Of a stretch of DNA of 64,000 nt, positions 1 through 64,000 are shown in pieces. The notes under the pieces were generated by a model that was not told the DNA's origin, made no database searches, and saw nothing but the letters and a program-made list of their open reading frames with translations. Numbering within the stretch: position 1 is the stretch's first letter; each line of letters opens with the position of its first letter. A program made the translations under genes and the position numbers. The stretch is from Amanita rubescens (lineage: Eukaryota; Basidiomycota; Agaricomycetes; Agaricales; Amanitaceae), in the NCBI GenBank assembly GCA_015039365.1, contig WION01000007.1, positions 496,001 to 560,000 on the forward strand, read 5' to 3'.

Positions 1-1333
1 TCGGCGTCAGAAACTGCCCTAAGCCTTGCAGCGTTTGACATCTTGGACAGGCTAGGCGGCATCCATTTGAGTGTGAAAGGGGCACGTCTCATTTGATGCA
101 TCTCCCCTTCGGGTGGCGGTATAATCGTAGGAGGACTGAACCCCACCACGTATGGCGCAGTTGAAGACGATCCAAGGGATGAAGAAGTGGATGCTGGTGC
201 TGGTATTATTCCGTGCGTTCGTAAATGCCTCTTGGCGTTAGACCGCACAGCAAATTTACGGTTACAACCCGGAAATGTGCATGGGTATGCTGTGACAAGG
301 CAACATGAGAGGACGAAGCAAGCAGAGTTTCGCATTACTCACGTCTAACATTATTATGGATATTCATGTGCGTCCTAAGTCCGCTTGGTCTATTTTGGAA
401 AATCATAAATATTCCATATCTTTGCATGCATTCATATGCTCACCTAGGAAATTTCTTATGACATATCTCGCAATCGTGCATTTTCGATTTTTTCTTCTTC
501 GGAATAGCTACTGGAGGAGGAACGGGGTCCTCCGATAGTGGCGTGCTGGTGCCGGCGTTTGAGTCGGGGAACTGGTGAGATAAGGAAAGGGACGGGTGAG
601 GGTCATCCAAATCTGCCAGTTTGACCGGAGGATCTGGCGCGGAGGCGTCGCTCGCGTCAGCCTTTCTAGTATACACGTGCTTTCGATCAAAAGGAAGTTG
701 TCGAGGGGTAAATGCTTGTGCTAGTTCCCCCGTGTAATGCACATGTGACATTTGGCCGCGTTTCAATAGGTGCCTGGCTGTCTCTTCGGCAACGGCAGGA
801 CCTGTCGCACAACCTGCTGATGGCTGGGCGACTTGCACGTATGCGTTACTCGGCATGGAAGGGAAGGCGAAATGGTTGGTGGAAGCATTGTGTTGACTAA
901 TGAAAGAGGCATTTGGCGCATAGGCGCGACCCACCTCTGCTGTACGAGGGGTAGATGATGTATAGATTTCGGTCTCAGCGCATAGAGCACTTGAATTTGT
1001 CTCTATGGCGAGATCAGAGAAAGGATGCAATACATGGGACGGTGTGTGGTCAGTGGATGTGTGTTGGAAAGGATTGTTGTCGAATGGGCCGTCTGGTGGG
1101 TCATAGCTTTGCCCGCGAAAGGGAGATGGGTCATAGGTGGAAGAGTAAGAAGTCGAGTGGGTAATGCTCCGCTGAGATGATTCTGGATAATGCGTGGATA
1201 ACGAGTGTTCCATCAGTGGTGCCAGTTCATAATACGTCTGTTGGACACCACGGACATGGTGGGGCTGTCCTGCATAAGGATAAGAACGGGATGACCTATC
1301 CGCAGTATGATATGATCGGTCATCTTGCTCCAT
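1..1333 (-). CDS. C2H2 zinc-finger transcription factor (3' end beyond window)
   Basis: Putative nuclear DNA-binding regulator. Three exons are visible: 1333-444, 389-343 and 289 to the window edge, joined by GT-AG introns of about 54 nt. The long first exon is rich in Ser, Pro, Thr, Tyr and His and looks disordered. Two C2H2 fingers are split by the introns: the first runs from CEICHKKF across the first junction to RTHMNIH, the second has CTFPGCNRKF then NAKRHLRTH. The rest is low-complexity and continues past base 1, so the stop is not seen. I chose the ATG at 1333 (product begins MEQDD). An in-frame ATG at 1414 also exists, but the codons between contain a good donor-acceptor pair and may be a 5' UTR intron. 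Target genes cannot be inferred. Confidence 0.8.
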
Positions 1334-2123
1334 GGACAGAAGAACTGCTATTCCACAAACGTCAGCGATGTCAGAAGCTTGACCTAGATCAATGCTTACC
1401 AGTATGATGTCCAAAATAAAGGAGATTCGGAAGATACCTGAGGCTTTGACGTTGGAGAAAGCGGAAAGTTATAGTCCTGTATGTATTCCGATTTTTTCTC
1501 GTAGAACAGCAATATCAATGAATGAATGGACGGCGAAGTTGGGGTGTACAGAACAACGCGAGGAGAGCGTAGCTTCTGTACGCAGGACAACAACCAGTGC
1601 TGGGTTAACAAGCAATTGAAGAAACCCGACGCTCTTTATACTGGCGGTGGGTTACATATGGGGGAGTGCCACGACGTGACGTCACAGCATGGTAAGTGGC
1701 CTGTTGGCTTCAACCGGCAACATTTCACTGAATGTTCACAGCTTTCCCTAGCTTTCATGATGGTGGGAAAAGGACTGTCTCCGTTACTTTGGTTTGATTG
1801 ATGAGATCGTCCAAATTCCATCTCCGCGAACCTCGAAGCGGTCATGATTAATTGTCATAACTATGCCCTGCCATCAATCCGTAAGGATGACCCTCGCGGG
1901 TGCGCGCCAAATTGTACCGTACAAGTTCATGCCCAATTCACCGATCACCCTGCTAGATCATACAAGCTCCCTGTTTTGCTGCGGTTACCCAATATTTGAG
2001 AAAGACGTTGACCACGATTTATTCAGTTTACATACCCATCGATATGGCTGCGCTGCAGTACTGGCAGCAGACGATGCAATGAGCTTCAAGGTTCTGATCC
2101 GAGCATTAGGAAATGGTGAGAAC
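1334..2123. other. intergenic, no supported gene
   Basis: Space between the 5' end of the zinc-finger gene and the 3' end of the RAD51-like gene. Only short unconserved open frames. It should hold the zinc-finger promoter; I see no clear TATA box or repeat. Confidence 0.5.
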
Positions 2124-3161
2124 TTAACATAAATTCACGAACCCGGTCGTGCGATCCCCGGGGATCACAATTACCTTGTGCGACTTAGCGGATGAAACAT
2201 ATGAATTTCCTGTCAATCCCTATTAGCTTCCGCGATGCAACTCGTTTCCGTGCGTACCAAGGGCTGGTTGCATAATTCCTCTGGCTCCGTCGTCAAACGT
2301 TCCGGGAGATCCATCAGGCTTTAACATCTTTGTAGCTAATTGACTCGTTGTCAATACCTATAAAAATGTCAAAAGTACATTGAGTAATTCAGAAAGAACA
2401 GACTGTGAGTTGTCGCAGAGCACACGCTTTGCTGAATGCTTGCTTCACCTGATCGAGAAGCATGTTCTTGGCTGACGCGGTTATTGTCGGATTGGCCTGA
2501 AACAAGTAAGAAATAGAGTTCACAACAAGCAGACTTGTCTAAAAGGATTAAAACTAGGGATAGACGTGGAGTTTCGGCTACCTACAGAAGGGTGGCCCTC
2601 TAGAAATGGAGCTAGACCGTGTATGAAGATCATGAAATTGGACAAAGAATGGATCTTGAGGAATCGGACGAGTCGTAAATAACCAGGTGGAAGATCTGCG
2701 GACTCCTCGATTGCCTCGTTAACGTACTCAATAGAATACTACCATACTAACTTCCCAGAGCCTTGTGGAGGGTGGCTGGCGACACCATATTCTGCGTCTC
2801 TTCACAATACCTGACAGTTAATATGGATGTTAAACGGTCCTCTCAGTGATTTACCTAAGAAGACCACTTCCTTCCCAAGTTCAACGAACGCAAGAACTAC
2901 TTTGAGTAGCAAAGCTTCTTTGGGACTTCCTGGGGGGCCAGATATTTCCAGCACATGTCCGCGACGCACGCCCCCACCTAGCAATTTGTCCAAGGGGTCG
3001 TACTTGGTTGGAATAATCTGCGGTGCATTCACCAACAATGATGCAGCCTGTGTAAAACGTTGTGTTTGTTGTCTAGGCGTCGATGCAGCAACATGACCTG
3101 GGTTGGAATGCCATTTGATGGAGGATAGTACACTCTCGGCGACGTCTATGGTAACCTCCAT
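2124..3161 (-). CDS. RAD51/RecA-fold paralog with degenerate ATPase motifs
   Basis: Probable homologous-recombination accessory protein. About six exons run from the ATG at 3161 to the stop at 2124-2126. In order they give an N-terminal linker, the GGGVRRGHVLEISGPPG segment typical of the RecA/RAD51 core, VVFL joined to NMVSPATLHKAL, NFMIFIHGLAPFLEGHP at the Walker B strand, SAKNMLLDQVKQAF, then VLTTSQLATKM followed by GTFDDGARGIMQPALG, and an ending near VIVIPGDRTTGF. The order of segments is that of RAD51 paralogs. The Walker A box reads GPPGSPKE instead of GPPGxGKT, and the Walker B strand lacks the usual Asp, so ATP hydrolysis is doubtful. Which paralog it matches (RAD55/57, XRCC2/3, Shu-like or Rlp1-like) cannot be decided by eye. 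Confidence 0.72.
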
Positions 3162-4054
3162 TTCTAGGATTTGTCAAAGGTCAAAAGTTACGCGAGTAGA
3201 CAAGAATTATAAAAAACCTTTGGATAAAGTTTCTGCAGACACGTCTATAATGTCTTTTACAGTCTCGTAACCTAACCTTGTGAGGACGGCCAACGTGCCC
3301 GGAGGCAGCGCCACCGATGAGAGGGGCCGTATTGACATTGTGGATCGCCTAACGAGCAGTGCTGCGACTCGATTTGGCAAGAGCGCCGATCAATTTCCCA
3401 GCACATGACCGCAGCACGTTTGTCGTGGGAATATATATGCGCGTTAAATAGCCGGGCTCTTCTCATTACACGCGTCTTCTTGCTTTCCTTCTTTTCGCAG
3501 ATTGCTGCTCCTTGCTTTTGCTTCTCAGCGCATAGTACCCAGTTTTATCTTGCTTTTTACTCAGCGATCCCCTCCCCTCCAATGTTCATGGCAGCTCGCT
3601 CGACCTCGGGTTCAAAGTTCTGTCATTCGACGAATTCAGTAAAAATTTCCAATATTTCCGCCCGTGGGTGTACTCGCTCTGACACATTTCGGGCTTACGT
3701 TCTCTTAGTTAACAAGCGCCAAGTAGTTTCATTGTTTAGTACGCTCATCGGTATCTTTACTACCCGCCGTCATCCTGCTCGCAATGAACTGATCTTGCGC
3801 AGGAGAAGTGTGCGATTCTCAAGAAGTAAAAGATTGTGGAAGCTATGCTCTTGAAATAACCTTTTGCAACCGCGATGCTGCCACGTACGTTGATATCTGG
3901 CTTTCTCGCGGCATTCAGTGAATGCGTTGACAGGAAAGCCCTTTGTATGTCTGGATATACTATTTCTGGCACATCACTGTGCGTAATGGGTTCTTGATAT
4001 TCCGTGCATATATATATGCGCTTCCCTTTGAACCCATAATATGTACTGATCAAG
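3162..4054. other. intergenic / unresolved 5' part of the RRM gene
   Basis: Between the RAD51-like gene (leftward) and the first exon I can support in the RRM gene (rightward). It must hold a divergent promoter and probably one or more 5' exons. A candidate exon ends in GGAAAGCCCTTT before a GTATGT donor near 3950, in phase with the exon at 4055, but its own start is unresolved. A 158-codon open frame on the minus strand at 3760-4236 overlaps confirmed RRM exons and is a shadow. Confidence 0.45.
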
Positions 4055-5192
4055 CATTCCAGAAAAGTTACGCCAGTTCTCTCCTTCAGCAAGGATTTGA
4101 ATGAGGTCCAGAAAGACGATCGTCGAAATCTATATGTTCTAGGGCTACCTTTTTCTCTTACAAAGTGGGTGACATTTATTTCAAACGCCATTTTTCTGAC
4201 CATGGACAAGAGCGGAACTAGTGAATATGTTCTCATGCTACGGGACTGTCACACATTGCGTAATCCTAGCGACCTTGGATAATTCGTCGCGCCGTCGGGG
4301 CTTTGTGGTCATGTCTACTCACGGAGAGGCGAAACAAGTTATGGAAGCCTTGACCTGCACGCAGTTCAAGTAAGTACATGTATCTTGGGCTTTATTTTTC
4401 TAAACTTATGTTTCAGGGGGCATACCCTTGACATATCATGGGCTGTTGTTCAGCGATCGCAAGGTGAATAATGATAGCGTTTTCATAAATCACCTATTCT
4501 ACTCTTGATAATCAGGTTTTTTAGACGGCGGTGATCGTTCAATGGCCTTGGATCTCAGGCCATCGTCTCGGGTTAATTTTCGACGTAGCCATTCAACGTA
4601 TACCTCCGCCAACTCGGATTCGTCTATCAACAGCAATGGACTCGATTTCTCCTCGCTTGTTCCCAGTACTACTCCCACATCGACCGTTCTGGTCTCTAAT
4701 CTCCCGACTCTCTTGTTTGGCCAGCTTCACGATTTACACCCATTATTTGTTCCGTTCGGTCCAGTCAAAGAGCTTCGGGTTGTTGAAAACTCACCTGGCG
4801 GCTCGACGACTGCCCTTGTTGTTTATGCTACAGCTGTGTCCGCGAAAGATGCTAAGGAGTCTCTCGCCGGACAGTGCTATGCCAATTTCCGAGTTGAAAC
4901 CTGTTATGTTCGCTCAAGCAACCTTCAAGATGTACCATCGTACGGGTTCAAGACGTCAAAAAACACATTCTCTGATGATCCCATGGAATCTAGCCGTCAT
5001 TCTCTAGCGTCAGGTCTCGTAAATGCCTACTATAATGCAAAGACATGGCAATACTTCAACAACCACACCGAGTCTCGGGCAAAACTCGACGCAATACCAT
5101 CCATGCATTCATCTATGCAAGTAGGCTCTGCTTTGTTGTCCGGAGGCAATTCTTCTGGTTCTAGGGGAGTCTGGACGTTCTGTTCAGGTTGA
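4055..5192 (+). CDS. two-RRM RNA-binding protein (5' end unresolved)
   Basis: Putative mRNA-binding regulator with tandem RRMs. Four exons can be joined exactly: 4055-4164, 4211-4369, 4417-4463 and 4516-5192, with introns of 46-52 nt. RRM1 has RNP2-like NLYVLGLPFSLTKAEL, then FSCYGTVTHCVILATL, RNP1-like RRRGFVVM, and ends in HTLDISWAVVQRSQGF. RRM2 begins TVLVSNLPTLLFGQL, continues PLFVPFGPVKELRVVE and ends NFRVETCYVRSS. A Ser/Asn-rich linker separates them. The tail from about 5030 is conserved-looking (AKTWQYFNNHTESRAKLDAIP) but has no domain I can name. The stop is at 5190-5192; a further 3' exon is not excluded. The upstream start codon lies somewhere before 4055. Confidence 0.8.
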
Positions 5193-5522
5193 TTGCTATC
5201 ATCGTCTCGTTGCATCGTCGGACATCAAACCGGCCTGGTCGGAGAGATACCCAATTTCAGGTCATTGAGTTATAACATTCCCACAAACCGAAGAACAACC
5301 GTGTAACATACTACGAGCCTGCTGCCCCTTTACACTACTAGGATAAATACATAATACAGCTAGAGGAATAGACGTCGGCCGAATAACGGCAAACCTCTGA
5401 ATTACAATTTGAGAATCAGATATCAATCATGCTGCGCAAACGGCAAAATTGACCGTGATTACAACACAACAAACGTAAAATTCTCTCATTTGTACCCCTT
5501 CCACTCCTTGTCTTCTTATACG
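5193..5522. other. intergenic between two co-directional genes
   Basis: 3' region of the RRM gene and promoter of the GH16 gene. No open frame of note. A pyrimidine-rich stretch lies just before the GH16 start codon (5497-5522), as is common at fungal transcription starts. Confidence 0.5.
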
Positions 5523-7179
5523 ATGCACCCCAATTCCGTTCTTTTATACACACTCCTTTTAGCGTCTTACGTCCGCATAGTAGCCGCAAGTTGGTAAGAT
5601 CATACCAGTGGTCTCAAGCCGAACATTCACACAACTTCTTCAGCAATGCAACGAATCCGTGCCCCGCCTCCTCGCCCTGTTGCAGTTTGTCCACACTTTC
5701 TGTCTTTTTTTCAAATCTGTAATTCTGCGTCATAGGCCAATATGGCTTTTGCGGATCGGAAACAGTGAGTTCCTTTTGGATGCCCTTATTTCATACTGGA
5801 TCTTTTTCCAGTATTGCCTAGGGGGGTGCAACCCACTTGCTTCTTATTCTCTCGACTCTTGTACGCCAAATCCAGTGTGCCAGAACACAAAAGTAAGCTA
5901 CGGTGGTCAACTGTCAGGCAATCAAGGCTGATTGTCATTTAGCTTGTTTTCCCGAACACCTCCAGAATTCTACAGAATGCAACGCTGTACAATGGAAACG
6001 CTTCTGAATATGGTCTGTGGAATATCTTACATCACATGTTCATGGTATTCCAATGGTTTTGTTGCAGACTGGGTCATGAGTAAAGGGAATATCCTCAATA
6101 CGAACGACACCCTTATAATGACGCTTACTGAATCCAACGGAGGCACGCTTCTTTCAACAACCCGTTACGTTCATTACGGGACCATCACTGCGAAGCGTGC
6201 GCATATAACCCATATTTTATGTTTATCTACTGACGTGGGTCATAGTCAGGACCGGACGTTGGGCCGGTGTTGTCACCGCATTCATCACAATGAGCGACAT
6301 AAAGGATGAGATTGACTGGGAATTTCCTGGTTTTAACACCACCCAAGGTCAAACGAACCTCTTCTGGGAAGGCATTATCCGTATGTGTCCTTAGTTCATC
6401 CCGCATATGTAGCTAATATCCTTGATCCCACAGCTGCCCAAACCCAAGGTGAAGCAACCGGTGGCATCCAAGATACGTATAGCACGTATCATGACTACAC
6501 GGTACGTCGTGGATATGTCGATTACGCATTTATTCATTCCGTACTAGGTCGACTGGACTCCGGAGGCGCTGTCATGGCTGGTGGATGGCAAGATGGTCCG
6601 AACGGTTTATAGAAATGCTACCATCGATTCGTCTGGAGTTGCACATTTCCCGTCCACTCCTTCCAGGGTCCAGATATCGTACGCAAGACGTTGATTAGCG
6701 ACCAGCCTGGACTAACGCGTTCTATAGGCTCTGGCCCGCCGGCATCAACTCAAGTGCTCCAGGAACCATTGCGTGGGCCGATGGTGGGTATTTCAATAAC
6801 CTTAACTGGCGTACCCTTGTCTTAATGCAGATTCTTATTTGTCAGGAATGATCAATTGGACTAACCCTGACTATCTCTCCGCCGGTACGCTTTGTATTTC
6901 TCCGACTCCTTCAGTGCGATGACTGGTTGATATTGTACAGGTTACTTCTATGCCGAGGTCGAATCAGTCACGATTCAATGTGGTGATCCCATAACACCTG
7001 GACCCAATGTAACATCTTACGTGTACCAGTCGAAAAATGCCTCCAATCCCGCCATAGGCTTCAGTAATGCAAGCACGCTTCTCAGTGGCGCGAAACGCGC
7101 CGCGTTCGCCGTTCCTGGCCCTGTACATGCCGGATTTGCTTTGGTCGCCGTATTGATATTCGCTGCTCGGTTTATCTGA
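5523..7179 (+). CDS. GPI-anchored Crh-type GH16 chitin-glucan transglycosylase
   Basis: Cell-wall enzyme of the Crh branch of GH16, which in yeast links chitin to beta-glucan. The model begins at ATG 5523 with a signal peptide (first exon 5523-5593) and has about ten short exons. A cysteine-rich N-terminal chitin-binding-like module follows (PCPASSPCCS, YGFCGSETYCLGGC, SYSLDSCTPNPVC). The catalytic motif is DEIDWE near 6310-6327, preceded by GVVTAFITMSD and followed by TTQGQTNLFWEG. Further family segments are STYHDYT, VDWTPEALSWLVDG, SLWPAGINSSAPGTIAWA and SYLSGMINWTNPDYLSAGYF. The C-terminus has a Ser/Asn-rich stretch and a hydrophobic end (AGFALVAVLIFAARFI), fitting a GPI anchor. Every junction keeps frame. 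GFA1 at 20.5 kb supplies the chitin precursor. Confidence 0.92.
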
Positions 7180-7302
7180 GATATACTCAGCCATGTTTTT
7201 TATTCGCCCTGGTTTTAAACGATGGTCATTAAATTAAATTAATGGAGCTCTGACTGGTTACATGTTACATACAGCAGGCCATTTATTATATACCCATTTT
7301 TA

Positions 7303-10300
7303 TCAATTAAAACCGTGTTCAACAGTAACGCTGTCATGTAGATGTTCCTGGAAGAGTTGGCCAAACTCCTCAATCAACTCGTCTGTCTCGTTTTTGATCG
7401 CCTCCAATGCCTCATACTTGGTCCAGGACGAGAGAACCACTCCGTTGCTATTGTTATCCACATCTCCGTGAGGTAAAGGGAGGATATTACGATAGCCCAT
7501 GTAAGTCTGGACCACACGTACTCTGCGGTATGTCGCACGGATGAGGGATGGCGACTCGATTTTAGCGACCCCTGTCACGACGGACATCCCGCCGACGCCG
7601 CCAGGTGACATGATAGGCCGCGACAGAGAAGGACCGAGGTGTACGATTCGTGGATCAAGTTCAGCTTCTTGCGAAGTTGGAGATGTACCCTGATACTGGT
7701 TGCCAAACTGGCGGCTATCCGAGACGGTAAGATATGCAGAGGTTTGAAAAGAATCACGACCTTGGTTTAAATGGGGCGAAACGGGGGAAGGCGTGGCAGG
7801 GGCACGTCGGTATGGTTTAGAAAATACAGATGTTGACGCAGGGCGGCTCCGTGGACTACCAAGTACAGGACTTGAGGGAAATGAATGCCATCTGTGCTGC
7901 AGGGCTTGATCAAGGTCCAGCACTTTTTCTATGATGAAGTGGCGTGTTTGGAGCAAGAGCGGAAAACGGTAAGAACATAACAACTCAAACAGCGACCACA
8001 TTGCGTAGTCGACAATTCTAGGGCTCAGATATTCGTCTTGGCGATTTGAAAAGCCTCGGGAGTCTGTTCTTACCCAGGGGTCTGGCCGCAGGCCCGCCCT
8101 TGGCGTCGTGGCTGGAGAAACCATAGGCGATGATGGAAGTGATTGCTCAGGAGGTCGTAGGGCAAACTCGGCATTGCCATCCTCGAGCATAGATCTAAAG
8201 AAAACGGCCATGCGATTCCATACGCCGGGCAGATGAGTGCCGAAGTCATGGGCCGCTCGGACAAGAATCGCTTTTATCACCTGTAATGCAATGACAAAAA
8301 TTGGAACTTGCGTCGAGAGGTTCGTCTTAGTTGATTCGGCTGACCGTCGCCGATCCATGGACTTTCTGTCGACGCTGTCAGAGTAAACATTAAGTAGTTG
8401 TTGGTTATGCTGGCAGGCTGACATCGTGTATTGCAGAAGACGGATCAACAAAACACTATGCCGCGACCCTGACTGGTTTGTAGCTGGAGCATGCGCTTCC
8501 GTTTTCAAGGTCATGACAAGGGGGAGAATAATTCCCGCCAAATAATCGTGGGTTGGCGTTTGCTTTTCCAGTTCTGTCACGATATCGGAGCCGCAAATGT
8601 CAATTGCTCGGGACAACAACTCTACAAGAGTTGAACGATGTGGTAGAGACATGATCATATTATGTTTGCTGGCCAACGAACAAGCAGCCAGACCTGCATT
8701 ACAGATTTGCGAACTCAGAACCTGGGTATAGGTACTGTTGGCAGAGTATGTTGGCAGTGCACTAAGCTTTGCCAGTACTGCATATATTCTCGCCAGGTTT
8801 AGTGATGTGCCATGTACTTTGATGAATTGCGCAAGGTCCCGTAAATAAGCCACGTCTCTCTTGATATCGGGAGGAGTTTCACGAAGCAACGAGGCTTCCG
8901 TAAAGTTGGATAAGAAAAGTGATATAAAGTCATTGAAATTGTTTGACTCCTTCAACATGCCTTTGGCCATTTCGAACATCCAGTAAATTGTCGATTGCGT
9001 AACTATCCCTCCAGCCCGAGAAAAAGCCACAATTAACGATAGATAATCCAGGCGCATTGTCATAATATCGCTCTTAGATCTGGACGTTTCAGAGAGCTTC
9101 TCTGTCCCTTCTTCTCCCAGTAAAGAATCGTCCTGCTCGGCACTTGTGGATTTCAGTTTCGTGGGAGACTTCGCGAGTATGGCGCCCAATGCGTCAATTC
9201 CGTCTTGCAAAGTCTGACGGCCTCCCGTTGACGCTTGGAACACGTGTGGAACAATGAGCTTGAACAACTTCAAGAAGTTTTCAGCGCGCAACGAAGATAC
9301 GTCATGGGCAATAATGGTTAAAAACAATTTTATGAAATCGTTGATGCGCAGTCTCGAAGCTTGATATTCTTCTGGCAGGTCAAATGTAATCAGTCCACTA
9401 TCGTCTGGTCTGCTGCGTTTGATAGCTGCTAGAAAGGTTTGTGGCTTTTCCTCCGCAGTGTTTACTAGAAGGGCTTCACGCTCTTGTCCCTTATTAGCAT
9501 CGTGTATCCCTGCTGTATCAGGGGTCGAGGGAGGGATGCCATGGCGAAGGCTTCCGAATAGATCAAAAACGTTTTTGCCGAATTTTTCTTCATTAATGGT
9601 CGAGTGCACAGCCAACCGAGAAATTACATCCAGGCTCTGAAAAATGAAGGCGTCTTTATACTGGGTGTAGAAACGACCTGCCGTGTATTCAATGGCAAGC
9701 CGAATTCCAGGATGGCCCTCAGACTCCGCATACACCTTCAGAAGTGCTGGCATAAATAGCGTGAATACGCCTCCTGAAACGAATAACCGGCGGAACCGCG
9801 TGGTGGCGGCCATTAAGACTGAAGAAATCCGTGAGTTTACTGAAGAGAGTAATAATAACGACATGCATACTGATTAGCGCTTGACCAACAATACCAATAT
9901 CATCCCCATGAATAAGCAATATTCGATTCAAGCCGTCAATGAACAGTGCCAGCTCACTGCGGTCGCTGAGATGTCGAGACATGGAAGAGATTATTTGTGC
10001 CACAAGGAGCAAATAGCTACGGGACAGCATCGTAGATAAGGTGTAGAGGGTATCGTTCATTCTGGGCTTTTCTTCACATCCTTCCAGGGGCAAAAAATCT
10101 CGTAAGTCCAGGCTAAGCGACCTTGGACTCCCTTGTAGAGAGGGCAGCTCGAGCTGAGAAAAGTGTTTACGAATGAACTGAACGTCTTGTTGGTTCTTGC
10201 GGAGCATAGCAGCAAATAATAGATATTGAGAGACGCGGATCAATGTAATGGATATCAAGCCGGGCGGCACGCTTGCGGAGGGGCTGCGTGGTGTCATAAG

Positions 10301-13300
10301 GCTAGTTGGAAACATTTGCTCATTTGGTGTGGGTTTCGGAAACCACAAAGACCCCGTAGGTACAAAATACAGGTCTAGTTTTGAGCGGCGTAACTCGCGG
10401 ATAGACATGCCGCAGACGTGCGGAACCAAATCTGCCAGAAGAGGAATTATGCGTGCAAAATCATCCACAAGGCCATAATCGTCGGTTTGCCTTGCTGCCA
10501 TTTTTAAATAGCCCGCCAAATGATTAAATAAATAGTGCGCCATTGAAGGAGGAACGGCTTTATGAACACGAAGGAGTAAGTTCAACGATGACATTGCGGA
10601 GTTTATGTCGTTCTCGTCAGATAACAAGTCCAGGATCGGCCGCGACAAAAGGCTTGGATCATTCCGCATGAGGTCAAAAATTACGATCCTTGCTGCAGAT
10701 GCGACGGCGATGTTCGTGTCGAAAGCCAAGGTAGCAATCCTTGGAAATGCAACCGCCAGTGATGGAACAAACACAGCCTTACGTTTCGCGGAATAGGGTG
10801 GGCCTCCGGTGCTCGAGTTGCGACGAAGTAAGGGCTGGTCACCAAGTTTCTCGCTCGATGGGAAAACAGGAGAACTTTGAGGTGTAAGAACAGGGCTTGT
10901 AAGCACGCTTTCTGACATCTCTAGTCGGCTGTGGCTGAACTGGAGACTAGGAATGAGTAACATTGGGGTATGTAACCATTCTCGACGTTGATCTTCTAGC
11001 GTGCCTTCCTCTGTCCAACCGATCTCTGCTAGCCGCTTCTTCAACTCGGGCGGCATCGTGTTTTGCCCTTGGTCGTAGTTATCATCGAGAATGTATAAGC
11101 TGGACCCCATGTCGGTTGGGACAAATGGAAGAGGACCCCGAGCTAGTTTCAGGGCGCGACGGTTGCGATCTGATATAACAGGCAGTGACGCAAGGTCGAA
11201 TCTGCGATTGCACAAGATGCTGAGCTTTCGGAGCGCTTTCAATCTTGTCAAGTCGTCGGAACTGCCATCGTTTCGCTTCATTCAGATATACATGGCGAGG
11301 AATATAAAAAGTTAACCTTTGTACATCAATTTCAATTGAAGCAAGGAAGTCTTGGGAAATTTTGTCTGCGCACTGCATTGCCAAATAAGCGGCCTTTCAA
11401 TGGTACTCAGCACAACGAAATATCGCGAGAAGTCCGTTCTCACCGACTTCAAAGCAGACGGTTCACTTTCATCAAGGCCGCATTTCCAGACGATGGGACC
11501 AAGTCTCACGAAGTCTTCAGTCGCCAAGAACGTAGACATCAAAACCAAAAGTTTCATTGCCTTTGCCGCAAAACCTTTTTGCGCTGATTTCAATACGTGC
11601 AAACCACGCGAAAGCGGCTCGAAAACGTCGTGTTTTTGCTGGTCATCGTTCGTGTCTAGTCGTGCCGATAGTAACATAGTGGTTCGCCTTTGCTGTAGTC
11701 TCATGAATATAATAGATCGTCTTGAGGTATCAGACTTACGTTGCCTGGCGACTGTACGCCATGTTGCGCTGCCTCATATAAAGCTTGAAGACGAGTAAAA
11801 GTATCTTCTAATTCTTCGTATTCGGCGTCACTTATAGACTCTTCATTAAAATAATTGATGAACCAAGCTACGATCTTAGGTAACCATGAAGCACTGAACG
11901 ATTAAAGACATCATCTTCGATTGAGAATGGAAGAAACCTACGGTTTCGAAGACCGGGTAAATAGTCTGATTTCGCGAAAGAGGATGCAATAGAGAGCTTG
12001 GGTTGAAAACGGGTAGAGATACACTTTTTCCTGCACATGCTTAGTATGAGTTAGATCGAGAGACGGCGCACAAGGTACAAACCCTAGCATTCAGCAAGAT
12101 AAACAGCCGAGACTCCAGAGAAACCAGGAACCTGACGAAATCAAGAAATGCGCTGTCTGTTTGCTTGGAGAAGATAAGCCGATGAAAGAAAATAATTACA
12201 CTGGTTCTTACGGACAGCTCCTCTTTCTTGTGGCGAGCGGCTTGCACTTGACAAATTAGCTCTATAAGAATGATCATTTGCCCTAACTGCGCGGACTTGA
12301 ACGTGGGGGCCTCCTTCTGCTCATCCAGGTTGCCGACATCGCTTACGAGTGCGACGGAGATCATCTCAGCGCTGCGAATCCAATAATCAGGGACATATTT
12401 CCCAATTGCTGTCAGTGTACACAGATGGTCCATGACAATGAACTCCTTTGATGACGCAGCACAGGAGAAAAGTGGTTTATAGAATATGGGCGGATACTGA
12501 TGCGATAACTGGACAAGAATATTCGATAAATCCACGGAGGGATAGGGTGGTGGATCCTGAGCAATTCGCTGGAGAAATTCTCTATAATTTTTTTTACTCC
12601 ACGACATCAAATATGGACAATGCTTACCTGGTTTACCAGAGGTAGAACAAATGAAAATATGATTTGACGCCCGGGATCGTGTGTCAAATGAAACAGGGAT
12701 TTCAATGACTTCACAATAGTTTCCCAGGTTTCATCGTTGAGCTCCATAACATCCATGAGCAAACGAAGGAAGAACGACATATCATTTTCTCACCATATCC
12801 CGTAGGACCAATTCAAAGGCTTGTTTCCAGTCAGTCGAACCACGATACCAGTCGTGGATTTTGGAGGCCACCCATTGTTTCAAAGAGTTATACTGGTCTA
12901 AGATGACTGCGTGGAGAACGACCCTTGCTACGCCTTGCCTGATCTCTACAGCTTTTTGTTCCTGAATGAAACCGATTTCTGGAAGAAGTCTAGTGTCCAA
13001 TAGTTGTAGGAGTAAGTGGACGTCCTTCTCTGAAAGGTCGGTTCCATGCGGAGAGAGGATATATGCTGCTGCACGAGATAGGCTGCTTAACTTTTCAGCA
13101 TGCAAAAGGTGAGTCGGATTCCCTTCCAGAGAGACCCATCCTTCCTAGGTAAACACATAAAAATCCATAATGAATGACAGTAAACCGGATTTCACATTAC
13201 ATGCATACTGAATAAGCCAAGCCCTCGCTGAACCCGTGGTTATCTCCAAGCATTTCGTCAGACTTTCAAGTGCAAGCAAGTCATAGATGTCTGTTCCATC

Positions 13301-14571
13301 TCTCTCCGAAAATGTAACTCCATATCGATCATTGAGTAACTTCGGGTCGAACGCAACGCGCGCCCCCGAGCGTACGATATTTATGCAACTCTGTATGGTT
13401 CTTAGAGCATTGGTATCTTGCGAAAATATCGGGTTTGTGATTGACACGGACAAGAGGTACAAAAGGCCAGAAATCAGAGATTGGAATGCAGCAGGAGTAG
13501 AAATGAGTTTGGTATCCCGCGAACCGAGTAAGCCGTGGAGTCCGTTCAATGCACGCAGACGAAGCGCACTGGGTGGTATTATAGCAACATTGCAACACCA
13601 AAGGCAATAATTCACAAATGAAGACTGTCCCAAAGACGTCAGCGCAATCAAATTGTAACAACCTACCCGCTCACCTCATTATCGGGAAACCATGTCCGAA
13701 ATATGATTTCAAACGATTCCATCGCTATCCGTCGCTCGTCGGGCACTCCATCCTGTAACCGACTTTGCTTCAAAAACGGACCTTGCAACACAAACAAGAC
13801 TAGGGTTTCGTGCGGAAGGTTGGCACAACGCAGCGCTCCGTCAGGAGATGGTGTCGCATAGGTCATTAGCAACTGCCATAGCGGTTTAAGTGTGGGCATG
13901 GCGCGCTGATTCGTTGGGGTAGTCGGCGAAGGCACCGACGACCGTGACATCATTGTGTCTTGCCGCTTGGAAATACCGCCTGACATGCCGCTAGCACCAG
14001 ACAACGAAGCATTCGACATGAATGGCAAATAAAGGGAGGAATTCATCGTCGCGGTAAAGTGGTCTCGTTCACCTCTCAACTTGAAATGTTCTGGATAGCG
14101 CGACATCCAACATGCTTTACGGATCTCGTTGGAAAATATGCGCGTGTCTTGCTCGATGACTTGACGAAATCCTAGACGTGGAAAACGCGAGAGCTTGGGT
14201 GTTGTAGAACGGGGAGGTGGAGTAGGCTGAGGTTGCGGTGAGGCTTGTCGAGCATTGACGGCAGAAAAAAGCACATGTTGTCTTATCTTGTCCCACCTAG
14301 CGCGAGAGGAAGAAGTTGCCGAGGAAAGAGAGTCAGGTGTGGAGGATCTCGACGGCTGGTCAGGCGGTTTACTAGCCCCATCATCTAGTCGGATTTCCTG
14401 CCTAGCAGCCCCCATGTCATCCCCGAATGGGTCTTCCTCAACAGGTTCGTCAACTTGAGAATACAAGCTGGTACGCTCGTCATTGCTATATTGACTCGGA
14501 GTGCGGCCGCTTCTCAAAGAATCGAATGAGAAAAGCCGACGTGGAAGATACTTTTTACTTCTGTCATTCAT
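7303..14571 (-). CDS. giant conserved helical protein, probably UNC80-like
   Basis: One gene of about a dozen exons encoding roughly 2,300 residues. Start ATG is 14571 (product begins MNDRSKKYLPRRL) and stop 7303-7305. Junctions I could join in frame include 13675, 13195, 12793, 12627 and 12082, and a 47-nt intron near 9871-9825 that links the two longest exons. The N-terminus is Ser/Pro-rich (SRSSTPDSLSSATSSS) and is followed by RWDKIRQHVLF. The remainder is mostly predicted helical, HEAT-like sequence, for example LSRPILDLLSDENDINSA and DFARIIPLLADLVPHVCG, with two disordered Ser/Pro stretches near the C-terminus. Size, the single-gene layout and the long C-terminal exon match fungal proteins annotated with the UNC80 C-terminal domain, whose animal relatives scaffold the NALCN sodium-leak channel. 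The name is an inference from overall pattern; the gene itself is certain. Confidence 0.6.
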
Positions 14572-14797
14572 AGGCGTTTGCCAATGCAAGTATTGCTTGT
14601 GATGAACTTTGATCTTTCCCACAATGAATTACTTTAGTCAGCCTAGTTCAACATTCAATTCAATCTACCAAAACAACCATTCCATGGCGTGGGATCGCCT
14701 TTTCAACATGAAGTGTTTATCTACTGCAAAAAAGAAATAAAGAGATTGCGAGAGTGCAATTGACAAATTTCCCGATACATCAATGGTTCTTGCCAGC

Positions 14798-16441
14798 TCA
14801 ATAAGGAAGACGTTTGAACTCGTCTGAAATATGCTGGGCTTCTGGATCGTACGTATCGTTCTTCATATTACCGACAGCATCATATTCTATGTTAGGGCTT
14901 TCGAAAGTCTCCATCTACAGGCGATCAGCAACACAGATATGGGACAGACACGCGTCAAACCTGAACGTGAACACCGTCTGCCGCTTGAGTCGCTGTAACT
15001 TTGGTGGCAATTTTCTGACGGAATGCTAGCGCTGTACCTGGCGCTGACGCGCTGCAAGGATACCTTGAGAGAACGGAATTAAGGTAAAGAAATTACGCAC
15101 GTGAACATTTCTGGAGTCTGAATAGCATACTTTGACAATCTTCGCACAGCTCGGCATGCTACGATCTACAAGTGTACCCATAAGTTCTGAAATAGTCAAA
15201 TGGTCAAGGACAACATACAGTCGCCGCAGTAGCAGCTGGGACATTGGCAATGACTGACATAATGGCGTTGAGATTCAGTAACATGAAAGTCTGACACAGC
15301 TTCATTAGAAAAAGTATAATGGAACTCGGTCAAGCAAAAGGTACCGTTGCGACCAAATTCGCCAAGAAACTAACTCAGATTGAGCGCGACATTGACATCA
15401 AAGAACAGGATACGAACGCAATCACGAAATAAATCAGGCCATCATTGAAAATAAGGTTGACGAGACGTGAATGCCCGTTTCCTGATATGAGCCTCACTCC
15501 CGTAAGGATCAAGGTAACGAAGTCGAACGACATTGTATAGATAAACGTTGCAGCAAGAAGCGTGTTATTGGTCTCGGTGATAGCGCACTGTTGCAACTGG
15601 GGACTGTACACTGCCGTCAATTGCATACCTTGCAGGACATTAGCTTCATGCAATGCAGTCTTCTGCGGTTACGTGCCTTGTAATAGTAACGACCAATGTC
15701 CAAGAATAACTACAGTTAAAGGTGCGACAATGTACCATTTTCTGGACCAAATGGCTATGCTGAATTTAAAAAAAGCTAGGATTAGCTATGAACGTGATAA
15801 CATTACCACACGGCATACGTTCTAAGGGCCAAGTTGATGCTCGCCGTACCTATAGCAAAATTACCTGCAACCTATCAAAGTATCGGTCAGTGAACGGTTG
15901 CGAGTAACGTAGACCTGCGTACCTGATTGAAAGTATATAGCGCTTGACAATTAATCTCGCTGATGGAATAGCATCAACGGACACACGGAATGCCAATCAG
16001 TGAACGTACTATGTGGTATTGAGCGCTATGGTGCTAACGGAAGGGTAAGTTTCTCCCGATACGCGCAACAAAAAGGCTCACATTCCGACCAGGGCAAAAA
16101 GTAGGGAATAGCGGTTTACGAAATAAAATATCTATAATAAACCTCAGAAAAACGTTTCCCTGGGGCCAATAGTGTTGTATACCATAGGCCACTTGAACTT
16201 TCTTTTCCCAGAGACAAACTCCCAATCAAACAGCAGTGAGGTAAACCACTCCCATCTAAGTGTTGTTCAACACGCTGAACAAAAGTAGACACCAGAAATA
16301 CGCGCATATATAAACCAAGAAGAACATGCATAAAGCGCTCGAAGACCTCTACCGCTCGGGTTAATGTGCAGCATATGAACCACGACGCATAGACCCACTT
16401 GACTCTTTCAGAAGCTCTTCAGGGGAATTCCAGTTCACCAT
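14798..16441 (-). CDS. DUF6533-type multi-pass membrane protein, copy A
   Basis: Member of the Agaricomycete-expanded DUF6533 family of about seven transmembrane helices; function unknown. Start ATG is 16441 (MVNWNSPEELL), spliced in frame to VFERFMHVLLGLY, then FDWEFVSGKRKFKWPM, IFYFVNRYSLLFALVG, NCQALYTFNQ, GNFAIGTASINLALRT, SRKWYIVAPLTVVILGHW and CAITETNNTLLAATFIY. A hydrophobic pair follows (SFDFVTLILTGVRL and RLVNLIFNDGLIYFVIAF). The last helix MLLNLNAIMSVIANVPAA leads to IVACRAVRRLSKYA and a polar cytoplasmic tail ending KRLPY, stop 14798-14800. About twelve very short exons. The segment order is identical to copy B at 17.5-19.1 kb, so the two arose by local duplication. Confidence 0.85.
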
Positions 16442-17496
16442 TGAGAGAGAGAGGAAAACGAGCGACAGCGTAGGGAAGTGAAGGAAACTTTTATAGCTGA
16501 GACATGCTTGCCAAGCGATTTTAACGACCTGTGGCTATAGGTACGAGGGGATAGATTCCACTCTGGTACTTAACTTACTTAGTGGTGTTGCCGCAGACGT
16601 TGCGTTACGTCACTGGCTTCGATCATCTGCAGTAGTGTCAATTACACCGCAATAACTTCTTTGCATCGTTCAGCGTTCTTTCTGACCCACATTGTGTTAC
16701 ATCTGCTATGTTGAGGTCGTTCCCTATACCTAGGCTATGGTTTGATTATTAGAAAATCAGGGATGAGATTGGCGAGCGCCTCGCTTCCGCCCGTTTCCAT
16801 TCTGATGTTTAATTTTGAGGTATATATGGTACGGAGTCTGGAGGAAAGCATTCGCTCGGAGTAATGCTATCAATTTATGTTATCTTTCTGCCAAATAAAC
16901 TTTTGATACCATCACCTTCAACTCCTTTCAGTTCGGGTCAGAAGAGGTGATCTTTCCCTGCCCTGGCTTCAATGTTTGCGGAGATATTTCTCAAATGTCA
17001 AGTTCGTGTGCATTTCTTTATTTTTTTCTGGGAAGAGCAACATGGAAGGGTGGGGAAAACCCCCGTTTCCAGGTTAGACTCATCAGAAGGGAAACATCCA
17101 TTTTCCATCCTTTGCTACCAAATGCAGAGTTTGAGCTCCACTATATTCAGCATGCGCATATTTCTTGGACGTAAGACGCCGCGACGGTACCAGTAATTAT
17201 GCTCTGTATCGTCAGTCTATAGGCGAGCTCTTGGAACTAGGGAGATTCAGCGTAAGACTTAGCCCAAAATGAGAGTAGTAGCGCTCGTCCATTCCCCAAC
17301 ATGGGTATATCACATTCGCCTAGATAAATAAATAAAATTTCCCCTAGCAAGATGTATACATTGTATTGACTATCGCGCGGTAGAAACGCTGTCCACCTAT
17401 CCTCTATACTTGACGACGGCACTGCCATGGCGGAAGACAGGATCACAACGTACTCCACAATTTGAAACAGTTGATCAGCGCGCCTGGAGATTCAAA
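16442..17496. other. intergenic between the DUF6533 paralogs
   Basis: Promoter of copy A and 3' region of copy B. Two overlapping plus-strand frames of about 75 codons at 16947-17196 and one minus-strand frame of 73 codons have no recognisable domain and no supporting neighbours. Nothing else seen. Confidence 0.5.
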
Positions 17497-19104
17497 TCAT
17501 AGGGCAGCGCCTTTGGCTTCTATATCTTCCACTCCTTCCACGCTATAATCAACGTGGATCGTTGGTTGCTCTTCCTTTTCTTCTTTGGAATCAAAATCAA
17601 AATGACTCGATTCGTCTATGAACTCCGCGCGGGTGTATGTCTCCATCTGTATCAATCTGTCAAAACTTCTCCGGGGATATTTATGACTGAACTCACTTGT
17701 ACATGAACACCTGTCGGCATCGGTTGGCTCATGGAACCGATAGTAGTACCTACCGAGAGTAGTTACGGTTCTACCACGCTTCATTTGCCATGCACCTCCA
17801 GACGAATGCGTACGTACTGACCCAATAAGCGTGGTCCATATCAACATAATTTTGACTTACTATACTTCTTGATTCTTGAAATTTGTTAGCCTTCGCACGA
17901 CACGACAAGCTACGATCTATATCAACTAGTTAACAACACATATTTTCGATCAAAAAAGCAACGCACAGTGGAGAAGACGGCAGCTGGAATATTGAACATG
18001 ACGCCCAAGATTGGATTCAGCTTCAACAAGAGAAATACTGTGGCGGACAAGTTGGCAGCGAAGCTGTGACGATGTTTTTTAAAAAAATACCAAGCCAAGG
18101 AACACAAAAAATACGCACGCAATCAGGAAATAAATAAGACCGTCAGTGAAGATCAACTTCCTAAGACGATTTGTGCCAAATACGCGTGGAGGCCCAACGC
18201 CAATGCCGAGCAACTTGTACATGTTCAGGACGATCACCAGAAGATCGAAGCACATGGAGTAAATGAAGACTGCAGCCAAGATGGTGTTATTAGTTTCTGT
18301 AATGATGCAGCCGGATCCCGCAACCCATTCAGCTCGCACCCTGATACCTTACGAGGCGATTTAGCTTCACCAGTCTTACAATTTACAGTCGTCATACCTT
18401 GCAAGATCAAAGTCCAATGACCCAAGATGACGAGAAGCAATAAACCGACAATGTATCGGTTGTGAGACCAGACCACTATTCTATAGAAATGGTCACGTCA
18501 AGTCTACTTGTTGCTTTATGTCTACTTACGTCCGGATTGAGAGATTGATACTCGCTAAGCCTATAGCGGCATCACCCGCTAGCTGGGTAATTGTTCAATC
18601 AGGAATACATCTAGGGATCTGAATAACCAGTACTCACTTGGTTGAAAATAAACAGGTCTTGGCAGTTGATCTCCCTAACTCAATAAGGACGGAATGTCTC
18701 GTAAAAACTGGACAAGACCTACGAATAACTATCCACAGCAATGGCACTGTGATAGGCCGCATTCAACGAGCATACAAGACGATGATAGGTCGCCACTCAC
18801 ACTCCGATCAATGTAAACAGCAGCACGTATCTGTTGGCAAAGTAGAAAAACTAACTTCAACTTAGTATGTGAAGATTAATATCTGCTAGATATCGTCACC
18901 ATTGGCCAGCGAAATTTCTTTTTTCCAGTTATGAAGTCCCACTCGAAGTCAAGCGAAATAATAAATTCGAATCTACAGCCAAGTCAGAACCGAAAATTAC
19001 TAGCAGACCGTAACTCACCCATAGAGGCCCAGAAGTGCATGCATAAACTTGGCAAAAATATCTGCTGACCTCGTAATCTCTGTAGGTGAAGTCCACTCAG
19101 GCAT
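17497..19104 (-). CDS. DUF6533-type multi-pass membrane protein, copy B
   Basis: Second member of the family. Start ATG 19104 (MPEWTSPTEITRSADIF) leads to FMHALLGLY, then FIISLDFEWDFITGKKKF, ANRYVLLFTLIGV, NCQDLFIFNQ, LAGDAAIGLASINLSIRT, WSHNRYIVGLLLLVILGHW, GSGCIITETNNTILAAVF, IYSMCFDLLVIVLNMYKLLG, KLIFTDGLIYFLIA, TVFLLLKLNPILGVMFNIPAA, IVACRVVRRLTNFK, and an acidic tail ending EDIEAKGAAL with stop 17497-17499. Same orientation, exon pattern and residue order as copy A, with diverged tails. It carries an extra loop after YKLLG that copy A lacks. Role unknown; the family is often called putative membrane protein in mushroom genomes. Confidence 0.87.
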
Positions 19105-20482
19105 TGCGATCAGCCTTGAGGAGTCCGGGAGGGAAGAAAAGGAACGGGAGTGTATTAACGAATGAAAAGGACTGTCAACCATGGCAAGTGTCAGCTTAAA
19201 ATGCCAGATACCTCCCGACCAGGGTTTCTGTCTGTGAAGGTAAAATGTCAGTCGCGAGGGAAGACGACTTGACAAAATAAATAAACGCTTCGGGCTAATA
19301 AGTTGTTCGATAAAAGTCACAGGGCTGGCAGAAGGTGTACATTGAACACAGGGCAGCCGCGTACCTCCAATGCTTAGATCAATCATTATGATGCTGTAGT
19401 CAAGGGTCACTTTGTATCGCATCAGGCCCAAACATTCCCAGATAAAATCACTGATGCAGTGATAGAAATTAGAATGCAAAGGAGAGGCATTGGAGACATC
19501 CGAACCCGAGGCGCAATGTCAATCGTAGCGACCGAGTATTACGTGCTAGCACAGTTTTAAAGATATTTAGTTGCCCTTCCGGAAGGGAAGGAGGCGGACG
19601 CGAACTGGACGGGCTTCTTGTAATGTTTACTTACGAGATCAATTTGGTTCAGGGTCGTTGATACACATGATGAGGCCGGCGCCGTTCGGCAGTGGGGCCT
19701 ACTAAATTGATCTCCGCCGCGCGCACGAAAATAGACAGGTCCAACGCCGAAGTACAATTGAATTTGGAATTTTTTCCTCATGACACGTTCAGTCATATCG
19801 CACGCTCCCCATTTTTTGTTGGTAAAATGAGATATAAGGAGGTTTGGTCTGGAACTCCTTGCAACTAAGCTCAGATTCTATGCAAGACAATCAGATGCCT
19901 CAGTAACTTAGACTTGACCGCTAGAAACTCCAAGGAGGAAATGCTCACGATAAAGCTATTTCCTTTTACGCCACAAATAGCCAAAATCGTTGATGGCGGA
20001 GGGCAATGTGTAACGGACAGATAAATGAGTGTGGTGAGCCTGAGGCACTGTGATACAAGGTGTTCGAGACTAACAGTGAAAGTCCAGGTACTATATTTGA
20101 ATTTTGACGACCTGTAATTTGTAAATAAAAACAGTGTGTCATGTCTCCCCGACATTGTCTCGCATAACGGCGACCGAAGGCCTTGCGGTGCAAGTTGGCG
20201 GTGCACTGCAACGCCGAGCACCTCGCGCGATGGACAACTTCTGGGCACCGGGATCCGCAGCGGGCGGCGGTACCCTTTAGCCGTGACTCGGATATCTCTT
20301 GTTTGCCTCTGCTTGCCCACTGCACGCCTGGCGTTGTTGCTTTAAAGCTCTTGCCTGCCGTTCATTCTCCTTCATTGCCTCCAACTACTTTTCAACCCTT
20401 CTGTTATCAACCGTGGGTCCGTAAACTCGAACTGATTTCCGATCTTAATTGTTGCTCCCAGTTATCATCTACTTGCACTCAC
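19105..20482. other. intergenic, divergent promoters of copy B and GFA1
   Basis: 1.4 kb with only overlapping short frames on both strands and no conserved segment. The 100 nt before the GFA1 start are rich in C and T (20340-20400), which fits a fungal core promoter. No repeat or transposon signature seen. Confidence 0.5.
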
Positions 20483-22962
<2,480 letters not shown>

Positions 22963-24761
22963 ACGAGGAAAAATGATGAAATTAGTGGACATTGTACTTT
23001 TACATAATGGGAATCTCGTCGTGCATATCATTCTCTTATAGACTTTATACCTACCTACGTCAGTGGCTAGTTACCATACAGGTAGAAATCATATGCGTCA
23101 TTGGTTATCGATTATCCCTTGATTTTGAACGAAACGAAGAACTTGGCCGTCGTACCATAATGTGTACGCGACAATATTTTACCGATAGGCTAAGAATCTA
23201 AGCACCTAGCGTCAAGGGGTCGTGCAGAAGTATTTAATCCCTCGGATTGCGGACACGGCCAGCTCCGACGAGGGCCGTGGGGGTTAGTCCATAGTACGAG
23301 CTTGAAGCAGATGCGCCACTTGCGCATGCTGTGCGAGGTGCATCTTCAAGGTGACAGCATCCGGAGACACGAAAGGACCGTATTGCCCCTTGTTCTTCGC
23401 ACATGGGCCATGCAATATGGTAGTAGCCAAGCTCAATTTGACGTAGCAAGGTACTCACTAAACCCGTACCAGATAAACGAAAATCACATCAGACCATGAC
23501 TTCCTTTCAATCTGATCAATGACTAGCATGACTAGTACAGCGTAATGGCCCCCAAAAAAGTCGCCGCTATTGCCGTTATCGTTCAAACTGGCTTCCTGTA
23601 TCCTGCCAGTTCCTAGTCCAGCCGATTGTGCTGAGACGCTAACGCCAACGCCATCGGCCGTCACATGGTCCCTGTTTCAGATGAGCAAATTCAACGCGTG
23701 TGCCCGTCAAGGATTTCCAGTCTAGGCGATGGATTTCAGACTAGAAGCACTCCGTTCAGCATGCACACTCTCAGGAAATCGAGTTCCCTGTGATGACCTC
23801 TTCTCACAAGCTGAAGTTGTCGTATGCTTGTGGCAGGGCGACTGGAACAAACACGCTGGAAATTCAACCGACATATTGTTGAATAGAAAACAGAACTGTC
23901 AAGGAGCGTGTGGGGTGCTTGGCTCTGGCCCCAGTAAATTAGATTCTACCGCCTTAACTACGATCTCATGCCAGATTAACAGAAGCCCGAGGAGACGCAG
24001 TTAAACAGGTGAGCGTTTTACCGTTTGCAGCTAACAAGACAGCCTTTATACAACATCCGACTCTATAGCATCGATCGGACATGTCAGATTAGGAGTCACA
24101 GAAATAGGTGACAAATTGACGGACCGTACTTCGAACCGTGTTTGTCTAAAGGGAACAAAAAAGAAGCAATTTGAAAGCTGTTGTACGTTGCTGACTTTAT
24201 TGTACATTCTATTGCCTATTTCGCTGATGCGGGTGGCTCTCTCTATAGTTGAACGTTATGGACACCCAGACCATCCCTGCTGTTACAGCAGGGGAGATGT
24301 CAATGCGGACGGCATACCCTCTTTTTCAGATAAGATTACGGACAAGACTGATTGACTCTATCAGTGAAATTGCGGATGTCCGGATGTGTTTATGAGTACG
24401 ACAGCATCAATTCAATAAGTACGGCACGGAAACACCTCTTCACTTCACCGAAAGGCAGAAGGAAGCGCGGCACGGCGGTGCATGTACTAGAAGCTCCGAC
24501 ATCGTTGGAGTAGCACGACACCGGCTCACCCTGTCTGTCAGGTTCTGGATCTTAATCGGCGCAACAAGGCAAATAACTGCCGACGTGGATTGACCAATGT
24601 CAACGTACAATTTATTTTTTTTGGTATTGCCATTCATGGGTTTAGCTAGAAGGGCTGGAGTCGCATAAAAGGCTGAGCTCAGACGACTTTGAAGCCCCAG
24701 TCCGACCAACAACTTGGCCTCTATTGCATCTTCACCAGTTCACTGCTCCTCGTCGTTAACA
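22963..24761. other. 1.8-kb intergenic stretch without a supported gene
   Basis: Between GFA1 and the hydrophobin. Short frames on both strands (for example 23234-23458 and 23458-23664 minus, 23729-24004 plus) cannot be joined into any family I know. The right end carries the hydrophobin promoter. Confidence 0.45.
24664..24671 (+). promoter_or_regulatory. TATA-like box of the hydrophobin gene
   Basis: CATAAAAG lies 91 bp before the hydrophobin ATG at 24762, a usual spacing for a strongly expressed fungal gene; a C/T-rich stretch (24740-24757) follows near the start codon. Confidence 0.4.
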
Positions 24762-25316
24762 ATGTTAGCTCGCGTCTCTGTACTCCTTCTCGTTGTTCCC
24801 TACCTCGTCGCTGCCACTGCTGTTCGTCGTGGCGGTTCAACCGTTAATCAATGCAACACGGGTACCCTTCAGTGCTGCAACTCTGTTCAAGACGTATGTA
24901 TTTCAATACACTCTATGAAACTTGGATTGACACGGACCAGGCCAGTGACCCGACAATGAGCGGTCTCGCTGGGCTTATGGGGATTGATTTGTCTTCACCC
25001 AAGGGGCAAGTCGGGCGTAAGTGACTTTATTCAATTGCTCTACGAATCCAACCGGCATAACCTATTCACTGTAGTTAATTGCTCCCCTGTTCTTGCACTC
25101 TCTGGCAATAATTGGTAAGTCTCCGGATGCTCTCCGTACCAAGGCCTACGTTTAAGATGGCTCCCCAATCCAGCGCTTCCCAGCCAGTTTGCTGCTCCAA
25201 CAATGACTTCGTAAGACACTCGCGAGAACCGATCCATTTTGATATGCTTACTGGTTTGTCATCTGCAGAACGGCCTCATCAACGTCGGCTGCACCCCGAT
25301 CAATGTGAACCTCTAG
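24762..25316 (+). CDS. class I hydrophobin
   Basis: Small secreted amphipathic wall and surface-coat protein. ATG 24762 starts a signal peptide (MLARVSVLLLVVPYLVAAT). Five exons, the first being 24762-24893. The spliced mature protein has the eight-cysteine hydrophobin pattern: QCNTGTLQCCN (Cys 1-3), a loop (SGLAGLMGIDLSSP), then NCSPVLAL and NNCASQPVCCSNND (Cys 4-7), and GLINVGCTPINVNL (Cys 8, stop 25314-25316). The codon TGC for Cys 5 is created across an intron. Loop lengths are those of basidiomycete class I members. It stands alone here, although hydrophobins are often clustered. Confidence 0.95.
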
Positions 25317-25664
25317 ATACGCACATCGTGCAATGGTGGTGGCGCTCTATGTAGATTGTGTCCTGTCACCCGAACTCTATGTTTCGTACTGCTCTGTATA
25401 CGCTCGTTTGCAATGTCATGTGTTTTCGTTACAATCATTCGGTCTGAATCACGGCAGCATGAGCAGCGGATGCTCATGTATTGTGCGGCAGGAAGTTGTG
25501 ATCTGAGCTGTCCGAAACGAGACACAGGGGACGCGTGGATGAAAATTGTATAAAAATAATCGTAATACATGCTCGAGTCATTGTTACTAACAACGCATGA
25601 TGCATTCTTAAGAAGTCAGGCGGCGTCATACAGAAACAATCTAAACGACTTCACCATTGATCAT
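25317..25664. other. short intergenic stretch between convergent genes
   Basis: 3' regions of the hydrophobin (rightward) and the TENA-type gene (leftward). A poly(A)-signal-like AATAAT occurs near 25555. No gene seen. Confidence 0.5.
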
Positions 25665-26440
25665 TCAGGCGAGGCGTTGTCTCTTTTCTTCTCCAGCGTT
25701 AGGCCAGAACTCGGCTTCGAGCTCAATTACTCTGTTCCAAATTTGTTCGGCATTGATCCACGCCTGCGTCCCAGGCTTGATGTTCAAGTCATTGACGAGA
25801 GCTTCGATCTCATCAACGAACTTGACAAACTGCGGTGTGCTCCAGTGTTGAGCAAAAGGCATGACGCATTGTTTGGACTTGGACATTTCTGCGACGGAAG
25901 CCAATCGCTTATGAACGCCAGACCACGCGTCCAGGTAAACCTTATGATGAGATGTTAAACATTCGATTATATGCGCTTGGAAATGATTACCTTCTCCATG
26001 GCCCACAAGAAAACCAGGCCGTCTTCAATGCTCATAGTGTTAACGACGCGGCACATTTCTGCCGTGTAATCTCTGGTGGCCTTTCTCTCTTTCCAGCCGT
26101 CCAGGGACAAGTTATTCTTCTTGGCCATGTCTTTGAAGAACTCGGCTTCTTTTATGACGCTGTCAAGAGCAAAAGCGAGCATGTTGAGAATGCGCAGGTT
26201 CATGAGATCTTCACGGGAAGAGATGCTGTGCGCCGAATTGAAATTAATTTTTGCAATGAGGGCCCCGATAAAGCGGGGGTAGGCGTGCATCGCGTAGATG
26301 CGATCCTGAGAGAGCCATAACGCAAGAAGAGTAGGATCAAGAGTACCTTTAGCGGCTGACTCTAGGAAAGGGTGTGCTATGGCGCTCGAGTATGAAGTGT
26401 CTGTGCGCAAAGAAAGCAGATGCTTGGAGATGGAAGACAT
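25665..26440 (-). CDS. TENA/THI-4 family protein (heme-oxygenase-like fold)
   Basis: All-helical protein of the TenA family, whose best-studied members hydrolyse aminopyrimidines in thiamin salvage; many fungal members have unknown substrates. Two exons: 26440-25991 and 25940-25665. Start chosen at MSSISKHLLSLR (26440), because the frame upstream overlaps the divergent ribosomal-protein gene. Family features: HPFLESAAKGTLDPTLLALW then LSQDRIYAMHAYPRFIGALI at the N-terminus, the middle helix EDGLVFLWAMEK, exon 2 beginning VYLDAWSGVHK, and the terminal helix NRVIELEAEFWPNAG, which carries the Glu-x2-Phe-Trp end seen in TenA. Length about 241 residues, slightly above bacterial TenA. It shares a 142-bp promoter region with mL59. 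Confidence 0.78.
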
Positions 26441-26582
26441 GTGGAAATGAAGTTCTCCATAGATGTGGCGTTTCTTAAATATCTCGCGATCGATTGCGAC
26501 GAAATGTTTGAGATCAGGGGTGTTGCCAAACAACCCAGCCGTTTGCCGATTTTGAAACTCGCTGGCCAAAGACAATTTCAGT
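26441..26582. promoter_or_regulatory. bidirectional promoter region, TENA gene / mL59 gene
   Basis: Only 142 bp separate the two divergent start codons at 26440 (minus) and 26583 (plus), so both transcripts must start within or overlap this interval. No TATA box is obvious, as expected for a housekeeping ribosomal-protein promoter. Confidence 0.55.
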
Positions 26583-27239
26583 ATGTCCGCCGCCGCTCTC
26601 CAGGCCATCAGGAAATTTCGAGTCCAGGAATTCAAGGGCCTGGAGAAGCACATTCTCCGTTTTGGGCCATTGTCGCCACCCAAGTCTGTGAATGACTCCA
26701 CACTTCCAAGAATGCCAAATCCATTCGTGCCCAGGAAAAACCCGAAAACGGGCAGATGGAGCGAGCCAAAGTACTCGCTCCGCCAGCAAGCGGAACTTGT
26801 GAAAAAAGCCAAAACAGCAGGGTTGCTTCACCTCCTCCCACCCGGTCCAAAGAATCGTACACCCATTGCTTCATCGGAATCTGGCAGTCAAGCCAGCGAA
26901 AGTAATGAGTTGGAGGAGCTGTGGGCCATGCAGATAGAATGGGAAGGGTCACCGGAGTACAAAGTAGTTCCTGGAGCGGAGCTGGGTGCACGTCTCTACG
27001 TAGGCAAGAAGCGTATGTTCAAGGGCCACAAATGGGAGCGTGTCAAGGCGAGGCGGAAGGCTTGGAGACGAGATTTGCTGCGGGATATGGACCGCCGTGT
27101 ACGCAGTTACAAGAACGTATGTTCGGCCCACGCTTTTTGGTGGTTCTCCCGCTGACATGAAGTACAGTACTACAAACGGAGGAGACCACATCCACTCAAG
27201 CCTCCGCGCACAACGAAGGCACCTAAATTGCCATTTTAG
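26583..27239 (+). CDS. mitochondrial large-subunit ribosomal protein mL59 (MRPL25-like)
   Basis: Basic protein of the mitochondrial ribosome. ATG 26583 begins MSAAALQAIRKFRVQEF. Conserved segments include NPFVPRKNPKTGRWSEPKYS, KYSLRQQAELVKKAK, LLHLLPPGPKN, VVPGAELGARLYVGKKRMF and FKGHKWERVKARRKAWRRDL. One intron follows RSYKN and joins to YYKRRRPHPLKPPRTTKAP, giving a very basic C-terminus with stop at 27237-27239. Length about 200 residues, near that of fungal members. The family call rests on segment pattern, not a search. Confidence 0.72.
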
Positions 27240-27380
27240 AGTAGTCGTACTAGTTCCAAATACAGTAATCATCGTGTTGTCGCCGCTTCAATTTCGATCT
27301 CCGCGCGTGTATCACGTAACTTCTTTCTGTTGTAAACCACCAAGTTCTCGTCATCCTTTGTCCCCTTCTCACTCTACCAA

Positions 27381-28385
27381 ATGGCTGCATTTCGTTCGGA
27401 TCAAATAGCTAGGAAACCATATAGCGTCGGTGCTCATTTTCTTCACATACGACGCGAAAAACTTACCCTGGTGCTCACCGCAGCGCCCTGCAACTCGTGG
27501 TGCAGACAGCAAGTGGCTACATGACAAAGGTTCGGCAGGCCCCGCCAACGGAGCGTCAAAGCCTGCCCCAGCTGCCAGCGTCAACAGCAAAATTGTCGTG
27601 TCTAATTTGCACTACGAAATCACCCCAAAAGACTTAGCGGTATGGTTGCATTCATTTTTCCGTTCCCCACGCATGCTAATTAGTTTTCTCACAGGCCATA
27701 TTTGGCCAGATTGGAACGCTCGTTCGCGAGCCACTAATTAGGGTACGACCCACCCCGAACTTAACGTGAAAGAGAACCAATGCGAACTGTCGACTCTTGT
27801 TAATTCGTGTTAAAAAGTACGACCGCAGCGGCCGTTCTTCGGGAACAGCAATTATTTCATTTGAAACCCCTGCGGAGGCTACGAGGGCGAAGAAGCAATT
27901 CGATGGTATCTTGGCCAAGGGTAATGCCTTTTTCCCCTACGTCGCCTGGCCGCATTGGCCCATAAAGAAGATATTGATCGAATATTTAGGACAGCCCATG
28001 TCCATTGTCTATGATACCCCTCCGCCCGTTCGACCAGCGAGACGTTCAGCAAGCGCCCCGCAGTCCCTCCTCAATAGAATTCAAAAGCCACCCCTGTTGG
28101 ATAGGTTAAGTCGTGATGATACTGCAGTCAAGACACCAGCTGCTGCTGCGTAAGTATTCCCTTGAAGTCTTTTATTTCGTCCCCAACAGCTGTACATTTA
28201 GAAAAGGCACCGTCGGCCCAATTCGTTCGAGGGTTCGAGGTCCCAAGCCAAGAAGGGATCCAAAGAAGCCTAAGACTGCTGAAGAGTTGGATAAGGAGCT
28301 CGATGCCTTTATGGGTGATGCTGAACCTGCCAGTGCCTCAGCTGCACCAGCGACGACTGGTCAGGAAGACGTTGAGATGTCTTGA
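27381..28385 (+). CDS. Yra1/ALY-REF mRNA export adaptor
   Basis: Nuclear RRM protein that couples spliced mRNA to the export receptor as part of TREX. The RRM is spread over four exons: KIVVSNLHYEITPKDLA, AIFGQIGTLVREPLIR, YDRSGRSSGTAIISFETP with ATRAKKQFDGILAKG, then QPMSIVYDTPPP. The C-terminal part is GPIRSRVRGPKPRRDPKKP followed by AEELDKELDAFMGDAE, the usual REF C-terminal motif, and the stop is at 28383-28385. The N-terminus is less certain: ATG 27381 (MAAFRSDQIARKPYS) joined by a poor GTCGGT donor to ATRGADSKWLHDKG. The N-terminal UAP56-binding motif seen in yeast Yra1 is not evident, so an upstream exon may be missing. Confidence 0.85.
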
Positions 28386-28535
28386 GGCGCGCGTTTGATG
28401 GATTTGGTTTTCCTTTTGCGTCGATATATGATTACTTTAGCTGTACGATATATTATTCAATCACTCTCTCATCTTCATATAAATTTATGCGATGCCTTAA
28501 AGCTTTGGTCTGGATTGATCCGTTTAACCTGATTC

Positions 28536-29462
28536 ATGTCACTCCAAACGGCGCTGAGAGGCCAGAAGAATGCTCTGCGCAAGGCTGTGCGTGCAATTCT
28601 TCGTGAGCTTCCTTTATCATCCATAGATGACCAATGTTGGTGTTTTTCACGCTTCCTTCGCTACATATGAGCTTGACTACCTACCCATACAGCGCGAGCG
28701 GTGGCGGCACACGTCATTTCATCCCCATTCTTTGCTCGTTCCAAGACACTAAGCTGTTATCTGAGCATGCCGAGCGGAGAACTATGCACTGATACCCTGA
28801 TATCATCAATTTTACAATCCGGTGAGTAACCTGTCCCGCTCCAGGAGATGAAAAGAATAAACAATTCTCAAGATAAGACGCTATTTGTACCGAGGATTGA
28901 GTCGATGGACGGACAAATGGACTTTGTGAGACTCTATGATAATGATGATCTTTCTTCGTTACCCAGTGGGATGTGGGGTATAAAAGAGCCAGGAAGAGAA
29001 TGGCAGGGAAGTGCTCGGTCAAGTGGTGCGTCCCGTGCTATATAAGTCATCATGGGCTAACATATATACATTAACGAAGTTATGGGCACTAGTTGCGAGC
29101 CGCTAGATTTGATTCTGCTCCCGGGTATGCGTCCCCCCGTCTCCAACCTTTTACGATAAGGTCCATTCATGCGATCAGGTCTCGCCTTTGACCGCAGTTT
29201 GTCTCGTCTCGGGCACGGCAAAGGGTTCTACGATCGATTCATCCGAAAATACGTCTCGAGCGGGCGTCAACGTCCTATCTTAGGTGCGTCCCTGAGACGC
29301 GATTGCAGCTTGCCGCTGACCATGGGTCCAGTTGGATTGGCGCTCCGAGAACAACTGCTGGGATCCGGCAAAGTTCCAACGGAAGAGACCGACTGGAAGA
29401 TGGATTTGGTCGTGACGCCAGATGGTATCATTGGAGATATAGAAAGAGTTCTGCAGAACTAA
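28536..29462 (+). CDS. 5-formyltetrahydrofolate cyclo-ligase
   Basis: Folate enzyme that converts 5-formyl-THF to 5,10-methenyl-THF with ATP. ATG 28536 begins MSLQTALRGQKNALRKAVR. Later exons carry AHVISSPFFARSKTLSCYLS, KTLFVPRIESMDGQMDFV, GMWGIKEPGREWQG, CEPLDLILLPG and the ATP/folate signature SRLGHGKGFYDRFIRKYV, ending near DLVVTPDGIIGDIERVL, stop 29460-29462. Five exons, all joins in frame. Length about 240 residues, normal for eukaryotic MTHFS. It follows Yra1 by 150 bp on the same strand. Confidence 0.93.
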
Positions 29463-29943
29463 TAGAAAATCAAGTCGTATGAATACTCTATGTAGGCTGC
29501 AGCTTGAGCCCGATTGTTAGTATCGGCTAATAGTATGATTATTCTGGAATGTGTTACTATTAGCGAGTAGGACAAGCAAGAAATCATTGAGATGGACACC
29601 CCTTTAGAGAAATATCAGTCTTAGACTATCACCATATGCGTAGAATTAATAGCACCTGCTACCTTATAATAATATGGGCGTGGGAACTATACCCGCCGAC
29701 CAAGCTAAATACAAAAGTCGGTTTGGGTGGTTAGAAATAGTTCATACAACTATTGGCAGCAGCCGAGTCAACAATAAGACAATCCCCTCGCCTTTTACTA
29801 GGGGATTCCGTGGTGACTCGGCATCTAATGTTGCCTTACAATCTTTGGAACCCCGCACTCTTCGAGGGCTGCTGTTTATTTCTTCTTTTCTTTTTCCCAT
29901 TTATTTTTATTTTTTAAAAAATGCATCACATGGATTTCTAATA
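29463..29943. other. intergenic between convergent genes
   Basis: 3' regions of the cyclo-ligase gene and AIP1. Contains T-rich runs (29878-29920) that could act in 3' end formation for the plus-strand gene. A 142-codon plus-strand frame (29674-30102) runs into AIP1 coding sequence and is not supported. Confidence 0.5.
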
Positions 29944-32579
29944 TTACGCAGGTACGATGTTATGGAAAGTGACCTCCCATGTCCTAACACAACCGTCTGC
30001 TCCCGCGCTGGCGAGCTTCCCGCTCTTGCCCGTCGACTCCCCCAGCCAAAGGACAACGTTGATACCACCTGGCCCTGCATTTCGGATCGGAATGTTCTTT
30101 AGTGGCTTGACGACGCTGAAAATGCAGATATGCGTGTCCAACGATCCTGATGCGCAGTGCAAGGAGTCGGCGGTCCATGCAAATGAGTTAATACGTGCAG
30201 AGTGGAACGACCAACGCATCGTTACAAGCTGAAACGCAGTAATTAGCATGTGGTGTCGACAAGACGGTAGTAAACGCACCTTCTTTTCCGTGGCACTGAA
30301 CAATGCTATACGTCCAGTTGACTTGGGGAGAGCACAATTAGCTGCGGTCGAATATGCAAAGGAACACTTACGTCGCCCGACGCGATTAATTTGCCATCCG
30401 GAGAGAAGGAAAGCGCTGAGATAGTACTGGTATTGCCTTCTAGCACGCCTGCCTCTTTAAGCACTTTACCATCCCAGTCATATAATCGGACTTTACGGTC
30501 CTTTGTAATAGTTAGCATTATCCTGAATTATGATAACTAGGTAACCCACGTCTCCAACTGCTACAAGGGCGCCAGAAGTTGATACAGCTCCAGGGGTGTA
30601 CGATGTCTTCGTCTCATGCACCTTCTGGTTCGACCTAAAGGCTTCGATCCCATTTTGTTCAATCACAAACACAGTGTCGTCTTCTGCTACAGTTACAGAC
30701 TTTGGCTGTGAATTCAGTTTCGTTGCTGCTTGTCTAGTGTCACAGTCATCAGCAGCTCTCGATTCAAGGACAGGATAACCAACTTACATGAAACTTAGGC
30801 TGCTGCTGCTATCGATCTCTCGGACATGATCATCATAGCCGACGCTATAGATTGTGCTAGTCTTGGATGAGGCAGCCACCCCGACTACGAGGTTGCTGTG
30901 TCCTTGTCCCTCTACATATTTCGTCTCATTGTCAAATGAAAACACGCGTCCGTCTGCACAACCACCAATAAACGTGTCGGAGCTGATCGGTACAGCCGCT
31001 GTTATGGCCTTTTGAGGTGCCTGTACATAATCCACTTCAATCATAGAAAAGAAGTTCCGCGTAATCAACACTCACCACGAGCACACGTACGGGTTTGTCT
31101 CCCGTCCTTGGATCAAAGACATTCAGATCCCCGTTGAGCGACAAGGATACAAACTCGTTCTCCTCACTCCATACGTTCCCAACCTGCTGGTCGCCTATGC
31201 TATTCCCTAATGACCAAGTATTGACAACTTTCCGAGTTTCTACGTCCCCTTGATACGCATGTCAGAGTTTGCAAAGTATGAGAATGATTCAATAGGCGTA
31301 CAGAGTTTGACTGAACAATCCGCCGCGGAAGTGACGAAGGATTTACTGTCGATACTCCATGTGCATGCCATCTTCAAGTTCAAATGAGTTTTATCCTTCA
31401 AGAAGCGGGTTCCGACATACAATGCTTCCTTCATGTGGACTGTCAGTCACTTCATGTAGAACGTCACCCGTCTTTCCATCGTACAGGAAAATCTTTGAAT
31501 CGGATCCGACACTGGCAAAGACGTTGCCTGAGGGAGCGTAGCGAACGTCTTGCACGAATTTGGTGTGCGTCTTGAGAGTCTGAGAGAAAATAAATAACTC
31601 AAGCTCGACCGAAAAAGTAAGCGACGTGGATTAACCTTTTCATACTTATACGGTGCTCCTACAGATCATTGAGCGCAGAGGGAGGACTTTCTTATCATGT
31701 GCTCTTACCATGATAAAACAGGACCTGCCCGTCGTCTCCGCCCGTCGCAGGCCCTGAAAGGCCTGTCTGGTCGCATAGAAACTGCATTAATAGGCTAGGA
31801 TACATGGTTAATAAACATAGATGTTGAAAGTGAACTCTATTTACCTTGCTGTGGCCCATGATCTCTCCGACCGATGATCCAGTCTCCATCAGAAAGGCAT
31901 GTCCAAATCTAACGAAGGCCAGAGTCGATGAACAGTCCTATTCTTATGATGAACACGAACTTACTTCTCTCGTCCATTTCCGACAGCAATGATACGCTTG
32001 CTCTCTCCATCCCATGCGAGATCATGACTACGATGTGGACGATTAACCTAATATCAAACGAGCGCACAGATTCGACATACATCGGCCCAGATATGACTTT
32101 GTATTCTCCCTTGAGTACATTGTCCTGGCCAACCGTGTCCCAGATGCGTACTGTCTCCGAAGGTCGTTATCTCATCCTGGTATTGTCAAACAAGAAACCC
32201 ACCAGTCCCGGATGTGTCAGCGGATGCGCAGTAGAAGCCTGATGGCGAGATGCGGGCTACAGTCGTTGGATGCACATGTTCTGAATACGCAAGCGCGGGG
32301 GATGCATTCTGGTTGTTCAAACGCGGCCAGATTCAGAACAATAGCAAGCTTCGCTACGCTTTGGAAAGACTTACCTTAGTGTCGCGGATCTACCAGTGAA
32401 AACGTTAGTTTGGATTGTGTGGGAGATAGTACAGCAAGGGTCACGGCATGAAGGGACGTACAATGATCGTCTTCCCATTAGCGTAGACGATCTTACCCTT
32501 GGAAGCGCTTAGCTTTGTCGATGTGCCTCTGGTGGTGTTGGGATTAGCGGGCAAAAGTCCAACAAACTTGGAAGACATG
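29944..32579 (-). CDS. AIP1: actin-interacting protein 1 (WD40 protein, cofilin cofactor)
   Basis: Cytoplasmic WD40 protein that works with cofilin to take apart actin filaments. ATG 32579 gives MSSKFVGLLPANPNTTRGTS, the family start. Many short exons follow. WD repeat segments are recognisable along the length: ISPSGFYCASADTSG, TGSSVGEIMGHSKVN, LNLKMACTWSIDSKSFVTSA, CTPIESFSY, GGCADGRVFSFDN, KDRKVRLYDWDGKVLKE, TISALSFSPDGKLIASGDV, NSFAWTADSLHCASGSLDTH and the final GADGCVRTWEV. Stop 29944-29946. The two seven-bladed propellers of the family need about 600 residues, which fits the 2.6-kb span. Head-to-tail with ERG6, 130 bp apart. Confidence 0.9.
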
Positions 32580-32709
32580 GTATAGATTCCTTCTGCAGAC
32601 GCGTCTCATCAAAGTCACACAAGTGCGGGTATATTAGCTAGTGGTTTAACTCTAGATAGGTAGAACTAAAGTATAAACTATTTCTGAAAAACATCGAAAG
32701 CCGGCCTCG

Positions 32710-33964
32710 CTAATTTTTGGGTTTCCGAGAGATGACTAGGTACATAGGTGTGAAGAGCTGGAAAACACAAGTCAGGCGCATTGCCAATGGTCGGCGGGAC
32801 GAGACCATACCTTTGTTTGACCACCCTTGACGAGGGATAAAGCTGCCACCTTCAGCGACTCGCTAACATCATGCGTGCCCTTGGGAAGAACACCAAACCA
32901 TTCCATCACCCGTATGGCATTGTGGCTGACCAACTGTCCACTCCAACTCATTCGCCAAACAGTGAAGTAGTCCCAGAAAGTTTGCGCTTTTGTGATATCA
33001 CCCTCCAAAGGATAATACCAGGGCACTGGGTCTGATCGCTCAGCCAAATCCTCCTCATGTTCAATCTCGAATCCAACAGTTTTAAGTGCCTGGCGAGCTA
33101 GCCGCAACGGTCGCATTTCAGGAATTCCGTTTCCGAGCTCAAGTTGATGAGCGAGCTCTTTATGCTCTGGGATAGACGGGTCCCAAGCATCCGTCATACA
33201 CCATTCGTAGACACCGAACTTTCGGTAAACATATTAATCGTTGCCTTATGGACTAAAACTGAACATACCACACCACCGGGCTTCAAAACCTTGAAAATTT
33301 CTGAATAGACGCCTTCCCATGTGGGTGCATGGACAGTGGCCTCGATTGCGTAGACTTTTCGTGAGAAGTTAGATAGAACATTGTACGACACATAGATACC
33401 ATACCTGCATCGAAATAATTTTCGCCAAATTGCTCAGACAACTTCATGAAGTCACCCTTTACGAATGTGACTTGATTCTCCAAACCAGCTCGCTTGGTAT
33501 ATTTCCTAGCACGCTGGATTTGGAAATCATTGTTGTTCAGGCCAATAACTTGAGCATCCGAGAATTGGGCAATCTCACGCGCCGGCCCTCCGACGCCACA
33601 ACCAACATCGAGGACGCGCATACCGGGACGAAGAATCATATGCGAGGAGAGATAATGTTCGTGCCTTGCAAGAGAAGCTAGGAATGCCTCGCCCTTGTAA
33701 AACCGGGAGAAATGGAAAGATTGACTCCAGCCGTACTCGTACAAATCGGTGGCACCATCATAGTAACCTATTGAAAGCGTTAAACGATGCGGAATTTTTT
33801 TTTATGACGATCAAACCATGCATACCATTGACGACGTCCGTATAGCTCTGGAGCCGCTTCTCATTGTCGTCTGATCTTTCTTGGTTCGGATCCTTATTCC
33901 AGAACTTCGTGTAGTTCTCCACACGGCTTTCGATACGACCATCAGCACGTTGGATTGTAGACAT
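32710..33964 (-). CDS. ERG6: sterol 24-C-methyltransferase
   Basis: Ergosterol-pathway methyltransferase that uses S-adenosylmethionine to methylate the sterol side chain. ATG 33964 gives [20 protein letters not shown]. Domain order: NYTKFWNK, then [20 protein letters not shown] (sterol-binding region), SAM motif [66 protein letters not shown], the C-terminal sterol-MT domain with [20 protein letters not shown] and [12 protein letters not shown], and a last short exon [15 protein letters not shown] with stop 32710-32712. About six exons. All family motifs are intact, so it should be active; location expected at ER or lipid droplets. Confidence 0.96.
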
Positions 33965-34544
33965 TTTTAGACCTGCAAGAAGAACAAGTTTCGCAAGCGT
34001 ATGACAATGCCTTGAAGGCGTTGTCAGATGATAAAAAAAGAGAAGGTACACGTAGAGAGCACGAAGAACTCACTAGGAAGGAACGGTAGAGATGGGAGTT
34101 AAAGAAAGACGAGAAGCTCTAAAGCCAAGTTATAATTTACTGAAGAATCAGGTCATTCTTTTTTTAGTTGAATTTCTCGCGTTATGCGTCACGCGCTGCG
34201 CACGGCCAAAGAAAAAACATCCTCGAAATTGAATACTAGTGCTGTCCTTCCCAGTTTCTTCAGTCGCAATCCAGCTGAAGGTTTTAACTGTTCCTGAAAA
34301 CAGAAACAAGAGGCCAAGCTTGGCCGCCATACTCACAAAAATGCATAAACGCTTTTTCCATTTTCGCACGACTTCATCGCGGTTCCCACACTCACAGTAC
34401 AGCAAATGAGTTCAACCGCGAAATCGAATCAAAGGAATGTCTGCTACGCCATAGTCGTGAGGTTATACTATGCAAATATCTAACACAGTCCTCGGACGTC
34501 CGATGGTGTATAGGGGTTTCACAACAAGTCCCTTAGAGTAGAAA
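33965..34544. other. intergenic, ERG6 promoter and laccase 3' region
   Basis: No supported gene. An 85-codon minus-strand frame (34148-34405) has no recognisable domain. Confidence 0.5.
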
Positions 34545-36909
34545 CTAGGAAATATCGTTGACGGCGAACTGCTTCCCCGCGGTCAACGAATCCCAAGTGG
34601 GGCACAATTCTTTCCAAGCCTCTGTGACTATTTCGCTTTGACCTCCCGCCAACTGTCCTGGTACGTTCTCGGCAAAGACAACCGTTAGACCACTGTAACA
34701 TAACAATCTCAGTCTCAAGTCACTGCCACTTCACATAATACTCACGCTGCAAGATGATAGTTGATATGACAATGGAACATCCTTTGACAGAAGAGCTTCA
34801 GCAACCCTATATTCGGCAAAAAAATCGAAAGACTCTTACCAAGGGCCAGGTGTATTCGTCCTGAACCGGATCGTCACGGCATCGGTGGTCAGGCTACCGG
34901 TGTTGACAGTATCTCGGATTACCGGCCACTTAGTGTTAACGCGCGTGCTGCCGGCGCTGCGTACGACACCGAACTTGTGCTGCCATTTTACGCACATTAG
35001 ACGTGAACAACAAAGACGGTATAGAAACTTACACCATGTAAATGGAACGGATGCTATGGCAAACAAACGTCAGAGCTGACACACGGGTATGCTGGCAAGA
35101 TTACATACCGGAGCTGCTATACTTCCTCCTGGAATCGTCAGCTCGATCAAACTACCTCCAGGCAAAGGAATAACGGTTCCCGAGGGTAGAAGGTCAAACG
35201 GGCTCACGCCGTTCAAGATTTGCAATAAGATTGGTACAGATGGAGGAGTAAATTCCTGGCCGTTCATCGTAAATGCGGTGAATTCCGCGTTTATCCCGAT
35301 ATTAAGGGTAAGGCTAAGGTCTGGAGTCCCACCGAGATTCTGGGGAGGCGTAATTGACTAAGCAGGGCATTATCCAATCAATTATAATTAAGGGTTGAGC
35401 GCTGAGCGAGAATACGCACTATAAGATTCTGTTCTTGAAATAAAGTGGAGCCTGTCTGTGTAGTGGTTGGCTCTGCATCGGGTGCACCCGCGTATCGAAG
35501 GATAGCAGCATTGACTCCGTCCTCGTTGCTGGGTGTAGATCCCAGGATGAACGGCACTGCCCTGATCCCTGTGGAAGATCCAAATCAGCGTTCATGGTCT
35601 CTTTCTCAAAGCCACACTCACAATAGTTGCCAATAGACTGGTTAGCGTGCACAATGACAGAGACTCTCTGCCCTGTCCAAACCGTAACTACGTCTACTCT
35701 TTCAGTAGGTAGGGCTTCGGTGCCATCCGTTTCGATCACAGTCATCTTATGATCATCGATTGAGAAGTTAAAGCCTGCCACACATGCTATGTTGACTAGG
35801 CGGAAACGATATCGCAGCTTGGGCTGAACATTGACGACAGCAAGTGGCGACTTTGCACCGCCAGGGATACGTCCGAGGCCATTGATCAGGACCGTCTCAG
35901 GGTTTTGAAAATGGGCGAAAGCGTAAGGTGAAGGATTTTGATTCCTACAAGTGACGAATACATGAATAATGATAAGGTTAGGGGTCACAAAGACTTTACC
36001 AATCTGAGAGGGTGATCACAGTATTGGCTAATCACGAAGTGTGAGTCGATAAACAGGACATCGGATGGACCCTTACCATTATCAACATCATACAAAAAGT
36101 GAAGCGGATCTTTTGGATCTGTTCAGGATATTAATACCTCGCCTGCCCGAAACGGAAACCAAATACCGTATATGACAAGAGCACCTCTGCCATACGTTAT
36201 CAATACCATAAGCAGCTGCAGAAAAAGGTACCCACCTTAACCCATCACAGTATTGCGTCACGACATGTGAGTGATACCAGTATGTCCTGTACGAATGCCG
36301 GTATAAGTTATAGATCGAACTCGCCGTCAAGTCGCCTACCCAGAATCATAAAGGGTTATGTTGTATCTATCGGATCATCAGATGAAGTAAGGACATGCGG
36401 AAATCAAACAACGCACGTAAAATCATGACCAGGTGCAATAGGACACTGCGTAACCCACGTTGGACCATCCATCTCGGCCGTTCGTGGTTGGAATAGACCA
36501 TGCCAATGCTTTGGAACGCTTCAGAAATCTTTCGGCCACCGACTGGAAATAACACCCACGATAGAAGTCCCTTGCGCCATGGTGGTATCCGTCAATTGGT
36601 CGATAATCTTGATCTGAATTCACAAAGCACCTAAGCCTCAAGGCTCCATGGCGAAGGCGCTTGACATACCTGTACCGAATCACCCACGTTTCCTGTTATG
36701 AGAGGACCTGGAGTCTGCCCATTCACGACGACGGCGCTTTTCTATACATCAGGACCAACTTCCAGCACCGCGAGACGCGTGTAAGGGCCTCTCACCTTCT
36801 ACTAGGGTCCTCCATTTGGCGACACCTGTTGGTTGGTGATAGTAAACTCATATTGCGAAGACTTGCATAAAGCAGAAAGAGAAAGCGCAAATAGCAATGA
36901 CGCCAGCAT
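34545..36909 (-). CDS. laccase (multicopper oxidase)
   Basis: Secreted phenol oxidase. ATG 36909 gives a signal peptide ([15 protein letters not shown]), then [16 protein letters not shown]. All four copper-binding motifs are found across exons: HWHGLFQ followed by [36 protein letters not shown], and [12 protein letters not shown]. Between them are [68 protein letters not shown] and [19 protein letters not shown]. The residue ten after the type-1 copper Cys is Leu, a mid-potential axial type. Motif 4 has Tyr where most laccases have Trp (HCHIxWH). HPFHLHG is alone on a 21-nt exon (35033-35053). The first junction after NGGP is unusual: the codons that follow include TAG TAG, so a GTAGAA donor or another join must be used. 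Stop 34545-34547. Confidence 0.9.
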
Positions 36910-37631
36910 TCATGTCAGAAAGTGACACTTGCAAGCTGATGAAATGCTAGGTTGAAGAGATTTTTAAAGTAATAGCTAGCAATGGCGGTGCAAGCGAGAG
37001 AAATGGGGGAACGATGTTTCGGTGGATACGATCATTCACTGTTGACTTGAATATGTACTTGACTTCCGTGGCAAGGCGGTGTTAAAGTGGGCGCTCAATG
37101 TGTGAGGTATTCTCAGCGGGATGCCGTGATTTGATCAGCAACGGCTAGATGGGTACCACCAGGCGTCCTTAATTCGTGCCCGCAAAGGACCGTTTTGACA
37201 GGCACTACCAAATCGTTAGAAAGAGCATGACAAGGCTAGGGAGAAACTTGGCACTTTCGAACTTGACTCACTTGAGATTGCTGCAACAGTCTTGTAGAGA
37301 TAGTCAGGGTCACTAGGAATATTTTAAAGTAACCACGTCACAGCCCATGGGCGCTCAGAGGAGCACTAACCGGCCGGCAAGATATTTTGCTAGCTAGCCG
37401 GGACCGTACTGTTGATCGGAATGGTTTGGCCCTCAATTGACATTCGTTGCGTCTCAAGGGCAGGGCAGGATTTAGACAAATTCCCCATATGTGTATGCAC
37501 ATGCCTTGTGTACGTTAAAACCCTTGAATGCACTTGAGCATGCTGTAGGGCACGACTTAAAATATATCACGTTCTCATGTTCCTGTGGCGACCAGTATTG
37601 ACAGCCAGGAGAAGCAGGCACATAACCTGTC

Positions 37632-37683
37632 TTAACATGTTAACATGTTAACAGTCACCACCCGATAGGATAGGATAGGATAG
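37632..37683. repeat. palindromic TTAACATG repeats and GATAG pentamer run
   Basis: 37632-37652 has overlapping copies of TTAACATGTTAACATG, which is self-complementary. 37664-37683 has four copies of GATAG. Together they lie within 80 bp of the MITE. Confidence 0.65.
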
Positions 37684-37709
37684 TGAGTAGACGTCAGCGC
37701 ACAATACTA

Positions 37710-37888
37710 CAGTCAAACCTCTCCTAACCCATACCGGTCGAGAGTCACCTTTTTCTATGGGTCAAGAGGAAGTATGGGTTTTGAGGGGAGCTATTTCAGT
37801 TACACAAGCTCACTTGGGATCCCAGAAACCCTATGGGTTATGGGGGAGTATGGGTTGCAAGAGGTATGGGTTAGGAGAGGTTTGACTG
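37710..37888. mobile_element. 179-bp pogo/Tc1-type MITE with TA target duplication
   Basis: The ends are perfect 26-nt inverted repeats, beginning CAGTCAAACCTCTCCTAACC at 37710 and ending with its reverse complement at 37888. The element is flanked on both sides by TA (37708-37709 and 37889-37890). TA duplications and ends starting CAGTCAAACC are the signature of pogo/Fot1 elements in the Tc1/mariner group. The interior also holds diverged copies of the ATGGGTT-type end motif and has no open frame, so it depends on a transposase elsewhere. Confidence 0.85.
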
Positions 37889-38149
37889 TAACTAGATTGG
37901 AAGAGTAACCGAAAACAATGTCGTTGTGGAATGAAAAAAAATGCGACTTAAATCCTTCCACGGTATAGTTTTTGCATACGAAGCACAAGCACCATTCAAT
38001 CATTAATAGTTAGTGAAGAAAAAAAACATCATCATCAGTATTGTGCAAATAATGCACGGATCGTCAGAGTAGCAAAATAACAGCAACAGAACAACTGGTA
38101 AAACCGAATGAACGGAACGAACGAGGGATGCGCCTGGGCATTAAGAGAA

Positions 38150-41023
38150 TTATCTGGTATTACCAAGCACGGACAATGCCTTTTCCTTTAAAACCAAAGG
38201 ATAACTGTTCATGAGGTGAGCAAGTGATCGAAGGTCTTCTTGGTCAAGAAGGGCGATGGTGACCTTCGGCTAGGACATGCGTTAGCCAATCAAGTCCTCA
38301 TGTACCTAGATAATAAAACCTACAGCCCCCTTAATTCCAAACGTTTTGATGGCTCGAAACCTACGTCACAATCGGGTCACTAACAAACCCATATATCGAT
38401 ATATTGAAACATACAATTTATCACCGAGTTGCTGCTTCTGGATGTGAAGGGGTTTATCTAGAAGTCCATCAATGAAATCGTCTGTGCCTTGCACCACTGT
38501 AGGATCAGGTTTGGGTAATGGGAAGTCGGTTGTTGAAGATGAATTGGCAAGTCTGATGACTTCGCCAGCTGGCAACTTCGCCAATGTCGCAATCGCCTTG
38601 GCTGTGTTTGGCGTGACTTCTGTGTTTGCCATTCCAGGTGTCGCGGGAAGTGGCGATGACGTAGCGGAAGCACCCCTTGAGGAGAGCTCGGGTGTTCTCG
38701 GCGTTTCCGTTAAACGTGAGGGCGCTTTCTTTGACTGGGGCGTGTATGGGGATGGTGAACTCTTGGTCTGTGCTTTCTCATCTGGATCATCATCACTTTC
38801 TAGTACCATCTTGGCATCGGCCAGCTTCGCACGAAGGACTTCCACATTAAAGAGGCACATGGCGCGTTCTCTCTTGGGCAAAGTCATCAACAAGTCCGTT
38901 AGCTCCGTTAACCGTGATGACTCAAGTTTGCTAACTGCAGCTAGCATACGGTCACGTTCTGATACCGGAGGTACGGAACCAGAAGGAGATGATGTTCTCG
39001 GAGGTGTGGATGTTGCGCTGATCGAAACAGGAGTTGAAGGGTGCTCTGGCGCGCTTGCTGTGGCATTGTGAATATTGGGGTCCACCGAACTAGAATCATT
39101 GGAGGCGGAAGCAGAAGCCACGGGTGAGGGTGACTTCTCGGATACTTTTTCGGATGCCTTCTCTGGACTGGGCTCCTTGAATTTGATACCTTTTTCGATG
39201 GAAAGCACTTGATCCTTTAATTTATTCGGTTCTTCAATGTATTTAATAACCTCGCTAAGCGATACGGTGACCAAGGATCGAACGATTTTATCAATATCGT
39301 CAGCGGGAACGACATCCATCGTCTTGACCCTTCGGCTAAGTTCCCCTGTCAACACTTCTCTTCTAACGACAGGTGATAGAGCCGCCAAGTCGTCATAGCG
39401 CATGGGCAGATTGAGGGTCCCAGAAAGAGCCGCCTAGGCAGGAAGTTGAGTGGCTAGACCGAACGTAGACGCTCAGACCTACATTATAGTAGCTTCCAGA
39501 ACCTCGTCTGCCTCGTTCTTGACGTTCAGAAGCGACTAGGGCGGTAGAATGTCCACGAGGACTTTGCCAGCCAGCAAAGTCACCAGCTTCGCTTGGCGTC
39601 GGGCTAGTGGCCCCACTAGCACTCCTAGGATGACCGTTGTGTGCAAATCGCTGGGCGAGCTTCTCTTGTCGCAATTGCTTCGGTTCATGCAAACGAACCA
39701 CAATTTGCTTTGAGCCTAACTGAACCCCATTCATGGCGTGCATCGCAGCCGTCGCTGGAAGTGGCGTCAAATTATGAGGTTCAAATGAAACACGTCTTTC
39801 TTACCTTGTTCGGGCGTTTGGTACGAAACGAAACCGAAACCTCTACTTTCACCACTTTCATTGCGCATGACGCGCGCACTACGCACAAGACTCAATAAGG
39901 CCAATCATAACCCTAATAGGGAGGGTCCTTACCTCACGATTTGACCAAACTGTAATCGTGATTAGATGATGTGCTAAGCCATACATATAGATCATACCTG
40001 ACGGAAATGTGAAAACAGTGCATTCGAATCAATCTCGGGGTCTAGATTCTGAACACCCGTGAATGAAGCGTACAAGCCTTGCATAGATAAGATAGGACGT
40101 ACTTTACAAAATAGATTACAAGGATCTATTAAGCCACTGTGGCTATTCGAACCAGGGCCCGAAACGGGGGCCAATTGTACTTGTTGTCCGGGACCATGAA
40201 TGAATTGAGCAGCTTGGGGTGACCGCATGAGATAGGGAGCCGTCCGAGGAGGTGAATACTAAACGTCACATTAGAATGCGACTGCAGCCACAAACAAAAC
40301 GTACTTGAGTTGGGTATGGACTGTATACGGAGGCGGCAGGGACGAATGGAGGTGCCGCGGGACTGAATTCTGGAATAGAACCACTTGGTGTCCTTCTAGG
40401 TTGGTAAACTTGCACAGCGATATTTTGACCGTCTATTTCAGCACAGTGCATAGCTTCTTCCGCATACCGTGCATCGTCCTCGTGCCAGTATTCAATCATA
40501 CCAGTATCCGGGCCGAATTGCGTTTGGGTACGGACGGACGCAAGGGCGCCAAAAGGTCTGAAAAGGTCATATAGTTGAAGGTCAGTGTATCCGTTTGGAA
40601 GATGTTTAACGAGTCGAGGTATGGCGGCAGGAGGAGGCATCGGCGTCGGGGGGACGGTTGGAGGGTATGGCGATAGGACAAGCATTACGGGTGGCGATAA
40701 ATTCGGTATAAAACGTGACTGTAGAGTAGCGAGAGCCTTTTCGGCTACGCGTGTCGAGGTGAATGACTGTGCCGAGATGCTTAAACGATGCGATTAAGCT
40801 AACCTTTGTCCAGAAACTTGAATTCGATGGTAGCGGTGATGTAATTACTTGTGACATCGCGCACGGCCTTGGGTCTAAAGGGACCACAGTTGACAAATGC
40901 CATAGCGATATTCTCCTCTGTGACATAATTGGGAAGATTTGAGATATACAAGAGTGGCTCTCGGAGGTAAGGATGTGAATGGGGCGAGAGTTGTAGAGGT
41001 TGAGGATCGTAATGGGGATTCAT
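38150..41023 (-). CDS. three-RRM protein with MLLE modules, Rrm4-like
   Basis: Putative mRNA carrier. ATG 41023 (MNPHYDPQPLQLSPHSH). RRM1: LLYISNLPNYVTEENIAMAF. RRM2: PRLVKHLPNGYTDLQLYDLF with MIEYWHEDDARYAEEAMHCA. RRM3: CNLFCKNLDPEIDSNALFSH, then FGQIVSARVMRNE and RNP1-like SRGFGFVSY, ending GSKQIVVRLHEPK. After a Ser-rich linker the C-terminal half has a degenerate MLLE-like segment (AALSPVVRREVLTGELSRRV to LSEVIKYIEEPNKLKDQVL), a second (LPKRERAMCLFNVEVLRAKL), and a clear third MLLE domain split by introns (KPLHIQKQQLGDKLY, then VTIALLDQEDLRSLAHLMNS and PLVLKEKALSVLG). Three RRMs plus three MLLE is the layout of Ustilago maydis Rrm4, the endosomal mRNA transporter; canonical Pab1 has four RRMs and one MLLE. 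Stop 38150-38152. Confidence 0.82.
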
Positions 41024-41397
41024 AGTCAACGTAGGGACGTAAGTGTATTAGAGAGAGAAAGGCGAGAAAGACAGCGCTGATTGTGTGAGGCGACTGCCTC
41101 GACTAGACCGCCTGCTTCCGAAAACACAACTCAAAATCAACCCTCTGCCTGCTTAGCTAAGCAAATCTGGTCCAGCTCCCTGCAGCCACTGCCATCTGTG
41201 GTGTCACGCTCCTTGTTCGTAAATCGCCATATAGCTCGTCATTCATTACTGCAAGTGGTGAGAACCAAAGGTTACTTCGATGGGACAGAAGCTTACAGGA
41301 TGTCGCCGGCGGAATCGGGATCTACCAGCCTGACGTGGTTTACTATCTCTAAATAATTTCGTCATTACATACGATATGATGACCCACGTTAATATAC
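41024..41397. other. intergenic, Rrm4-like promoter
   Basis: Between the Rrm4-like start codon and the small secreted peptide. May contain a second exon of the small peptide (frame open from about 41350 after a TTTAG acceptor), otherwise nothing. Confidence 0.4.
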
Positions 41398-41568
41398 TCA
41401 CTTTTTCCCAACAACAGTCTGCTCGGTTGTCGTTGCTGCGCTAAGTTGCGCATGCCGGGCAATCCACTCGTGCGCCGCGTCGAGTGAATCCGCCAGTGGT
41501 GCTGCATTGACAAACAATGCAAGGAACGTCATGAACATGACGAGCACTGTGAAGCGAGAACACATCAT
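41398..41568 (-). CDS. small secreted peptide, hypothetical
   Basis: A 56-codon frame from ATG 41568 (MMCSRFTVLVMFMTFLALF) with a strong signal peptide and a likely cleavage after VNA-APL. The mature part is about 33 residues (PLADSLDAAHEWIARHAQ, then a Thr-rich end and GKK) without cysteines. TGA at 41398-41400 overlaps a good GTGAGT donor, so the frame may splice into a further exon to the left instead of stopping. No family recognised. A C/T-poor, A-rich leader lies upstream. Could be an effector-like or processed peptide; not a CAAX mating pheromone. Confidence 0.45.
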   Translation of the reverse strand: MMCSRFTVLVMFMTFLALFVNAAPLADSLDAAHEWIARHAQLSAATTTEQTVVGKK

Positions 41569-42214
41569 CTTGTTCGTGACGAGGACGCTTGGAGAGTAGA
41601 AAGGGGGGAATGGCTACTGGAGACCATAGTACTAGCTCTTAAATGTATCGCCGAGCACCGCAGTTCACACTTACACGTCGGGACATCGGAAGGAGATACA
41701 TCCCAAATCGGTATCTGCTTCAACCTCGGACTGCTGAGTTGCTCATTAATTAAATAAACTTCTTACATCCCGAGAAAGGGGTTTTTCCGAGACGTTTGAA
41801 AAAGGAAGACAGCTAACCTTCTGGCTCATGGCGTACGAGATATATGCTTCCAGTTTCTAGAGAGTGTTCCAATTCCGCGGTACTCGATGCTATTTTGTTC
41901 TGCGGTGGACCCGAGTACCCGTGACGCCAAGCACTTAAAGTTAAACACATACACAATATCAAATCAAAGGTATGTCAATGCCCACACCTCATATTCATAG
42001 ACATTCCCAGCCCAGAAACAGTGTGGCATGCATCGGCGGTGTCGGATCGTCTTCGACCGATTGATGATGAACAAGCTTTGGACTCGAACGTTTACCAGGT
42101 TACCGATCACACTACAAGTTGTACTCAGAGTATGCAAATCTATGAGCCAAAGGTCAGATATACACAGAAACATGTCTTCGCCAGAATAAAACCTAGAAGC
42201 TTATTCATCTCCAT
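41569..42214. other. intergenic, no gene seen
   Basis: Promoter of the small peptide and 3' region of Mad3. Short frames at 41964-42245 on both strands lack any recognisable domain. Confidence 0.5.
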
Positions 42215-43634
42215 TCACCCATCCTCGAACGCCCCAGATCCATAATTCTTCAGTGGGTCTTTTCTTAGCGCTTCAGTTTCACTCGCCGGCATGGGTTGTT
42301 TCGTGCCGGCCTTCTTTACTTTGATCACTGATTCCACATCTGCGACAGCACTTGACGTTGCTTGCGCGTCCTAGTCGGAGATTGATCCACGACATTATGG
42401 AATGATCATAGCTTGGGACTTACATCATCTCGGAATGGCGTGAACCTCGGCGTAGCGGGAGGGGATGGCGCCGTTGGTGCCGCACCTCCGCCGTCCATAA
42501 ACGGTACAAATCCCCCAGTTTTCTTCGACGTAGGGATCACGGGGGGCAACCCGACAGGGTCTGGATCTCGATATGGTACTATTCTCGAACCCGACGTTCC
42601 AGCGGAATTGCCACTGCTTCCCGAGGCAACTCTCTTGGACCGCCCGCTCTGCTTGATAGTGGTCCCAGCGAGCCTTTTCACCTCGGGAACGTTTTCTTTG
42701 ACCCGTGACTTCCGTGTGCCGAGGTCTGGCCATGCACCAGCTTCGGCCGCTTCTGCTTCTGCGCCTGAAGGGTCCACAAAGACCTGGAGGCGCGAATTGG
42801 GCACCGATGGCGTCAACGAACTTGGGCGCGAGGACCCCGAGGGCGCAAGTGTTGTCCTTGTTGTAGTCAAGGCTGGCCTTTGAGGTCTCGAAGAAGACCT
42901 GCTTTCTGATGTCGATGACGATGCATCCGAAGAAGTAACCGTGGATGGCATAGCTGCGCCGCTCAGCATCCGCTTCTGAAATTCATTATATCTATTTTGC
43001 AGATGATCGAGAGGCGATGCCTTCCGGGCAATACCAAGATTATAGATATCGTCGGCATCCTTTTTGCTGCCGTTCATAATCAGACCGTAGAACTTGCTTT
43101 TCACAAGATCACAACTCACCGGCCATCACGTTCAAGAACAGCTGCGAGTTCTCCGTATAGCAGTGCAAAATTTGTGCCAATTTCATTCGCGATCAAGAAT
43201 CTGTAAATGACGGTTGGCTTCTCCACGTAGCTGGCGTAGAGTAGCCACAATTTCAGATATTTCATTTCTTGTCTCCATTTTCCACCTCTGTCATCTTTCA
43301 GAACTCTCGTAGCCTCCTCCAGGAGCTCTAAGAGTCCTGATTCTGCCGTATGCCCCTGTGGATAGTTCTCAAGCGTCCAATTCACAAGCCGGCTATACGC
43401 TTCAAGCGGATCACCGTCCTCATCCTCAAACGCTAGCTCAACATTGATGCGGAGCCGATTGCGCGTCGCGGAGAGCTTTGCCTCGCGCTGGGCATGTGGG
43501 GTAGTCAAGATCTGGGAAAGTGTTGTGACCCGGCGACCAGTCGCCAGTGGTTGGACATTCTCCTTGGCTGCTTCAAGGACATCGAAGTCCACAATATCTT
43601 CTTGTTCGTCCGTGAAGACATCATGCGTTGACAT
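42215..43634 (-). CDS. MAD3: spindle-checkpoint protein Mad3 (BubR1-like, no kinase)
   Basis: Mitotic checkpoint component that binds Cdc20 and inhibits APC/C. ATG 43634 (MSTHDVFTDEQEDIVDFD). A first KEN box is at EAAKENVQ near residue 24. The Mad3/BUB1 homology region follows: LAFEDEDGDPLEAYSRLVNW, LLELLEEATRVLKDD, YLKLWLLYASYVEKP and FALLYGELAAVLERDGR, which splices through a 52-nt intron to KKDADDIYNLGIARKASPLD and LQNRYNEFQKRM. A second KEN occurs in SRVKENVPEVKRL. The tail is Ser/Pro-rich, and the last exon ends DPLKNYGSGAFEDG (stop 42215-42217). No kinase domain follows, so this is Mad3 and not Bub1. Three exons. Confidence 0.92.
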
Positions 43635-44639
43635 GCTATTCGGTCGAGAGTGCAGGGTCGTTCTGCAACTTCATTGTCAAAAGCCAAAACGGTTCAAAAC
43701 CGAGAAGCTTCACGTGACCGCGTGCGACTCTTTGACCTCCCGAGGAAAACATTTCGTATGCTTCACCTCCAACCTTAGAGTCCCTTATGTCCGCATGCTC
43801 GTGTGTTACTTAATACCGAGAGCGTAGACCGCGGCGAGCCGCGAGTTAGGAGCAAAATCCATCGAGCTTGTGCACTTTGGTTTCCATGCTGCTCGGCTTA
43901 GCACACACCCGAGTCCGATGATGGACCCTAAGCCCCACACTCTGCGCAATTTGAGCTCCTTTACGCCCTAGGACGGTAACGTGCTAATCCACCATTGCTC
44001 AAATCTTTGATTTACCCTTCGATAGGTGGGTCTCAGGAGCGGTTTCCGCTCTGATTTTTGTTGCTCAAGTTGTTGTATAAGCCTTCTTCAGCCAAGGACA
44101 GGATTATCTTCAGGTGTCAACTTGTCCTCTAGTCTACTCGTCGACATATTAACCTGCAGAGTTACAATCTGTCGTCAATTTGCCTCACCTAGGCCCGCGG
44201 AACAGCGATGAGGCAGCACAAGCTCTTAGCTTTTCGTACCGCAGGTGATTGACCAAATTCTCAGGCATTCAGGTCCGCCCACCGAGGTACCTCCTTTGAC
44301 GTCTCCGATCCGATGTTCAGGCAAAGTCCAAAACGACAGTTCCGGCTATACTCTTTTAAGACCGCCGTGGACTTAGTGTCGGGACTTCGTAGCTTCCAAA
44401 ATTCGAACTTGGCCTAGATGCGATTACCTCGTACTCCTTTGCCTTTCCATGTCTGGGCGACATTTTCTGCTCAATCGCTGTTGTAGTTAACTATGTTTGT
44501 ATGCCATCCAATGAAGTTTTTTCGCCAACGCAAGCAACGAATATAAATAATATATTTAACACATTGGTCGCTCATCACATCTGTCGAATGTAATTCCGAC
44601 ACATCATACGCGATAACTCCGATCACTGTTGAAGGACAA
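43635..44639. other. intergenic, no gene seen
   Basis: Mad3 promoter and 3' region of the permease. About 1 kb with only short unconserved frames; no repeat seen. Confidence 0.5.
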
Positions 44640-46852
44640 TCAGGGGACATAGCGGAATTCCGGTGCCTGGACAGCAATTCATTAGCAGTGTTAATTTTAC
44701 ATGTGAACGACAAGGCATACTTTATCTGCAAGTTCGCTTGTGTCGACCCTGGCATCAGGTTCCGGGACCCCATATTTTCTGTCTCGACGAGCGTTATCCC
44801 GTCGATATGAGGTCTGATTTCAGGGTTAATATACCGTTAGATGCGAGATCAGTGAACCTATACTTACAGTCAAGATTAAAGCGCAGATGACGGCGAGCCA
44901 CGACAAAGCACAAGAAACTGTCAAAAGTTACAGTCTATACGGTGGCATAGGAATCGCAACTTACTGGCAAATCCGCGGCTATAAAGGAATATGTAAATTG
45001 CATCAGTATAAAAGGTTACGGCTACTCACATATAAAAGTCTTTGGCATCCGTCTTTGGGAATATATGGGATCCGAGCACGCTGCCACACTGACCGATTGC
45101 CATGAAAGTCGGTATCCCCGCCGCCTTCTTTGTCTCTGAACCCAAGTTATGGGCGACTAGAGAAACTAGTATCCAGAACGAAAGGCAAAGACGCGGTATC
45201 ACTCACACCATGCAATGGTCAATCCAATAGATGTATACGTCCCACTCGTGATGCAGAAGATTGCGAAGTACCGGACGTGCTTATTTTGGTGAACGACAAG
45301 TAACAGCCTGAATAACCGGATGAGCTCGAGAAACTCCAGGATGAAAAATCGTACAGGTAACCAACTGCGCTAATGGTGCATGCAATCGAGATGGGAACAC
45401 CACGAGTCTGGAGTTTGTCAGAAATGAAAGAAAATGTTATCAGGACCACGGCAGTGACGACGTATGGAGGAACGGTGAAAAGCTGAGCTCTTGCATCGCC
45501 TGGAACGTCAGTCAAGACATGTTAACTGGGATCAATCGCTTGAACTGACTATATCCAAACGATGCTATGATAGTAGGTAGGAATGCGGATATGGATGACA
45601 AAGCACAGTTCAAGCCGAAGTAGATCACCCCAGCGGTCCACACCTTGATCCCTAGTCAGCTAATAACAAGGAGAGATATTAAAGCATACCCTCCAATCGC
45701 GTAACGCCATCCACACGTGCCCTATAGGAATGGTCAATCTAATCTGAGGCACCATGGAGAGAACAATATACTTTTCTGAACCACAGCACCTACATCACCG
45801 CTCGTCGCCCTGTTCATTCTGGCAACGGCTAATTTACGTTCACGAGCGGTGAGGTATGTTGTCGCCTCGGGTCGATCCGGCAAAAAGAAGTATGTAAATA
45901 TGCTGAGGATAATGGTTGGAATGCCCTGTTCATGTTAGCGAAGGTTTCCCTGGGATTACCGAAAAAAATTACCTCGACGATGAAGAGCAGCCTCCAGTTT
46001 TCAATGTGGGCTTTGCATGTGAGATGCCGAAGGCTAGAATACCTCCGAATGCACCAGCGACGGCAGCAAACCCGAACCAATAAGCCATCTAGGTTCTGCG
46101 TGAGTTATCGCAAGCCAACGGCATTAATATATCATACTGACCCGTAGACCCATTTCCTTCTTGGTGTAGAAGAGCGCTATTGCGACATGGATAAACTGAG
46201 CGAAAGACCCACAGGATACTCACAAAAGTACAGGGGGATTGCAGGGCCAAATCCGGCCTCGAAAATTCCAAGGAAGATTCTGGCAGTCATCAATCCTCCA
46301 AAGTCAAAACCAGTGGACTACGAGTAATTAGATACTAGCAAGCGTTAGCTTGATACTCTTACCATAAGGGTTGACGTTAGTCCCCAGCCGGCGGCACAAC
46401 ACGCCATCCATACCCTGGGCGGGTACAACTTGGATACCACGGTTGCTGGTGTTTGACATAATATCTACGAAATCAGTTACAACAATCGTCTGCAAGATAT
46501 TTGTGGATCTTACGTATGAAAAGAAGAAAGCAGAATTGACCCAGTCAAAAAGCACGCCAGTGGGATCCTTATTTTTACCGAGGATACTCGGCAACCCCAT
46601 GAGTCGCGCATTGCCTAGATTTGAGCGGTCGAGGTCTAATATGAAGATTTAGTTTCCTCCCATGTTTTTAGGGCAGCGTTGGAACGGACATGCGAAGAGA
46701 TATAAAAGACATGTAATCGGAAGAATGCGTCGATCGAGTTTGTTAAGCAGTTGCTGCTCTTCTATGGCGGTTTCGGCATCGCTCAGCTCCTCTTGCCCAC
46801 CATCTTCGTAGCGCTCCTGGAGCTTCTCGTCGGAATGGAGTTTGGGATCCAT
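44640..46852 (-). CDS. MFS permease of the allantoate/Dal5 family
   Basis: Plasma-membrane proton symporter for small anionic organic solutes (allantoate, nicotinate or similar). ATG 46852 (MDPKLHSDEKLQERYEDGG). Conserved segments: LLNKLDRRILPITCLLYLFA joined to YLDRSNLGNARLMG, VLFDWVNSAFFFSY, ACCAAGWGLTST, FGGLMTARIFLGIFEAGFGP, KEMGLRMAYWFGFAA, GAFGGILAFGISH, ENWRLLFIVEG, RPEATTYLTARERKLAVARM, then ISDKLQTRGVPISIA, ETKKAAGIPTFMAIGQCGSV and LGSHIFPKTDAKDFY. The end is RRDRKYGVPEPDARVDTSEL, ADK, then a last exon APEFRYVP with stop 44640-44642. Twelve helices expected; about fourteen exons. Substrate cannot be told from sequence. Confidence 0.9.
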
Positions 46853-47433
46853 GTAGGGCGGACCAACGAGGTGCACGGTCAGGAGGCTAAGCCCCAGCTA
46901 TTTATTAATGACGGCACTCACCAAAAAATAGGTGACTTCGTCTTTTGGCCCATGGAGAAACTTAGCAACGGTCCGGGCTAATTGCATCATCAAAAGATCG
47001 CTTAAAAAAAGATCGCCCAAAAATTGTAATGCAAAGTGGCTGTCGAGGCTTTATTGGGATCTAGCGGTCCATATGCTCGAGCATAATGTGAGAATGGCTG
47101 GGAATGGATGTAGACAGGTGCTGCGTTTCGGTTACCTATATATGGGTATAACTCTAAATCTCACGGTGATTGGGAGGCTTTTAGTGGCACGCGACTTTGG
47201 ATTACTACACCACGTACGGAACGCGTGGCATGTAATAACACGCGGGTAGAAAATTTTCGTTGAAACAAGAGAAGGTAGCAGGAATCCAAACATGCATCAC
47301 GCTGGTGCCATAATACAATTTGTGGTGAAGTTTCGTAGTTCGACATAAGGGTGAGCTGAAACCCGAATAGCCTTTTAGGGAAGGATCTCAACCGGCATTC
47401 CCGGCCACGTGCGCGATTACAATCCGATACGCA
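46853..47433. other. divergent intergenic region, permease / orphan gene
   Basis: Shared 5' region of the leftward permease and the rightward orphan gene. A-rich direct motif AAAAGATCGC occurs twice near 46990-47015. No gene seen. Confidence 0.5.
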
Positions 47434-48927
47434 ATGACCAGCGATCCTAGGATACCCAAACCTCGGTCACCAAAGGTCTACACCGATCAACAACTAGCAT
47501 TTCTCAGAAGGTGCGACAGTCTACTCAACTTAACTCAACGTTTCTAAACATGTCAATAGCAGTCTACCAGAATTTGAGAGGCGACTTCAAGGCCCCATTA
47601 GAGGCGATGCCAAAAAGTTTGCTCTGGAAAAGGCCACTGAATTTATCGCGCAATTTGGAATTCCAGATGAATTTGCGGGTATCGAGGAATCTGAGTCACG
47701 GTTCAAAGAGGTATATTACTAACTTTTTATGTGCATTTTTTCCCATTCATTTCCCGTGCGATCCAGCAAATCTACAATTGGTTTAAGAATACTGTAGGCA
47801 GAGCAAGGCGTAAGCAGGAGGGTCGGTCGCGACAAGATAAAAAAACGCCCGAAACAGGTTGAATACGTTTTCTTGATGACTTATTGACGCCTGCTCATTT
47901 ATTCCGCTTTGTAGGGTCATTGGACAATCTTCGATGGTCAAGTAATAATGGTGCAGTAGCAACATCACCGGTGATGCCTTATTCGCCAGTAGATACCAGT
48001 AGCGCCGCTCTTATTTCCCCACGGAGCACGGTTCCGCAATTCGGCACCATACAGGCTAGCATAAGCTCTTCCGTCCCTCAGACCACGATACTTCAGAACC
48101 GCACGATGGCACTCCCCGCATCCCGTGCGACCTTGCGTGACGCATTTATCCAGGGAATGGACACGGCGTCCTTGGCTTCCATGATACAAGCGTTTGTCAT
48201 GTCAAATCCTTCCACAATTCCTCTTACTCCTGTCATTGACGCGCTATACGATGCAATATCGGCTAATTCGTTCCATCAAGATCCCACGCCGTTTCTCCGT
48301 CGATATTTGGATGCGACCGACCTCTTTAGCCATAATCTCATCCATGCCGGCGTGGCTGGTCCGCAAGCCGGATTACGTGCCCTGGAGTTGCAGATACGCA
48401 GAAATTCGATTTGGGTGTCAAGTATAACTGGCACGCCATCGCCTGCCTTCTCTGTCAATTCGAATTCCATGGCAGAGGAGATGAACCGAATTGCATTTGA
48501 ACGTCAGCGGAGAAAAGATCATATCCAATGGGCGCGCATACATGCTGCTACCTTGGAACTTTGTGCAATGAGCACTTCACGGAGGACTGCCACTGACGGT
48601 GCCCACATTGCAAGCAAGATGTTCTCCGATACTATAGCAAGGGATGCTGTGTGGGGTTCGGATGAAGTCGAGTGGGTTGCTGGAATGTGCATTTTAAGGG
48701 CTGTCATACGCACGACCCCCGGAACTAACCGTCAACAGAGGGATGACTATAACGAACTCTTGAGAGCATATGAGAATAGGTGGAAGGAAATCAAAGATGA
48801 CGCTAGACAAGCTCTTGTAACAGTGGGTCCTCCTTTCGAAACCAACCATTTCTCGTTAATAACATCCCTCCACAGGAGATATTATTGGCTGCAAAAGAAG
48901 ATCTTACCCGCTGGGATGAAATTTTAA
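47434..48927 (+). CDS. orphan basidiomycete protein with a basic YNWFKN motif
   Basis: Four exons from ATG 47434 (MTSDPRIPKPRSPKVYTDQQ) join in frame: the second starts SSLPEFERRLQGPIRGDAKK, the third QIYNWFKNTVGRARRKQEG, the long fourth (about 47915-48927) GSLDNLRWSS. Near residues 30-80 there is FALEKATEFIAQFGIPDEF followed by the IYNWFKN basic patch, which looks like the last helix of a homeodomain-type fold, but no full domain can be shown. The last exon is a helical 330-residue region (LRDAFIQGMDTASLASMIQA, FLRRYLDATDLFSHNLIHAG, RRKDHIQWARIHAATLELCA) with no family I recognise. It is intact and well spliced. Nuclear role is a guess from the basic patch only. Confidence 0.75.
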
Positions 48928-50754
48928 GATAATGTGCGTTATGATTAAAGGCGTCTCCTATAAGATATTTTCTCATGGACTTATCTAGTGTTACCAATAC
49001 TCGCTCTGCTCAAACGTACCGCATCATATCATGTCATTGTCTTTATAGGTCCGCTGTATCCCTTACTTTCTGTTGTATTTCACGTCGCTGTCGATATGCT
49101 TTCCGCGTAATATATGTCTCTCACGCCGATCTTGTTGCGACAGGTCAATCGCAGGCTTCTCCGGGCACACGCGGGATTCCATTTGTTCATAATGACCGTT
49201 GTCTCGCAAATAAATTTTGCCTAGGTGATTATTCACACGTCTCCCTGAAAGTGGCTACCGAACAATTGGGATCATGAGCGAAGTTCGATATTCCAGTATA
49301 AGTGGCCGGCTCAATCTCGTCATCTGATCGGTACGGCCCTCCCTCTATTGATCACTTGATTCTTACAAGTCTATCTATACATGCAGCCATATGCTTACAT
49401 GCCCATGCAATGTTGAAAGACGCCGTTGGCTGCGAATAGGACTGTTCCTCGCCGCACAATCTATTAACCGAATTCAGTTATCTCTGTCAGCAAATGATTC
49501 TAATTCTAAATCGGACAGCGACTGCACATTATCGCCTGACAGTCGCTCGTCCAACACTCACTTCTGATACGTCAGCTTGACAGATTCTCATCAATGTCAT
49601 CCATGAGGTCTGAAATCCAGCATGGCCCTTGTTGACCTCGGGCTTGATTAGACAAAGCCGGGAGTCTTCTTCTCTTCGTTCTATTTCTATTCACGATGCA
49701 AACCGTAGGCTCCGCCGTATTCACAGAAAAGGAACAACTCGTATTGCACATGCTGTCGCAACCTTGGGTTCCCGTTCTTCAATGCCGATGAGTACGTCCT
49801 TCGAGTTCTACTGTATGCCAGCTAACTGATCGGCCGCTAATACGCCTGCTCGACCTCGATAATGGTCGGCCTTACCTGGTTTCTCAGCGTCCAGTGGACT
49901 AAGAATTAATGATCTTTCTCGGCAATTACCTGGCCGCGCTCAACTACAGTCTCACTCCATGTCTGGGTTGTGTCTGTGAGGCCAAGTAGTTGGGACCTAG
50001 AGAGCAGGAGGACAGAGGGGCATACCAGCAGACCTTCATGCTCCACATCTTGTCCAGCGCTGTGCGCAAGTACAACCTGATATCTGGATCATTTGGACGA
50101 CAAATTGTCCAGTCCCTGTATCGTTGTACAATCAAACAAGCTCCGTCAATGATCAAGCCTCATTGTAGGAATATCCTTGTAGGCCTTCCGTCAACTTTTA
50201 ACTATGTTATACCTTGCGCTTTGAACGTTTGAACTCCTTTTTGGAAGATTCTTTGCCATCGCACGTGCTTGATCGGGGTTAGCGACACATCGCCTATGAA
50301 CCCATCGTCCCTGATCTAACGCGATCCATTGTGTATAATTGGGGCAACGGTTCATACGGTTCATACTACTAGTGGATTATAATGTTGAGTAGGAATAGAT
50401 GTTTAGCGGCTCCGACTCGGATCTCGGACCGGAGTCCGGATGTATGTCACGATCATCTCTCACAGGCTGCCCGATATTATCATACTCCATCTACAGTGCC
50501 CACGAACTCATCTCTTGGTTTCAACTCGCCATCCACGACCGTTATTCGAAGTCTTCACTAGTTAGCCCAGGATACCGTGTTTGTGATCTTGTTCAATTGC
50601 TTGTTCAGACACTCATAACATGTCAGTCACGACGGTGATCATCTCCGATTTCTGGCACACCAACTCCTGGGCTTTAACTTGCTCCATACACTGTCCAGTT
50701 CAAGCTTCTCCATCTTTCACACCCTTTGCTGGAGCCTCTATTTGACCATCAGTA
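48928..50754. other. 1.8-kb stretch without a supported gene
   Basis: Short frames on both strands (49629-49829, 49944-50156, 50399-50638) carry scattered Ser- and Arg-rich sequence with no recognisable domain; they may be worn-out transposon coding sequence but I cannot name one. CpG content is normal here, in contrast to the block that begins soon after. Confidence 0.4.
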
Positions 50755-53700
50755 ATGGCAGAGACTCAGACTTCTGCTACAGATGCATCACGTATGCTGA
50801 AGTGTTGACTTCTCTAAATCTTTAATTCATGCTGTACTAGTACTAGAACCTCCTATTAATATGCTCAAGGAGAGATACAAATGCCCCCATTTCCGTATTC
50901 TCGTCATAGGAAGGGCCAATGCAGGCAAAACAACTATTCTTGAGAAGGTTTGTGGTGTAGCAAGGGGTACCAAACCAATTGTATATAATGGGCATGGTGT
51001 TGAACTTAAAGGCAAGTTGAATGTACACAATGTTCCAGTGCATATTTAGGATTAACAGTGGATAACAGGCCCTTCTGTACTTGAAGCTCACTTAACACCA
51101 ACAGTTGAGGTGAGTCTACTTCAGGTAACATCAGTGGATGCTTCCAATGATGTGCAACAATTATTTAGCGAGGCATACATGATATTGAATCCCAGATTAC
51201 ATACCCTGGAAGCAACTTTATCTTCCATGATTCACAGGGTTTTGAATCTGGTGACAACAAGGAACTGCATGATGTTTGGAATTTTATTGAGAAAAGAAAT
51301 AGTGTCACTGCAGTGAAAGATCAGTTGCATGCAATTTGGTACACTTATATTATTTCTTTTCCGGCTTCAATGATGACTGACTAAGCTTTTCATCATAGGT
51401 ACTGCATACCCTATGGATAGTGCTCGTCCCATTCTGTCTTCAGAGCTTGAATTCTTCAATGAAGGGACAGGGAAGGGTTAGGTCTAATCCCAAATCTCCA
51501 GGAGACTATTCTAATCAATAAATGTCATTTTCCAGTTCCTTTGGTGACAATATTTACCAAATTTGATGCTCAAGTGATTCAACAATATGGTGACTTGGAT
51601 GATGTAATGGATGATGGAGAAAGGTGGGTAAAGGCCAGGGAGAATGCAAGCAGGACTTTGCAAGAAGTTTATCTTTCTAAAATCTTGAATGCCAACAATC
51701 CTCCAAGGGCATATGTCCAACTGGAAGGTGGGAATCATGGACTGTGCTCAATGCAGAAAGAGATAATGATTTCTAGCAGATATGGATTTGCCAGAGACAG
51801 ACTGTCATGAAGTGACAGAGACAACTGCTAATGCTATTGATGATGCTAGTTTATATGAACTATTTGTTTCAACACAAAGGAACAATCTTGATCTTTGTGT
51901 TAAGTCAGCACTTGAGTAAGAATCATTTCATTTCAGATACCAATGTCAAAGTTTGACATGTTCCAGAAAAGTCTTAATTGCAAACAAACCTAGATGGGAG
52001 AAGGTTCTCTCTGTTGTTCTTCCCAACTTTCCAAATTATTGGGTGAGTTTGAAAGTGCACATCAGAGATACTGAATTACATAAAAACAGCTTAGGAGAAA
52101 AGTAGGTTTCTTCAATAAGAGGTTCATAACAACATTGCTAAGTGATGAACACCCTTTTGATACAGCATGTGAGTGCACCAGTACATATTCAATTGTGTGA
52201 CAGAATTGCACTTTAATAAATGCCATGGTGGGCAGGATGTACATATGTCTCCTTTCAAGTGGGTCAAACAAAAAAATGCTGATGAGAAATGGTATACTTT
52301 CCCACAAACAGCATGTTTTAATGAGTGTGGGTAGCCCCAATTGATCTGCAAACTGAATCTTATGGTATAAACAATAGTGGGCAAGCAATATCAAAATATT
52401 TTTCACTGACAAGCCTCTAATCTCTCAGCATACAGGCTGTGAGTGGCACTGCAACATTGAAAACAAGCAATTTCTTTACTGTGCATTCCATGGTCAAAGA
52501 CAGTGAGTGATACTAGTTCCATTTCATCAGTCAGATGATCTCACATTTTCAAATCTGATGAATGATAGGAAGTGGGTGGCACTGCACTTGATTTTGAAAT
52601 ATTCCCATGCCTTAACTGAAAACAGGCAGTGAGTAACACTATCCTGTGAAACTATCTTATCCCAAGATCAATAATAGGAAGTGAGTGACACTGCTTTTTC
52701 CCCTCTAAGCAATTTGATACCACACAAATAATATAGTATGTAAGTGGTATTGTGCTATATATTTATCTGTACATTAGTAGAGTGACAACACTTCAACCCA
52801 TGACTCTCAACAGAAAGTGAGTGATGATTCATACTCCCCACCAGGCAATCTCATCTTTTGATGAACAGAGAGTAAATAAAACTTTTATCTTCCAGGCATT
52901 CTCATTCTATTCCTTCCCAACAGATGGTGAGTAATGACACTGCACATTATTTCTTATTAATCACACTTCACCTGACCAACAGTTGGTGAGTGAGACTGCA
53001 CCTTTTTATGTCCACATCCGATCATCCCACACCAATCAACAGGATGTGAGCTTTTATTTGCAACATGTGGCCTCACTACATCTTGTCCCATGACCAACAG
53101 AGAGTGAGTGCTGCTGGACATTTTATTTTCTCAATACAATGTACTCATGACCAACTTTACTAGACAGTGAGTAACTTTCTGTCCTTCTATCTGCCAGACA
53201 GTCTCACCACAATATGCCTTCTCTTGACCAATAGACAGTAAGTTATATTACACTTCATTTATGTGCCAGATTATCTCACTGCCCTGACCAACAGTTGGTG
53301 AGTGAATTGCACTTTCTTATGGTATCACACCTCATCCCATGATTAACAGAAAGTGAGTGACACTCAGAAACTTCTTTTTTATCTCACATCTCATCCCATG
53401 AAAACTTAAAGCATGTAAGTGAAACTGAAGTTTATTTCTATTGGTCAGATGATATTTATCATTGTCACATCTCATTCATTGATCAACAGTATGTGAGTAG
53501 TATGGCGTTTACTTCTTTCTGCCAGACAATCTCACATGATTGACAGAGAGTGAGTCGCACTCATCTTCCAGATACTCATTTGGACCCCTCATCTCTTGAC
53601 CAATAGGGTGTGAGTGCCATTGCATCTGCTTTATTAGGGCCCTCTTTCATCCTATGATCAACAGCATGTGAGTAATACTGTGCTTCTTTCTACCAGTGAG

Positions 53701-56064
53701 TCATTTTATCATGACCAATAGGATGTCAGTGCCAGATATGCTTCATCTGATGGAGTCTCATCACATCCACTTCATGATCAATACCCATTAGGATGTGAGT
53801 CACACACCACTTCTTTTTGTTACCACTTCTCATCCCATGATAACAGCATGTAAGTGACTCCTTTGTTACGGGCCCCAAGAGGCTCACTGTCATCATATTT
53901 CATGATCAATAGTTTGTGAGTGATGCACCCTTCCTTTTATTCCATAATCTACCTATGTATGACCAATAGAAAGTGTGTGATACATGCACTTGTTTTATCC
54001 ACCAGACAGACTCACCATATCTCATCATATGACCAACAGCATGTGAGTGGCTCAAGTCCAGCATTTATCTTCCAGATACATAATCTCATCACATCATGTC
54101 TCATGACATAGAGAGTGGGTAACACACTGCTTTTTCTGTTATAATCATACATACTTGTTGACCAACAGAAAGTAAGTAGTAACACTTTCATTTGTTTATC
54201 TGGAAGAAAATTTTACCATATCTCATTTCATATTGAACAAACAAACAGAGAGTAAGTGACATGGCACTTCTTGCTACCCTCCCACCACACCTTATTCCAC
54301 AATGAACAGACAGTGAGTGACATTGTGGCATGCACTGCACTCTAATAGGCAGCTACACCACCTTGACCAAAAGGAAGTAAATGGTGCCAAACATTTTTTA
54401 GATACAATTCTGATCCCAGGTTAAACAGTCAGTGAGTGTGCTTCTTACATCTTCTAGAAAGCCTTGCTACATCTCATCTGATGTGGATTGACAGGAAGTG
54501 AGTTGTGCTGCACTTCCATTTAGCTACCAGATTTTCTCATATCTCATCACATGGTCATCAGTTTGTGAGTGACAACTGGACTTCTATTTATCTGCCAGAC
54601 TCACTGTCTCAACCCATGAGTAATAGACAGTGAGTGATACTACAGATCTGCTAGAAAGTCTCATCACATCTTATCCCATGACTCCCAACAGAGAGTGAGT
54701 AGTGCTTCATTTCCCTTTCTGCCAGACTGTCCCAATTTTTGCCCAATAGGAAGTGAGTAACACTGTGATTTTTTTGACATCTACCATTTGAAAAAATAAT
54801 CAACAGCTGGTGAGTAACACTGAACTTTTCCACTTCCACTATCTGCAAGGCACTTTGCCTATCTCATTCCATAACCAACAGGATGTAAGCAGCATGCACT
54901 TTTTTCATCTACAAGATAATCTCACAATATCTCATCTCATGATCAAAAGACCGTGAGTAACACTGTACTTTGTTTATCTCTCAAAGAAGTCTCACATTCA
55001 TATCCCATAATCAGTATGTAAGTAAAATATACCCTTTTTTATCTGCCAACAGTCTCCCCATGTCATCTCATGATAACAGGGAGTGAGTGATGCTTCACTT
55101 TGTTTATTTGCCAGACAGTCTCACCACACCTTATAATGACCAACTTGCAGAGAGTGAGTGAAACTTTATTTACTCTATCCACCAGAAAGGCTCATCTAAT
55201 GAGAAACAGGCAGTGAGTGGCATTCTATGTTTTACCTGTGACAGTCTCACCACATCTGACCCCATGACAAACAGGATGTGAATGCCACTCCAGTTCTTTT
55301 ATCTGATAGCCAACCTGACCTCATCTCATTACCTGACAAACAGGCAGTGTGTAATTTTGTATCTGCAGAGAATCTTACTACATCTCATCCCATGATTAAC
55401 AGAGGGTGAGTGCCTCAGCACTTGACTCCTGTTGATCTGCTGGATAGTCACTCACTGCATGACAAACAGAAAGTAAGAGTACATAATTCTTTGTAATTTT
55501 AACTTTGATGATTCTACAACACACAGCTTGTACATCCACTTATTGTACTTCTATCACTGCCTTCTGATCTTTTCTAGGTAAGCAGTAGCCATTTAACAGA
55601 CATAGTAAATTACATTTCACTCCATATCACAGGTTGTATGTCTACTGTTCAATTTGATCATCAATAATTACTTTTTATTAGCAAGAGCTGCTGTTTTTGT
55701 TTCAAGAAAAAACAAAGACACTCTCCAGCACTGTACTAAGTTTATTATTATTATTATTGATATAAGTTGCTGACATTGATGCAACTAGCATACAGGTTTT
55801 CAGGTCTTAGCAGGTAATCTCATGATTCTTGCCTACCTCCTTAACTTTTTAATTAAAGTGACTCTATTCAAAGCAATGATCATCATTGTCAAACAATCTT
55901 TCTGGATAAAAAAGGCATTCACAGAATCTATGACAGATGCTTTTTATCAGTTCCAGATGCAGGGCCATGCTGAGAAACTGAAGATTCTCATAAGCCCCAT
56001 ATCTCTACCATCCAGCTCTGAAGATTTCTTTGCATTTCTGCATGGCCATATTGTCCACTTTTGA
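50755..56064 (+). CDS. P-loop GTPase-like gene carrying a 3-nt microexon array; one apparent frameshift
   Basis: Agaricomycete-type GTPase-like protein. ATG 50755 (MAETQTSATDASR). G1/Walker A GRANAGKTT is at 50923-50937, G3 as FIFHDSQGFESGD, G4 as TIFTKFDAQV. Around these are HIESQ-type IHDIESQITYPGSN, DQLHAIWYCIP, MDSARPILSSELEFFNEG, SLYELFVSTQRNNLDLCVKS and EKVLSVVLPNFPNYW, which ends in phase 0 at 52042 before GTGAGT. A candidate 12-nt exon (52090-52101) and about 55 exons of 3 nt follow to 55635, still phase 0. A 10-nt exon (55804-55813) then joins 55859-56064, giving VLAVTLFKAMIIIVKQSFW and TESMTDAFYQFQMQGHAEK. A single extra T at 51412, between CCC and ATGGAT, breaks frame between IWYCIP and MDSARP: either a sequencing error or a pseudogene. 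Role unknown. Confidence 0.6.
52043..55632 (+). repeat. tandem array of about 55 intron-like units with 3-nt exons
   Basis: Each unit runs from a GTGAGT-like donor through a C/T-rich middle and an ATGACC-like branch site to an AACAG-like acceptor, and then 3 nt before the next donor. Triplets (first base): 52166 CAT, 52236 GAT, 52312 CAT, 52378 TGG, 52436 GCT, 52500 ACA, 52569 GAA, 52626 GCA, 52678 GAA, 52737 TAT, 52814 AAA, 52869 AGA, 52924 ATG, 52983 TTG, 53043 GAT, 53101 AGA, 53164 ACA, 53235 ACA, 53295 TTG, 53350 AAA, 53412 CAT, 53490 TAT, 53547 AGA, 53607 GGT, 53665 CAT, 53722 GAT, 53792 GAT, 53847 CAT, 53913 TTT, 53970 AAA, 54040 CAT, 54112 AGA, 54169 AAA, 54249 AGA, 54310 ACA, 54374 GAA, 54429 TCA, 54495 GAA, 54562 TTT, 54627 ACA, 54692 AGA, 54750 GAA, 54807 CTG, 54882 GAT, 54950 ACC, 55015 TAT, 55080 GGA, 55151 AGA, 55210 GCA, 55275 GAT, 55344 GCA, 55403 AGG, 55470 AAA, 55527 CTT, 55633 GTT. 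Spacing is 52-80 nt until the last step. No triplet is a stop. Splicing itself is inferred. Confidence 0.85.
55741..55759. repeat. TTA/ATT trinucleotide microsatellite
   Basis: Six uninterrupted TTA units inside the last long intron of the GTPase-like gene, 37 nt before the acceptor region at 55795-55803. Confidence 0.8.
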
Positions 56065-58264
56065 TAGTAATGATGTACTTCACATACCATACCTGCCAGT
56101 AACCATCCATGCTAATCCCTAATGATAGGTTACAATATGCAGCACCTCAAGTACCTCTGGCAGATGAGGCCTACTCTGGCTGTGACATTTATCATGTTAC
56201 TTTGTACAAATATCATTTTTCCCAGGCTGTTGTTGCTGTACTACTTGTTGTATTCACATTTAACACTGTCTCCTGCAATGCCTGTTCAAGTTTTTTCTTT
56301 TGCGTGTAAATGTATTTATCTATCTTCTGAAGCCCAAAAGTCTGCCTAGTATTCCAAGTCCAGCCTCAACTCTTCAAAGTACATCATATATATAACCTTC
56401 TGATTTTGACCTCTGCTATCAGCCTGTCACTATCATTTCCCAATAGGCCAAATCCAACAACTTCTCAGGAAATTCAATGATTTTGTAATGGCGGTCAACA
56501 CTTAGGCTTGGTAGTGGCAGCATATAAGTGGAAGAATGTTATCACATTCCAAGGTTAAGTGATGAGCAAAAGGTTGGAAGGTAATAGAGGTTCAGACTCT
56601 GCCAAGTGGCATTCAGAGTATTGCAGTGTATTGCCAAAGCTAGGGAAGTACAGTGTAGCTACTGGGGTTTATATACTCCTAGGGTATGAGTCATACATAT
56701 GTATGTAGTATTGTACATGAGGAAGAGTAAAGAAAAGTAATGGGGGGGCCCAGCTGTGTGATATGACTGGTACAGTGAGTCATACTACACAGTAAAATAT
56801 AGTCCATATTTGTAATATTAGTCCACAATCATAGTAACAGATTTGCATTACACCAAATAACTTGACAGTACTGATAGCTGGACTCTGCTGTGTAGCCAAA
56901 CAATAATTAAGCATCACTATTTACATCCAACTTAAGAATGCTTAGTGAGAAATAGGAGTTCTAGTTATCCCCAGAACATTCTTGTCTTAAGAATCACCAG
57001 CAGCATAACAATAACATCACTTGTTTAGCTGGCCACTCCTTCCTTCTGTCTCTCATATAGAGAGAAGTGACCATACAGGAGATTGACCATCCAAACTATG
57101 TTCATACTTTTATTAACAGGTGGTTAAGCTGCAAGCACACATATGTAAGTTTAAGGTAAGGCTGCTTGCTTAAATAGCCAGTACAAAAGGTCCTTCTTCA
57201 TTGGCACATCACTGTGCAGCTGCTGAGTGCTCCGACAAGCTTGAAGTGGAAAGCAGCAAATTCTTTCATACCTATCCATTCTTTGTGTGGGACAATGGGC
57301 TGAGCTTTTGTGTTGTTGTTGATCAATTGGAGGCTGAGAGAATGAAGTTGCTGATGTAAACAGATGATATTCGAAAGGAAAAACAATGTCTTGAATTTTG
57401 GACATTGAAATTGTAGCGCCATAGATCCGAGGCCGAAGCATTGTCAAAAATGACAAAAAATACTTAAGCAGGGCAAAGTCACTCTGTTTCCTACTAGGAG
57501 CCACCAAAGCTTCAAGAAAACCGTGCCTCGGGGCCTAGAAGAGTTCCAATGATAGCGATGGACGCGAGATGTGCACCCATGCCACAGGCAATGACAACTA
57601 GGAAAAGGTAGCAAGATCAGGTCCAACTCTTTCAAACAAGTGCGAAATAAGCCGAGGAGCCCTCGGCGAGCTTAAATTGGAGGAAGGCCCGTTGCAGGGA
57701 GGAGGACGTCGTGCCATGCCACTGGTGTGCCTTCAATAAAGGCAAACAAAAATAGACTGAGAGGCGGCGAGAGCTGGATGTAGTGGAAGACACGTCGAAG
57801 GACTCGGAGACGCCGAGTACACAGGTATTATATACTATCTTGCCCACCACTAGCAATTCGTAACGGAAGTAATGGCGTGCAATAGCTCTCCTGCTGCCTG
57901 TGCACCGTAAGAACCTTAAAGAACTCTTTAATTAACTTTCTGAGGGCCGTCTCCATTGTGGAATTTAAGAATGACTCATTGGTCGATGGGAATAGTGTCT
58001 GCAGAGGGATTGTAGGCTGAACTGCCGATGCATGAATGTCTGGTATCGGCATGTCCAACTTTTAGCTTTGACCGGGAAGTAGCGCTTCCCGTTCTTGATT
58101 ACGCCAACCGCACGAAGAAAAAGAGAATTGTGCTGAGGTCGCCCTGGAAATGGTTGCTAAACCAGAACTTACTCGTAATAGAGACCCGGATGGTATGACT
58201 CTGCGTGCGCGCTACTCACTGGCAGACGTTATAGTAAACTCTAGCAATCTCACTCTAAGCATCA
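56065..58264. other. 2.2 kb without a supported gene; CpG-poor left part
   Basis: From 56065 to about 57420 base use continues CpG-poor like the GTPase-like gene. Hydrophobic frames occur there (56122-56349 plus: TLAVTFIMLLCTNIIF), perhaps remnants of a duplicate. From about 57430 CpG returns. On the minus strand 57444-57856 one segment reads VVIACGMGAHLASIAIIGTL, a plausible membrane helix after a possible intron, preceded by a Met-Ala-Arg-Arg start near 57718, but I cannot extend it into a gene. Confidence 0.35.
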
Positions 58265-61200
58265 CACTGTGACCCGTGACTGGGTTGTTTTTCGGCGTGA
58301 AAATGACAAGTTTGCTCGTTTCCACACATAAACGGCAACATTGATCAGCCACCGTTTTTCAACATTTAGTGTCAAATTTGAAAGTTGCCATTAAAGGTGC
58401 AAAAAGTATGCTCTTCAGGTAAATTGTACTAATGCCATATGTACTCGTTAGTGATACAATATAATACTGTTCTAAGTCGTTTTTATGGTGTAATTGCGAA
58501 GACAATGAGATGAAGCGCGACTACGACTCGCCGCGGAATGATAACAAGCTGTGAGAAAGATCAATAGAGTCATGTGCCATAGACAATAATCACAAACAAT
58601 GGACTTGGCAATTTTCGCTGTCACCCGAGTCAGCCCCAGTCTCGACTCTCGACTATCACCATTGCCGCCGTTGCAGGCGCGGGAAAGACTTTGGGTCACC
58701 CCGCGTCGCTCGCAGACAAGACTTTGGGTCCGTCTGTGGGCAGGGAAAGACTATGGGTTGCCCCTTGCACAGAATTGCGAGATTTTGTACGTGCCTGAAG
58801 ACCACGCCAAGTCCTCATTCTTTGGTTGCGCACTGACTCACCGATAATGTCTAGGTGCCGTAGTGATGTCCGCGCGAGGAGAAGCGAACTCAAGAGTCAA
58901 GACCTGTCCTCGAAACATTTAAGGCTTAGACCTATGTCAGCCTCTCTCGCTTGGCTCGGCTACAATAACTTGTCCTTCAAGAGTCCCGCAATAGTACTAC
59001 AGCCAAGGATCAGAGCGGGACTTGTGCGTAAGTCACCATTTTCCATTTCTTGTTATTCGAGCTGACAGCGTCATGTAGGCGTTGTCCATCTGATCTTTGT
59101 GCCGAATCTCGACAAGGACTCAACTGGTGTTGTAATAGAGGGCCTCTAGAGCTCTTGCCGGCGCTAGGACCTACAATGAATCGACTGCGACTATCTCCAG
59201 TCCTTTCCCCTCCAAGAAGAAAGGGAGTGCAAGAGAAAATTAGAGACAAGGGCTCGAGCAAGTCCTGTCTAACGTCAAATATAATTAGGTGAGTCGTTGA
59301 ATGACTCAAATGTATTGTCTATGTTAACCTTTATATTGTGGGTACCAGATCAGCTTAAAATCTGATTTCTAGGGCTGTACGAAGATAGCAAGGGATGAGG
59401 TAGAGGGAGGAGAGCCACGAACTAGGTGCGTAGCATACTCTTCATCTCAGTTCAATGTTAATAACGGCCATGTTTAAAGGCCGTGGGCTAGCCACCCCAT
59501 AGTGGGTGGCTTAAGGACTTGCCAGACCCGTTTGTGAGATGTATCAGTCCAAGCACAGTCGGGCTTGGAGACGGGTAGAGTGTCTCGAACTCAGGTGAAT
59601 GGTGGCATATCACTTCAAACGATCAACATATGATAAGTGTCATTGGGTTACTACCACCAGTGTGCCGCGTTCGGTAGTCTGATTGTGAAAAACAGAAGAC
59701 TTTAAAGTCAAGGGACTCGAGGCGAACGACGAGGGCAGCAATGGAATGACGTGCATTGATGTACATATATACTATGTAAATACTACCAGATAATAACATC
59801 TTTTCTGCCAAAAATTGAGCATTCTAAACTGACTGCATTGGGTGGAATTGAGGTCGTTAAATGATTGTTCAGCGAATAATGTTACACATTATGGCGAAAA
59901 TAATCTTACCAACAATTGACGATAATGTCACCACAATCGGTGCAATTCGTAGTGCTAAAATTTTAACGTGTGCTGGCGGAAAGGCACAATTTAAGATCTG
60001 AATTTCATACCCTAAAATCAAGTTAATCAACCGAAATACTTTGTGGTAGGTGTCTATAAATACGCTCCTTTAATTCTGTTTTCACCGTGTGAAAAACAGC
60101 CATCCCACGGCGCCCAGTGTCAGCAATGAAGTTACATAAACAAGAAACAATATGAATAATCACTGGGCGCCGTGGGATGGCTGTTTTTCACACGGTGAAA
60201 ACAGAATTAAAGGAGCGTATTTATAGACACCTACCACAAAGTATTTCGGTTGATTAACTTGATTTTAGGGTATGAAATTCAGATCTTAAATTGTGCCTTT
60301 CCGCCAGCACACGTTAAAATTTTAGCACTACGAATTGCACCGATTGTGGTGACATTATCGTCAATTGTTGGTAAGATTATTTTCGCCATAATGTGTAACA
60401 TTATTCGCTGAACAATCATTTAACGACCTCAATTCCACCCAATGCAGTCAGTTTAGAATGCTCAATTTTTGGCAGAAAAGATGTTATTATCTGGTAGTAT
60501 TTACATAGTATATATGTACATCAATGCACGTCATTCCATTGCTGCCCTCGTCGTTCGCCTCGAGTCCCTTGACTTTAAAGTCTTCTGTTTTTCACAATCA
60601 GACTACCGAACGCGGCACACTGGTGGTAGTAACCCAATGACACTTATCATATGTTGATCGTTTGAAGTGATATGCCACCATTCACCTGAGTTCGAGACAC
60701 TCTACCCGTCTCCAAGCCCGACTGTGCTTGGACTGATACATCTCACAAACGGGTCTGGCAAGTCCTTAAGCCACCCACTATGGGGTGGCTAGCCCACGGC
60801 CTTTAAACATGGCCGTTATTAACATTGAACTGAGATGAAGAGTATGCTACGCACCTAGTTCGTGGCTCTCCTCCCTCTACCTCATCCCTTGCTATCTTCG
60901 TACAGCCCTAGAAATCAGATTTTAAGCTGATCTGGTACCCACAATATAAAGGTTAACATAGACAATACATTTGAGTCATTCAACGACTCACCTAATTATA
61001 TTTGACGTTAGACAGGACTTGCTCGAGCCCTTGTCTCTAATTTTCTCTTGCACTCCCTTTCTTCTTGGAGGGGAAAGGACTGGAGATAGTCGCAGTCGAT
61101 TCATTGTAGGTCCTAGCGCCGGCAAGAGCTCTAGAGGCCCTCTATTACAACACCAGTTGAGTCCTTGTCGAGATTCGGCACAAAGATCAGATGGACAACG

Positions 61201-62015
61201 CCTACATGACGCTGTCAGCTCGAATAACAAGAAATGGAAAATGGTGACTTACGCACAAGTCCCGCTCTGATCCTTGGCTGTAGTACTATTGCGGGACTCT
61301 TGAAGGACAAGTTATTGTAGCCGAGCCAAGCGAGAGAGGCTGACATAGGTCTAAGCCTTAAATGTTTCGAGGACAGGTCTTGACTCTTGAGTTCGCTTCT
61401 CCTCGCGCGGACATCACTACGGCACCTAGACATTATCGGTGAGTCAGTGCGCAACCAAAGAATGAGGACTTGGCGTGGTCTTCAGGCACGTACAAAATCT
61501 CGCAATTCTGTGCAAGGGGCAACCCATAGTCTTTCCCTGCCCACAGACGGACCCAAAGTCTTGTCTGCGAGCGACGCGGGGTGACCCAAAGTCTTTCCCG
61601 CGCCTGCAACGGCGGCAATGGTGATAGTCGAGAGTCGAGACTGGGGCTGACTCGGGTGACAGCGAAAATTGCCAAGTCCATTGTTTGTGATTATTGTCTA
61701 TGGCACATGACTCTATTGATCTTTCTCACAGCTTGTTATCATTCCGCGGCGAGTCGTAGTCGCGCTTCATCTCATTGTCTTCGCAATTACACCATAAAAA
61801 CGACTTAGAACAGTATTATATTGTATCACTAACGAGTACATATGGCATTAGTACAATTTACCTGAAGAGCATACTTTTTGCACCTTTAATGGCAACTTTC
61901 AAATTTGACACTAAATGTTGAAAAACGGTGGCTGATCAATGTTGCCGTTTATGTGTGGAAACGAGCAAACTTGTCATTTTCACGCCGAAAAACAACCCAG
62001 TCACGGGTCACAGTG
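58265..62015. repeat. large perfect inverted repeat, two 1,855-nt arms and a 41-nt spacer
   Basis: Left arm 58265-60119 and right arm 60161-62015 have exactly equal length and mirror each other; every open frame in one arm recurs with the same translation in the other. The spacer is 60120-60160. Outer ends read CACTGTGACCCGTGACTGGG; inner ends read GGCGCCCAGTG. No recognisable transposase or other domain lies in the arms (longest frame 99 codons). Inside each arm are smaller signals: three copies of AAGACTTTGGGT or near it (58685-58757) and a hairpin GCCACCCCATAGTGGGTGGC near 59491-59510. No clear target-site duplication flanks the ends. It could be a fold-back element, a recent inverted duplication or an assembly artefact. 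Confidence 0.9.
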
Positions 62016-62579
62016 AATGGCACAACTCACTGTCACCCCATGACCTTCAAGCTTCATGCCTGATGCAATCTATCCCGCTACAAAACTTTCCCTTGCGCTG
62101 AACTGCAACGGCGTCAGCAAGGCTAAACCGTCTCCAGGTGGCGGCTGCGTTGCAAAATACTTTTCGGCTGAGAAGTTGGTGCAGCGTGTTTCCTATGTAC
62201 CGCCATCACTGCCTTTACCTAACTCGATGTTCATAAAATGCAAAATTATCGTTGAAGCTGGAGTGAATTCAACTACCAGTCTGAGTCGGACGTATATCAA
62301 TTCCATCATGATCATGATGATCTATTTGTCCTTAATAGGACGAGAATACGACGAGGCGGGGATGTGAGAAGAAGAATGAAGAGACGCGTCGGGGTCAGTC
62401 AATAACCCACGGTTTATATATTGAACACGCTTACACGGAAGAGTAAAATTTGTATGCTGACATTTCATGATCGTACAAACGTTACGCTAGAATATAGTAC
62501 TATCGTGATTGGGATCACAACGGAGGACATCATATGAGTGCAGAATAAGTACTCTTTGCTTAAAGTAGTAAGGGCTTTT
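62016..62579. other. intergenic, palindrome edge to oxygenase 3' end
   Basis: Begins with an imperfect echo of the palindrome terminus (CACTGTCACCCCATGACC at 62030-62047). A 103-codon plus frame at 62056-62367 has no recognisable domain. Nothing else seen. Confidence 0.45.
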
Positions 62580-63938
62580 CTAATCTTCGTCCGCAATTGC
62601 ATTCGAGTCCGTACGTGCTGCTGGGATAGGTGGCGTCGTCCTCATCCCGGGTCTACCCACTTCGATGAAGAGGCAGAAGGATTTGTACTCGTACTGCTCG
62701 CTTGGTTGATTACCGCGGACATCGACGGGTTCGTACTGATTCAGTTTCGAAGGCTGTGTTACCCAGTAAACTTGCACGTCATTTTTGAGATCAACGGCAC
62801 CTGCTTTTTCGGCTATGTCTTCCGCAGAGACATCCGTGAGATCGGGAATCGGCCCTTGGAATGCGATAAGCTTGCGATTGGCAGAAACAAAAGCTCGAAG
62901 GGAAACAGGGAGCGAAAGTTTCTTTGCGACCCGTGCGATGTCGGCGTCTACTCCCTTGAGACATTTCCTGATTTCGTCCAAATCAAAGTACGTTCCTCCC
63001 GAGTACGTTTCGACCGGGTATTTATGTTCCAAGTTGAAACCGAGCCATCCACCCTCTGGGAGAAATGTAGCGTCAAGAAGGAGGGCTTCCAGCGCGTTTT
63101 TGAGACCCAGTGCATTCGGAGATAGAAATAAGGGGATGATAGGAGCTGGAGCATCGTCATCAAAATAGAGATTGTATGTGACAGAAATCCGGTGTCCAGA
63201 TTTGACCATCGAAACCTCATGTTCGACATCGCTATAAAGAGCGACGTAAGCCAAATGGGGGCTATGGCATTCCGCGAGAGCTTGTGCAGCGTCGAACGAC
63301 CATTCTTTCTCTTCTTTTCGCATGATAAGCTCGCCACCTTCGAATGGAGTCGGAAATAAGACGACGAGAGAACCAAACATCTGCGTGCTACGGGGTGTAT
63401 CGACATGTGCCTTGAAGAATGATCCTTCTCCTGAAGCATAATTGTCAGTGATATGATCTCAGGACGAGTATAGATGTATGACCATAGACATTCAAATTGT
63501 ACAACTCCGCCCGCACCGGCCTTGCCGATTTTTCTCCAAGTATAAGATTTTCACGGATGACGTTGATAAGACCCAGCTTAACCACGTCTAGTCCAACCAT
63601 GAATGAATCAGCGTTGAGTTTCTTGGCCTTTCTGTAAGACTCGTCATACACGTCGTCTTTGTTCCTCCCGAATGTTGCGGGATCACAGGCTTTTTCCAGT
63701 AGCCCCAGTGACTCCGAAGGAGGATCAAAAAGGCTTATTCGGCTAGAAGTCATTATCAGCGATATTTATGTTGGAGGAGGAAATATGTATCGTACCTCGC
63801 ATTTTCACCCTTCCCATAGTATAGGAGCAGATCATTGGGTGTAACAGGCAGCACGCCACGGCAGAAAGGAACATATCCAGAGGAGAACTGTTGGAGTGAT
63901 CGAAGGTGCTCCTTGGTCATGATGGGTTGTTGAGACAT
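62580..63938 (-). CDS. 2-oxoglutarate/Fe(II) dioxygenase, prolyl-hydroxylase-like
   Basis: ATG 63938 (MSQQPIMTKEHLRSLQQF). Three or more exons; stop 62580-62582. An N-terminal helical part includes CDPATFGRNKDDVYDESYRK and VRAELYNLN. The dioxygenase core has SFFKAHVDTPRS with the iron-binding H-x-D, then GSLVVLFPTPFEGGEL, and DVEHEVSMVKSGHRISVTYN with the distal His and the 2-oxoglutarate-binding Arg. A long C-terminal extension of about 160 residues follows (KKLSLPVSLRAFVSANRKL and others). Such proteins are numerous in Agaricomycetes; substrates are unknown. The catalytic triad appears intact. Confidence 0.85.
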
Positions 63939-64000
63939 GGTTGGAAATTTGAGAAACGACGTATTGACGTTTTATATATGTTCGCGCTACCTGTGGCACG

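Follow-up and report, generated by a model that had tools for sequence, protein, structure and literature searches.

How finely can a coding sequence be split and still be read? The question is raised by a GTPase-like gene in a 64,000-nucleotide stretch of the Amanita rubescens genome (contig WION01000007.1; hereafter the window), where triplets flanked by splice-site motifs follow one another at short intervals. The original prediction proposed that an intron stands between every codon over about 55 residues or, alternatively, that the whole block is skipped. Comparing the array with its paralogues, we conclude, with a probability of roughly 0.87, that the cell removes every short intron of a 54-exon block and joins the codons into a variable protein segment.

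Structure of the window array

Between positions 52166 and 55635 of the + strand lie 54 candidate exons of 3 nt each, far inside the microexon size range (≤30 nt) and close to the count of about 55 first given, and 49 of these form one unbroken chain. The gene model, in window coordinates, reads as follows.

50755..52042, +, eight ordinary exons of the GTPase-like gene, encoding GRANAGKT, HDSQGF and TKFD and ending ...LPNFPNYW in phase 0
50755-50791, 50841-51011, 51069-51109, 51169-51338, +, exons 1-4 of the eight
51399-51476, 51536-51727, 51780-51915, 51967-52042, +, exons 5-8 of the eight
52090..52101, +, 12-nt exon LRRK, aligned to YRRT of protein P0001; array L009 has a 12-nt exon at the equivalent place
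52166..52168, +, 3-nt exon CAT (H), first of the 54
52236..52238, +, 3-nt exon GAT (D)
52312..52326, +, 15-nt exon HVLMS (HVLMK in P0001)
52378..52380, +, 3-nt exon TGG (W) with a GC donor, GCAAGC; in L009 W likewise has its own 3-nt exon
52436..55472, +, 49 consecutive 3-nt exons, introns 49-77 nt: ATEAEYKRMLDRTTLKHYRGHDDHFKHRKRTESEFTRELDTYGRADARK
55527..55529, +, 3-nt exon CTT (L)
55530..55632, +, 103-nt intron; near 55578 it contains AG|GT, a zero-length exon, possibly a unit that lost its codon
55633..55635, +, 3-nt exon GTT (V), last of the 54
55682..55732, +, exon QELLFLFQEKTKTLSST, where the C-terminal part begins
55789..55813, +, 25-nt exon HTGFQVLA(A), also 25 nt in L009
55874..56064, +, last exon, AMIIIVKQSFWIKK...HGHIVHF, then stop

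On the + strand of the whole window, YAG-N(k)-GTRWG has 44 matches at k=3, 43 of them within the array, compared with 2-12 matches for each of the other k values in 0-12. A splice-site matrix whose training set left the window out recovered the 49-site chain unaltered (site starts 52436-55470); the same scan found no run above 1 in the other 8-kb tiles on either strand, and in 100 Markov resamples of the array the longest run was 1 at most. Within the chain, the 52-80 nt spacing originally described holds throughout; the donors are the predicted GTGAGT (31) and GTAAGT (7) or near variants of them (11), the acceptors are CAG (32), TAG (13) and AAG (4), and the introns, of 49-77 nt, have a median of 59. 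The five 3-nt exons beyond the chain start at 52166, 52236, 52378, 55527 and 55633.

All exons of the array have lengths that are multiples of three and keep phase 0, so gain, loss or skipping of a unit is frame-neutral, and together with the adjoining exons they give an uninterrupted reading frame that runs from the GTPase part into a conserved C-terminus. Phase 0 throughout, the lack of stops among the triplets and the 12-nt exon at 52090-52101 had been called correctly from the start; the 3' exon placed at 55804 is better set at 55789-55813, and another exon (55682-55732) precedes it. The 15-nt exon at 52312-52326 was absent from the earlier list. The array introns, each complete and lying side by side with the next rather than interrupting another's splice signal as in a stwintron, resemble one another weakly, and Tandem Repeats Finder detected no repeat in this old array.

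The gene is called GTPase-like from its motifs GRANAGKT, HDSQGF and TKFD, with Pfam scores under the curated cut-off. Foldseek matched dynamin-like BDLP, IniA and interferon-inducible GTPases, and a function was not drawn from these matches, whose target TM of 0.19-0.41 (best twelve) is too weak. Because the exon starting at 51399, upstream of the array, carries a one-base frame change relative to relatives, the window copy could have become a pseudogene recently, or the assembly could be in error. Guided alignment to six relatives jumped the array instead of following it cleanly, since these proteins are too distant within the variable segment; the model was therefore derived from splice sites and verified at both ends. 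Correspondence with protein extends to the first codons (LRRK/YRRT and HVLMS/HVLMK in P0001). The window array peptide matched none of 120 proteins, and the window tail, searched by itself against a database, gave no protein match.

Evidence that the codons reach the protein

Inclusion of such codons is best supported in paralogous arrays. The peptide of array L009, derived without any protein guide, matches protein P0022 at 78.7% over 47 columns (E 2e-21), and 189 shuffled or reversed peptides gave zero matches in the same search. Spliced alignment of P0022 to L009 made 39 of 46 single-codon exons identical, compared with 5, 6, 5 and 3 of 46 when the frame was shifted by -2, -1, +1 and +2, and scored 1742 against 1474-1510 for 20 shuffled tails. 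Likewise, P0020 was identical at 30 of 44 exons in L059 and 32 of 44 in L060 (0-5 under frame shifts). Only two of nine array peptides found a match among the 120 proteins. P0022 is a protein of 478 aa from a 1486-nt contig, which leaves no room for introns of this kind; judging by their size, such intron-free contigs of about 1.5 kb are probably transcripts of relatives. Since their residues agree for the most part, and in sequence, with those of two arrays, one-codon splicing followed by translation is likely.

Comparison among arrays points the same way. Between L009 and L012 the intron interiors have fallen to background similarity (0.57 vs 0.55), while the codon peptides still align with a score of 72, against a maximum of 26 in 100 shuffles. 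Five of eight array pairs beat all 100 of their shuffles; the three that did not were L009/L059, L013/L059 and window/L009, the last scoring 5 against a shuffled maximum of 30. A selection test of L059 against L060 gave no signal because these two arrays are nearly identical. Across 13 arrays, 0 of 583 codons are stops, where 31.3 would be expected from base frequencies. The paralogous arrays, by spelling ordered peptides that for the most part recur in intron-free sequences, support the idea of an intron between every codon.

Distribution and the variable segment

In the 75.7-Mb genome, YAG-NNN-GTGAGTG occurs at 5,335 sites (2679+2656), compared with 313 (160+153) for the reversed control motif, 224 (116+108) for a version with a 4-nt gap and 223+201 for one with a 6-nt gap. 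We estimate about 250 arrays, in which some 40-70 one-codon exons follow in succession; most are in phase 0, with interchangeable units. A GTPase exon lies at most 7 kb upstream on the same strand in 43 of 53 sampled clusters. Of five further GTPase stretches, L047, L049 and L050 gave chains of 23-38 sites, L046 gave 6 and L048 none, so some GTPase loci have no array in the piece read. The deposited A. rubescens proteins P0030 and P0079 stop soon after the would-be start of the block or jump it.

The segment varies far more than its surroundings: the close relatives P0021 and P0034 are identical at 279 of 293 positions before it, 34 of 79 inside it and 87 of 92 after it, and its length is 77 residues in one and 60 in the other. 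The model of P0022 has pLDDT <50 at residues 316-359. We predict a product with a hypervariable, poorly ordered segment, flanked by a GTPase domain on one side and a C-terminal helical part on the other, in a large gene family; that the segment serves recognition or a self/non-self role is a guess.

Young arrays and the origin of units

The youngest arrays (L061-L064) consist of 65-nt repeats, tandem and head-to-tail as in a minisatellite, each made of one codon and an identical 62-nt intron, with differing codons. L062 and L063 differ from each other in 9 of their 105 codon letters and in 5 of their 2172 intron letters. The 62-nt consensus has 410 matches in the genome, those listed being 100% identical and spread over more than 10 contigs, so that near-identical introns recur at many loci, as with introners; assembly polishing could have sharpened this identity. 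Codons of the youngest arrays are largely limited to single-step neighbours (CTA, CAA, CGA and CTT in L064; CGA, GGA, CAA, GAA and CTT in L061), and the splice sites are nearly identical to one another. L063 and L064 also contain exons of 2 and 4 nt, which may reflect damage or a faulty assembly.

We read the young arrays as a codon-plus-intron minisatellite that diversifies the hypervariable segment residue by residue. New units would likely arise by minisatellite-like change in the 65-nt repeats; exchanges between identical introns would then rearrange residues, or gain and lose them, one at a time. A competing account, which we consider unlikely, holds that copies of one introner-like intron entered an older, unbroken coding segment at each of its codon boundaries and that codon and intron were not amplified as a unit. 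It would explain why identical 62-nt introns flank different codons and why near-identical introns adjoin unrelated codons in L011. It also fits the absence of a general excess of adjacent identical codons (one array of eight, L010, P 0.02), a codon-doublet result by which simple neighbour duplication is not supported in general. Against it, the 65-nt period and the single-step codon sets of L064 and L061 resemble tandem-repeat variants, the segment differs in length between P0021 and P0034, and a genome search for the uninterrupted P0022 tail, run without a positive control, was empty. As for unit duplication, introns that follow the same codon are slightly more alike only in the two younger of the arrays tested (P 0.03 and P 0.04), and neither the preceding introns nor three older arrays show this, which counts against it.

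Splicing of the array

Each unit appears to be a codon plus a complete-looking intron with a GTGAGT-like donor, a TGAC-like branch site near its end and a YAG acceptor; there is also a bias against C before the donor. Such introns would be recognised singly, by intron definition, and most simply removed in 5' to 3' order, because each step would leave the next donor behind a normal upstream exon. Donors and acceptors might instead pair freely and yield many in-frame isoforms per gene, as the interchangeable units, the phase 0 of most arrays and the near-identical splice sites of the young ones would allow. We doubt this combinatorial splicing, since the two well-aligned relatives keep the genomic order with few gaps, as constitutive inclusion predicts.

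Far less probable still is that the codons are left out, the block being excised as a single intron or in successive steps with the triplets as recursive-splicing platforms, which are dropped from the mature RNA. P0030 and P0079, the zero-length exon in the window and the lack of a protein match for the window tail would agree with it. The relatives' proteins, however, retain the codons in order in independent intron-free sequences, which by way of the paralogues speaks against skipping in the window gene, itself without a protein match; a triplet acting purely as a platform has no need to be a sense codon, yet none of the 583 is a stop, and codon peptides remain similar where intron similarity is gone. 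Finally, a degenerate non-coding repeat that merely resembles splice sites, suggested by the tandem young arrays and the weak likeness among window introns, is contradicted by the strict 3-nt spacing, the absence of stops, the in-frame place between two conserved protein parts and the protein matches of paralogous arrays.

Relation to known systems and implications

Minisatellites with interspersed variant repeats are built of tandem units with few variants mixed in. The 65-nt Amanita units share this arrangement, except that the variation sits in a codon, the remainder of each unit being intron. Microexons of plants and animals go down to 1 nt, have GTRAGT-like donors and are often overlooked by annotation (PMC8831610). 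Very short exons and such donors are common to both, whereas in the papers compared microexons stand alone, as in Trichoderma Xlr2 (PMC11121469), or in twos and threes, as in rice (two; PMC8831610) and RPS24 (three; PMC11162997), not in runs of some 40-70 in about 250 arrays. Schistosoma MEGs are made up mainly of short exons whose lengths are usually multiples of three, and they encode variable proteins, features shared with the Amanita arrays; their exons, however, measure 3-81 bp (6-81 in its text), mostly 15 bp, with 10-20 per gene and introns of 0.1-5 kb (PMC10526429), compared with 3-nt exons and introns of about 60 nt (49-77 in the window chain) here. MEG products are secreted; the Amanita product is GTPase-like by its motifs. 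Introners, too, are near-identical introns in many copies within one genome (PMC9860276, PMC4457414), but the Amanita copies stand in tandem 3 nt apart, mostly beside one gene family; the words Amanita and Basidiomycota are absent from the main text of one introner survey (PMC9860276). In recursive splicing an RS-exon's acceptor adjoins a donor (PMC6224609), and in stwintrons acceptor and donor are adjacent (PMC12403724), a closeness also seen here, whereas the Amanita 3-nt exons probably appear in protein and the introns lie side by side, not nested. Our survey of openly licensed papers turned up no description of extended series of one-codon exons.

For the GTPase-like family, existing Amanita gene models likely have a wrong C-terminus. 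If the splicing proposed here is correct, runs of some 40-70 one-codon exons in about 250 arrays would set a new limit on gene splitting and would challenge current ideas about the smallest possible exon and about spliceosome action on splice sites separated by 3 nt. More tentatively, and at somewhat short of even odds, we suggest that Amanita possesses a single-residue diversification system, in which a couple hundred GTPase receptor-like genes keep the variable segment in a codon-plus-intron minisatellite, the identical introns serve as homology arms and splicing removes this scaffold from the transcript. Single amino acids would then be gained, lost or exchanged by recombination, both inside a locus and from one locus to another, with the frame intact, giving the genome a route to vary a protein by single residues at no risk to the frame.

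Candidate single-codon exons in the window gene

The window (C650:496001-560000 of the genome) holds a block of candidate single-codon exons, with ordinary coding sequence of a GTPase-like gene on either side. The features discussed here are as follows (window positions, forward strand).

51399-51476: exon of the GTPase part, with a one-base frame change compared to relatives, which read WYCIPMDS
51780-56064: single open frame when spliced one codon per exon
52436-55470: 49 AG-NNN-GT sites in one chain, after the GTPase part and before the C-terminal part
55570-55585: zero-length exon, an AG that abuts GTAAGC, within a 103-nt intron near the array end
58265-60119 and 60161-62015: arms of a perfect inverted repeat, 1,855 nt each, 100% complementary, 41 nt between them

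The original prediction of about 55 consecutive 3-nt exons, free of stops and with the frame kept throughout, agrees with what we find: the 49-site chain is joined by five further 3-nt candidate exons (plus one of 12 nt and one of 15 nt), and the predicted spliced product reads without interruption as ...LPNFPNYW-LRRK-H-D-HVLMS-W-(49 codons)-L-V-QELLFLFQEKTKTLSSTHTGFQVLAAMIIIVKQSFWIKK...HIVHF-stop. HVLM-W, ahead of the 49 codons, is matched in the relative P0001, and the C terminus has a counterpart in the relatives P0034 and P0022. Given the frame change in the GTPase part, the window copy may be damaged, a recent pseudogene, or the carrier of a sequencing or assembly error. The zero-length exon is possibly a unit without its former codon, now a recursive splice point. 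The inverted repeat either formed as a palindrome very recently or is an artefact of the assembly.

The array is not due to chance. Within the window, a gap of 3 nt between acceptor and donor occurs 44 times and each other gap from 0 to 12 nt only 2 to 12 times; resampled sequence yielded no run of more than one AG-NNN-GT site, and a splice-site matrix trained without the window recovered the identical 49 sites. Across the genome (75.7 Mb, 786 contigs), the strict pattern YAGNNNGTGAGTG gave 2679+2656 sites compared to 160+153 for its reversed control; versions with a 4-nt gap gave 116+108 (control, 265+181), and those with a 6-nt gap 223+201 (control, 207+267).

Probable use of the codons in the product

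It is likely, from comparing paralogous arrays with proteins of relatives, that the single codons are used in the product. Stop codons are absent from all 583 codons of 13 arrays, where base composition predicts 31. Among three older paralogues (L009, L010, and L012), similarity inside the introns is at background level, yet the codon peptides of all three pairs still align better than every shuffle. Array peptides were initially read from splice-site score alone; that of L009 matched P0022 (78.7% across 47 columns; E 2e-21), with weak matches to P0034 and P0021, and that of L012 matched P0022 at 47.5% over 40. The other seven of nine array peptides, including the window's, had no match among the 120 proteins compared, nor did 189 shuffled or reversed peptides.

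The proposed intron between every codon is supported by spliced alignments of L009, L059, and L060. For L009 and P0022, 46 of 47 3-nt exons align (39 identical, 5 similar, 2 other), with only 5, 6, 5, and 3 identities when the same 46 positions are read in shifted frames, and the score is 1742 compared to 1474 to 1510 for twenty proteins with a shuffled tail. P0020 gave 30/44 (L059) and 32/44 (L060) identities, with 0 to 5 in shifted frames. Nine other guided alignments (11 to 23 identical among 19 to 38 aligned codons) lean on the guide protein and are weaker evidence. P0022 (478 residues) comes from a contig of only 1,486 nt, so the array introns cannot fit in its source, which is probably a metatranscriptomic transcript. 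Because the best genome exon identity among the matches listed is 90% to P0020 and 79% to P0021, these proteins belong to other species or unlisted paralogues, and their agreement with the arrays thus reflects evolutionary conservation.

Codon-final C is scarce (2/346 in seven arrays, 12/583 in 13 arrays, compared to 255/1658 for C in ordinary exons of array genes). This fits the duty of that position as the base before the donor and is likely a splice-site constraint on codon choice.

Number and origin of the arrays

With a mean of 19.5 strict sites per array (15 arrays), the genome-wide count corresponds to ∼257 arrays, a rough figure in which near-duplicate loci suggest some double counting. 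When the first 100 of 178 TAT-codon sites were grouped into 53 clusters, at least 43 (32 + 11) had a same-strand GTPase exon ≤7 kb upstream, among the GTPase matches listed; flipping the strand left 3 and 0. The GTPase family comprises 238 exon matches in the genome, some sharing a gene. Two contigs start within a perfect array intron (C650:4-65 and C88:4-65 in G000), an indication that assemblies break at young arrays, whose number may be too low.

A 62-nt intron consensus is common to L011 and L013 and has 410 matches; those listed are 100% identical over 62 nt, and many stand exactly 65 nt apart. Four loci with this intron (L061 to L064) have 16 to 29 codons per array with perfect intron copies on both sides, yet the codons differ (in L061, CGA 7, GGA 6, CAA 3, GAA 3, CTT 2; in L064, CTA 12, CAA 8, CGA 7, CTT 2). 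Pairwise difference within L061 is 0.448 per codon letter versus 0.0013 per intron letter. L062 and L063 differ by 1.2% in the 2 kb upstream; in their arrays, 9/105 codon letters differ, with one length change, versus 5/2172 intron letters. L061 differs upstream from the other three by ∼8% (332 to 454 gapped columns) and has an identical intron nonetheless. Indels in L063 and L064 are mostly at codons. Amid their near-perfect introns, these two loci also carry 4- and 2-nt exons (CTTC; AATT, CATT, CA), perhaps through damage or an error in the assembly; polishing could have sharpened the perfect intron identity.

The main rival account of origin is that introns were inserted into an older coding sequence. 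The small codon set, mostly linked by single changes, suggests instead that a codon and an intron together form the tandem unit, with variants that recombination would shuffle. To focus change on the codons in this way takes selection in favour of diversity, exchange among arrays, or mutation targeted at them, any of which may be at work.

A variable segment in a large family

Several deposited Amanita GTPase-like models (P0005, P0007, P0009, P0030, and P0079) stop soon after, or jump from, an FPHYW-like motif, which is where arrays would start, and such models occur in A. brunnescens too; arrays may be genus-wide in Amanita and misannotated. The encoded segment follows the GTPase part and precedes a helical C-terminal part. 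P0021 and P0034 are 95% identical in the flanks (279/293 and 87/92), compared to 34/79 columns, 21 of them gapped, in the segment. The predicted P0022 structure (mean pLDDT, 76.6) falls below 50 at residues 316 to 359, within the segment. Dynamin-like and interferon-inducible GTPases are weak matches by fold. Hypervariability of the segment in so large a family leads us to guess at a role in recognition.
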